A stretch of DNA of 41,285 bases from Thermomicrobium sp. (lineage in GTDB: Bacteria; Chloroflexota; Chloroflexia; Thermomicrobiales; Thermomicrobiaceae): contig JANXBE010000006.1 of the NCBI GenBank assembly GCA_025060175.1, positions 1 through 41,285 of the forward strand. The letters run 5' to 3'. Positions 1-41,285 of the stretch are shown in pieces. Position 1 is the stretch's first letter. Every line of letters begins with the position of its first letter. The translations under genes and the position numbers were made by a program. Below the pieces are notes generated by a model. It did not search any database. It saw only the letters and a list, made by a program, of their open reading frames with translations, and had not been told where the DNA came from.

Positions 1-1
1 C

Positions 2-169
2 ACGGACGGAGAGCTGTATTGGATCCTTACCCACGGCTACACCTCCCCGCAGAATCAGGTCCAGTACCCGGGCGGCCTGACCAACATGCCCGCCTTCGGG
101 AAGCTCCTCACACCCGAGCAGCGTTGGGCCCTCGTCAGTTACATCCGGCAACTCCAGCAACAACCGTGA
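2..169 (+). CDS. c-type cytochrome, C-terminal fragment
   Basis: The window opens inside a gene; the last 55 codons are visible and end in TGA. The peptide contains G-G-L-T-N-M-P-A-F-G followed by L-T-P-E-Q-R-W-A-L-V-S-Y-I-R, the usual end of a class I c-type cytochrome domain: the Met is the distal haem ligand and the final helix packs on the haem. The CXXCH motif would lie upstream, outside the window. Role inferred: periplasmic or membrane-anchored electron carrier, or a cytochrome domain fused to a larger oxidase or dehydrogenase; the fragment cannot tell which. A strong GC hairpin follows 26 bases after the stop. Confidence 0.75.
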   Translation, partial: TDGELYWILTHGYTSPQNQVQYPGGLTNMPAFGKLLTPEQRWALVSYIRQLQQQP

Positions 170-194
170 TGCCGTCTCCCAGGGACACGTTCGG

Positions 195-220
195 CAGGCC
201 CGGTCTGGCGACCGGGCCTG
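195..220 (+). terminator. GC hairpin after the cytochrome gene
   Basis: A perfect inverted repeat (CAGGCCCGGTC / GACCGGGCCTG, loop TGGC, 11 bp with the outer C-G pair) lies 26 bases downstream of the cytochrome stop. It is followed only by a weak pyrimidine stretch (TCTCCGT), so it is either a terminator with a poor U tract or a 3' mRNA-stabilising hairpin. Confidence 0.5.
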
Positions 221-720
221 TCTCCGTCGGTACTGTGGCCGCCTCGCCCCGAACGATGGTCGCACTGGGTGTTCCTGGCATCGACGGTGGTCAGCGCGGC
301 AAGGCCACCTCACCTTCCCCCCAATCCCACCGCCATGCGCCCCCTCCTACGGCAGACACTGCTGCGTGCCGTGCGGACGGCTCTTGACGGTCGTGGAACC
401 GGGTATCGCCGGCACCCATGCGGGAACCTGCCGACGCGTGCGTTGGGTCGACGACCGTGTCCACCTGAGGAGCGCCTCGTCGCCTCTGAACAACCGATGG
501 CCGGAACGACGAACCGCGCGCGCTCGATCCCATGATTGCTCCACAGCGCGCGCGAGCCTGACCTGCCGTCTTTCGCTCCGACCGCTCCTCTCCGCCTGTC
601 CGAAATGAATAGCTGATCATGCTGTACACGACCGGAACTCAACGCCAGACTTGTAGTCGACGGCCATCTCAGCGACGATAGACGCCGATCGGGTCGGCAT
701 TTTCCGGTCCAGGGGGAACG
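221..720. other. Gene-free stretch, about 500 bases
   Basis: No open frame here has a convincing start, ribosome site or recognisable product on either strand; the frames that are open are short, Arg/Pro-rich and typical of chance frames in GC-rich DNA. No clear -10/-35 pair was found. The only certain signal is the ribosome site AGGGGGAACG just before the start at 721. The promoter of the FAD oxidoreductase should lie here but I cannot place it. Confidence 0.5.
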
Positions 721-2574
721 ATGAACGAAACACACTATGACGCGATCGTGATCGGCTCCGGTCACAATGGGCTGATCGCTGCCGGCTACCTCGCACGCGC
801 ACGACGGCGCGTGCTCGTCCTCGAGCGACGCTCCATCATCGGTGGGGCCACCGTTACCGAGGAACACTTTCCCGGGTATCGGCTCTCCACGTGCTCCTAT
901 GTGTGCAGCCTCCTTCTGCCCGAGGTCGTGCACGACCTCGACCTCGTCAGGTACGGGTACGATGTCCGTCCCTTCGATCCGCAGTATTTCGTCCCGTTTC
1001 CGGACGGGCGCTATCTCATGGTCTTTCTCGACGAACGTCGAACCCGGGAGGAACTGGCCAAGTTCTCGCGGCGCGACGCCGAACGCTGGGACGACTACTG
1101 GGCGATGTGGAATCGCATGCTCGCGCGGTTCCGTCCCTTCCTCCTTCGTCCGGCTCCGACCCTCGCTGAGTTGGAGCATGCGTTCGACGGTCCGGAAGGA
1201 CTCGACGACCTTCGCACTCTGCTCATGCGCAGTATCGCGGAAGTCCTCGACTTCTACTTCGAGAGCGAGGAGATCAAGGCACCCCTCTGCACCGGCGGGG
1301 TGATCGGCGTGAACCTCGGGCCGAAGTCTCCTGGCACCGCCTACGTGAAATTTCACCATCTGCTCGGCAACTTGAACGGCCACCAGGGAGCGTGGGGCTT
1401 CGTCCGTGGCGGCATGGGATCCATCGCCGAGGCGCTCGCCGGCTTCTGTCGCGACCACGGCGTCACGATCCTGACTGACGCCGAAGTTGCTGAGATCGAT
1501 GTCCACGACGGGAAAGCGCACGGAGTGCGGCTCGTCGATGGCCGCCGCTTCACTGCCGACGCCATCCTGTCGAACGCAGACCCCCACCGCACGTTCCTCC
1601 GGATGGTCGCACCGCGCCTCCTGCCTGAATCGTTCCGAGAAGCGATCGCCCGCATGAAGGTCAAGGGATCCGTCGTCAAGGTGCTGCTCGGCCTCAACCA
1701 ACTCCCTGACTTCCGCTGCCTACCCGGAACCGACGTCGGCCCCCAGCACACCGGAGGGATCGTGATCAACCCATCGATCGATTACCTGGAACGAGCCTGG
1801 GAGGATTGCAGCCGCGGACACCCCTCGACTCGGCCATTCATGGACTGCTACATCCAGTCAGCGACCGAGGACGGGCTAGCACCACCGGGGAAGCACGTCA
1901 TGTCGCTCTACGTCCAATACGCCCCCTACGATCTCGCTGCGGGTACCTGGGAAGAGCGGAAAGACGAGATCGGCCGCAACATCATCGATACGCTCGCCGA
2001 GTACGCACCGAACATCTGGGACGCCATCGAACATATGGCCGTTCTCGGTCCACGCGATATCGAGGAGGTCATCGGCATCACCGGTGGAAACATCTTCCAC
2101 GGCGAGATCACACCGGACCAGATGTTCGCCTTCCGACCAGCACCCGGATTCTCCGGGTACGAGTCGCCGATCGAGCGCCTCTACCTGTGCGGCTCGGGCG
2201 CGTGGCCCGGGGGCGCAGTGTTCGGCGCACCCGGTCGGAACTGCGCCCTCCAAGTCATCGCCGACCTGGAGCGGCGGGGGCCCGGGGGTGCCCCGGGGGG
2301 CGCGCCCCCCCCCCCCCGCCCCCCCCCGCCGGGGCGCGGGGGGCCCCCCCCCCCCCCCCCCGCTCCTGTCCCTCACCCCGCGGCGACAGCCGGCATGATC
2401 TCTTCAGCGATCAACCGCAGCACGTCCGTATCGTCCACGTCGAAGGTTTGCAACATGACCCGATGCACCCCCAGCGCTGCGCGGACCCGAAGCTGTTCGA
2501 GAACCTCGTCCGGGGTACCCACGAGCCACAAGCGCCTCTTCGCTTCCTCGACGATCTCCGCCGGGTGCGACTGA
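721..2574 (+). CDS. Phytoene desaturase-like NAD(P)/FAD-dependent oxidoreductase (3' end unreliable)
   Basis: The N-terminus has the FAD-binding Rossmann motif (G-S-G-H-N-G at residues 12-17, then a helix and V-L-V-L-E-R-R, whose Glu would bind the ribose). The C-terminal FAD segment (R-L-Y-L-C-G-S-G-A-W-P-G-G-A-V-F-G-A-P-G-R-N) lies near residues 486-507. This is the layout of the phytoene desaturase/CrtI-PYROXD2 superfamily. The substrate is unknown and no carotenoid genes are adjacent. The start is supported by AGGGGGAACG 6 bases upstream. After about residue 519 (base 2276) the frame enters a pure G/C tract and then reads antisense through the end of the convergent oxidoreductase gene. 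The last 100 or so residues are therefore almost certainly spurious, and the true stop is lost in 2277-2362. Confidence 0.8.
   Translation: MNETHYDAIVIGSGHNGLIAAGYLARARRRVLVLERRSIIGGATVTEEHFPGYRLSTCSYVCSLLLPEVVHDLDLVRYGYDVRPFDPQYFVPFPDGRYLMVFLDERRTREELAKFSRRDAERWDDYWAMWNRMLARFRPFLLRPAPTLAELEHAFDGPEGLDDLRTLLMRSIAEVLDFYFESEEIKAPLCTGGVIGVNLGPKSPGTAYVKFHHLLGNLNGHQGAWGFVRGGMGSIAEALAGFCRDHGVTILTDAEVAEIDVHDGKAHGVRLVDGRRFTADAILSNADPHRTFLRMVAPRLLPESFREAIARMKVKGSVVKVLLGLNQLPDFRCLPGTDVGPQHTGGIVINPSIDYLERAWEDCSRGHPSTRPFMDCYIQSATEDGLAPPGKHVMSLYVQYAPYDLAAGTWEERKDEIGRNIIDTLAEYAPNIWDAIEHMAVLGPRDIEEVIGITGGNIFHGEITPDQMFAFRPAPGFSGYESPIERLYLCGSGAWPGGAVFGAPGRNCALQVIADLERRGPGGAPGGAPPPPRPPPPGRGGPPPPPPAPVPHPAATAGMISSAINRSTSVSSTSKVCNMTRCTPSAARTRSCSRTSSGVPTSHKRLFASSTISAGCD
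2272..2361. other. Low-complexity G/C homopolymer tract, probable assembly error
   Basis: About 90 bases consist of runs of C and G with a single T, including C runs longer than ten. It sits exactly between two convergent genes, where a strong hairpin terminator would be expected, and it abolishes the stop codon of the upstream gene. No other sequence in the window looks like this. It is best read as a sequencing or consensus failure over a very stable hairpin. Confidence 0.7.
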
Positions 2575-3338
2575 CTCCAGAACGGAAACCAGCTCCGCAA
2601 CCGCGAGGCGCGTTCGTGGAGCTCTGCGCGATCCCGCCCGATCAGATGCGCGACCATCCAGGAGAGAACGATCGTGTCGGGATCCCGTCCCACCGAGCGG
2701 CAGTGTTCCCACAGCCGTTCGATCTTGTGTCGGTGCTCCTCGACGGTCACATTGGTCACGTTCCACTCCGCGCCGTACAAGGCGGCTAAACGCAACGTCC
2801 GGCGTTCGCCTCGTCCGCCGATGACGATCGGTATCTCCGTCCCGCTCCGCGGCCTCGGTCGCAGCTGAGCACGATCGAGCCGGTAATACGTTCCCTCGAA
2901 CGAGACCACCTCGCCGGTCCACAGGCGACGGATGACCTCGAGCGCCTCCTCGAGCCGCGTCATGCGCTCGCGCACCGAGCGGAGGGGGAATCCGAACGCT
3001 CGATGCTCGCGTTCGTACCACCCCGCGCCCACCCCCAGGAGAAAACGTCCACCTGACAGGTGATCGAGCGCGACGGCCTCCTGCGCGAGATCGACCGGAT
3101 GGCGGAAACTCACCGGAGAGACGAGCGGACCGAAGAGCAGACGTTTCGTCCCCAACGCGAGGACAGTCAAGGAGGGCCAAAGCGCCAACGTCTCTCGCTC
3201 CACAACGCCGATCACCGAAAAAAGGTGATCAGAGCGCCAGAGGGAGTCGAAACCGAGTCGTTCTGCCAGTTCGGCGGTACGAAGCCAGCGCTCCCACGTG
3301 ATCGCTTCCTGCCCCTCGATCATCAGACCGATACGCAT
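2373..3338 (-). CDS. LLM-class, probably F420-dependent oxidoreductase (paralogue 1)
   Basis: This 321-residue luciferase-like monooxygenase-fold (TIM barrel) protein is the third of three tandem copies. It begins M-R-I-G-L-M-I-E-G-Q-E and carries the family signatures L-G-F-D-S-L-W-R-S-D-H-L-F near residues 25-37, L-D-H-L-S-G-G-R-F-L-L-G-V-G-A-G-W in the middle, and I-P-I-V-I-G-G-R-G-E-R-R-T-L in the second half. Members usually use F420 (some FMN) for hydride transfer; the substrate is unknown. ATG 3338 is chosen because GGAGG stands 8-9 bases before it; the frame stays open upstream without signals. It is the last gene of the recN-ybaB-LLM run and converges on the damaged G/C tract. Confidence 0.85.
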   Translation of the reverse strand: MRIGLMIEGQEAITWERWLRTAELAERLGFDSLWRSDHLFSVIGVVERETLALWPSLTVLALGTKRLLFGPLVSPVSFRHPVDLAQEAVALDHLSGGRFLLGVGAGWYEREHRAFGFPLRSVRERMTRLEEALEVIRRLWTGEVVSFEGTYYRLDRAQLRPRPRSGTEIPIVIGGRGERRTLRLAALYGAEWNVTNVTVEEHRHKIERLWEHCRSVGRDPDTIVLSWMVAHLIGRDRAELHERASRLRSWFPFWSQSHPAEIVEEAKRRLWLVGTPDEVLEQLRVRAALGVHRVMLQTFDVDDTDVLRLIAEEIMPAVAAG

Positions 3339-3424
3339 ATCGCTCACCCTCCGGCCCGCAGTCCCGTTCCGCCAGCGGTCGCAACTCGCCGATGACACCG
3401 CTCCGGCATCGTGCGCCGACGCCA

Positions 3425-4390
3425 TCATGTCGTCACGGCCGGAAGAACGTCACGGGCGAGCAGCTCCAAGCCGTCCTCGTCCAGCGGATCGAAAACGTGC
3501 AGCATGATCCGCTCGATGCCCAGACGCGCCCACCGCTGGATCTGCTCGACGATCTCTTCCGGCGTTCCGACCAACCACCACCGTCGACGCAACTCGCCGA
3601 GTGCCTCGTCCGGAGCGACTGACCGCTCGTCTCCGCCGCGCCACCGGATGACTCGACGCACGCGCTCTCGCAGTTCCTCCTGGGTTCGGCCGATGACGTA
3701 CGTCACCATCAACGTGCGCTTGATCGTCTCCGGATCGCGCCCCAACTCCCGACAGTACTCCTCCAAGAGAGCGTTCTTTCGTCGATACGACTCGGGATCG
3801 ACGAACCCTGGGTTCCACTCGTCAGCGAACTCGGCAACGATGCGCAGCGTCCGTCGCTCACCGCCACCACCGACCAGAATCGGGATACCTTCCGGTCGTC
3901 TCGGCGTCGGACGCAGAACGGCACCGTCCAGCGCGAAGAACGTACCAGAATGGTGAACGGGCGCTCCCTGCCACAAGGCCCTGATCACCTGGAGCGCCTC
4001 GCGCAAGCGCTCGACGCGTTCGCCGGGCGGCGGAAGGCGGAAGCCGAACGCCTCGTGCTCACGATCTTGCCAGCCAGCACCGATCCCCAAGATGTACCGC
4101 CCTTCCGAAAGGTGATCCAGCGCGACAGCGTTCTGGGCGAGTTCGACCGGATGGCGATACGTCGTGGGAGAGACCAGTTGCCCGATGCGCACACGGCTCG
4201 TGAGCAGCGCGGCGGCAGTCAACGCTGGCCACATCGCGAGCGTCTCACGGGTCAACCCAGGGAAGACCGTCCACAGGTGATCCGAGGTCCACACCGACTC
4301 GAAACCGAGCTGCTCAGCGAGGACGACGACGCGGAGCCACGCCTCCCACGTCACGTCCTCTTGAATCGCCACCATGAGCCCCAGCTGCAT
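3425..4390 (-). CDS. LLM-class, probably F420-dependent oxidoreductase (paralogue 2)
   Basis: This is the middle copy of the tandem trio, 321 residues, starting M-Q-L-G-L-M-V-A-I-Q-E-D-V-T-W. It has the same blocks as its neighbours: L-G-F-E-S-V-W-T-S-D-H-L-W, L-D-H-L-S-E-G-R-Y-I-L-G-I-G-A-G-W and I-P-I-L-V-G-G-G-G-E-R-R-T-L. ATG 4390 follows GAGGA by 8 bases; a GTG eight codons upstream is possible but has no ribosome site. Spacing is 126 bases from paralogue 3 and 86 to paralogue 1, so co-transcription is plausible. Trp-to-Thr at the W-R-S-D-H position hints at substrate divergence between copies. Confidence 0.85.
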   Translation of the reverse strand: MQLGLMVAIQEDVTWEAWLRVVVLAEQLGFESVWTSDHLWTVFPGLTRETLAMWPALTAAALLTSRVRIGQLVSPTTYRHPVELAQNAVALDHLSEGRYILGIGAGWQDREHEAFGFRLPPPGERVERLREALQVIRALWQGAPVHHSGTFFALDGAVLRPTPRRPEGIPILVGGGGERRTLRIVAEFADEWNPGFVDPESYRRKNALLEEYCRELGRDPETIKRTLMVTYVIGRTQEELRERVRRVIRWRGGDERSVAPDEALGELRRRWWLVGTPEEIVEQIQRWARLGIERIMLHVFDPLDEDGLELLARDVLPAVTT

Positions 4391-4516
4391 CGCCGAGTCC
4401 TCTTCACACTGCACGACGACGAGCCGAACGGACGCGAGACAGAACGGGCGTGAACGAATTCCCCCTCTTCTCCTAATCGGGGCAAGAGCGCACTGCTTGC
4501 CTGCAGCACTCGGCTC

Positions 4517-5491
4517 TCACACGAATGGGAGGACCTGTTCAGCCACAAGCTCGATCTGGTCCGTGTCGTCCAGGTCGAGGGTCTGGAGCATGACCACGTC
4601 GATCCCCGCCGCCGCCCACGCCCGCAGTTGTTCGACGATTTCCCCCGGCCGCCCGACGAACCACCAGCGCCGTCGCAGCTCGGCCAGGAACTCGTCCGGT
4701 TCGTAGCGTCGGGTGAAGTAGAGGGGCTGCTCTCCGGTCAGAAACTCCTGTAAGCGCATCGCACGCGCCCGGAGCTCGTTCTCGCTCCTGCCGATCACGT
4801 ACCCGGCCATCAAGGTGCGGCGAATCGTGCCCGGGTCCCGTCCGATCTCGCGACAGTACGCGCGGAGCACCTCGTCTTTCCGCCGAAAGCCATCCGGATC
4901 GATGAAGCCGGGATTCCATTCGGTTGCGTACGCTGCCACGAGGCGCAGGGTCCGCTGCTCACCACCCCCGCCGATCATGATCGGGACACCAGACGGAGCC
5001 AGCGGCCGTGGCCGGAGGACCGCGTTGTCCAGCGTGAAATGGGTTCCCTGATAGGAGACGGGCTCACCACTCCAGAGCAATCGAATCACGTCCAGCGCCT
5101 CGCGGAGGCGCTCGACCCGCTCACGAGCCGGTGGCAGGGCGAACCCGAAGGCTCGATGTTCGCGCTCGTACCAACCTGCGCCGACACCGAGGACGTATCG
5201 CCCGCCAGAGAGATGGTCCAGCGCCACCGCATGCTGAGCCAACTCCACTGGATGCCGAAAGGTCACCGGAGAGACGAGTTGCCCGAAGCGAATCCGCTCG
5301 GTACGCAACGCCACTGCGGTCAAGGAAGGCCACAGCGCGAGCGAGGCTCGGTCCGAGGCACCGACGACCGAGAAGAGATGGTCCGAGCGCCATAGCGAAT
5401 CGAACCCCAAGGACTCGGCGAGATCGACGACGCGCAGCCACCGTTCCCAGGTGACGTCCTCCTGCCCTTCCACCATGATGCCCAGCTTCAT
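4517..5491 (-). CDS. LLM-class, probably F420-dependent oxidoreductase (paralogue 3)
   Basis: This is the first-transcribed copy of the trio, 324 residues, starting M-K-L-G-I-M-V-E-G-Q-E-D-V-T-W. Family signatures are L-G-F-D-S-L-W-R-S-D-H-L-F, L-D-H-L-S-G-G-R-Y-V-L-G-V-G-A-G-W and V-P-I-M-I-G-G-G-G-E-Q-R-T-L. The ribosome site GAGGAGG ends 6 bases before ATG 5491. It begins only 10 bases after the ybaB stop, so it is almost certainly in the recN-ybaB transcript. The protein is cytosolic, with no signal peptide or TM segment. F420 use is inferred from family resemblance; no F420-synthesis gene is in the window. Confidence 0.85.
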   Translation of the reverse strand: MKLGIMVEGQEDVTWERWLRVVDLAESLGFDSLWRSDHLFSVVGASDRASLALWPSLTAVALRTERIRFGQLVSPVTFRHPVELAQHAVALDHLSGGRYVLGVGAGWYEREHRAFGFALPPARERVERLREALDVIRLLWSGEPVSYQGTHFTLDNAVLRPRPLAPSGVPIMIGGGGEQRTLRLVAAYATEWNPGFIDPDGFRRKDEVLRAYCREIGRDPGTIRRTLMAGYVIGRSENELRARAMRLQEFLTGEQPLYFTRRYEPDEFLAELRRRWWFVGRPGEIVEQLRAWAAAGIDVVMLQTLDLDDTDQIELVAEQVLPFV

Positions 5492-5501
5492 CGTCGCCTC
5501 C

Positions 5502-5813
5502 TCACAGGGCTCCACCCGGGAACGGCAACCCCAGTCCCCCCGCGACGGCACCGACCTTCGCCGTCACCGCCTCGTCAACGCGCCGCAGGGCATCGTTCAC
5601 TGCTGCAGCGATCAGATCTTCGAGCATCTCCACATCACTGGCCTGGACGACCGCTGGATCCAACTGCACACGGCGCACCTGCCGTCGGCCATCCACCTGA
5701 ACGCGCACCGCTCCACCACCGGCGGTGCCCTCGACCACCAACTCCGCGAGTTCCGCTTGCACTTTTGCCAGCTGTTCCTGGACTTGCTTCAAGAGGCGCA
5801 GGTTCGGCTGCAC
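5502..5813 (-). CDS. ybaB: YbaB/EbfC-family nucleoid-associated protein
   Basis: A 103-residue protein with the family layout: an N-terminal helix (L-R-L-L-K-Q-V-Q-E-Q-L-A-K-V-Q-A-E-L), a central sheet with G-G-G-A-V-R-V-Q-V-D-G-R-R-Q-V-R-R-V-Q-L-D-P, a helical segment D-V-E-M-L-E-D-L-I-A-A-A-V-N-D-A, and the Gly/Leu-rich end G-G-L-G-L-P-F. These proteins form tweezer-like dimers that bind DNA along the nucleoid. The start is GTG 5813 with AAGGA upstream; no ATG is available in frame. It lies 45 bases after recN and 10 before the LLM gene. ybaB is usually next to dnaX-recR; here recN is the DNA-repair neighbour. Confidence 0.85.
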   Translation of the reverse strand: MQPNLRLLKQVQEQLAKVQAELAELVVEGTAGGGAVRVQVDGRRQVRRVQLDPAVVQASDVEMLEDLIAAAVNDALRRVDEAVTAKVGAVAGGLGLPFPGGAL

Positions 5814-5858
5814 GACACACCGTCCTTCGCTCAGCTCGCCCGGACCACGACGACACGG

Positions 5859-7604
5859 TCATCCTTCCGCACCGATGCGCACTGCCGTCAACTCGACCTT
5901 CCGCTGCTCGACCCGCTCGGCCATCGCTCGCGCATTGGCCAACGACTCCGGCGTGACCGGCACACCGTCCAGCATGGCAGCCAGCTCTTCGATGCGCTCC
6001 ACCCCTCGCAATTCCTGAACGGTCGTCTCCGTCTCCCCTCCCTCCACGCGCTTCGTGATCTTGTAATGACGATCGGCAAAAGCCGCGATCTGCGGAAGGT
6101 GGCTGATAACGATCACCTGATGACGCTGGGCAAGCTGCCACAACCGCTCCCCGACTACTTGCGCGCTCCGGCTCCCGATGCCGACGTCCACCTCATCGAA
6201 CACCAGTGTCGGTGTCTCGTCCACCGCTGACAAGATCGACTTCAAGGCCAGCATCAGACGCGCCATCTCACCACCGGAAGCGATACGCGCGAGTGCCCGC
6301 GGTTCCTGCCCCGGATTGGGAGCGATGAGAAACTCTACCCGGTCCCAGCCCCGCTCGCTGCACTGCGCCGCGCGTTCGACCACCGTCCCAGCCCCGACGG
6401 GTTCTGCGAACGCGACATGGAAGACACCAGGGCCGAGTTGCAGCGCTCGCAGAGCTTCGCGCATCGCCCGTTCCAAGGCTCGAGCAGCCTCCCGCCGCCG
6501 ACGGCCCAACTCGTCGGCACGCTCCACCACGTCTGCCGCCAGCGCCTCTGCGCGCGCCTCGAGTTCCGCAAGCAGTGCGTCGGACGATTCCAGTGTCGCC
6601 AATTCCTGTCGCGCCGCTGCAGCGTACGCGAGGATCTCCTCGATCGTGGCACCGTACTTCCGCTTCAAACGCCGCAAGAGGTCGAGCCGTTCCTCGACGA
6701 GCGCGAGACGCTGCGGATCCGCTTCGATCTCCTCCGCATACGTGCGAACACGACGCAACACGTCCTCGATCCCGTACAGCGCGTCTCGAAGCTGCCCAAC
6801 CAGCGGGGCCTGTGCCGAATCCAGGCGGGCCAGTTCCTCCAAGCGCGACGCAGCGCGGCGCAGTGCGTCGAGCGGGGCGACCTCCACACCGTCCAGGAGT
6901 CTCACCACGTCCGCTGCGAGCGTCGCCAGCCGCTCAGCGTTCTGCAAACGCAGACGTTCCGCGTGCAGTTCTTCGTCTTCACCGGGACGCAGACGTGCAG
7001 CCTCGATTTCGTGGAGTTGATAGCGCAGAAGATCCGCTCGATGCACCCGGTCACGTTCCTGTCCTCGCAATCGCTCCAGTTCGCGCAGGACGGCACGGAG
7101 TTCCTGGACCGCGCGAGCCAGTTCGCTGCGGTCCGGAAGCAGTCCCGCGAAGCGATCCAGAAGCTCCAGCTGACGCTCGTTCCGCAGTAACGACAGGTGA
7201 TCGCTCTGACCGTGAATGTCGACCAAGATCGCCCCCAGCGTCGCGAGCGCGCTGACCGGGACTGCTTGCCCGTCGATCCGAGCCACGCTCCGTCCATTGG
7301 CGTGGATCTCCCGAGAGAGGATCAGTTGCCCTTCTTCCGGCACGATCCCGAGTTCGGCCAGGATCTCGTCCACGCCCGGCGCAGAAACGGTAGAGAGATC
7401 GAAGATCGCCTCGACCCAGGCACGCGACGCGCCGGTGCGTACTAGGTCGGATGAGGCTCGCGCTCCCAAGACGAGGCCGAGCGCATCGATGACGATCGAT
7501 TTTCCGGCCCCAGTTTCGCCAGTCAACGCAGTGAACCCAGGGCCGAACTCCAGCTGGACGTCGCGAATGACAGCGAGATTGCGGATGGTCAGTTGACGCA
7601 GCAT
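5859..7604 (-). CDS. recN: DNA repair protein RecN
   Basis: A 581-residue SMC-like ATPase for double-strand-break repair. It starts M-L-R-Q-L-T-I-R-N-L-A-V-I, typical of RecN, with Walker A G-E-T-G-A-G-K-S at 29-36. Two coiled-coil arms rich in Arg/Glu/Leu follow. The ABC signature L-A-R-I-A-S-G-G-E-M-A-R-L-M-L-A-L-K and Walker B L-V-F-D-E-V-D-V-G-I-G are near residues 440-490, followed by I-S-H-L-P-Q-I-A-A-F-A-D. ATG 7604 matches the family N-terminus; the extension upstream is low-complexity. It heads the recN-ybaB-LLM run and is divergent from nadE. A TACAAT -10-like box (7656-7661) and an imperfect palindrome lie upstream. Confidence 0.95.
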   Translation of the reverse strand: MLRQLTIRNLAVIRDVQLEFGPGFTALTGETGAGKSIVIDALGLVLGARASSDLVRTGASRAWVEAIFDLSTVSAPGVDEILAELGIVPEEGQLILSREIHANGRSVARIDGQAVPVSALATLGAILVDIHGQSDHLSLLRNERQLELLDRFAGLLPDRSELARAVQELRAVLRELERLRGQERDRVHRADLLRYQLHEIEAARLRPGEDEELHAERLRLQNAERLATLAADVVRLLDGVEVAPLDALRRAASRLEELARLDSAQAPLVGQLRDALYGIEDVLRRVRTYAEEIEADPQRLALVEERLDLLRRLKRKYGATIEEILAYAAAARQELATLESSDALLAELEARAEALAADVVERADELGRRRREAARALERAMREALRALQLGPGVFHVAFAEPVGAGTVVERAAQCSERGWDRVEFLIAPNPGQEPRALARIASGGEMARLMLALKSILSAVDETPTLVFDEVDVGIGSRSAQVVGERLWQLAQRHQVIVISHLPQIAAFADRHYKITKRVEGGETETTVQELRGVERIEELAAMLDGVPVTPESLANARAMAERVEQRKVELTAVRIGAEG

Positions 7605-7656
7605 CGTGGCATCCACACGAACCGAGACCGACTCGCATCGGGCTTTCCACCTCCCA

Positions 7657-7676
7657 TTGTACGGCACTGCGTGCAA
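7657..7676. promoter_or_regulatory. Imperfect palindrome between recN and nadE
   Basis: TTGTACGGCACTGCGTGCAA has symmetric ends TTGnACG / CGTnCAA around a 6-base centre. It overlaps a TACAAT -10-like hexamer reading toward recN (7656-7661, minus strand). This could be an operator for recN (a LexA site would be logical) or for nadE, but it does not match the Gram-positive LexA box or the Rex consensus. Evidence is symmetry and position only. Confidence 0.3.
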
Positions 7677-7732
7677 CGACCCGTTGTTACACTCTGGGCG
7701 ATGTCAGGACGCGAGGGCGAGGGAAGGAAACG

Positions 7733-9496
7733 ATGGGGACACAGGAAGTCACACGGGACATCTGGCGCGTGGCGCTCGCACAGATCGATCCGACGGTCGG
7801 TGACTTCTCCGGGAACGTGCGCGTGATCCGGGAATTCGCCCGACAGGCAGCCGAACTCGGCAGCGCGATCATCGCGTTCCCGGAACTGGCGATCACGGGG
7901 TACCCACCGGAGGATCTCCTCCTGAAAGTCAGCTTCATCGACGCCGCTCGCCGCGCGCTCTACCAGCTCGTGGACGTCGTACCGGACCGTGTCCTCATCG
8001 TCGGCGTTCCCTGGGTCGAGGGTGGCATGCTGTACAACGCCGCAGCCGTCCTCGCACGGGGCGAGATCGTCGCCGTCGTCCCCAAGCATCATCTCCCCAC
8101 CTACGGCGTCTTCGATGAGGATCGCTATTTCGCCCGGGGTGGGTACACTTATCGGTTCCTCTGGGGCAACCTCCGGTTCGGCGTGACGATCTGCGAGGAC
8201 ATCTGGTATCCGGTCGGGCCGGCGAGCAGTCTGGCGACGCACGGGATCGACATTCTCGTCAACATCAACGGCTCGCCGTATCACCGCGGCAAGTGGCAAC
8301 AACGCCAGACGATGTTGCAGACGCGCGCCTCCGACTGTGGCTGCTACCTCGCCTACGTCAACTTGGTGGGCGGCCAGGACGAACTCGTCTTCGATGGGAA
8401 CAGTCTCGTGCTCGATCCGAACGGATCGGTCCTCGCTCGCGGTACGTCCTTCGAGGAAGACCTCGTGATCGTGGACCTCCCGGTGACCAGGGTCCTCTCC
8501 AGCTGGCTGCACGATCCGCGACGGCGGTGGCTCGCCCGCACGGATCTGGATCCCACGTTGCCGGTCAGCGATCGCGCCATCCCCCTTCCGATCCCCGAGA
8601 GTCCGCTGCCGCCGCTCCCGGAGCACGTGCGCCGGCCGCGACGGCCACTCGAGGGAACCGCCGAGGTATACCGAGCGCTCGTCACCGGTGTCCGAGACTA
8701 TGTTCGGAAGACTGGTTTCCGGTCCGCGGTGATCGGGCTTTCGGGGGGTATCGACTCCTCGCTCACCGCCTGCATCGCAGCAGATGCGCTCGGTCCTGAA
8801 CACGTCACGGGGCTCTCCATGCCCAGTCGCTATTCGTCTCGGCACAGCGTCGAAGACGCACAGGAGCTGGCGCACAACTTGGGGATCCGCTTTCTAACCG
8901 TTCCCATCGAGCCAGTCCACCGTGTGTTTCGGGAGGTTCTGGCGCCGCTCGGCTCCCAGCCCGAGGAACCGGACATCGCTGACGAGAACCTCCAAGCTCG
9001 GATCCGCGGCACCATCCTCATGACGTACTCGAACCGCTTCGGCCCCATCGTCCTCACCACTGGGAACAAGTCCGAGATGGCCTGCGGGTACGCGACGCTC
9101 TACGGCGATATGGCGGGTGGATTCGCGGTACTCAAAGACGTCCCCAAGCTGCTGGTCTACGAACTCGCCCGGTACCGCAATTCCCTGTCTCCGGTCATTC
9201 CGGAACGCGTGTTCACCAAGCCACCCTCGGCAGAACTCCGCCCCAACCAGAAGGACGTTGACACCCTCCCGCCCTTCGAGATCCTCGATCCCTTGTTGGA
9301 GCTCTACGTCGAACACGACCTCGGACGGGAAGAGCTGATCCGCGAGGGGTTCGATCCCGCGATCGTCGACCGCGTCATCGCGATGGTCGATCGCGCGGAA
9401 TACAAGCGGCGTCAGGCACCGCCCGGAGTCAAACTCACCCCCCGCGCCTTCGGCCGCGATCGTCGGTTGCCGATCGCGAACTGGTTCCGCGGTTGA
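7733..9496 (+). CDS. nadE: Glutamine-dependent NAD(+) synthetase
   Basis: A 587-residue two-domain enzyme that amidates nicotinic acid adenine dinucleotide to NAD+ using glutamine and ATP. The N-terminal nitrilase-type glutaminase has the triad Glu51 (F-P-E-L-A-I-T-G-Y-P-P-E-D-L), Lys118 (V-V-P-K-H-H-L-P-T-Y) and Cys154 (T-I-C-E-D-I-W-Y-P). The C-terminal synthetase has the PP-loop S-G-G-I-D-S-S at 337-343, then T-T-G-N-K-S-E-M-A-C-G-Y and the late K-D-V-P-K and E-Y-K-R-R-Q-A-P-P-G-V-K segments. The start is fixed by GGAAGGAAACG just before ATG. rex follows 102 bases downstream, a meaningful pairing because Rex reads the NADH/NAD+ ratio. Confidence 0.96.
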   Translation: MGTQEVTRDIWRVALAQIDPTVGDFSGNVRVIREFARQAAELGSAIIAFPELAITGYPPEDLLLKVSFIDAARRALYQLVDVVPDRVLIVGVPWVEGGMLYNAAAVLARGEIVAVVPKHHLPTYGVFDEDRYFARGGYTYRFLWGNLRFGVTICEDIWYPVGPASSLATHGIDILVNINGSPYHRGKWQQRQTMLQTRASDCGCYLAYVNLVGGQDELVFDGNSLVLDPNGSVLARGTSFEEDLVIVDLPVTRVLSSWLHDPRRRWLARTDLDPTLPVSDRAIPLPIPESPLPPLPEHVRRPRRPLEGTAEVYRALVTGVRDYVRKTGFRSAVIGLSGGIDSSLTACIAADALGPEHVTGLSMPSRYSSRHSVEDAQELAHNLGIRFLTVPIEPVHRVFREVLAPLGSQPEEPDIADENLQARIRGTILMTYSNRFGPIVLTTGNKSEMACGYATLYGDMAGGFAVLKDVPKLLVYELARYRNSLSPVIPERVFTKPPSAELRPNQKDVDTLPPFEILDPLLELYVEHDLGREELIREGFDPAIVDRVIAMVDRAEYKRRQAPPGVKLTPRAFGRDRRLPIANWFRG

Positions 9497-9598
9497 GTTG
9501 GCGAGGCTCGCTTGCGCTTGGTACAGTTGCGGCGCGCAGACGATCACGAGCGTGGGATTTTGGGCACGTGCACTCGACCGGTAAGGAGTGCGTCAGCG

Positions 9599-10303
9599 GT
9601 GCGGAACGACATCGTTCCTGATATCGTCGTCAGACGCCTTCCCCTGTACCTACGAACCCTCCGCCAAGTGCAACGCGCAGGCGTGCACACCATCTCCTCC
9701 GAGGAACTGGCCCAGTATCTCGGCTCGACCGCAGCCCAGATCCGACGCGACCTGTCCTTCCTCGGTCGCTTCGGCAAGCAAGGTCACGGGTATCGTGTCC
9801 ACGCGTTGATCCGTGAACTCGAATACGCCCTGGGACTCGATCGGACGTGGGACGTCGCCTTGGTCGGTTACGGGAACCTGGGACAAGCCATCGCCCACTA
9901 TCGGGGGTTCGAACCCAATGGGTTCCGCATCGCAGCGATTTTCGCGAAGAGCCCCGACCATATCGGACAAGTCGTCAATGGGCTCGTCGTGTTGCCGGAC
10001 AGCGACATCGAGCGGGTAGTCAGCGAGCTCGGCATTCGGATCGGCATCATCGCTGTGCCCGCTAGTGCTGCCCAAGAAGTCGCCGATCGGTTGGTCTCAG
10101 CAGGAGTGCGCGCGATCCTGAACTATGCGCCGGTCGTCCTCCGCGTTCCCGTGTCCGTCACCGTTCGGGAGATCGATCCGATCAGCATGCTCCAGAGCAT
10201 GACGTACTATCTGCGCGACCCGTCCTGCGACGAGCACCGCTCGTACGCCGACGGCGACCTCACGGGAGCAATCCGCGCAGAGCCACGTCCGGAAGCACGC
10301 TGA
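9599..10303 (+). CDS. rex: Redox-sensing transcriptional repressor Rex
   Basis: A 234-residue protein with an N-terminal winged helix (I-S-S-E-E-L-A-Q-Y-L-G-S-T-A-A-Q-I-R-R-D-L-S-F-L-G-R-F-G-K, residues 32-60) and the Rex wing G-H-G-Y-R-V. The C-terminal Rossmann domain has V-A-L-V-G-Y-G-N-L-G-Q-A-I near 86-98. The last part, I-L-N-Y-A-P-V-V-L-R-V-P, fits the Rex N-F-A-P region. Rex dimers release DNA when NADH binds, derepressing fermentation and respiration genes. GTG 9599 is preferred because AAGGAG stands 10 bases upstream; the longer frame to 9512 lacks a site. The 3' end overlaps the convergent membrane-protein gene by 44 bases. Confidence 0.93.
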   Translation: MRNDIVPDIVVRRLPLYLRTLRQVQRAGVHTISSEELAQYLGSTAAQIRRDLSFLGRFGKQGHGYRVHALIRELEYALGLDRTWDVALVGYGNLGQAIAHYRGFEPNGFRIAAIFAKSPDHIGQVVNGLVVLPDSDIERVVSELGIRIGIIAVPASAAQEVADRLVSAGVRAILNYAPVVLRVPVSVTVREIDPISMLQSMTYYLRDPSCDEHRSYADGDLTGAIRAEPRPEAR

Positions 10304-10718
10304 GGAAAGCGACGAGCAAGAGCAGGTCCCCGACCAGAAGGACCGCGACCAGAGCGAGCGGGAGCGTGGCACCGATTCCCTCGAAGTACTCGTCCACGCC
10401 ACCGATCTGACTGACGAGCAGCAGGTACCCTGCCCATCCCAGGCCGGTGAGCAGGAGACCCAAGACGAACACCGGTGACCAACCGAGGTCACGCCAGAGC
10501 AAGACAGCGAGGTTGAGCAACAGTAAGACGATGCCGGGAAACACCAAGATCCCAACGGCCGTCCAGGACAATCGCACCCCTTCCGACGATGCCCACCCGT
10601 CCACAGGGCGACGCACACGCGGCCACCCGCGCTCCAGGTAGTCTTCCGTCAACTCGATCGTCACGAGCAACAGTGCACTGACGACGACGAGCAACCAGAG
10701 TCGCAGGTCGAACGACAC
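10260..10718 (-). CDS. Small polytopic membrane protein, unknown function
   Basis: A 152-residue protein with about four hydrophobic segments: L-W-L-L-V-V-V-S-A-L-L-L-V at the N-terminus, V-G-I-L-V-F-P-G-I-V-L-L-L-L-N-L-A, V-F-V-L-G-L-L-L-T-G-L-G-W-A-G-Y-L-L-L-V, and L-P-L-A-L-V-A-V-L-L-V-G-D-L-L-L-L-V-A-F-L. I recognise no family. GTG 10718 is chosen because GGGAG precedes it by 7 bases and because the 85 codons upstream are Arg-rich noise. It converges on rex with overlapping 3' ends. A possible -35/-10 pair for it (TTGTCG, 18 bases, TACCGT) lies near 10791-10814 but is weak. Confidence 0.65.
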   Translation of the reverse strand: MSFDLRLWLLVVVSALLLVTIELTEDYLERGWPRVRRPVDGWASSEGVRLSWTAVGILVFPGIVLLLLNLAVLLWRDLGWSPVFVLGLLLTGLGWAGYLLLVSQIGGVDEYFEGIGATLPLALVAVLLVGDLLLLVAFLSVLPDVALRGLLP

Positions 10719-10979
10719 GACCCGTCTCCCGCTCGCACGAACCCTGCGGCACGACCGCCTGGCGGTGTGCTCTGACTGCACGCTACGGTACCATGGAGTG
10801 ACCAGTGTCGACAATCGGCACCGCGATGGGACGGGGACGGAGAGGGCAGCCCGATCCCTGACCCGGACCGCTCCGGAACCCAGTCGCATGAGCACGGCCA
10901 TGGCCCGCGCCCCAGGGTAGCAGTTGCCCCGGTGGCACCACAGTCCGTGCATCGTCGCGTCCGCACCGTCCATCGACCC

Positions 10980-11897
10980 TCAGACGTCGAACCCTGCCGC
11001 CCGCGCCCGGGCGAGCGTGCTTTCTGCCATCCGTACGCTGGCCGCGTCGACCATCGTCGAACCGATCGCCGTCGCTCCCTGCCCCCGTTGCTCAGCCTCT
11101 CGGAAGGATCGCAGTACCTCCTGTGCCCAGGCGATTTCCTCACGCGTCGGGGTGAAGACCTCGTTGACGACCGCGATCTGTGACGGGTGGATGCACCACT
11201 TGCCGTCGTACCCGAGCGCACGCGCTCGGAGCGCTGCGCGCCGCAGCCCATCGAGATCCCGAAAATCGGCATAGGGACCGTCGATCGCTCGCAACCCGTA
11301 CGCCCGCGCAGCGACGAGCAGCTGGTGCATGGGATAGTCGAGCCGGGATCCCCCGTACGCAGCGTCCCACTGGTCGGTGACGCCGATCGCGGTCATCGGC
11401 ATCCCTACGGATGCCGCATAGTCCCCAGGCCCGAACACCAGACTGCGCAACCGTTCGGACGCCGCGGCGATCGTCGCCGCGTGCAGGATCCCGGGTGCCG
11501 TCTCCAGCTGCACTTCCACCTGGATCCGTCGCCCGAGACCCGCCGTCGCTTCGAGCTGATCGAGCAGGATGCACAACGACCGAAACGCCGCTGCATGCTC
11601 GACCTTCGGCACGATGATGAGATCGAGGAAGGCCCCAGCCTGTTCGATGAGTTCGAGGACATCCGAGAACCAATGGACACTGTCGAGCGCATTGATCCGC
11701 ACGCTGCGAGGGCGACCGCGCCAGTCCAGCTCGCGGACCGCCTGGACCACCAACCGACGGGCTTCCGCCTTCATCCCCTCGATAACGGAATCCTCGAGAT
11801 CGAGGAACACGAGATCCGCCTCGGTTCCCAACGCCTTCTCGAAGAGTTCCGGTCGCGATCCGGGAACCGAGAGGACGCTCCGCTCTGGATAGGTCAC
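10980..11897 (-). CDS. HpcH/HpaI aldolase / citrate lyase beta-like CoA-ester lyase
   Basis: A 305-residue TIM-barrel protein of the CitE/malyl-CoA lyase family, which cleaves or forms C-C bonds in 3-hydroxyacyl-CoA or related substrates with Mg2+. Visible signatures are R-S-V-L-S-V-P-G-S-R-P-E-L at the N-terminus, L-V-F-L-D-L-E-D-S-V, the substrate Arg in S-V-R-I-N-A-L-D-S, the metal Glu in V-E-V-Q-L-E-T-A-P-G-I and Asp in F-G-P-G-D-Y-A-A-S-V-G, and the C-terminal K-W-C-I-H-P-S-Q-I. GTG 11897 is preferred (AAGGGAG, 8 bases away) over the GTG six codons upstream. No partner genes identify the substrate; malyl-, methylmalyl- or citramalyl-CoA are all possible. Confidence 0.85.
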   Translation of the reverse strand: MTYPERSVLSVPGSRPELFEKALGTEADLVFLDLEDSVIEGMKAEARRLVVQAVRELDWRGRPRSVRINALDSVHWFSDVLELIEQAGAFLDLIIVPKVEHAAAFRSLCILLDQLEATAGLGRRIQVEVQLETAPGILHAATIAAASERLRSLVFGPGDYAASVGMPMTAIGVTDQWDAAYGGSRLDYPMHQLLVAARAYGLRAIDGPYADFRDLDGLRRAALRARALGYDGKWCIHPSQIAVVNEVFTPTREEIAWAQEVLRSFREAEQRGQGATAIGSTMVDAASVRMAESTLARARAAGFDV

Positions 11898-12213
11898 CGC
11901 TCTGACTCCCTTCACTCGCTGCTGCTCCGCAATCCCACGCCGAGCTTAGACCAGTGCGCACACGCCCGTCAGCGGTCCAGCGCTGTCGACTGCCAACGGT
12001 CGAACGCGTCCCCGCGCAGTCGACTCGACCCCGGCGCACAGGACGATGCGAGCGCCTCCGCGGACCATCGACACGCACGACGTGCGGGCGCGGCTCGTCT
12101 CTCGCGCGGCCGACCTGCGGACACCCTTTAAACCCGATCGCTTTCCCAGCCTGTGGACGAATAGGAGAACCCCAGGGCACCCCTACGGTACACTCTGCTG
12201 ACGGGAGACGAGC
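11898..12213. other. Divergent intergenic region
   Basis: About 316 bases separate the CitE-like gene (minus) from the unknown gene at 12214 (plus). The plus side has a TACACT -10-like box at 12189-12194, 19 bases before the ATG, without a good -35. Near 11945 the minus side has TGGTCTAAG, an extended -10-like box. No open frame with a credible start and no stable hairpin were seen. Confidence 0.4.
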
Positions 12214-12606
12214 ATGAGCACACTGCCGCGCCTTGCGCTCGAGTTCGCGCAACGGACGTTGGAAGCCACCGGACAGCACCTCGACTTTTCGCTCCGGTCG
12301 CTCGCGCTGCTTGACGACCTACTCGATGAGTGGCTGCATCTGGCGCAGGTCTACGGCTCCGAGCGACCCCACGACCTCTCCGAGTTCACGCTCCCCCTCC
12401 TGGCCTACGTCGGGGAGACGATCCGGCAAGCGTTCGGTGGCAGCTGGATCGAACGGTCCGGCGCACCGGTGCTTCGCTTGACCGACACCACCGAACTCGA
12501 CCTCGCACCGTATGTGCGAGCGGTCCTGTCCTCCCAACAACCGCCAGCGTTCGCTCGTCTCGTCCACGCGTTGGAACGAGCCCTCGAGGACCGAGGCGGA
12601 GGATGA
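12214..12606 (+). CDS. Conserved-looking hypothetical protein, 130 residues
   Basis: I do not recognise the family. The protein is soluble and mostly helical, acidic in its first half (L-D-D-L-L-D-E-W-L), with a central Y-V-G-E-T-I-R-Q-A-F-G-G-S-W-I-E pattern that recurs in several small uncharacterised bacterial families. GGGAG lies 6 bases before the ATG, and codon use matches its neighbours, so it is likely real. Its stop overlaps the start of the DUF429 gene (ATGA), implying translational coupling and perhaps a shared job. Confidence 0.65.
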   Translation: MSTLPRLALEFAQRTLEATGQHLDFSLRSLALLDDLLDEWLHLAQVYGSERPHDLSEFTLPLLAYVGETIRQAFGGSWIERSGAPVLRLTDTTELDLAPYVRAVLSSQQPPAFARLVHALERALEDRGGG

Positions 12607-13436
12607 ACGACGTACCACAGCAGTTCATCGGCATCGATTTCAGCGCTGCCCGCGATGCCGGCGACCGGATGTGGATGACCATCGCCCACGCGACGGCGAC
12701 CGGCCTGTCGGTCGACACCGTCGAATCAGCGAGCCGTCTTTTGGGAGCTCCCTCGTCGTCCATTGTCCCCGCGTTGGTCCGTTTCATCGCGAGGAGCGGA
12801 CACAGCGTGATCGGTTGCGACGCGTGCTTCGGCCTCCCGCGCTCGCTCGTCGACGAACCCTGGGAAGCCTGGCTCCAGTCCTACCCGCAGCGCTTCCCGA
12901 CATACCAGACGCTTCGGCAGGCAGGTCGCGATCCGTCAGGACGAGAACTGAAGCGTCTCACCGATCGCTGCGCGCGAGCGCCATTCGCGCCGACGAACCT
13001 CCGGATCGTTCGACAGACCGACTGTTGGCTCCGCGAGGTCCTCCTGCCTCTGGTGCGGGAGGGAGCCGCGACGGTCGCTCCGTTTCAGCCACGCAGTCCC
13101 GATCGGCCGCATCTCATGGAGGTCTGTCCAGCAGTGTCGCTCCGAGTCCTGGGACTTCCTCATCGGCGGTACAAGGGTCGGACGGCGGAGGAGAGCCGCG
13201 TGCGGGCGCAGATTCTGGAGCGTCTCGCGAACCAGGGCCTGGACTGCAGTCGGATGATCATGGATCGTGTGCGTACCCAGGCGGGTGGCGACGCCTTGGA
13301 TAGCCTCGTGGCCGCACTGACGGTGTGGCTCGTCATCCGCCAGCATCCCGCTGCGCCCGACGTGCCCGATGAGGCTCGCTGGGAAGGGTGGATCTACCGA
13401 CCACTCCCCCCGACGGTCAGTGGGAGTTCTCGGTAG
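12603..13436 (+). CDS. DUF429-family protein (RNase H-like fold, predicted nuclease)
   Basis: A 277-residue protein opening with F-I-G-I-D-F-S-A-A-R-D-A-G, the first acidic strand of the RNase H-like fold used by DUF429 proteins. Further expected blocks are V-I-G-C-D-A-C-F-G-L-P, R-F-P-T-Y-Q-T-L-R, T-D-R-C-A-R-A-P-F-A-P-T-N-L, M-E-V-C-P-A-V-S-L-R, and D-A-L-D-S-L-V-A-A-L-T-V-W-L-V near the C-terminus, whose Asp residues complete the acidic cluster. Nuclease activity is a family prediction, not demonstrated. ATG 12603 overlaps the preceding stop. The last 43 bases overlap the convergent glycosyltransferase gene. Confidence 0.8.
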   Translation: MNDVPQQFIGIDFSAARDAGDRMWMTIAHATATGLSVDTVESASRLLGAPSSSIVPALVRFIARSGHSVIGCDACFGLPRSLVDEPWEAWLQSYPQRFPTYQTLRQAGRDPSGRELKRLTDRCARAPFAPTNLRIVRQTDCWLREVLLPLVREGAATVAPFQPRSPDRPHLMEVCPAVSLRVLGLPHRRYKGRTAEESRVRAQILERLANQGLDCSRMIMDRVRTQAGGDALDSLVAALTVWLVIRQHPAAPDVPDEARWEGWIYRPLPPTVSGSSR

Positions 13437-14605
13437 ACCGCCAACAGCGTCTCGGCGATGCGATCCCAGGCATACGCTCGCACCACGAACTCCCGCGCTC
13501 GGATGCCCAGCGCACGACGCTCCTCGGGCGACGCCAGCAGGCGCAGTACTGCCTGCGCGAACGTCGTTGGTTCCTGGGCCACCAAGAGGTGCCGCTCAGG
13601 TTCGGCTTCGATCCCCTCCGCTCCGATCGGGGTGGACACGACCGCCTTTCCTGCAGCCAGCGCTTCCAGCAGCTTGAAGCGGGTTCCGCTCCCGGCGCGC
13701 AGTGGCACGACGACCACGCTGGCGCGTGCGAGCCAGGGACGCACGTCGGGGACATACCCTACCACGGTGACGCCCGGTACACGCTCGAGTGCGCGCAGGC
13801 TAGGCGGCGGATCCGAACCGACGAGGCTCAACCGAGCATGCGGCCGAGCGTGAACGACCTGGGGCCAAACGTCGTGCACGAACCACCGTACACCGTCGAG
13901 GTTCGGCCAATAGCGGAACGCCCCGACGAAGAGCACATGGTCCGGTTCCTCGACCTCACCGGCGGGTCGCGGATACCGCTCCACCTCGATTCCGTTCGGT
14001 ACGATGGCCACGCGCGTTCCCCCGACGCTCTCGATCATCGCGGCATCGACGCGCGAGGTCGCCAGGCACCATGTCGCTCGACGCCACGCGCATCGCTCGT
14101 CTCGCTGGACGCGTTGCGCTTCCCACCGCAGCCACCACCGTCGCCAGGCTGAGGCTTCCCGGCTGATCCGCTCCAGGACCACGTGTTCCACGTTGTGCGC
14201 ATCCACCACGAGCGGGAGGGTCGGATCGACAGGGAGCAGGCCCAACGGTCCGTACTCCACCTGCACGCAGTCGAACGCGCGTCGCGGCAGGCGGGAGATC
14301 GCACGTGCGAGTGGCCAGGCAAAAGTCCAGTAGAAAGCCGACCGACACGAGCAGAGGGATCGGAGTTGACGCACGCGCTTGGCGAGCGTCGGTCCCTCGC
14401 CGGGCGTCCAGCCGCTCCGGACCGCCCAGAGTCGAACTGGAGCCAGCGCGTCACGCGCCTCTTCGATCCGCACGGTGCGCGGTACGGTCGCGAGCAACGT
14501 CACCTCGTGCTCGCGGGCGAGCGCACGCAGCATCTGTGCGACGCGGAGTGCTCCACCGGTATGCGGTGGATCTGGAAAGACCGGGGAAACCACGAGTACC
14601 TTCAC
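13394..14605 (-). CDS. Glycosyltransferase family 4 protein
   Basis: A 403-residue GT-B fold enzyme. The N-terminal domain starts V-L-V-V-S-P-V-F-P-D-P-P-H-T-G-G-A-L-R-V, the acceptor-side Gly-rich loop. A V-V-D-A-H-N-V-E-H block follows near residue 135. The C-terminal nucleotide-sugar domain has H-V-L-F-V-G-A-F-R-Y-W-P-N-L-D-G-V-R-W-F and the E-x7-E region G-S-G-T-R-F-K-L-L-E-A-L-A-A-G-K-A-V-V-S-T. It resembles transferases tied to exopolysaccharide or PEP-CTERM clusters, but no such cluster is present, so donor and acceptor are unknown. GTG 14605 has an excellent AAGGAGGATC site. Confidence 0.88.
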   Translation of the reverse strand: MKVLVVSPVFPDPPHTGGALRVAQMLRALAREHEVTLLATVPRTVRIEEARDALAPVRLWAVRSGWTPGEGPTLAKRVRQLRSLCSCRSAFYWTFAWPLARAISRLPRRAFDCVQVEYGPLGLLPVDPTLPLVVDAHNVEHVVLERISREASAWRRWWLRWEAQRVQRDERCAWRRATWCLATSRVDAAMIESVGGTRVAIVPNGIEVERYPRPAGEVEEPDHVLFVGAFRYWPNLDGVRWFVHDVWPQVVHARPHARLSLVGSDPPPSLRALERVPGVTVVGYVPDVRPWLARASVVVVPLRAGSGTRFKLLEALAAGKAVVSTPIGAEGIEAEPERHLLVAQEPTTFAQAVLRLLASPEERRALGIRAREFVVRAYAWDRIAETLLAVYRELPLTVGGSGR

Positions 14606-14736
14606 GATCCTCCTTGCCTCCCGCGAACTAGGAACGGGTAGGCCGCTTGCCCTGTGGGCGAGACGCGCTCCACCGGTTATGCTCCTTCACGAGCGTTCTA
14701 CCCCTGCGTGCCGTAGGTCAGCGACGGAGCACCGGA

Positions 14737-15711
14737 ATGGCAATGCACGCCTTCCCCCACCAGGAACTCCTTCACGCCGCCCTGGCCGCGCTCGACCCCT
14801 CGCAGCACACCACAGTGACCGACATTCTTCCTGTTCCCGCGCTCCGACGCGACGCCTGGCACATCACGGTCCACAGCCGTGATGGCCACCGCGATCGCCA
14901 ACGACGGTTGATCGCCCTTTCCTTCGACCGAACCCCAGACGGGACCGACCCTCGTGCACTGTTCGCGCTCGCAGCAGCTGCCGGACTACCCACCCCGCGG
15001 TTTCTCAGCGACGCGGACGACGGTCGCTCCGTTCTCGTGCTCTGCGCCGCACCTGCTGGAACCGCGTTGGACGAGGCCTTGCGCACGAGCTCGGCCGCCT
15101 GGCACATCAGTGCAGCCGCTGTGAGTTTGGCACGGTTCCTCGCTCGACTGCATGGGCTGAAACCAGGCGACCTGCCGTTGGAACCCGCGTCAGATCCTTG
15201 CAAGGATCAGCTCGACCGCGTGCGGCAGATCGCCGCGCAGAGTCCGGAACCCTTACGGAGCACAGCAGCGCACATTCTCGATTGGATCAGCGAGCAGCTC
15301 GATCCCGCACCGGACCCTGTTCCGACGCTCGGCCAGCTTCGCTTCTCCTCCCTGTATCTCGACGGAGGTGAGGTGACCGCCTGTTTCGGTTGGGATCGAC
15401 TAGCCCTCCGCGCCGCGAGCAACGATTTCGTCTCCGTGGTGTTCGAGTTGCATGCGTTTCCGGTCGATGTCCGGACACAGTTTCTCGCCGTCCTGCAGGC
15501 TCGCTACCTGCAGGACGGAGGAACCTCCGTGGCCGATGCTCCGTCCCGCGCTCTCCTCGCCATCGTCGAGCGCACGCTGTTCGCATGGAGCGCCCGAGCT
15601 TCGCGCGCCCACAGCTCCCTGGAAATGAGCGACCCGGCGAGTGTCGCCGCAGCGCTCGAGGAAGCGGCGCACGCGGCGCGATCGGGTCTGGCAGCGCTCA
15701 TGCAACTCTGA
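14737..15711 (+). CDS. Aminoglycoside phosphotransferase/choline-kinase-fold protein lacking catalytic residues
   Basis: A 324-residue protein with the outline of the APH/ChoK fold: an N-lobe sheet (L-I-A-L-S-F-D-R), then G-L-P-T-P-R-F-L with V-L-V-L-C-A-A-P-A-G-T-A-L hinge-like segments, and a helix L-A-R-F-L-A-R-L-H-G-L near 131-141. In active members the catalytic loop reads H-G-D-x4-N and is followed by a metal-binding I-D-W. Here the equivalent stretch (residues 197-221) reads T-L-G-Q-L-R-F-S-S-L-Y then C-F-G-W-D: His, Asp, Asn and the metal Asp are all replaced. ATG 14737 has GGAG 7-8 bases upstream; an upstream frame exists without signals. Family assignment is moderate. Function may be regulatory or substrate-binding. 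Confidence 0.6.
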   Translation: MAMHAFPHQELLHAALAALDPSQHTTVTDILPVPALRRDAWHITVHSRDGHRDRQRRLIALSFDRTPDGTDPRALFALAAAAGLPTPRFLSDADDGRSVLVLCAAPAGTALDEALRTSSAAWHISAAAVSLARFLARLHGLKPGDLPLEPASDPCKDQLDRVRQIAAQSPEPLRSTAAHILDWISEQLDPAPDPVPTLGQLRFSSLYLDGGEVTACFGWDRLALRAASNDFVSVVFELHAFPVDVRTQFLAVLQARYLQDGGTSVADAPSRALLAIVERTLFAWSARASRAHSSLEMSDPASVAAALEEAAHAARSGLAALMQL

Positions 15712-15712
15712 C

Positions 15713-16735
15713 TCAGACGAGGACCGGCTCCTCAGCCAGGGCCGCCAGCAGACGCACTCGACGGACGATTTCAGCGAGCGTGGCGGGATCGATCGACTGC
15801 CGACCGTCCACTAGAGCGTCCTCTGGTTGGACATGGACTTCGATCAGCAGTCCATGCGCCCCCGCAGCGATCGCCGCCAGCGACATCGGCGGCACCAGTT
15901 CCCGCAGTCCCGTCCCGTGGCTCGGGTCGACGATCACTGGCAAGTGACTGCGTTGACGGACCAGCGGAACCGCGTTCAGATCCAGCATGAAGCGGGTCGC
16001 CGGCTCGAAACCGCGTACGCCCCGTTCACAGAGGACCACTCGATCGTTCCCGCTGGCGAGGAGATACTCCGCCGCGAGCAACCACTCCTCGACAGTGGCC
16101 GCGAACCCACGCTTCAGAAGCACCGGTTTGCCAGTGGCCGCCACCTTCCGCAACAAGGCGAAGTTCATCATGTTTCTGCTGCCGATCTGGAGCATATCGG
16201 CGTACTGTGCGACCAGGTCGATGTGGTCAGTATCCAAGACCTCGGTCACGACCGGCAAACCGGTCCGCTCCCGCGCCTCCGCGAGCAACTCCAAGCCGCG
16301 CTCCCCGAGCCCGTGGAAACTGTACGGGGACGTCCGCGGCTTGAACGCGCCGCCCCGCAGCAGCGAGGCTCCTGCCTCCCGCACCGCTTCCGCCGTCCGC
16401 AGCAACTGGTCACGGCTTTCCACGGTACACGGTCCTGCGATGACCACCGGCTCGCGCTCACCGATCCGCACCGAACCGACCTGCACGACCGTGCCTTCCG
16501 GTCGACTCGCCCGAGCCGCCAACCGGTACGGCTCCGATGGCGTGACGACCTCCTCCACCACGCCGGTGCGCATGAATCGACCGACGAACGCATCGGGTAC
16601 CGCTCGCCCGTTCACCGCGATGATCGCCGGTCCGCCGGATGTCAGAACCGTCACCTCGAACCCGGCGCGCTGCAACTCGTCGAGCAGTGCTTGCCGATGG
16701 TGCGGTTCGGTATCGGCTCGCAGCCGGAGAATCAT
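15713..16735 (-). CDS. aroF: 3-deoxy-7-phosphoheptulonate (DAHP) synthase
   Basis: A 340-residue enzyme condensing phosphoenolpyruvate and erythrose 4-phosphate, the first step of the shikimate pathway. Residues 1-about 70 form a ferredoxin-like domain as in the Thermotoga maritima enzyme, where it mediates feedback inhibition by Phe/Tyr. The barrel follows with [11 protein letters not shown] (metal Cys103), [37 protein letters not shown] and [12 protein letters not shown] 16735 follows GGAGG by 9-10 bases. The gene is preceded by a leader ORF rich in aromatic codons and an intrinsic terminator, so it is probably attenuated by aromatic amino acid supply. Its stop is 1 base from that of the convergent kinase-fold gene. 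Confidence 0.95.
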
Positions 16736-16765
16736 GACTACAGCCTCCCTTCACACGCGGAACGT

Positions 16766-16805
16766 CCATAAAACGAAGCGAGCAGAGGCATTTTCCTCTG
16801 CTCGC
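16766..16805 (-). terminator. Attenuator (intrinsic terminator) before aroF
   Basis: On the minus strand, 16805-16778 reads GCGAGCAGAGG, loop AAAATG, CCTCTGCTCGC: a perfect 11-bp stem. It is followed immediately by TTCGTTTTAT (16777-16768), a U-rich tract. It lies between the leader ORF stop and the aroF ribosome site, so it would stop transcription before the structural gene. Its 5' edge (16803-16805) is shared with the alternative antiterminator stem. Confidence 0.88.
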
Positions 16806-16877
16806 CGGCGCCACTGGCGTTTTTCGGGCTACGGGGTCAGCGCTTCAACACCCAGCGCCCCGCCAGCGACGCCGGCG
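16803..16877 (-). promoter_or_regulatory. Antiterminator pairing in the aroF leader
   Basis: Minus-strand 16877-16861 (C then GCCGGCGTCGCTGGCG) is complementary along 17 bases, with two G-U pairs, to 16819-16803 (CGCCAGTGGCGCCGGC then G). Forming this stem uses the first three bases of the terminator stem. The competing fold pairs 16916-16905 (CGCTTCAGCACC) with 16852-16841 (GGTGTTGAAGCG), 12 bp with one G-U, and encloses a CCCGCC/GGCGGG hairpin (16879-16874 with 16864-16859), which sequesters the 5' antiterminator arm. The aromatic codons sit between the two, so a stalled ribosome would favour antitermination. Confidence 0.7.
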
Positions 16878-16929
16878 GGCTAAAGTAGTACGCGAACCAA
16901 ACTTGGTGCTGAAGCGACAGCCTACCCAT
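16837..16929 (-). CDS. Leader peptide with aromatic run, upstream of aroF
   Basis: A 30-residue ORF (ATG to TGA) starting M-G-R-L-S-L-Q-H-Q-V, continuing W-F-A-Y-Y-F at residues 11-16, then S-P-P-A-S-L and ending G-R-W-V-L-K-R. Five of six residues in the core are aromatic, with Trp, Phe and Tyr all represented, and Trp occurs again at 26. The ORF ends 32 bases before the terminator stem. It starts only about 4-6 bases from the predicted transcription start, with no room for a Shine-Dalgarno site, so it is probably translated as a leaderless message. Role inferred: sensor of charged aromatic tRNAs controlling aroF transcription. Confidence 0.82.
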   Translation of the reverse strand: MGRLSLQHQVWFAYYFSPPASLAGRWVLKR

Positions 16930-16939
16930 AGCACTGCTC

Positions 16940-16968
16940 ACTATAGCGCTGTTCCCTGGCGCTGTCAA
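16940..16968 (-). promoter_or_regulatory. Sigma-70-type promoter of the aroF leader
   Basis: On the minus strand, TTGACA (16968-16963, perfect -35) is followed by 17 bases and TATAGT (16945-16940, five of six matches to -10). The start point is predicted near 16933-16935. This is the best promoter in the window. Confidence 0.88.
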
Positions 16969-16984
16969 GCACGCTCGAACATCG

Positions 16985-17288
16985 TCGGTTGAGGAACGTC
17001 CGCGCCCACCTGCACCGGAGGCAGCGACCAACACCGGTGCTCCCGGACGCCCTACCCTCGCTCGCTGGTGCGCGGGTACTGCGCGAGTCGCTCGCCACGC
17101 AGGGGCCAGCGCACGAGCGCCACGCTCACCGCCGCCAACCTCGATGACGAGCGGTCGCAGGGCCGCACCGAACGATACCCCCGTCGGCACCGACCGTCGC
17201 CTCGCCGTTCGTCCAGACCGTTCGTCTCGGGCAGCGGGCAACGAACGTGACCGCACCGTCTCTCCTCGCCCACTGCCGCAGGCCCTGG
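16985..17288. other. Gene-free stretch between the aroF promoter and the alcohol dehydrogenase
   Basis: About 300 bases of GC-rich DNA. An open minus-strand frame runs through it but is Arg/Gly-rich, lacks a ribosome site and overlaps the promoter, so I do not call it. The only hairpin of note is CGTTCGT / ACGAACG with a 15-base loop (near 17220-17250), downstream of the dehydrogenase stop. No U tract follows it. Confidence 0.45.
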
Positions 17289-18404
17289 TCAATCGAAGAC
17301 GAGGACGCCGCGCAGCAACCGTCCCTCCTCGAGATCGATGAACGCCTGATCGATCTCGTCCAGTCGGTAGCGCCGCGTGACGAGTTCGTCGAGCTTGAGC
17401 TTGCCCTCCCGGTACAGGCCCAGGAGCCGCGGGATGTCGATCCGCGGTACGTTGTGACCGAAAATGGTGCCGACGATCTCCTTGGCTAGAAGCATGAAGT
17501 CGACGGGTGTGATGTTCATCCGTTCCATCCGTCGATCGGACGCTCCCACGATGACCGTGCGACCCGCCTTCCGTGTCGCCCGCACCGCGGTTCCGATCAC
17601 CTCGGCAGTGACCAGCGCGACGGTCAAGATGGTCGCGTCGGCCCCGACGCCGTGCGTGATCTCCATGATCCGCTGCACCGGATCCTCCCGAGTGGGATTG
17701 ATGGTGTGCGTCGCGCCGAACTCCGTCGCCTTTTCCAGCTTCCAGTCCACCAGGTCGATCGCGATCACCTTCTCCGCCCCGGCCATGGCCGCTCCCTGCA
17801 CCGCGTTCATCCCCACCCCGCCGGTGCCGAAGATGGCGACCGTCTCCCCGGGGCGGACGCGGGCGCGGTTAACGGCGGCGCCCCAGCCGGTCGGCACAGC
17901 GCAGCCGACCAGACAGGCGCGATCGAGGGGTAGATCCGGATCGATCTTGATGACCGAGTCGACCGGGCAGACGGTGTACTCGCTGAAGGCGGACACTAAC
18001 GCGAACTGCGCAACGTCCTCTCCCCGCTGGTTGTGCATGCGGAAGGTCCCATCGAGTTGCGTTCCCTGCCCGATCAGGATGCCGCGGTCGCAGATCGCGG
18101 CCAGACCGCTGAGGCACCAGCGGCACTTGCCGCAGGCGGGGATGTAGCAGAGGACGACGTGGTCGCCCGGTGCGAGGTCGGTGACCCCTGGCCCGACCTT
18201 CTCGACGATACCGGCCCCTTCGTGGCCGACGACCATCGGGTAGCGCACGGGTGCTTCGCCCTTAGCGAAATGCCAGTCGGAGTGGCAGAGCCCGGTCGCG
18301 ACCAACTTGACCAGCACTTCGCCGTCTTTCGGCTCGTCCAGTTCCAGCTCTTCGATCGTGAAGGAGCGGGTGGGGCCGTACAGTACCGCTGCACGGGTCT
18401 TCAT
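17289..18404 (-). CDS. Zinc-dependent alcohol dehydrogenase, NDMA-dependent-like
   Basis: A 371-residue medium-chain dehydrogenase. Catalytic zinc ligands are Cys40 (A-T-G-L-C-H-S-D-W-H), His61-Glu62 (V-V-G-H-E-G-A-G) and Cys168 (L-V-G-C-A-V-P-T-G-W-G). Structural zinc ligands are Cys91, 94, 97 and 105. The NAD-binding loop is G-T-G-G-V-G at 193-198, followed by A-I-D-L for NAD preference. Blocks such as A-F-S-E-Y-T-V and G-A-A-V-N-R-A-R-V-R-P-G-E-T-V resemble the NDMA-dependent (tightly bound cofactor) subfamily, which oxidises alcohols or formaldehyde in actinobacteria and relatives; the substrate is unknown. ATG 18404 follows AGGATGG. A promoter and a 12-base palindrome lie upstream. Confidence 0.88.
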   Translation of the reverse strand: MKTRAAVLYGPTRSFTIEELELDEPKDGEVLVKLVATGLCHSDWHFAKGEAPVRYPMVVGHEGAGIVEKVGPGVTDLAPGDHVVLCYIPACGKCRWCLSGLAAICDRGILIGQGTQLDGTFRMHNQRGEDVAQFALVSAFSEYTVCPVDSVIKIDPDLPLDRACLVGCAVPTGWGAAVNRARVRPGETVAIFGTGGVGMNAVQGAAMAGAEKVIAIDLVDWKLEKATEFGATHTINPTREDPVQRIMEITHGVGADATILTVALVTAEVIGTAVRATRKAGRTVIVGASDRRMERMNITPVDFMLLAKEIVGTIFGHNVPRIDIPRLLGLYREGKLKLDELVTRRYRLDEIDQAFIDLEEGRLLRGVLVFD

Positions 18405-18790
18405 GAGGCACCATCCTACTTTTCTTCCAATACCGATTTAGACGTGAATCGCATAGCCGGATAGTACAGTAGCAGGCCGCTGATCGATCCTCAACTCCGG
18501 AGTTCAGCATTTCCGAACGCACCGACCATCGCCGCCGATCGCTCCGCGGGTGTAACGAGCAGCGGGCCGGCACCGAACGCGCCTGTCCGGTTCGAGCAGC
18601 GCTGCCCTCTACCGACCATCGCGCCCCGTACTGGACATCGGCCGCGCCCCGGTCGGCCACCAGCGCGCCAGTGGTCACGGGCAAGGCGCGTCGAGACCGC
18701 AGGGGTTCTGTTCAGCACGGGGCGCCGTCGGATATCCTTGGGGCGAGCGCCACCCGGGCGCACGACAGCCAGCCACGAAAGGATTGGAGC
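18405..18790. other. Divergent intergenic region
   Basis: About 386 bases separate the alcohol dehydrogenase (minus) from the MetE-like gene (plus). The dehydrogenase side has the promoter and palindrome listed separately. The MetE side has GATATCC near 18731 as a possible -10 without a good -35. Frames open here are Arg-rich and have no start signals. Confidence 0.45.
18466..18504 (-). promoter_or_regulatory. Putative promoter and operator of the alcohol dehydrogenase
   Basis: On the minus strand TTGAGG (18494-18489), a 17-base spacer and TACTGT (18471-18466) form a moderate promoter 60 bases before the ATG. A perfect 12-base palindrome AACTCCGGAGTT (18493-18504), extending imperfectly to 16, overlaps the -35 and could bind a repressor or activator. 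Confidence 0.4.
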
Positions 18791-19882
18791 GTGTTCTATC
18801 GCAGTGACGTCGTCGGCAGCCTTCTGCGACCAGCATATCTCGTGGAAGCCCGGCAGCAGTACGAAGCTGGGCAGCTCAGCGCGAAGGAGTTCAAGCGCAT
18901 CGAAGACCAGGCGGTCGACGAAGCGATCCGTCTCCAGGAGGAAGCCGGACTGGAAGTCGTGACGGACGGCGAGCAGCGACGGTACGCCTTTTTCGGGCAT
19001 CTCGTCGAAGCGCTCGACGGGTTCGACAAGTTCGGCGGATGGGCGATCACCTTCCGCGACGAGCAGGGGAACGAGAACCTGGTCCGGCGCCCCATCGTCG
19101 TCGAGAAGCTCCGGTGGCGCCGCAACATGTGCGCTGAGGAGTTCACCTACTTGCGCGCCCGGACCAACCGCGTCGGCAAGGTCACGTTGATCAGCACGAT
19201 GCAAGCCGCGGTGTACTGGGACAAGAACCGTTCGACCGGGGCGTATCCCACCGTCGACAGTTATCTCGCGGATATCGTCGACATTTCACGTCGCGAAATC
19301 GAGGAACTCATTCGCCTCGGTTGCACCTACATTCAGATCGATGCGCCGCAATACGCTGCCTTGCTCGACCCGAAGATCCGGGAGGGATACCGGCTGCGTG
19401 GGATGGATCCCGACCGCATCGTCGATCAGACGATCGAGTTGGACAACGCCGTCCTGGACGGCTTCGACAAGGACGGAGTCGTCTTCGGTCTGCACATCTG
19501 CCGTGGCAACAATCAGAGTATGTTCTACGCCTCGGGCGGCTACGACCCGATCGCTGAAAAGGTCTTCCAGAAGACCAAGTTCCACCGCTTCCTCCTGGAA
19601 TACGATGACGAACGGTCCGGGACCTTCGAGCCGTTGCGTTTCGTTCCGGAAGACCGCGTCGTCGTCCTCGGCCTGGTCACCACCAAGAAGATGCGACTCG
19701 AAAGCCAGGACGAACTGATCCAGCGCATCATGGAGGCCGCGAAGTACGTTCCCCTCGAACGGCTCGCCTTGAGTCCGCAGTGCGGCTTCGCCTCGACCTG
19801 GGAGGGCAATCGCATCACGCCGGAGGTACAGCGCCAGAAACTCGAACTCGTCGCGCGGACCGCGAAGGCTGTCTGGGGTTGA
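18791..19882 (+). CDS. Cobalamin-independent methionine synthase (MetE) C-terminal domain-like protein
   Basis: A 363-residue single-barrel protein of the MetE C-terminal family. It starts V-F-Y-R-S-D-V-V-G-S-L-L-R-P, then Q-E-E-A-G-L-E-V-V-T-D-G-E-Q-R-R. Putative zinc ligands are His and Cys in G-L-H-I-C-R-G-N-N and the Cys of L-S-P-Q-C-G-F-A-S-T near the end. The N-terminal half of full-length MetE is absent, as in the many short 'core' MetE or methyltransferase homologues, whose methyl donor may be a corrinoid protein or another methyl carrier rather than polyglutamyl folate. GTG 18791 has AAGGA about 10 bases upstream. Whether it makes methionine is open. Confidence 0.82.
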   Translation: MFYRSDVVGSLLRPAYLVEARQQYEAGQLSAKEFKRIEDQAVDEAIRLQEEAGLEVVTDGEQRRYAFFGHLVEALDGFDKFGGWAITFRDEQGNENLVRRPIVVEKLRWRRNMCAEEFTYLRARTNRVGKVTLISTMQAAVYWDKNRSTGAYPTVDSYLADIVDISRREIEELIRLGCTYIQIDAPQYAALLDPKIREGYRLRGMDPDRIVDQTIELDNAVLDGFDKDGVVFGLHICRGNNQSMFYASGGYDPIAEKVFQKTKFHRFLLEYDDERSGTFEPLRFVPEDRVVVLGLVTTKKMRLESQDELIQRIMEAAKYVPLERLALSPQCGFASTWEGNRITPEVQRQKLELVARTAKAVWG

Positions 19883-19978
19883 TCGTCACTGCATCCCCGG
19901 TGGCCCGCCGCTCCTTGGGTCGTGGTACTCGCGGGCGCGGCGCCCGATCCTCGTGCCTCGACTCCGCCGCGCTGCTCG

Positions 19979-20995
19979 TTACCCGCTTCCCGCCGAAGCG
20001 TCCGCAAACGGCCGAACGGATCGGCTCCATCGGAGGCCACTGTCACCGACTACCGGGAGCTCGAGACGGCGGGCAACCCACACGAGTGCCGCCACAATGG
20101 GGCCGTAGGCCACAGTCATCGCAGCCATGCGTCCCGTCACCCGCGCGACCCCGCGGAGCGTTCCGATGCCTTCGAGCCATCCCTCCCGCACCGCCTGCAC
20201 CAGTCGTCGCCTCGACGAGAGCTCGTGGCCCCGCAGGAAGAGCGTGACCGAGGCATACCGGACCTGTTCCTCCACGCGTCGCTGCATCGCCTCCAACCGC
20301 TCGATCTCGTAGCGGATACGGTTGAGCTCCTGCTCGATGCGGACGATATCCTGCACTGACTCCGCACGCTGCAACAGCGTCAGAAACCGCTCCTCGGTCG
20401 CCCGTGACGCCCGTAGCCGTGCCTCGATGTCCGTGAGTTCGCTGGTCACATCCTGACCGCTGACCGATTCGCTCTCGATCGCCCGCAGCCCGGACAGACG
20501 CCGCAGCTCGTCCAACACGCCACGAAAAGCGGTCGCCGGCACGGCGATGACGACACGCGCGGAGGTCGCGTCCGCTCGCCGTTCGATGCGCGCCTCGATC
20601 GTATACCCACCGTGAACGCTCGCCACCTCCTGCGCGTGCGCCGCCGCCGCCGAGACGTCGGTGACCGCCAGACGGAGCACGGCACGAGAGACGACAGCCC
20701 GGTCGAGATCGCCACGCTGCGCTCGATCGGCCCGCGGCTCGGGGACAGACAGCAACCGGTACGAGAGCGCCGGGCTCGGTGCGTCGTTCCTCGCCGGCTC
20801 TTCGGAGGCCACACCGTACGGATCCTCTTCCCATCGAGGCTCATCCTGGTCGGACGTAGCGTTCCATCCGTCGGTGCCGAATCGGAGCGCGCGTCGCATT
20901 CTGGGGACGGATCGTTGCCACCACAGTCCGGTCAGCAGGAGCAGCAGAGCAGTCAGTATCCACCCGACGGCGCTTCGTACTGATCCAGGGCGCAT
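19979..20995 (-). CDS. DUF4349 membrane-anchored protein
   Basis: A 338-residue protein: an N-terminal TM segment (V-G-W-I-L-T-A-L-L-L-L-L-T-G-L-W-W), a low-complexity linker, a domain with S-R-A-V-L-R-L-A-V-T-D-V-S-A-A-A-A-H and G-G-Y-T-I-E-A-R-I-E, then V-V-I-A-V-P-A-T-A-F, and a long helical hairpin D-V-T-S-E-L-T-D-I-E-A-R-L-R-A-S-R-A-T-E with R-I-E-Q-E-L-N-R-I-R-Y-E-I-E-R-L-E. It ends with a second TM stretch (T-V-A-Y-G-P-I-V-A-A-L-V-W-V-A). This is the standard DUF4349 layout, an envelope protein of unknown role. ATG 20995 follows GGGAG by 8 bases. It is the last gene after the 43-residue peptide and DUF2905. Confidence 0.85.
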   Translation of the reverse strand: MRPGSVRSAVGWILTALLLLLTGLWWQRSVPRMRRALRFGTDGWNATSDQDEPRWEEDPYGVASEEPARNDAPSPALSYRLLSVPEPRADRAQRGDLDRAVVSRAVLRLAVTDVSAAAAHAQEVASVHGGYTIEARIERRADATSARVVIAVPATAFRGVLDELRRLSGLRAIESESVSGQDVTSELTDIEARLRASRATEERFLTLLQRAESVQDIVRIEQELNRIRYEIERLEAMQRRVEEQVRYASVTLFLRGHELSSRRRLVQAVREGWLEGIGTLRGVARVTGRMAAMTVAYGPIVAALVWVARRLELPVVGDSGLRWSRSVRPFADASAGSG

Positions 20996-21046
20996 CGGCC
21001 ACTCCCTTGCGGTGATCGCCGGTCGGGTGAACGATACCACGCCGGT

Positions 21047-21271
21047 TCAACGGCGGAACAGCAGGTTGAGGAGAATCGTCAAGAGGAGGCTGATCAGGAG
21101 CATGGTCATCAACGGGATGTAGAGTGTGAAGTTCCCACGCTGATAGACGATGTCGCCAGGGAGGCGACCTAGAAACGGGAGACGACCAGCCAGCAGGAGG
21201 ACTACTCCGAGCGCGAGGAACAAGAGACCGAGGAGGACGAAGAGTCGCCCGACGTTCGAAAGGGAGTCCAT
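21047..21271 (-). CDS. DUF2905 small membrane protein
   Basis: A 74-residue protein with two TM helices (L-F-V-L-L-G-L-L-F-L-A-L-G-V-V-L-L-L-A-G and P-L-M-T-M-L-L-I-S-L-L-L-T-I-L-L-N-L-L). They flank the characteristic loop L-G-R-L-P-G-D-I-V-Y-Q-R-G-N-F-T-L-Y-I-P of DUF2905. Function is unknown. GAGGAGG lies 5-6 bases before ATG 21271. It begins 10 bases after the small peptide gene and ends 51 bases before DUF4349, so the three are probably one transcript. Confidence 0.88.
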   Translation of the reverse strand: MDSLSNVGRLFVLLGLLFLALGVVLLLAGRLPFLGRLPGDIVYQRGNFTLYIPLMTMLLISLLLTILLNLLFRR

Positions 21272-21281
21272 CGCTGCCTCC

Positions 21282-21413
21282 TCATGATCGACGGTGGCCG
21301 AAGAGGTCTCCGAGATGCGCAGCCAAGTCGAAGATCAGCATGAAGAGAAACGGGACCAGCAGCACGAGGACTGCCAACAGCACGATCTTGGCGATCTCCG
21401 ACGCGACCTCCAT
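21282..21413 (-). CDS. Small single-span membrane peptide, 43 residues
   Basis: A short ORF missed by usual length cut-offs. It reads M-E-V-A-S-E-I-A-K-I-V-L-L-A-V-L, then a continuous hydrophobic stretch to about residue 29, and ends D-L-F-G-H-R-R-S. GAGGGG precedes the ATG by 6 bases, and it runs to 10 bases before DUF2905 on the same strand. An amphipathic start, one TM helix and a positively charged tail suggest an inner-membrane peptide with the C-terminus in the cytoplasm. Not recognised as a known family. Confidence 0.6.
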   Translation of the reverse strand: MEVASEIAKIVLLAVLVLLVPFLFMLIFDLAAHLGDLFGHRRS

Positions 21414-21436
21414 GGCTCGTCCCCTCGCGGACGGAG

Positions 21437-21469
21437 AGCGGGGACGACCCCCGATGAGTCGTCCCCGCT
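21437..21469 (-). terminator. Strong hairpin just after clpB
   Basis: AGCGGGGACGAC (21437-21448) and its perfect complement GTCGTCCCCGCT (21458-21469) form a 12-bp stem with a 9-base loop, starting 4 bases after the clpB stop. The tract after it on the clpB strand (CTCCGTCC) is not U-rich. It probably ends or stabilises the hspR-clpB message and separates it from the next genes. Confidence 0.65.
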
Positions 21470-21472
21470 TCG

Positions 21473-24085
<2,613 letters not shown>

Positions 24086-24140
24086 CTCACCATCCTCGAT
24101 CGATCGTCTTCGAGCGTCGGAGCAGGAGGAGCAGAAGGAC

Positions 24141-24497
24141 TCATTCCTCGCTCGTCGCACCGAGCAGGGTGAGCATCGAGTCGATGTCCGCAACGACGGC
24201 ATCGAACACGCGGTCATACTGCTCGGAAATCGCGAGGCAACGTTCTCGCAAGCGCCGTAACTGCTCAGTCAGTGCAAGCGCGAGCTGGACACCTGCCAAG
24301 TTCACCCCGCGTTCCTCCACTAAGTGCTTGACCTGGCGCAACCGTTCCAGGTCCTCCGCAGAATAGAGACGCAGATTGCCTCGCGTCCGCGACGGCGAAA
24401 CGAACCCTTCACGTTCGTACTTGCGCAGCGTCTGCGGATGCAACTCGAGTAGCCGTGCCGCCACGCTGATCACGTACAGTGGTTCGGTTCGGCGCAT
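24141..24497 (-). CDS. hspR: MerR-family heat-shock repressor HspR
   Basis: A 118-residue protein with an N-terminal MerR-type winged helix ([31 protein letters not shown]). It continues [14 protein letters not shown], the usual HspR continuation, then a coiled dimerisation helix. HspR represses clpB/dnaK-type genes and in actinobacteria uses DnaK as co-repressor. GGGAGG precedes ATG 24497 by 6-7 bases. The promoter directly upstream carries a 17-base palindrome, a likely autoregulatory operator. The gene order hspR-clpB supports the assignment. Confidence 0.92.
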
Positions 24498-24536
24498 CCT
24501 GACCTCCCGAGTGCCTCTCCTCCTGCACTCGCACGG

Positions 24537-24565
24537 AGTATAGCATCTGATACGAGTCGTATCAA
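24537..24565 (-). promoter_or_regulatory. hspR-clpB promoter with embedded palindromic operator
   Basis: On the minus strand TTGATA (24565-24560), exactly 17 bases, and TATACT (24542-24537) form a strong sigma-70 promoter. The perfect palindrome TGATACGACTCGTATCA (8-base arms, 1-base centre, 24548-24564) covers the -35 and most of the spacer. It differs from the classical HspR box HAIR (CTTGAGT-N7-ACTCAAG). It starts on the stop codon of the upstream carboxypeptidase gene. Confidence 0.75.
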
Positions 24566-26118
24566 TGATGCGGCGTGCACCGATCCGCCGACACCGATGC
24601 GGTCACCGCCACCCAGCCGTGCGGGAGTTCGGCGAGCGCCTGACGGATCGCCGGGACATCGCCGAAACTGAGTTGGGCCACCGTGAGCAACGTGCGCGCG
24701 TCGCGGACGCGCCCGAACCGCCGGTATGCTCGCGCTGCGGCGACCACCCCGGTCGGGGACAGCGTCCAGAATTCCGGCGTTCGCGCCAGATCGAAGGCTG
24801 GATTGATGCGCAGGGCATTGATGAACTCTTCCTCGGCCACGACGAAATCGCCACGCCGTCCAGCCCGAACAGCCCGCTGGGCCACGGCCAGTGCGGCATC
24901 GAAGCGAACTAGCCCTGCACTCGCCGGTCGCTCCCGCGTGACGAGTCTGCCTCGGTCGTGACCGGTCGTGACCCCTCGTCGGTGACCGGGCCGCTCCCGA
25001 TCCCTCCGGACGACGGCGCGCCCCGCGCTCGCAGGACGGTGCCGAGAACGCGCCGGCCGAGGCCGACGTGCAACGAGCGACGCGGTCACGATGGGCAAGC
25101 TCGTCACCAGTACGCCGATTACGACAACAGCCGTCAAGGCCGAAGCTGGCCAGAACCAGAGTTGTTCCGACCGTGCATCCGCTGTCGGGAGACGAACCAA
25201 AAGGGCGCGGGACGCCGTCGAGCCTTCCACCGCGGGGGTGATCACCGAGGGGCTCGCGACCGTGCCGGTCCCTGCTCCCGGTTCTGCATGCCGCGCGCCG
25301 CGCACGAGTCGTTCGAACGCGTAGTCGAGGAGACGCACCGCGTCGTCGTACCATGCGTCACGTGTACTGCCGAGTACCACGACGATGACCGTGTGGCCGT
25401 CGCGGTGCGCTGCCTCGATGAGCGAGTACCCTGCCGCGTCGGTGATCCCTGTCTTCCCACCGATCAAACCGGGATACCGACCGAGCAGACGGTTGGTGGT
25501 CTCTACCGCATAGCGGCCATCGGCATAGGAGGGAGTCGCCAAGATCCGGCGCAGCTCCGGGCGCTGCAGCACCGCGCGCGTCAACAACGCGAGATCGCGC
25601 GCGGAGCTCACATGCCCAGCTTCATCGAGCCCATGCGGATTCCGAAACGTCGTCCGCTGGAGACCGAGTCGCTGCACGACGAGGTTCATCTGTCGCACGA
25701 AACGCGCGACCGAGGCATCGGGGGACTCTCCCGGCAGTGCGCTGAGATTTCGGGCGATCGTCATCGCAGCGTCGTTGCCGGAAGCGAGCAGGAGCCCATA
25801 GAGCGCCGTCTCCAGGGTGAGCTCGTCACCGGGCCGCAATCCCATCGACGCCTCACCGACGAGGTCGCTCGCCTGGACGCGCAGCGTCGTGTCCAACGGA
25901 GCCAGGTCGACGGCGGTCAAGGCGGTCGCCAACTTGGTGAGGCTCGCCGGCGCCCGTGGCTGGTCCGCGTCCTTGGCGTAGAGCACCTCGCCGGTTTTTG
26001 CATCGAGCGCGATCGCCGCCGCCGCCATGACTACCGGCTCGTCGGTCGCCGCCACAGCGTTCCCAGTAGCAGAAACCAACCAACTCGTCAGTACGGCGAG
26101 CAGGAGCCAGACACGCAC
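24562..26118 (-). CDS. D-alanyl-D-alanine carboxypeptidase with TM segment and cytoplasmic tail
   Basis: A 518-residue S11-family penicillin-binding protein. The signal sequence R-V-W-L-L-L-A-V-L-T-S-W-L-V-S-A ends near A-V-A-A. Active-site motifs are S-L-T-K (Ser59, Lys62), S-G-N (113-115) and K-T-G (222-224). Unlike ordinary DacA/DacF, a TM helix at about 320-349 (W-P-A-S-A-L-T-A-V-V-V-I-G-V-L-V) is followed by an Arg-rich stretch and an extra helical domain (about 405-505) with paired helices reminiscent of TPR repeats. GTG 26118 is chosen because GGAGGAG lies 10 bases upstream and because a promoter at 26176-26205 would start transcription after the alternative GTG at 26175. It trims peptidoglycan stem peptides outside the membrane. 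Confidence 0.85.
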   Translation of the reverse strand: MRVWLLLAVLTSWLVSATGNAVAATDEPVVMAAAAIALDAKTGEVLYAKDADQPRAPASLTKLATALTAVDLAPLDTTLRVQASDLVGEASMGLRPGDELTLETALYGLLLASGNDAAMTIARNLSALPGESPDASVARFVRQMNLVVQRLGLQRTTFRNPHGLDEAGHVSSARDLALLTRAVLQRPELRRILATPSYADGRYAVETTNRLLGRYPGLIGGKTGITDAAGYSLIEAAHRDGHTVIVVVLGSTRDAWYDDAVRLLDYAFERLVRGARHAEPGAGTGTVASPSVITPAVEGSTASRALLVRLPTADARSEQLWFWPASALTAVVVIGVLVTSLPIVTASLVARRPRPARSRHRPASAGRAVVRRDRERPGHRRGVTTGHDRGRLVTRERPASAGLVRFDAALAVAQRAVRAGRRGDFVVAEEEFINALRINPAFDLARTPEFWTLSPTGVVAAARAYRRFGRVRDARTLLTVAQLSFGDVPAIRQALAELPHGWVAVTASVSADRCTPHH

Positions 26119-26175
26119 AGCCGCCGATCTCCTCCGCTTTCGGGCTAGTTCACCGGCACTCTGACTATCAGGCAC

Positions 26176-26205
26176 ATCCTAGCAGCGCGCGAGGTGTACG
26201 GACAA
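26176..26205 (-). promoter_or_regulatory. Putative promoter of the carboxypeptidase gene
   Basis: On the minus strand TTGTCC (26205-26200), 18 bases, TAGGAT (26181-26176). The predicted start is near 26169, which lies downstream of the GTG at 26175 and supports translation from GTG 26118. Confidence 0.5.
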
Positions 26206-26278
26206 GAGCACTTCTGACGAGTAGCAGGATGCCGATATCCGTGCTAGGATCGAGCGCGACGGCGACGGGAGGCGCACC

Positions 26279-27487
26279 ATGGCGGATTTTCCAGGCAAGG
26301 GTCGGGTCGCAGTCGTACGGACCAAACCGGAAACCGTCCTCGCCGACATCGGTCGGGCGATGCTGCTAGCTGGATACCGCGACGCCATGCCACGAGATCG
26401 CGACACGATCCTCAAGATCAATATCACCTGGGACACCTGGTATCCGGGGTGCTCGACCACTCCGTGGCAGTTGGAAGGCGTGATCCGCCGTCTCAAGGCG
26501 GACGGCTACGGCCATCTCATCGCTGCCCACAATCGCACCGTCGTCGTCGATGCGTACAAGGGCGAACGGAATAACAAGCACAAATACGTCGTCGATAAAT
26601 ACGGTGTCGAAAATGTTCATCTTTATGAACCGCATGTCGAATGGGTTCCATACGAACCGAAAGGAGAGCTTCTCGTTCTCCACAGGATTTTTCCCGAAGG
26701 CATTCGCATTCCGAAGCTCTTCATCGGCCGCAACATCATCCACCTCCCCACTGTGAAGACCCACGTCTTCACGACCATCACGGGAGCCATGAAGAACGCG
26801 TTCGGTGGTCTCCTGAACGAACGTCGTCACTGGACGCATGCCGTCATCCACGAGACGTTGGTCGATCTCTTGACCATCCAACAGGAGATCCATCCGGGTA
26901 TCTTCGCCGTGATGGACGGAACCTTCGCGGGTGACGGCCCAGGGCCCCGCGCCATGCGCCCCCACGAGAAGGACATCATCCTCGCCAGCGCCGATCAGGT
27001 GGCGATCGATGCCATCAGCGCCAAACTCCAGGGATTCGATCCGCTGTCGATCCCGTTCATCCGCATCGCGCATGAGCGCGGGCTCGGTGTTGGTGATCCA
27101 CGCGAGATCGAAGTGGTCGGTGAAGACATTTCCAACGAATCGTGGGGTTTCGTCGCCGGCGATACCTTCGCGAGCCGCGGCCAAAAACTGATCTACCATG
27201 GTCCGCTCAAGCCGTTCGAGAATCTCCTCCTCCGCTCACCGCTCGTTCCCTGGTCCTATGTCGCCTCGAACGTCTACCACAACGTGTACTGGTATCCCGT
27301 GCATGGCCGTCGCCGCGTCAAGCACGCGTTGGCAACGAAGTGGGGTCAGCTTTTCCTGAGCTACGACGATGGGAAGGTGGTCCTGCCGGGGCCGGATCCC
27401 GTCGGGACCGCGATCGTTCTCAGCGGACTCGCTGCACTGGTCGTCGGCACGGTCAGCGCAGTCCGCTGGTTCCAGCGTCGTCGGTGA
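26279..27487 (+). CDS. DUF362 domain protein with C-terminal membrane anchor
   Basis: A 402-residue protein of the DUF362 family. Typical blocks are I-L-K-I-N-I-T-W near residue 45, a middle R-N-I-I-H-L-P-T-V-K-T-H-V-F-T-T-I-T-G-A-M-K-N-A-F-G-G near 150-176, and M-D-G-T-F-A-G-D-G-P-G-P. No Cys-rich ferredoxin motif is present, unlike many family members, so an Fe-S cluster is unlikely. The C-terminus has one TM helix (T-A-I-V-L-S-G-L-A-A-L-V-V-G-T-V-S-A-V) and ends in R-R-R. GGGAGG lies 7 bases before the ATG. Biochemical role unknown. It overlaps the convergent GNAT gene by 35 bases. Confidence 0.85.
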   Translation: MADFPGKGRVAVVRTKPETVLADIGRAMLLAGYRDAMPRDRDTILKINITWDTWYPGCSTTPWQLEGVIRRLKADGYGHLIAAHNRTVVVDAYKGERNNKHKYVVDKYGVENVHLYEPHVEWVPYEPKGELLVLHRIFPEGIRIPKLFIGRNIIHLPTVKTHVFTTITGAMKNAFGGLLNERRHWTHAVIHETLVDLLTIQQEIHPGIFAVMDGTFAGDGPGPRAMRPHEKDIILASADQVAIDAISAKLQGFDPLSIPFIRIAHERGLGVGDPREIEVVGEDISNESWGFVAGDTFASRGQKLIYHGPLKPFENLLLRSPLVPWSYVASNVYHNVYWYPVHGRRRVKHALATKWGQLFLSYDDGKVVLPGPDPVGTAIVLSGLAALVVGTVSAVRWFQRRR

Positions 27488-28052
27488 GCTGATGAACGAG
27501 CGGGAGGCCCAGCACCGCCATTGCCGCGGCCACTCGTTCCGGCGGTCCCACCGGGACCAAGGCCAGCCGGTTCTCCTCGTTCCGTACGATCTGGACGACG
27601 ATCCGAAAACCCGCCTTGGCGATGCCGCGCGCCGAGGCGACATTCGGTGCATCGTACCCGATCCAAAATCGTTCGCCGTCGCGCTCTCGATGCAGGATGG
27701 TCTGCAAGAGTAGTGGGTAGATGCCTCGCCCACGCCACCGCGGATCGGTGTAGAAGTCCCACAAGTACCGGTCGCTGGGCGGGAGCGCAAAGGAGAGCGC
27801 CAGGGCACCGATCGCGGCGCGACGCCGTGCGACCCAGCCGTAGGCGACGGGCTGACCGTCGATCGACGCCACGTACAGCCGGTGACCAGCAGCCATGCGC
27901 CGGTCCCATTCCGCTGCGTCCTGGGCAAACGACGCCCGAATGTCCATCGGATCGATGCTCACGTGCCACCCGGCCGGAATGGGGAGCGCGGGTAAGGGGT
28001 CTCCACGCCACCACGCACAGAACGGTCCGAGCACGATGGGAGCAGAGCGCAC
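27453..28052 (-). CDS. GNAT-family N-acetyltransferase
   Basis: A 199-residue protein with one GNAT domain. The acetyl-CoA binding loop is W-D-F-Y-T-D-P-R-W-R-G-R-G-I-Y-P-L-L-L-Q-T-I-L at about 97-119, followed by N-V-A-S-A-R-G-I-A-K-A-G-F-R, the usual final helix and strand. The substrate is unknown. GTG 28052 has GGGAG 7 bases upstream, inside the end of plsC; the two genes are 3 bases apart, so translation is probably coupled. It is the last gene of a five-gene run and overlaps the end of the DUF362 gene. Confidence 0.82.
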   Translation of the reverse strand: MRSAPIVLGPFCAWWRGDPLPALPIPAGWHVSIDPMDIRASFAQDAAEWDRRMAAGHRLYVASIDGQPVAYGWVARRRAAIGALALSFALPPSDRYLWDFYTDPRWRGRGIYPLLLQTILHRERDGERFWIGYDAPNVASARGIAKAGFRIVVQIVRNEENRLALVPVGPPERVAAAMAVLGLPLVHQLTDDAGTSGLR

Positions 28053-28055
28053 GAC

Positions 28056-28805
28056 TCATCTCCCGGAAACAACGCGAACGGCTGCGTGCTCCCTCGGCCA
28101 GTTGCTGTCCACGCGGTCGCGGTAGACACCCCGATACTGCTCGGGGAGGAGACGCGCGATCGCGACCATCACCGCATCGGCGATTTCCTCCGCCGTCCGC
28201 TCACGATCGTCCGGCATCAGGAGACGGATCGGCGCTCCGATCCGAACCGTCACGCGTGGCCAGCCGCGCAGTGGCTTCCGCCCCTTGGTTCCGTTGAACG
28301 GCAGGACCTCGGTTCCCCAGATGGCCACCGGGATGATGGGCACGTCCGGATTCCGTCGGATCAAGAGACCGATTCCCGGATGCGGCGGTTGCAGTCCCCC
28401 CGTAACGCTCCTGGTTCCCTCCGGGAAGATGCCCACCAGCATGCCCTCTCGCAACAGCTGTTCGGCCTGCCGTAGGGCCTGTCGATCCGGACGGCCACGG
28501 TCCACAGGGAAGGCACCCGACTGGCGAACGAACCACCGAACGAGGGGTACCGCGAACAGTTCCTTCTTGGCCATGAAGAGGACCGGACGGGTGAAGGCAG
28601 CAATGATCAACACCGGATCCGCGTTGTGCAGATGGTTCGCAGCCACCAGAGCTGGTCCGCTGCGCGGGACGTGTTCCAATCCCTCAATCCGAAAGCGGAT
28701 GAGAAGACGCAGGAGCGGCACGACGAACAGGCGAGCCGTCAGGAAGATCAGCGTCTTAATCTTTCGACGTCGCGACAGACGCCACTCCGCTGGAATCTGC
28801 TCCAT
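28056..28805 (-). CDS. plsC: 1-acyl-sn-glycerol-3-phosphate acyltransferase (PlsC family)
   Basis: A 249-residue membrane-associated acyltransferase with motif I N-H-x4-D (N-H-L-H-N-A-D, 57-63) and motif III F-P-E-G-T-R-S (127-133). A hydrophobic N-terminal stretch L-I-F-L-T-A-R-L-F-V-V-P-L-L-R-L-L-I precedes them. It transfers an acyl chain to lysophosphatidic acid in phospholipid synthesis. ATG 28805 lies 50 bases inside the end of cmk, with no strong ribosome site, consistent with coupled translation. The cmk-plsC pairing is common in bacteria. If the host belongs to the diol-lipid Thermomicrobia, the acceptor may differ from glycerol phosphates. Confidence 0.88.
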   Translation of the reverse strand: MEQIPAEWRLSRRRKIKTLIFLTARLFVVPLLRLLIRFRIEGLEHVPRSGPALVAANHLHNADPVLIIAAFTRPVLFMAKKELFAVPLVRWFVRQSGAFPVDRGRPDRQALRQAEQLLREGMLVGIFPEGTRSVTGGLQPPHPGIGLLIRRNPDVPIIPVAIWGTEVLPFNGTKGRKPLRGWPRVTVRIGAPIRLLMPDDRERTAEEIADAVMVAIARLLPEQYRGVYRDRVDSNWPREHAAVRVVSGR

Positions 28806-29508
28806 GCCGAGCACACTCGCATCGATCTCGGACCACCGCAAGGACCGCCTCGACCACCTCCTCGATGGAGCGGCCATCGGTTTCGATGATAACCGCATCG
28901 GCTGCAGGTCGCATCGGTGCCACCGCTCGCGTCGCGTCCCGACGATCGCGGTCCGCTAGCTCGCGCCGAATCTCCTCCAACGACTGGGTCAGGCCACGTC
29001 GAGCCAGCTCGCGTTGACGCCTCCGCGCACGCTCCTCCAGGGAAGCCTGCAGCCAGACCTTCACCGGCGCGTCAGGCATCACCACTGTCCCGATATCTCG
29101 CCCGGCCATGATCACCCGACCCTGCCGCGCAACATCACGCTGGAGCTTCAGCAAGGCTTGACGCACCGACGGATGCGCTGAAACCTGGGAGGCGAGCCGA
29201 TCGATCTCCGACGACCGAATCGCCCAGGTGACGTCCCGACCATCCAACCACACGTCGTAGAGACGACCGTCATCGACGGACGGGGGAGCGACCCGAAGCG
29301 ACAGCGTCCGTGCGATTCCCGCCAGCCGCTCGGCATCGGCAGGGTCGATGCCCTGTTCCGAGGCGACGAGGGCCAACGTGCGGTACACCACGCCGGTGTC
29401 GAAGTAGAGCGCGCCCAGTCGTCGGGCGACCTCAGCGCCGACGGTACTTTTTCCCGCTCCTGCCGGCCCGTCGATCGCCACCACGAACCGGCACTCGTCC
29501 GTCGCCAT
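28756..29508 (-). CDS. cmk: Cytidylate kinase
   Basis: A 250-residue (d)CMP kinase. The P-loop is G-P-A-G-A-G-K-S-T at 14-22, then Y-F-D-T-G-V-V-Y-R-T for the base and sugar. A substrate segment contains S-A-H-P-S-V-R-Q-A-L-L and Q-R-D-V-A-R-Q-G-R-V-I-M-A-G-R-D-I-G-T-V-V. The LID-region R-Q-R-E-L-A-R-R-G and R-D-x-R-D follow. GGAGGGGACGG stands directly before ATG 29508, inside the end of the pseudouridine synthase gene (77-base overlap). The C-terminal 20 residues are not conserved. Confidence 0.95.
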   Translation of the reverse strand: MATDECRFVVAIDGPAGAGKSTVGAEVARRLGALYFDTGVVYRTLALVASEQGIDPADAERLAGIARTLSLRVAPPSVDDGRLYDVWLDGRDVTWAIRSSEIDRLASQVSAHPSVRQALLKLQRDVARQGRVIMAGRDIGTVVMPDAPVKVWLQASLEERARRRQRELARRGLTQSLEEIRRELADRDRRDATRAVAPMRPAADAVIIETDGRSIEEVVEAVLAVVRDRCECARHGADSSGVASVATSKD

Positions 29509-30265
29509 TCCGTCCCCTCCGAACCTGTTCGAAAAGACTCGCGGGCAGACCGACCGCCCGTCGCAACGCCGCCAATTCGCTTGGCGTCAGGTCCCTCCAG
29601 TCGCCCGCTGGCAGGTCACCCAGGCGAAGCGGCCCGACCCGAACCCGGTGGAGTCGTAAGACCGGATACCCCACCCGATCGAAGAGACGCCTGATGATTC
29701 GGTTCCGGCCCTCGTGAATGACGACGCGATAGACGGCACCCTCGGGTTCGATCCGCAGCAACTCGAGGCGCCGAACCACGACAGGTCGCCCATCGACCGG
29801 TACGCCACGCCGTATCGCCTCTTCGACCTCTGCCGGAGGCACTCCGTCGACGAGGACTTCGTACTCCTTCTCCAACTCGTAGCGGGGATGGGTGATACGA
29901 AAGATCAAGTCCCCGTCGTTGGTCAGCAGGAGGAGTCCCGACGAATCCCGATCCAGCCGCCCGACCGGTACGACGCGCTCCGGTACATCGACCAGGTCGA
30001 GTACGGTCTTACGCCCGTGCTCGTCCGCGGTCGTCGTGATGTAACCGATCGGCTTGTGCAACAGCACATAGCGACGCGGTTCGGGTCGCAAGACCCGACC
30101 ATCGACACGGATTTCTTGGCGTGCTGGATCGACGCGTGTCCCCGGTTCGCGGACGACCAGCCCGTCCACGGTCACGCGGCCGGCACGGATCAACGCTGCG
30201 GCCTTGCGGCGCGAGGCGATCCCGTGCGCGGCCAACACGCGTTGCAGCCGTTGTTCGCTCATCAC
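29432..30265 (-). CDS. rluB: Large-subunit rRNA pseudouridine synthase (RluB/RsuA family)
   Basis: A 277-residue protein. The N-terminal S4 RNA-binding domain is L-Q-R-V-L-A-A-H-G-I-A-S-R-R-K-A with I-R-A-G-R-V-T-V-D-G. The catalytic domain has P-V-G-R-L-D-R-D-S-S-G-L-L-L-L-T-N-D-G-D-L with the nucleophilic Asp, then K-E-Y-E-V-L-V-D-G and H-E-G-R-N-R-I-I-R-R-L-F. It isomerises uridine in rRNA. The start is GTG 30265 (AGGA 10 bases upstream) or the adjacent ATG 30262. The gene begins 12 bases after the carboxypeptidase stop and overlaps cmk by 77 bases. The basic tail G-R-S-G-K-K-Y-R-R-R may also bind RNA. Confidence 0.9.
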   Translation of the reverse strand: MMSEQRLQRVLAAHGIASRRKAAALIRAGRVTVDGLVVREPGTRVDPARQEIRVDGRVLRPEPRRYVLLHKPIGYITTTADEHGRKTVLDLVDVPERVVPVGRLDRDSSGLLLLTNDGDLIFRITHPRYELEKEYEVLVDGVPPAEVEEAIRRGVPVDGRPVVVRRLELLRIEPEGAVYRVVIHEGRNRIIRRLFDRVGYPVLRLHRVRVGPLRLGDLPAGDWRDLTPSELAALRRAVGLPASLFEQVRRGRNGDGRVPVRGGDRRAGRSGKKYRRR

Positions 30266-30277
30266 CGTACGCTCGTC

Positions 30278-31393
30278 CTACTCCGGCGCGAGACGACGTG
30301 GGTCGCTCCGAACGAGCGGTACGACCACCAGTCCGACGGTTCCGGTGCGCAATCGTACCGTACCGACGATACGCCGGGCACCGGCACGATCGGTGATCTC
30401 GATCTCCATCTCCAAACGCTCCGCCTGTGCTGCTGTCAACAAGAGAGTCGGCACGATCGCCGGCACGACCCCCAGCCTCCACAACGCTGCCAGTTCTGGG
30501 AACGTCCGACCGTCGACCGTCACCCATCGGTAGTGTCGATCGAGCCAATCCAGCAGGGTTCGCGTCTCCGCGTATCGATCGACGCTTCCGAGGACCACCA
30601 GAATCACGACGTTATTACCACGACGCACCGCCGTGACGAGACATTCTCCAGCGGCCGTGCTCGTACCGGTCTTCACGCCGAGCACCCCTGGTTCGCCGAG
30701 CAGTCGATTCGTATTCCACAGCCGTCCTTTCCGGGCTGCTGCCCCCTCGATCCCGATCTCGACGGTCGGGGTCGCGACCAGCTTGGCCAGCACGGGATCG
30801 GAGAGGAGGCGTGCAGCGACCATCGCGAGGTCACGTGCCGTCGTGACCTGCGTCGGCGTGTCCCGTCCGTCCGGGGTGAGGACGCGGGTCCCGCGCAGTC
30901 CGAGCTGGCGCGCCTCTGCGTTCATGGCCGACACGAACACTCGCCGAGGATCGGCCGCTTCCGGAGCGAGTCGAGCCCCACCAACACGCGCCAGTGCGCG
31001 TGCTGCATCTCCAGCTGAGGCGACGAGCAGCGCTGCCAGGAGGTCGTGCACGCGTACCCGATCCCCGGGACGGAACCCAGCGTTCGCGTAGACGGTGGGA
31101 TCGACGAGGTCATCCGCTCGAATCACCACGCGTTCCTCGAGGGAAAGGAGACGACGAGCGGTCAGGGCCGTCAACATCTTGATGGTACTCGCCGGAGGCA
31201 TCGGCTCGTCGGCGTCGCGGGCCCACAGTTCCACGCCGGCTGTCACATCGACCACATATGCGGCACGCGCACGCAGCACTGGTTCGTCAGTGCGCTGGAT
31301 CGCGTGTCCCTCGTGGAAGCTTTCCTGACCCCAGCGCTGCATCGCCTTCGCGGGTGCGGGCACCGTGGCGAGGAGCAGCGCGAGGACGAGCAC
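30278..31393 (-). CDS. D-alanyl-D-alanine carboxypeptidase-like protein (start uncertain, SxN motif altered)
   Basis: An S11-family penicillin-binding protein. S-T-I-K carries the nucleophile and K-T-G (V-K-T-G-T-S-T-A-A-G) is intact. The second motif reads S-A-G-D where S-x-N is expected, so the catalytic Asn is Gly. The hydrophobic leader L-L-V-L-V-L-A-L-L-L-A-T-V-P-A-P-A-K-A looks like a signal peptide. No ATG or GTG precedes it with a ribosome site: GTG 31393 lies inside the hydrophobic core, and the frame stays open upstream without starts until it overlaps hisC antisense. A rare start codon or a sequence error is possible. It is the first gene of the rluB-cmk-plsC-GNAT run. Confidence 0.75.
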   Translation of the reverse strand: MLVLALLLATVPAPAKAMQRWGQESFHEGHAIQRTDEPVLRARAAYVVDVTAGVELWARDADEPMPPASTIKMLTALTARRLLSLEERVVIRADDLVDPTVYANAGFRPGDRVRVHDLLAALLVASAGDAARALARVGGARLAPEAADPRRVFVSAMNAEARQLGLRGTRVLTPDGRDTPTQVTTARDLAMVAARLLSDPVLAKLVATPTVEIGIEGAAARKGRLWNTNRLLGEPGVLGVKTGTSTAAGECLVTAVRRGNNVVILVVLGSVDRYAETRTLLDWLDRHYRWVTVDGRTFPELAALWRLGVVPAIVPTLLLTAAQAERLEMEIEITDRAGARRIVGTVRLRTGTVGLVVVPLVRSDPRRLAPE

Positions 31394-31417
31394 GAGGAGG
31401 GACAGCGAGCGCGAGGT

Positions 31418-31446
31418 CTGGCACGGCGCTGGGCTTTGACGATATT
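31418..31446 (+). promoter_or_regulatory. Possible hisC promoter
   Basis: CTGGCA (31418-31423), 17 bases, GATATT (31441-31446), about 38 bases before the hisC GTG. Both hexamers match the consensus moderately. Confidence 0.35.
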
Positions 31447-31483
31447 CTTGCCGCGTTGGGGCGCACCGGACGGGGAGGCTGCC

Positions 31484-32572
31484 GTGGAGACGACCAGGCC
31501 AGCGACAGTGCGGGCGAGCGTCGAACATGCTGTCGAGTATCTGCCGGTGGAAAGTCGGGAGGCGATCGCCGAGCGGTTGGGCGTCCCGCCGGAGGCGGTC
31601 GCCAAGTTGGACGCGAACGAGAATCCCTACGGGCCACCGCCCGCCGTCGCGACAGCGCTCGCCTCGTTGCGTGACGTGCATCTGTATCCCGATCCGGATC
31701 AACGGCGTGCCCGCGCCGCACTGGCCGAATACACCGGTGCTCCCATGGAACGGATTCTCCTCGGGAATGGTTCCGACGAGCTCATCGACCTCTTGTTGTT
31801 GGTGACGATCGAACCGGGCGACGAGGTCATCGTTCCGGTTCCGAGTTTCGGCGTCTATCTCTCACGCCCGCCGCTCTTCGGTGCTCGGGTCGTGGTTGTC
31901 CCGCGCCGCGACGACTTCGACCTGGACGTCCCTGCGATCGAACGGGCAGTGTCTCCCAGAACCAGACTGATCTTCCTCGCTTCGCCCAACAATCCTACCG
32001 GCAACATGGTGACACCCGAACAGTTGCGCCAGATTCTGCAGACCGGCCGGCTCGTCGTTGTGGACGAAGCCTACTACGAGTTCGCTGGACAAACGCTGCA
32101 GGCGTTCGCCGAGGATTTCGACAACCTGGTCATCCTCCGGACGTTCAGCAAATGGGCTGGCCTCGCTGGTTTGCGGATCGGGTACGGCATCTTTCCACCG
32201 ACCATCGCCGCGGCACTGTGGCGAGTCAAACAGCCGTTCAACGTGAGCGTCGCGGCGCAAGCGGTCGTCGAGGCTGCGCTCCGAGACCGGGAGTGGCTCA
32301 TGCACCGCGTGATGCAGATTCGTCGTGAGCGCGATCGGCTGATCGAAGCGCTGCGTCGCTACCCATACCTGACGCCCTTTCCTTCCCACGGCAACTTCGT
32401 GCTGTGTCGTGTCCATCACGGTCGTGCCCATGAACTCCATGCTTACTTGTTCCAGGCGGCGATCGTCGTGCGTCGATACGACGACGACTGGCTACGCGAC
32501 TATCTCCGAATCACCGTCGGCACGCCGGAACAGACTGATCGGCTGCTCGCTGCCCTCGATGCCTTTCGATGA
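31484..32572 (+). CDS. hisC: Histidinol-phosphate aminotransferase
   Basis: A 362-residue class II-type PLP aminotransferase. It has [11 protein letters not shown] near the N-terminus, [19 protein letters not shown], the V-V-D-E-A-Y-Y-E-F cofactor Asp/Tyr region, and [14 protein letters not shown] with the Schiff-base Lys. R-I-T-V-G near the end binds the substrate carboxylate. It converts imidazole-acetol phosphate to histidinol phosphate. GTG 31484 follows GGGGAGG by 5 bases. hisB follows directly, so this is a split histidine operon fragment; the other his genes are not in the window. Confidence 0.92.
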
Positions 32573-32589
32573 ATTGCGAGGACAGACCG

Positions 32590-33198
32590 ATGAGCCAACA
32601 ACGCTGCGCGACGATCGAGCGCTCGACGGCCGAGACGACCGTCTTCGTCCACCTGTCCCTCGACGGGACTGGTCAGGCCAGTATCGAGACCGGAGTCGGC
32701 GCGCTCGATCACTTTCTGACGCTCTTCGCACGCCATGGACGCTTCGATCTGACCGTTCGAGCACGCGGCGACCTGCACGTCGATGCCCATCACACGGTCG
32801 AGGATGTGGCGATCTGTCTCGGCCAAGCCGTACGACGGGCTCTCGGCGACTGGCGCGGACTCCAACGGATGGCAGATGCCGCCGTTCCTATGGACGAAGC
32901 GCTCGCGCACATCGCCATCGACTTGAGCGGTCGCGGCGGCTTCGTGCACCGCGCACCCTTTCCGAGTGGCGCCGTCGGCCAACTGGACTGCGACCTCGTT
33001 CGCCATCTTCTGGAAACGTTCGCGCGCGAAGCACGGATCACGATCCACGTGGTCACCCTGTACGGAATGAATACGCATCACCAGATGGAGGCACTCTTCA
33101 AAGCGCTCGCCCGTGCCCTCGACATGGCGACAACGATCGACGTGCGGATCGCAGGGTCGGTGCCGAGCACCAAAGAGCACCTCGAAGTCGATGGTTAA
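32590..33198 (+). CDS. hisB: Imidazoleglycerol-phosphate dehydratase
   Basis: A 202-residue enzyme with the two Mn-binding His-rich motifs: [11 protein letters not shown] in the first half and [18 protein letters not shown] in the second. G-V-G-A-L-D-H-F-L and D-L-S-G-R-G are also present. It dehydrates imidazoleglycerol phosphate, the step before HisC. ATG 32590 has GAGGA 8-9 bases upstream. An in-frame ATG overlapping the hisC stop (32569) lacks a ribosome site but cannot be excluded. It is monofunctional, with no phosphatase domain. Confidence 0.95.
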
Positions 33199-33249
33199 CC
33201 CGATCTCGGGCGGCTGTCGACTGTCGCCGAACGACCCGTCACTGACGGG
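33199..33249. terminator. Two small hairpins between convergent hisB and rph
   Basis: CCCGA-TC-TCGGG (33199-33210) follows the hisB stop immediately, and CCCGTC-ACT-GACGGG (33235-33249) lies 20 bases from the rph stop. Neither has a U tract; together they may act as a weak bidirectional end. Confidence 0.35.
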
Positions 33250-33269
33250 AAGCTCCCCGATAGAGTCGA

Positions 33270-34010
33270 TCAGCCGATGCCCACAACGCGCCGTTGGATG
33301 ACCATCAGCTCGCTGATGCCACGCTCGGCGAGTGCGAGGAGTTGATCTAGTCGCTCACGTCCGAACGGTTGCCCCTCGGCAGTGCCTTGCAACTCGACGA
33401 ACTCTCCGCGATCGGTCATCACTACGTTCAGATCGACATCGGCGCGGCTGTCCTCAGCGTACTCCAGGTCGAGTCGCGCCTCGCCGCCGATGAGTCCGAC
33501 GCTCACGGCTGCTACTTGCCGCACGATCGGCGACGCCGGAAGCAGCCCCGTGCGCACGAGTCGATCCAACGCGAGGTACAAGGCGACCCAACCACCAGTG
33601 ATCGCGGCCGTTCGCGTACCCCCGTCCGCCCTAATGACGTCGCAGTCGACGATGATGGTCCGCTCGCCCAACGCACGAAGATCGACCGCCGCGCGCAGCG
33701 AGCGCCCGATCAAGCGCTGAATCTCAGCCGTCCGGCCACCCGGACCGACACGCTCGCGCGGAATCCGCTCGCGCCCGCTGCGGGGCAACATCCCGTACTC
33801 GGCCGTGATCCAGCCCTGCCCAGTCCCCGCGAGAAACCCTGGAACCCGCTCCTCCACCGTTGCAGCACAGAGGACATGCGTCCCCCCGACCATGATCAGG
33901 GCCGAACCCTCCGCGTACGGCAGGTAATCCGTGACGATGTCGACCGGGCGGAGTTCGTCGTTCCTGCGGCCATGGCGGATCGGAAACGCTTCCGCGCTCA
34001 CCTCGCTCAC
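33270..34010 (-). CDS. rph: Ribonuclease PH
   Basis: A 246-residue phosphorolytic 3'-5' exonuclease that trims tRNA 3' ends. Family blocks are [67 protein letters not shown] and D-L-N-V-V-M-T. The GTG at 34010 overlaps the rarA stop (GTGA). A second GTG three codons later (34001) has better Shine-Dalgarno spacing (GGAG, 10 bases) and could be the real start. It is the last gene of the eight-gene run. Confidence 0.95.
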
Positions 34011-35350
34011 GCTCCGGCATCAGTGCTCTGGCCGTCTCGTTCCCGACGAGCGCGGATCGTCGCTAGCCGCTCACGCAGACGAGCTTCCCATCCTCGCTCG
34101 GTGGGCTCGTAGTAGCGCCGACCACGCAGGCGCGGCGGTAGGTACTCCTGTCGGCCGATCGCATCCGGCTCGTCGTGCGGGTAGCGGTAGCCCGCTCCCC
34201 ACCCGAGTTGACGGAGCAACGCTGTCGGCGCATTCCGCAAGTGCAGCGGAACCGGATCGTTCCGCGTCTCCGCCACGTCTCGTCGAGCCGCCTCGTAGGC
34301 ACGATAGACAGCATTGCTCTTCGGCGCCAGCGCGAGATAGATAGTCACCTCAGCGAGCGCGACGGCCCCCTCTGGCATACCGATGGCGTGCACCGCCTGT
34401 TGTGCGGCGACCGCGAGGACCAATGCGTGTGGATCGGACAGACCGATGTCCTCACTCGCTGCTCGTACCAGGCGTCGGGCGATGTAGAGGGGGTCCTCAC
34501 CATGCTCCAACATCCGGGCCAGCCAGTACACCGCCGCGTCGGGATCCGAGCCGCGGATCGCCTTATGCAACGCGGAGATGGCGTCGTAATGTGCGTCACC
34601 AGCCCGATCGTACAGACTCGCTCGCCGCATCGCGGCTTGTCGCACCAGATTTGCGGTGATCACCCCGTCTCGAGCGCCGACCGCCGCCACTTCGAGCGTG
34701 TTGAGAGCCATCCGCGCGTCACCGTTCGCCAGATTGACCAACAGATCCAGTGCGTCAGGGTCGAGCCGCAGCCCGGTCGCTCCCAGGCCCCGTTCCGCAT
34801 CGCTCAACGCTCGCAGCACGAGCACCCGCACCGCCTCATCGGGCAGGGGCTCGAGGAGCACGACGCGACAGCGCGAAAGGAGTGGCGCGTTCACCTCGAA
34901 CGAGGGATTCTCGGTCGTCGCTCCGATGAGCACGATCGTTCCGTCCTCGACGGCTGGGAGGAGTGCATCCTGTTGGGCTCGGTTGAAGCGATGGATCTCG
35001 TCGATGAAGAGGATGGTGCGACGCCCATGGGAGGTGAGTCGCTCGGATGCCTCCTGGACCGCGCGGCGCACCTCGGCTACCGTCGCCGTCACGGCCGAGA
35101 GCGAGATGAACGCAGCCTCCGTCTGTTCCGCGATCACCCGGGCCAACGTCGTCTTCCCGCAACCTGGTGGACCCCAGAGGATCAGTGACAGTAGTCGATC
35201 GTTTTCGATCATCGTCCGGAGAAGCGAGCCGGGACCGACCAAGTGGTCTTGTCCCACGATCTCATCGAGCGAACGTGGGCGCATCCGCTCTGCGAGCGGC
35301 GCCGCGTGTCGTCGTCTGTCACGAGCGTGCGCTGCGAACAGGTCTTCCAT
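34007..35350 (-). CDS. rarA: Replication-associated recombination protein A (RarA/MgsA)
   Basis: A 447-residue AAA+ ATPase of the clamp-loader type, acting at stalled forks. Walker A is G-P-P-G-C-G-K-T at 60-67, Walker B is [10 protein letters not shown], sensor 1 is G-A-T-T-E-N-P-S-F, and the Arg finger region is L-L-S-R-C. The C-terminal tetramerisation part is typical ([26 protein letters not shown]). ATG 35350 matches family starts (M-E-D-L-F); it lies 18 bases after the coiled-coil gene stop, with only an adjacent GAGGGG, suggesting coupling. A GTG 12 codons upstream lacks a site. Confidence 0.93.
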
Positions 35351-35367
35351 CCCCTCGCGTCCGCCCG

Positions 35368-35649
35368 TCAATTCAGGGTCACCCACTCGGAACCGAGGGA
35401 GCCGGTCTCGCTGACCGACGCTTCCAGCCGCGCGAGTTCCTGCTCGAGGTCACGGTGCGTGCGAAGACCACGGGCAGCGAGCGCGCGGATGCGTTCCACC
35501 TGCTCGTCGGCATCCCGTTCGGTCCGTAGTCGTTCCGCCAACTGATCGAGCGTCGTCAACCCGTACTCCTCGAGGAGCTCGAGCAATTCTTCGAGTTCTT
35601 CCATGTCCACGAGCAAGCGGTAGAGTTCCTCGTCTTCGGACGTGCTCAC
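35368..35649 (-). CDS. Small acidic coiled-coil protein, unknown
   Basis: A 93-residue protein dominated by Glu/Leu heptads (M-E-E-L-E-E-L-L-E-L-L-E-E-Y-G-L), then R-L-R-T-E-R-D-A-D-E-Q-V-E-R-I-R and H-R-D-L-E-Q-E-L-A-R-L-E. It has no TM segment or signal. GTG 35649 overlaps the stop of the membrane-protein gene (GTGA) and has GAGG 6-7 bases upstream. Codon use fits the neighbours. I recognise no family; the position directly before rarA is the only functional hint. Confidence 0.65.
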   Translation of the reverse strand: MSTSEDEELYRLLVDMEELEELLELLEEYGLTTLDQLAERLRTERDADEQVERIRALAARGLRTHRDLEQELARLEASVSETGSLGSEWVTLN

Positions 35650-36503
35650 AGCCCACCTCGCGTTCGCAGCATACCCCACACGATGACTGCCAGAGCGAGC
35701 GCAGTCGTCGACCCGTACTCCAGCGCCGTACGCCAACTGAGCGTGCGCTCGCTCCGAGCGAGGAGGAGCCCCGCCAGGAAGTGAAACACGGCCAGTAACG
35801 CCGCACCACCGATCCAGCCCGTCGCCGGCCAATAGTTGAGAACCCAAGTCGCTTCGGCCAGGACGAGCCCACCCGTCATCGCGTAGAGGATCCGCCGATC
35901 CAGCTGGATGTCCTCCCCTTCGGTCAGCTGGAGAAACGCGATCGAGGCGAACAGGAAGAGGGCCGTCGCCGAGTACAGACTCCGCAGCTTGTGCACGTAG
36001 ACCATGGCGAACGCCGCGAAGGCTAAGCCGTACACGAGCACGGTGTGCGCAACGCGAGCGAGCGCACGCACCCGTGGCTCACCACTGTACAGCGCGATCC
36101 GAGCGAGCTGGCCGAGGAACAGCGCGACGAATCCGAGCAGCGCGATCGCCATCCCCGCCAGCTCGGTATGATAGGCGCACAGCAACAGTGCACCCACCGC
36201 GAGCGTCAAGAACGGGAGCACCCACCCTGTCGGCCACTCCGTGACCGGATCGTAGCGGATACCGCGGCGACGCGCCGTCGCCGGTGCGAGCTGGGGAACC
36301 GGATCCAACAGCTGGAACAACAGTCCGCCGACGAGGCAAACCGCAGTCGCGGTGAGCCAAAACCACCGTCCTTCCGGCGCGAGGAACGGAACCGCGCCGA
36401 TCGCAGGCGGCGCCGCCCGCGCGATCACGACGAGCACGCTCAGCAACCCGGTCCCCAACAGGCTCGCCGCGAGCGATCGGGCGATGATCGGACGCATCAC
36501 CAT
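35646..36503 (-). CDS. Polytopic membrane protein, unknown
   Basis: A 285-residue protein with about eight TM helices and short loops. They begin S-L-L-G-T-G-L-L-S-V-L-V-V-I, with later segments W-F-W-L-T-A-T-A-V-C-L-V-G-G-L-L-F, W-V-L-P-F-L-T-L-A-V-G-A-L-L-L and A-L-L-A-V-F-H-F-L-A-G-L-L-L. A Y-D-P-V-T-E-W-P-T-G loop lies between helices 2 and 3. No catalytic motif or family is recognised. The start (ATG 36503, or ATG 36497 three codons in) overlaps the glycosyltransferase stop, and the end overlaps the coiled-coil gene start. Confidence 0.75.
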   Translation of the reverse strand: MVMRPIIARSLAASLLGTGLLSVLVVIARAAPPAIGAVPFLAPEGRWFWLTATAVCLVGGLLFQLLDPVPQLAPATARRRGIRYDPVTEWPTGWVLPFLTLAVGALLLCAYHTELAGMAIALLGFVALFLGQLARIALYSGEPRVRALARVAHTVLVYGLAFAAFAMVYVHKLRSLYSATALFLFASIAFLQLTEGEDIQLDRRILYAMTGGLVLAEATWVLNYWPATGWIGGAALLAVFHFLAGLLLARSERTLSWRTALEYGSTTALALAVIVWGMLRTRGGL

Positions 36504-37786
36504 CGAAAACTGTCCGGGCCGATCATGAGACGCCGATCGACGACTGCTGCCGCACCGACCCGTTCATCGACGCGCCGACCTTTCACCTCGTCCAGTAGCT
36601 CCAGAATCGCCTGGATCGCCGGTACCGCCTCGTCATCGATCCTCGGCCTGGGCAGCGGTTCCATTCCTGCCGCAGCCGCTTGCAGGACGCGCTGCAGCTC
36701 GGCGGCACTCCGGATCCAGCGAGCCACGCCAGCCTGCTCCATCGTCCGAGCGTTGAAGATTCCGTGGCCAGTGATCGGCCGATAGATCACGATCGGCAAC
36801 CCACTGGCGATCGCTTCCAGACAGGTCAAACCTCCAGCGTTCTGGACCAGACAGTCGGCCGCAGCCATCAGCTCGGGGAGTTCGTCCGTCCACCCCATGA
36901 TCTGGACCGCCGGATTCCCGGCGTGCTCGCGGTGTAGGCGCTCGGCGAGGACTCGATTACGACCACAGACGACGACGGTGCGAACGCCGCAGGCGGCGAC
37001 ATCGCGGACGATCAGTTCGACCCGCCCGATGCCCCAGGCACCCGCCACCACGAGGGCCACGAACTCGTCGGGCCCGAAACCGAAGCGGCGGCGCGCTGCG
37101 TCACGATCGCGTGGTTCGAGGAACGCGCGTCGGACGAGCGGACGCATGACCCGCACCGGTCCGTTGGCCTCGTCCACCTGAAGCGCGGACGCACGGGAAG
37201 GAACCAAATGGAGATCGATGCCCGGAGCGGTCCACATCCGATGGACGCCATAGTCCGTCACCACGGCGACCGTCGGCACCATCAACCGACCGGTCCGACG
37301 GAGAACGCCGAGCGCCTGCGTGACGATCGGATAGGTTGAGACCACCAGTTCCGGTCGCAACGCCTCGACCAGTGCACGGAACGCGGCGCCGCTCAACGTG
37401 GCATAGACATGACGCCAGAAGCGCGCCAACAGCCGCCGATGCGACGACCAGAATTCGATGTCGTAGAGCCAGGGAACATACCGTAACTGAACCGGATACG
37501 ACCACGCGAAATACCGGCTCAAGAGAGGAGTCGCGAGCGCGAAGCCGTCCAGTACCGCGACGCTGTACCCGGCGTGCTCGAACTCGCTCCGGAGGACCGC
37601 CGCTGCCGCGTTGTGACCGCCACCGATCGACGCCGAGAGGATCAATACTCGGGGCCCGTACCCCGACAGGCGGACTTCTGCCGCGGCACGACGGACCGAC
37701 CGTCGGCGCTGGTGTTGCTGCGTCACCCCTCCTGCGGCCAGCGCTCCGGCCGCGCCTGCCAACAACATCCACTCTTCTCCGATCAT
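36497..37786 (-). CDS. MGDG synthase/MurG-type glycosyltransferase
   Basis: A 429-residue GT28-like protein. An N-terminal hydrophobic patch (W-M-L-L-A-G-A-A-G-A-L-A-A-G-G) comes first. V-L-I-L-S-A-S-I-G-G-G-H-N-A-A-A-A then marks the MGDG-synthase N-terminal domain. The donor-site block is N-A-G-G-L-T-C-L-E-A-I-A-S-G-L-P-I-V-I-Y near residue 325-345, followed by G-H-G-I-F-N-A-R-T-M-E. Relatives glycosylate diacylglycerol or other lipids at the inner membrane face; the lipid acceptor is not known. The start is ATG 37786 (an AGGGGG is 12 bases upstream) or ATG 37828, 14 codons earlier. It overlaps the next membrane-protein gene. Confidence 0.82.
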   Translation of the reverse strand: MIGEEWMLLAGAAGALAAGGVTQQHQRRRSVRRAAAEVRLSGYGPRVLILSASIGGGHNAAAAVLRSEFEHAGYSVAVLDGFALATPLLSRYFAWSYPVQLRYVPWLYDIEFWSSHRRLLARFWRHVYATLSGAAFRALVEALRPELVVSTYPIVTQALGVLRRTGRLMVPTVAVVTDYGVHRMWTAPGIDLHLVPSRASALQVDEANGPVRVMRPLVRRAFLEPRDRDAARRRFGFGPDEFVALVVAGAWGIGRVELIVRDVAACGVRTVVVCGRNRVLAERLHREHAGNPAVQIMGWTDELPELMAAADCLVQNAGGLTCLEAIASGLPIVIYRPITGHGIFNARTMEQAGVARWIRSAAELQRVLQAAAAGMEPLPRPRIDDEAVPAIQAILELLDEVKGRRVDERVGAAAVVDRRLMIGPDSFRW

Positions 37787-37873
37787 CGTCCGAACCCACC
37801 CCCTCGCCCGCCGCACCGCCCTGCCCATTCGCCTACAGGCAGTCTCGCGATCCGGTCACACACCGTCAAGACG

Positions 37874-38503
37874 TCAGCTGTGACGCTCTTGTAACACGCG
37901 CTCGATCAGCACCGGATCCAGCGCCCCGTGCCGTAGGACCCGTAGCACACCCCCTTCGAGCGCGACGACGGTCGACGGAATACCGCCCGGCGTTCGTCCG
38001 CCATCGACATAGAGGTCGACCGCGTCGCCCAACGCTGCGATCGCCTCCTCGACCGTGCACGCTTCCGGCTCTCCTGAGCGGTTCGCTGACGTGGTGGCCA
38101 CCGCACCGCCTGCTGCGCTGATGATCGCGAGCGCCGTCGGGTGATCAGGCATCCGTAAGCCGACCGCGGCGGTATCCCGAACGATCTCCCGCGGGAGCCA
38201 TTCGCGGGCCGGCACGACGATCGTCAGCGCTCCAGGCCAAAAGCGATGCGCCAAGCGCTCGACGTCCTCGGTCACCTCGCTGGCGAGTCGTTCCAGCTGA
38301 CGCAGGTCCGAGATCAACACTGGAATCGGTCGATCGAGCGGGCGCCCCTTGGCCACATACAAGCGGGCGACTGCCTCAGGTCGGTCGACCGCAGCACCGA
38401 CACCATAGACCGTGTCGGTGGGAAAGACGACGAGACCGCCGTCACGCAAGACACGAGCCGCCGTTGCGACCGCGTCCGGTTCCTCCGCGCGCACGACCCT
38501 CAC
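37874..38503 (-). CDS. tsaC: L-threonylcarbamoyladenylate synthase
   Basis: A 209-residue YrdC/Sua5-domain protein making threonylcarbamoyl-AMP for the t6A37 tRNA modification. It has G-G-L-V-V-F-P-T-D-T-V-Y-G-V-G-A, Y-V-A-K-G-R-P-L-D-R-P-I-P-V-L-I (the K-x-R residues bind ATP), F-W-P-G-A-L-T-I-V-V, V-G-L-R-M-P-D-H and the nucleotide motif T-S-A-N-R-S-G. The extra Sua5 C-terminal domain is absent. GTG 38503 overlaps the uvrC stop (GTGA) and has GGAGG 9 bases upstream. Confidence 0.93.
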   Translation of the reverse strand: MRVVRAEEPDAVATAARVLRDGGLVVFPTDTVYGVGAAVDRPEAVARLYVAKGRPLDRPIPVLISDLRQLERLASEVTEDVERLAHRFWPGALTIVVPAREWLPREIVRDTAAVGLRMPDHPTALAIISAAGGAVATTSANRSGEPEACTVEEAIAALGDAVDLYVDGGRTPGGIPSTVVALEGGVLRVLRHGALDPVLIERVLQERHS

Positions 38504-40371
38504 GGCTCACTACCTCCGCTCAACTCCGTCTTGATCCGTTCGGCGAGGGCTCGGCTGATGCCGGGTACCGCAGCGAGTTCCTCGATGCTGGCCCGGCGGA
38601 TTCCCTCGACGGATCCGAAGCGGCGCAAGAGCTCTCGTCTCCGACGGGGCCCGATCCCAGGAATCTCGTCCAGCACCGAGTGCAGCACGGTTCGGGTCCG
38701 GCGCGTTCGATGGAACGTCAGGGCGAACCGATGCGCCTCGTCCCGAATCCGCTGCACGAGGAACAGCGCCTGAGACTCGCGCGGCAGCACGATCGGCTCG
38801 CTGCGGCCTGGCACGAACAGCTCCTCGCGCTCTTTGGCGAGCGCCGCGATCGGCACATCCAAACCCAATTCGTCGAGCGCCTGGCGCGCCGCGCTGAGTT
38901 GCCCCTTACCGCCATCGATCAACAAGAGGTCCGGCAAGGAGTGCCATGCCTCCGTTTGCTCGCTCGCGAGGGCTCGCCGGTACCGGCGCAGGACAGCCTC
39001 GCGCAGCGAGGCGAAGTCGTCCTGACCTTCGACTGCCTTGATCTGGAACTTGCGATAGTCGCTCTTTTTCGGTTTGCCGTGCTCGAACACGACCATGCTC
39101 GCGACGACGTTGGTCCCGTGCAATTGCGAGACGTCGAAACACTCGATGCGACGCGGCAGCCGGTCGAGTGCGAGCGCCTCCGCCAATTCTTCGAGGGCCA
39201 GCGTCGTTCGCTGCTCGTCGTTCAACCAACGGACACGGTGCTGCTCCAGATTCTGCACGGCACTCTTCGCGATCATCTCGACCAACTCGCGGCGCAACCC
39301 CTCGGCGGGAACGGTGAGGCGCACCGCTCCACCTCGACGCTGGCTCAGCCACTCGGCGAGCATCGCTTCGTCCTCGACTGGCGACTGGAGCACGAGTTCC
39401 GGTGGAATGCTGGAGGCCTGCGCATAGTATTGCTGCACGAACGACGTCAAGATCGCCCCTGGTGTATCATCGACGCGCGCACCGGCCATGAGATAGTGTT
39501 CCGACCCGAGCAGCTTCCCCTGCCGAACGAAACCCACTTGGACGCACGCATCACCCCCGGCACCCTGCGCGACCGCGAGCACGTCGAACGACTCATCGCT
39601 GCTGGTCACGATCTTCTGCTGTTGCAGCACGTGTTCGATCGCGCGCAGTTCGTCACGCAGCCGCGCCGCTCGCTCGAACTCCAGCTGTTCCGCCGCTTCC
39701 TCCATCTCTTGCCGCAGGCGTGCGACCACCGCCTCCGCACGACCTTCCAAGAAGAGGACCACGTTCTCGATGACGCGTCGGTACGCGGTTTCGGATACAG
39801 CCCCGATGCAGGGGCCGACACAACGCCCGATGTGATAGTAGAGACAGGGCCGCGCCGCACGGCCCGTAATGTCGATATCGCACGCTCGGTAGGGGAACAG
39901 CCGTTTCAAGAGATCGAGCGTCCGGTGGACTGCTCCGGCGGAGGGGTACGGACCGAAGTAGCGGCTCCCGTCCTGCACGACACGGCGCGTCGCGATCACG
40001 CGGGGGAACGGCTCGTTGGTGATGCGGATGAACGGATAGGTCTTGTCGTCGCGTAACAGGATGTTGAAGCGCGGTCGGTATCGCTTGATCAACTCGTTTT
40101 CCAGGATGAGCGCTTCCGTCGGGGTGTCCGTCCGAATCACCTCGAAGTCGGCGACGTGCTCGACCAGTTCTCGGGTCTTCCCGTCCATCCCGCTGCGCGA
40201 GCCGAAATAGGCACGCAGGCGTTGTCGCAATGAACTCGCCTTGCCCACGTAGAGGACGCGCCCCTGCGCGTCTTTCAGCAGATAGACGCCGGGAGCAGCC
40301 TCCACTGCAGCGAGTCGGGCACGCAGTAGACGGTGGTCCTGAAATATCCGAGCGGCAGACTGGTTGCTCAT
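38500..40371 (-). CDS. uvrC: Excinuclease ABC subunit C
   Basis: A 623-residue nucleotide-excision-repair nuclease. The N-terminal GIY-YIG nuclease has G-V-Y-L-L-K-D-A-Q-G-R-V-L-Y-V-G-K-A-S-S-L (28-48). A Cys-containing region R-P-C-L-Y-Y-H-I-G-R-C-V-G-P-C follows, then a UVR motif (L-E-F-E-R-A-A-R-L-R-D-E). The RNase H-like 3' domain has F-D-V-S-Q-L-H-G-T and L-L-I-D-G-G-K-G-Q. The C-terminal helix-hairpin-helix pair is I-P-G-I-G-P-R-R-R-R-E-L-L and V-P-G-I-S-R-A-L-A. ATG 40371 lies 8 bases after the zinc-ribbon stop, without a strong ribosome site. Confidence 0.97.
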   Translation of the reverse strand: MSNQSAARIFQDHRLLRARLAAVEAAPGVYLLKDAQGRVLYVGKASSLRQRLRAYFGSRSGMDGKTRELVEHVADFEVIRTDTPTEALILENELIKRYRPRFNILLRDDKTYPFIRITNEPFPRVIATRRVVQDGSRYFGPYPSAGAVHRTLDLLKRLFPYRACDIDITGRAARPCLYYHIGRCVGPCIGAVSETAYRRVIENVVLFLEGRAEAVVARLRQEMEEAAEQLEFERAARLRDELRAIEHVLQQQKIVTSSDESFDVLAVAQGAGGDACVQVGFVRQGKLLGSEHYLMAGARVDDTPGAILTSFVQQYYAQASSIPPELVLQSPVEDEAMLAEWLSQRRGGAVRLTVPAEGLRRELVEMIAKSAVQNLEQHRVRWLNDEQRTTLALEELAEALALDRLPRRIECFDVSQLHGTNVVASMVVFEHGKPKKSDYRKFQIKAVEGQDDFASLREAVLRRYRRALASEQTEAWHSLPDLLLIDGGKGQLSAARQALDELGLDVPIAALAKEREELFVPGRSEPIVLPRESQALFLVQRIRDEAHRFALTFHRTRRTRTVLHSVLDEIPGIGPRRRRELLRRFGSVEGIRRASIEELAAVPGISRALAERIKTELSGGSEP

Positions 40372-40379
40372 CGCCGTGA

Positions 40380-40628
40380 TCAGTCGAAATCGAGCAGCTC
40401 TTCGAGAAAGTGCCGAAACTTCTTCTTGCGCCGCTTCGTCTTCCAGTCGTCCTCCTCCTCCCACTCCGGGGGACGACGGTAGAAGGCACCTTCGGCGCGC
40501 ACGAGCTGTTCCAGCTCTCCGCGATCGAGGAAAATTCCTCCACACTCCTCACAGCGTTCGAAGACGACGCTGTTTCGTTCCACGGTGCGCATGCGGCCGA
40601 GACACTTCGGGCACACCAGCGTCGACAT
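40380..40628 (-). CDS. Zinc-ribbon (zf-TFIIB) protein
   Basis: An 82-residue protein with C-P-K-C and C-E-E-C knuckles spaced as in the zf-TFIIB family, then G-G-I-F-L-D-R-G-E-L-E-Q-L, the diagnostic follow-on helix. The tail is charged (E-E-E-D-D-W-K-T-K-R-R-K-K-K). Function is unknown; zinc binding is inferred from the four Cys. AGGAGG lies 5-6 bases before ATG 40628. It is the first gene of the eight-gene run. Confidence 0.85.
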   Translation of the reverse strand: MSTLVCPKCLGRMRTVERNSVVFERCEECGGIFLDRGELEQLVRAEGAFYRRPPEWEEEDDWKTKRRKKKFRHFLEELLDFD

Positions 40629-40763
40629 CGCTGCCTCCTGTCGGCCGAGAAACGCCGACCTGTGTGTCCAGGATACCATCAGGCATGCATCGCACTGTCG
40701 ACCGAACCTAAAGCGGCCCACAGGATCCCCGTCCTCGACGTTCCGATTTGCTGAACGGGTCGG

Positions 40764-40792
40764 TTGCTTGCTTATTCCTAAAGCGTTACACT
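40764..40792 (+). promoter_or_regulatory. Promoter of the O-demethylase gene
   Basis: TTGCTT (40764-40769), exactly 17 bases, TACACT (40787-40792). The predicted start is near 40799, giving a leader of about 140 bases before ATG 40940. Confidence 0.6.
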
Positions 40793-40833
40793 GCGCAGTA
40801 GCACGGAGCGCGACTCCCGGGGAGCGCCATCCG

Positions 40834-40895
40834 GATGACGAGCCAATGCATCCAGAACGGTGCATGGCGAAACCGGTAACGCTTCCGGCGTCATC
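40834..40895 (+). ncRNA. Three-way-junction RNA in the leader, candidate cis-regulatory element
   Basis: P1 pairs GATGACG (40834-40840) with CGTCATC (40889-40895), 7 bp. P2 pairs CCAATGCA (40843-40850) with TGCATGG (40861-40867), 7 bp with one bulge and a 10-base loop. P3 pairs CCGG (40873-40876) with CCGG (40885-40888), with an 8-base loop. Junction strands are AG, CGAAA and none. It matches no riboswitch consensus I can recall. Support is pairing alone. Confidence 0.4.
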
Positions 40896-40939
40896 GTGCG
40901 GTACGAGCGGCAGCGAGATCCACGAGGGAGGCGAAACGC

Positions 40940-41285
40940 ATGTCCACCGGAGCACCGCGGAATCTGCAGGAGGTCTTGGAGCGGGCTGGGAACATCCAAG
41001 ACCTGCTGTACAACAACCCCACCGGCGCCCGCGTCTATCCAGTCGTCCCCCCCGAGTTCACCAACTGGCGGGACGAGCAGCACGCCTGGCGCGAGACCGT
41101 CTGCCTCTTCGACCTCTCCTACCACATGAGCGACCTCTTCCTGCGCGGCCCCGATGCCTTCGCCCTGCTCGAACGCCTGGGCATCAACTCCTTCGCCGGC
41201 TTCGCCCCCGGCCAGGCCAAGCAGTACGTCCCCGTCTCCCCCGAGGGGTACGTCATCGGCGACGTCATCCTCTTCTACCTGGAGG
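40940..41285 (+). CDS. LigM/GcvT-like tetrahydrofolate-dependent O-demethylase or aminomethyltransferase (5' part)
   Basis: The first 115 codons of a gene that runs out of the window. The protein begins M-S-T-G-A-P-R-N-L-Q-E-V-L and carries P-V-V-P-P-E-F-T-N-W-R-D-E-Q-H-A-W-R-E-T-V and F-D-L-S-Y-H-M-S-D-L-F. It continues G-I-N-S-F-A-G-F-A-P-G-Q-A-K-Q-Y-V-P and G-Y-V-I-G-D-V-I-L-F. This pattern matches the vanillate/3-O-methylgallate demethylase (LigM/DesA) branch of the GcvT family, which passes a methyl group to tetrahydrofolate in aromatic catabolism. GAGGGAGG precedes the ATG by 8 bases. The substrate is inferred only from family resemblance; other aminomethyltransferase-family roles are possible. 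Confidence 0.85.
   Translation, partial: MSTGAPRNLQEVLERAGNIQDLLYNNPTGARVYPVVPPEFTNWRDEQHAWRETVCLFDLSYHMSDLFLRGPDAFALLERLGINSFAGFAPGQAKQYVPVSPEGYVIGDVILFYLE

Follow-up and report, generated by a model that had tools for sequence, protein, structure and literature searches.

The best-known examples of ribosome-mediated attenuation come from proteobacteria and some Actinobacteria. In the trp and pheA leaders of Escherichia coli, stalling of the ribosome at codons for the end product selects an antiterminator over a terminator; each of these leaders responds to a single amino acid, is led by a Shine-Dalgarno site and contains one segment that is extensively shared by two hairpins. The ilvGMEDA and thr leaders also read several amino acids. 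The leader preceding aroF in Thermomicrobium, which is analysed here, has the stalling principle in common with trp and pheA, but differs in containing codons for several amino acids, in probably being leaderless and in having hairpins that barely overlap.

When compared through their published descriptions, the closest precedents appear to be the aroR-aroF and ilvBNC leaders of Corynebacterium glutamicum. The aroR-aroF leader (Neshat et al. 2014, as described in PMC11802643 and PMC4046766) resembles the present locus in having an aromatic-codon leader peptide ahead of a DAHP synthase gene and ribosome-mediated attenuation, while its Phe-Tyr-Phe codons are reported to respond to Phe and not to Tyr. 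It differs in phylum and in reading Phe-Tyr-Phe rather than WFAYYF. The first-pass annotation had set the joint sensing of Trp, Phe and Tyr apart from leaders that read one amino acid; the codons are indeed there, but the sensing of several amino acids has precedent, the Phe-Tyr-Phe of aroR being an example. The ilvBNC leader and the ilvB-II motif also comprise an anti-antiterminator, an antiterminator and a terminator, with a leader peptide reportedly lacking a ribosome-binding site (PMC11857589, PMC10272879). In ilvBNC, the antiterminator and terminator share three bases at the base of the terminator, an arrangement supported by mutations (PMC11857589), which implies that a minimal overlap can work. 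This system serves branched-chain amino acids and an ilvB gene, whereas in the Chloroflexota the overlap reaches zero in many relatives. A further motif, uORFC-13-1, precedes aroF in Acholeplasma; it likewise combines a short ORF containing Phe codons with a nearby terminator, and a possible promoter lies inside the motif; however, it is confined to Acholeplasma and environmental sequences, with no Trp/Tyr cluster described and no regulation shown (PMC8632094).

One survey took ribosome-mediated attenuators to have arisen in the gammaproteobacteria and to have undergone few transfers (PMC3766115). In the open-access literature, no amino-acid attenuators of this sort were found described in Chloroflexota, in agreement with the first-pass annotation, which had known of no example from such bacteria. 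The attenuator at this locus thus belongs to a known mechanistic kind, while the phylum-wide Chloroflexota family to which it belongs is apparently undescribed. A family extending over much of this phylum, thermophiles included, would make attenuation far more widespread. Some of its members are extremely compact, with peptides of 8-11 codons whose start lies no more than about a dozen bases from the promoter; the hairpins that abut without overlapping are natural variants for testing what an antiterminator must do to a terminator, and in thermophiles the leader offers a genetic handle on the supply of aromatic amino acids.

The aroF leader and its alternative folds

The window, meaning the whole stretch of 41,285 nucleotides that was analysed, comes from a MAG that is 54% complete. 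On its minus strand, the elements follow one another in the order promoter, leader ORF, terminator, U-rich tail, Shine-Dalgarno-like site and aroF start codon (Table 1). The promoter scores 11/12, and shuffling the 2-kb region yields an average of 0.2 such sites. Judged from the sequence, transcription should start around 16934-16929, at the leader ATG or slightly upstream of it. The 9-10 nt that separate the -10 box from this ATG leave too little room for an ordinary Shine-Dalgarno site; this points naturally to leaderless translation, and the peptide is probably translated from a leaderless mRNA. The aroF product scores 448 bits against NF006421 (cutoff 335) and 384 bits against TIGR01361 (cutoff 268); its ATG, at 16735, is preceded by the Shine-Dalgarno-like AGGGAGG at 16750-16744. 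Upstream of the leader (17289-18404, minus strand) lies a gene for an NDMA-dependent alcohol dehydrogenase (TIGR03989, 541 bits), which has no apparent link to the aromatic pathway.

Table 1. Features of the aroF leader in the window, with related leaders elsewhere in the phylum
Feature	Position	Strand	Basis
Sigma-70-type promoter: TTGACA 16968-16963, 17 nt, TATAGT 16945-16940	16940-16968	-	Sequence; 17-nt spacing kept in 19/19 family sequences
Leader peptide ORF MGRLSLQHQVWFAYYFSPPASLAGRWVLKR, 30 codons + TGA; ATG at 16929, TGA 16839-16837	16837-16929	-	Conserved in 19/19 family sequences
Sensor codons W11 F12 A13 Y14 Y15 F16	16882-16899	-	W conserved in 19/19; W/F/Y clusters before DAHPS phylum-wide
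OFF (anti-antiterminator) hairpin	16828-16932	-	Predicted by folding; encloses sensor codons, pairs start codon
Inner B:B' hairpin of OFF state, 16879-16871 : 16867-16859	16859-16879	-	Mutually exclusive with B:C
ON (antiterminator) stem B:C, 16877-16861 : 16819-16803, 16-17 bp	16803-16877	-	Folding; covariation
Intrinsic terminator, stem 16806-16795 : 16788-16777, U-rich tail to 16770	16770-16806	-	Sequence; kept in 19/19
aroF, DAHP (3-deoxy-7-phosphoheptulonate) synthase type I beta, the regulated gene	15713-16735	-	Profile matches
Relatives before pheS, tyrS, lysC and type-I-alpha DAHPS (other Chloroflexota)	L159-L162, L183, L196, L264, L176, L177, L180, L182, L221, L247		

Two competing structures are obtained by folding. 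In the OFF hairpin, GCUAUGGG (16932-16925) pairs with CCCGUAGC (16835-16828) and a middle helix joins 16916-16905 to 16852-16841. When the leader is folded without C, the 5'-most GCUAUGGG pairs with CCCGUAGC beyond the stop codon; this burial of the start codon suggests that the OFF state may also block the loading of a second ribosome. In the ON state, the B:C stem of the window has 17 bp counting G-U, and the last bases of C overlap the bottom pairs of the terminator. Relative to dinucleotide shuffles, the z-score is -5.93 for B:C with the terminator and -2.97 for the OFF hairpin. The two states are close in energy, and according to the folding OFF is able to form before C has been made. When the window leader is folded naked, its minimum-energy structure already has B:C, which implies that OFF must be favoured kinetically.

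Much of this layout had been recognised in the first-pass annotation: the near-consensus promoter with a 17-base spacer, the 30-codon ORF with W-F-A-Y-Y-F at codons 11-16, the second pairing, of 17 bp with G-U, and the terminator with its U-rich tail before aroF are all present. Its first pairing, the 12-bp helix with one G-U that contains CCCGCC/GGCGGG, also exists, but constitutes only the middle of the longer hairpin that takes in the start codon.

Conservation within the Thermomicrobiaceae

An orthologue of this aroF is present in 19 of 21 family genomes, that is, by 18 besides the window's own, and all 19 are preceded by the complete leader of promoter, aromatic peptide, stems and terminator. 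Both the 17-nt promoter spacer and the position of the promoter upstream of the terminator are kept in 19/19; the -10 box and the ATG are 9-10 nt apart in 18/19, the exception (L092) having 18 nt and a purine-rich stretch. Conservation of the peptide and stems in related genomes had been set beforehand as a test, and a transcription start downstream of the terminator named as the refuting case; what was found is retention of both in 19/19, with compensatory changes, and a promoter ahead of the terminator every time. Within the cluster the W is invariant, the remainder reading WFAYYF (F16 replaced by Cys in L083), WFGYYF or, in other genera, a W with Y, F and V codons after it.

Covariation is evident in both folds. 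Across the 19 sequences, 96% of B:C cells are paired and three pairs show changes on both sides; the pairing is lost when the partner is shifted by 1-3 bases. One such compensatory change, from U-A to C-G, is found in the window; between genera, a C-G to U-A replacement coincides with an Ala-to-Val change in the peptide. B:C and the terminator together contain 18 both-side-changed cells, compared with 6.3 in shuffles (0/500). The OFF stems are 99.5% paired, with 13 both-side-changed cells compared with 4.8 in shuffles (0/500); for the middle helix alone (12 sequences) the pairing is 99.3%, and four pairs have changed on both sides. The inner B:B' hairpin is 100% paired in the family, its sole change being G-C to G-U. 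Other genera have a comparably long OFF pairing made of different letters, such as AUGAAUG with CAUUCAU. The second DAHP synthase copy, about 55% identical, closely follows a gene resembling chorismate mutase, and no such leader precedes it in the loci examined.

Relatives elsewhere in the Chloroflexota

A covariance model built from the 19 family leaders was run on Chloroflexota and Actinomycetota genomes. Matches were obtained in 52/158 genomes of the class, 110/400 Chloroflexota genomes and 1/296 Actinomycetota genomes. DAHP synthase I-beta is the downstream gene in 86 of 110 matched regions examined, one of which (L206) has tyrA between the leader and DAHPS; the other 24, for which gene identities were confirmed on representatives, comprise 8 asd, 5 DAHP synthase I-alpha, 5 pheS, 2 tyrS, 1 lysC, 2 contig ends and 1 spurious region. 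A match at LigA (L261) lacks B:C and was taken as chance. The codons track the gene, being aromatic before DAHPS and tyrS, Thr-rich before asd, and ITTM before lysC. The pheS leaders are less clear: they keep the PPALPVG part and contain His codons, with one Phe close to B. Triple sensing is not universal, since Trp is absent from many compact DAHPS leaders in other parts of the phylum. Ten of 40 DAHPS genes in genomes without a model match also have an aromatic-codon leader and terminator, mostly of other sequence; no such leader was found at Chloroflexus-type aroF genes.

Short promoter-to-start distances are not limited to the Thermomicrobiaceae. Among 71 leaders with a recognised -10 box, 64 have their start codon 6-13 nt downstream of it, although the script selected the closest candidate start and so favoured short distances. 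In very compact leaders of 8-12 codons (L204, L233, L243, L268 and similar; for example MSHFYFYDSPA and MTRFYWFTDPA), the ORF begins 9-13 nt past the -10 box and the stop codon falls inside the antiterminator arm. The stop lies inside B (..PA*) in much of the phylum and beyond B in the Thermomicrobiaceae.

A second attenuator of the same style occurs in the window's genome (L271, contig C13, around 33988, plus strand), before asd (aspartate-semialdehyde dehydrogenase). Its leader is the Thr-rich MRTRTTTTATRWVGVRSASP, and it shares the GCAGAGG/CCTCTGC terminator of the aroF leader. With each palindrome counted once, a search of five genomes located nine copies of GCAGAGG-N(3-8)-CCTCTGC, each of them upstream of aroF, pheS or asd. 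Since every occurrence sits at an attenuator, the possibility that this is a common genomic terminator was rejected, and the sequence is better regarded as a mark of the family.

The single Actinomycetota match (L278) precedes a DAHP synthase-like (I-alpha) gene and has FYYRFAP codons; it is possibly convergent or transferred. Some Actinobacteria aroF genes (L076 Nocardioides, L064 Frankiaceae) have upstream short ORFs with TYFFGY and RWFSYF, together with a terminator, and are unmatched by the Chloroflexota model.

Proposed switch and competing readings

At this locus, a promoter precedes a short ORF that contains codons for the end products of the regulated pathway, an intrinsic terminator separates this ORF from the gene, and there are two conserved alternative stems, the ribosome-dependent choice between them being modelled or inferred. 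Covariation in both folds, combined with the conserved peptide, makes stalling attenuation the best explanation, and the compensatory changes in both competing stems uphold the first-pass annotation's proposal of this mechanism. The aroF leader is thus very probably a ribosome-mediated transcription attenuator set by the supply of charged tRNA-Trp, tRNA-Phe and tRNA-Tyr. Translation would begin on the leaderless mRNA. When aromatic amino acids are plentiful, the ribosome would run through, allowing the OFF hairpin to form and hide B and the start codon, and RNA polymerase would halt at the terminator. With any of Trp, Phe or Tyr in short supply, the ribosome would stall at codons 11-15 and cover the OFF 5' arm, leaving B free to capture C on its emergence, and aroF would be transcribed. 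Where the stop lies inside B, as in much of the phylum, the finishing ribosome would itself cover B; in the Thermomicrobiaceae, where the ORF runs past B, the OFF stem would cover it instead. In both stop arrangements, B would remain largely free when the ribosome stalls at the aromatic codons, which is the main argument that B:C represents the ON state.

The strong conservation of the peptide in the family, which extends to the PP following the aromatic cluster, could instead reflect nascent-peptide arrest of the TnaC type, in which WFAYYF-S/T-PPALL would itself stall the ribosome when bound to a free aromatic amino acid. This is highly improbable, because the residues after F16 lie in B, B' and the OFF 3' arm, such that RNA pairing explains their conservation, and the change from A to V follows B:C pairing. 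Across the phylum, the peptide is not conserved independently of RNA pairing: the post-aromatic residues vary (SPPA, RRPA, SGGTT, SCGM, TRPAR) while B:C is kept, and the relatives before asd have Thr codons instead. The concerted change of gene and codon identity also argues against the ORF being incidental to a metabolite riboswitch or protein-binding leader, as the long, stable and conserved 5' structure before a biosynthetic gene might otherwise suggest. Such a leader would not account for the conserved ORF, with its promoter-to-ATG spacing and in-frame aromatic codons, and no Rfam family, whether Trp_leader, a riboswitch or another, reaches its gathering score in the window or in ten representative loci; this reading is hardly credible.

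How B:C would block termination is the least certain part of the stalling attenuator. The first-pass annotation had expected the second pairing to disrupt the base of the terminator. In the window, B:C does contest the bottom 2-3 terminator pairs, next to the U-tract, and would take them, but a 9-bp stem stays paired when both form. Partition functions have this inner stem formed at every ribosome position tested, and equilibrium competition for bases was therefore rejected as a sufficient cause; the three-base overlap, earlier singled out as a weak point, is indeed one. Competition for bases is, on this modelling, not the whole mechanism of the switch, and antitermination would rest on kinetics or on a predicted steric effect. 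Duplex searches had suggested that the sensor codons might pair with the terminator 5' arm, but at 112 loci this pairing did not surpass that with permuted arms (mean rank 0.51, p = 0.79), and this candidate was discarded.

In many relatives, the base overlap between B:C and the terminator falls to zero. At the 112 loci with a real B:C helix, the gap to the terminator is 0 in 78 and 0-4 nt in 109, counts that are to be read in the light of minimum-energy folding tending to fill small gaps and of a search model that favours closeness. Model bias as the source of this abutting geometry was rejected, because 7/10 of the leaders found without the model still have gaps of 0-3 nt, with both helices complete. 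In the relatives with zero overlap, it is proposed that a helix flush with the terminator base could not share the RNA exit channel with the terminator. That the Chloroflexota have phylum-wide attenuators on leaderless mRNAs, in which a flush, non-overlapping helix excludes the terminator from the exit channel, is put forward tentatively and judged rather less likely than not.

As B:C and the terminator can co-form and abut end to end, the sign of the switch might also be reversed, with B:C promoting termination by stacking on the terminator. Aromatic stalling favours B:C in both stop arrangements, and such a switch would turn aroF off when its products are scarce; furthermore, mutations support the equivalent stem of C. 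glutamicum ilvBNC as an antiterminator (PMC11857589). A reversed switch is consequently judged very unlikely. For the antiterminator reading of B:C, the sensor codons may not contribute equally: modelled stalling at F16 frees the terminator base, and the F16 codon therefore may not signal.

One feature of the family leaders concerns codon choice. The codon at 16884-16882, directly before the S/T-P-P motif, is TTT in 16/19 of them, although TTT is rare in the genes of the window (10 TTT vs 96 TTC); this preference might reflect a slow codon or an unpaired U-rich spacer.
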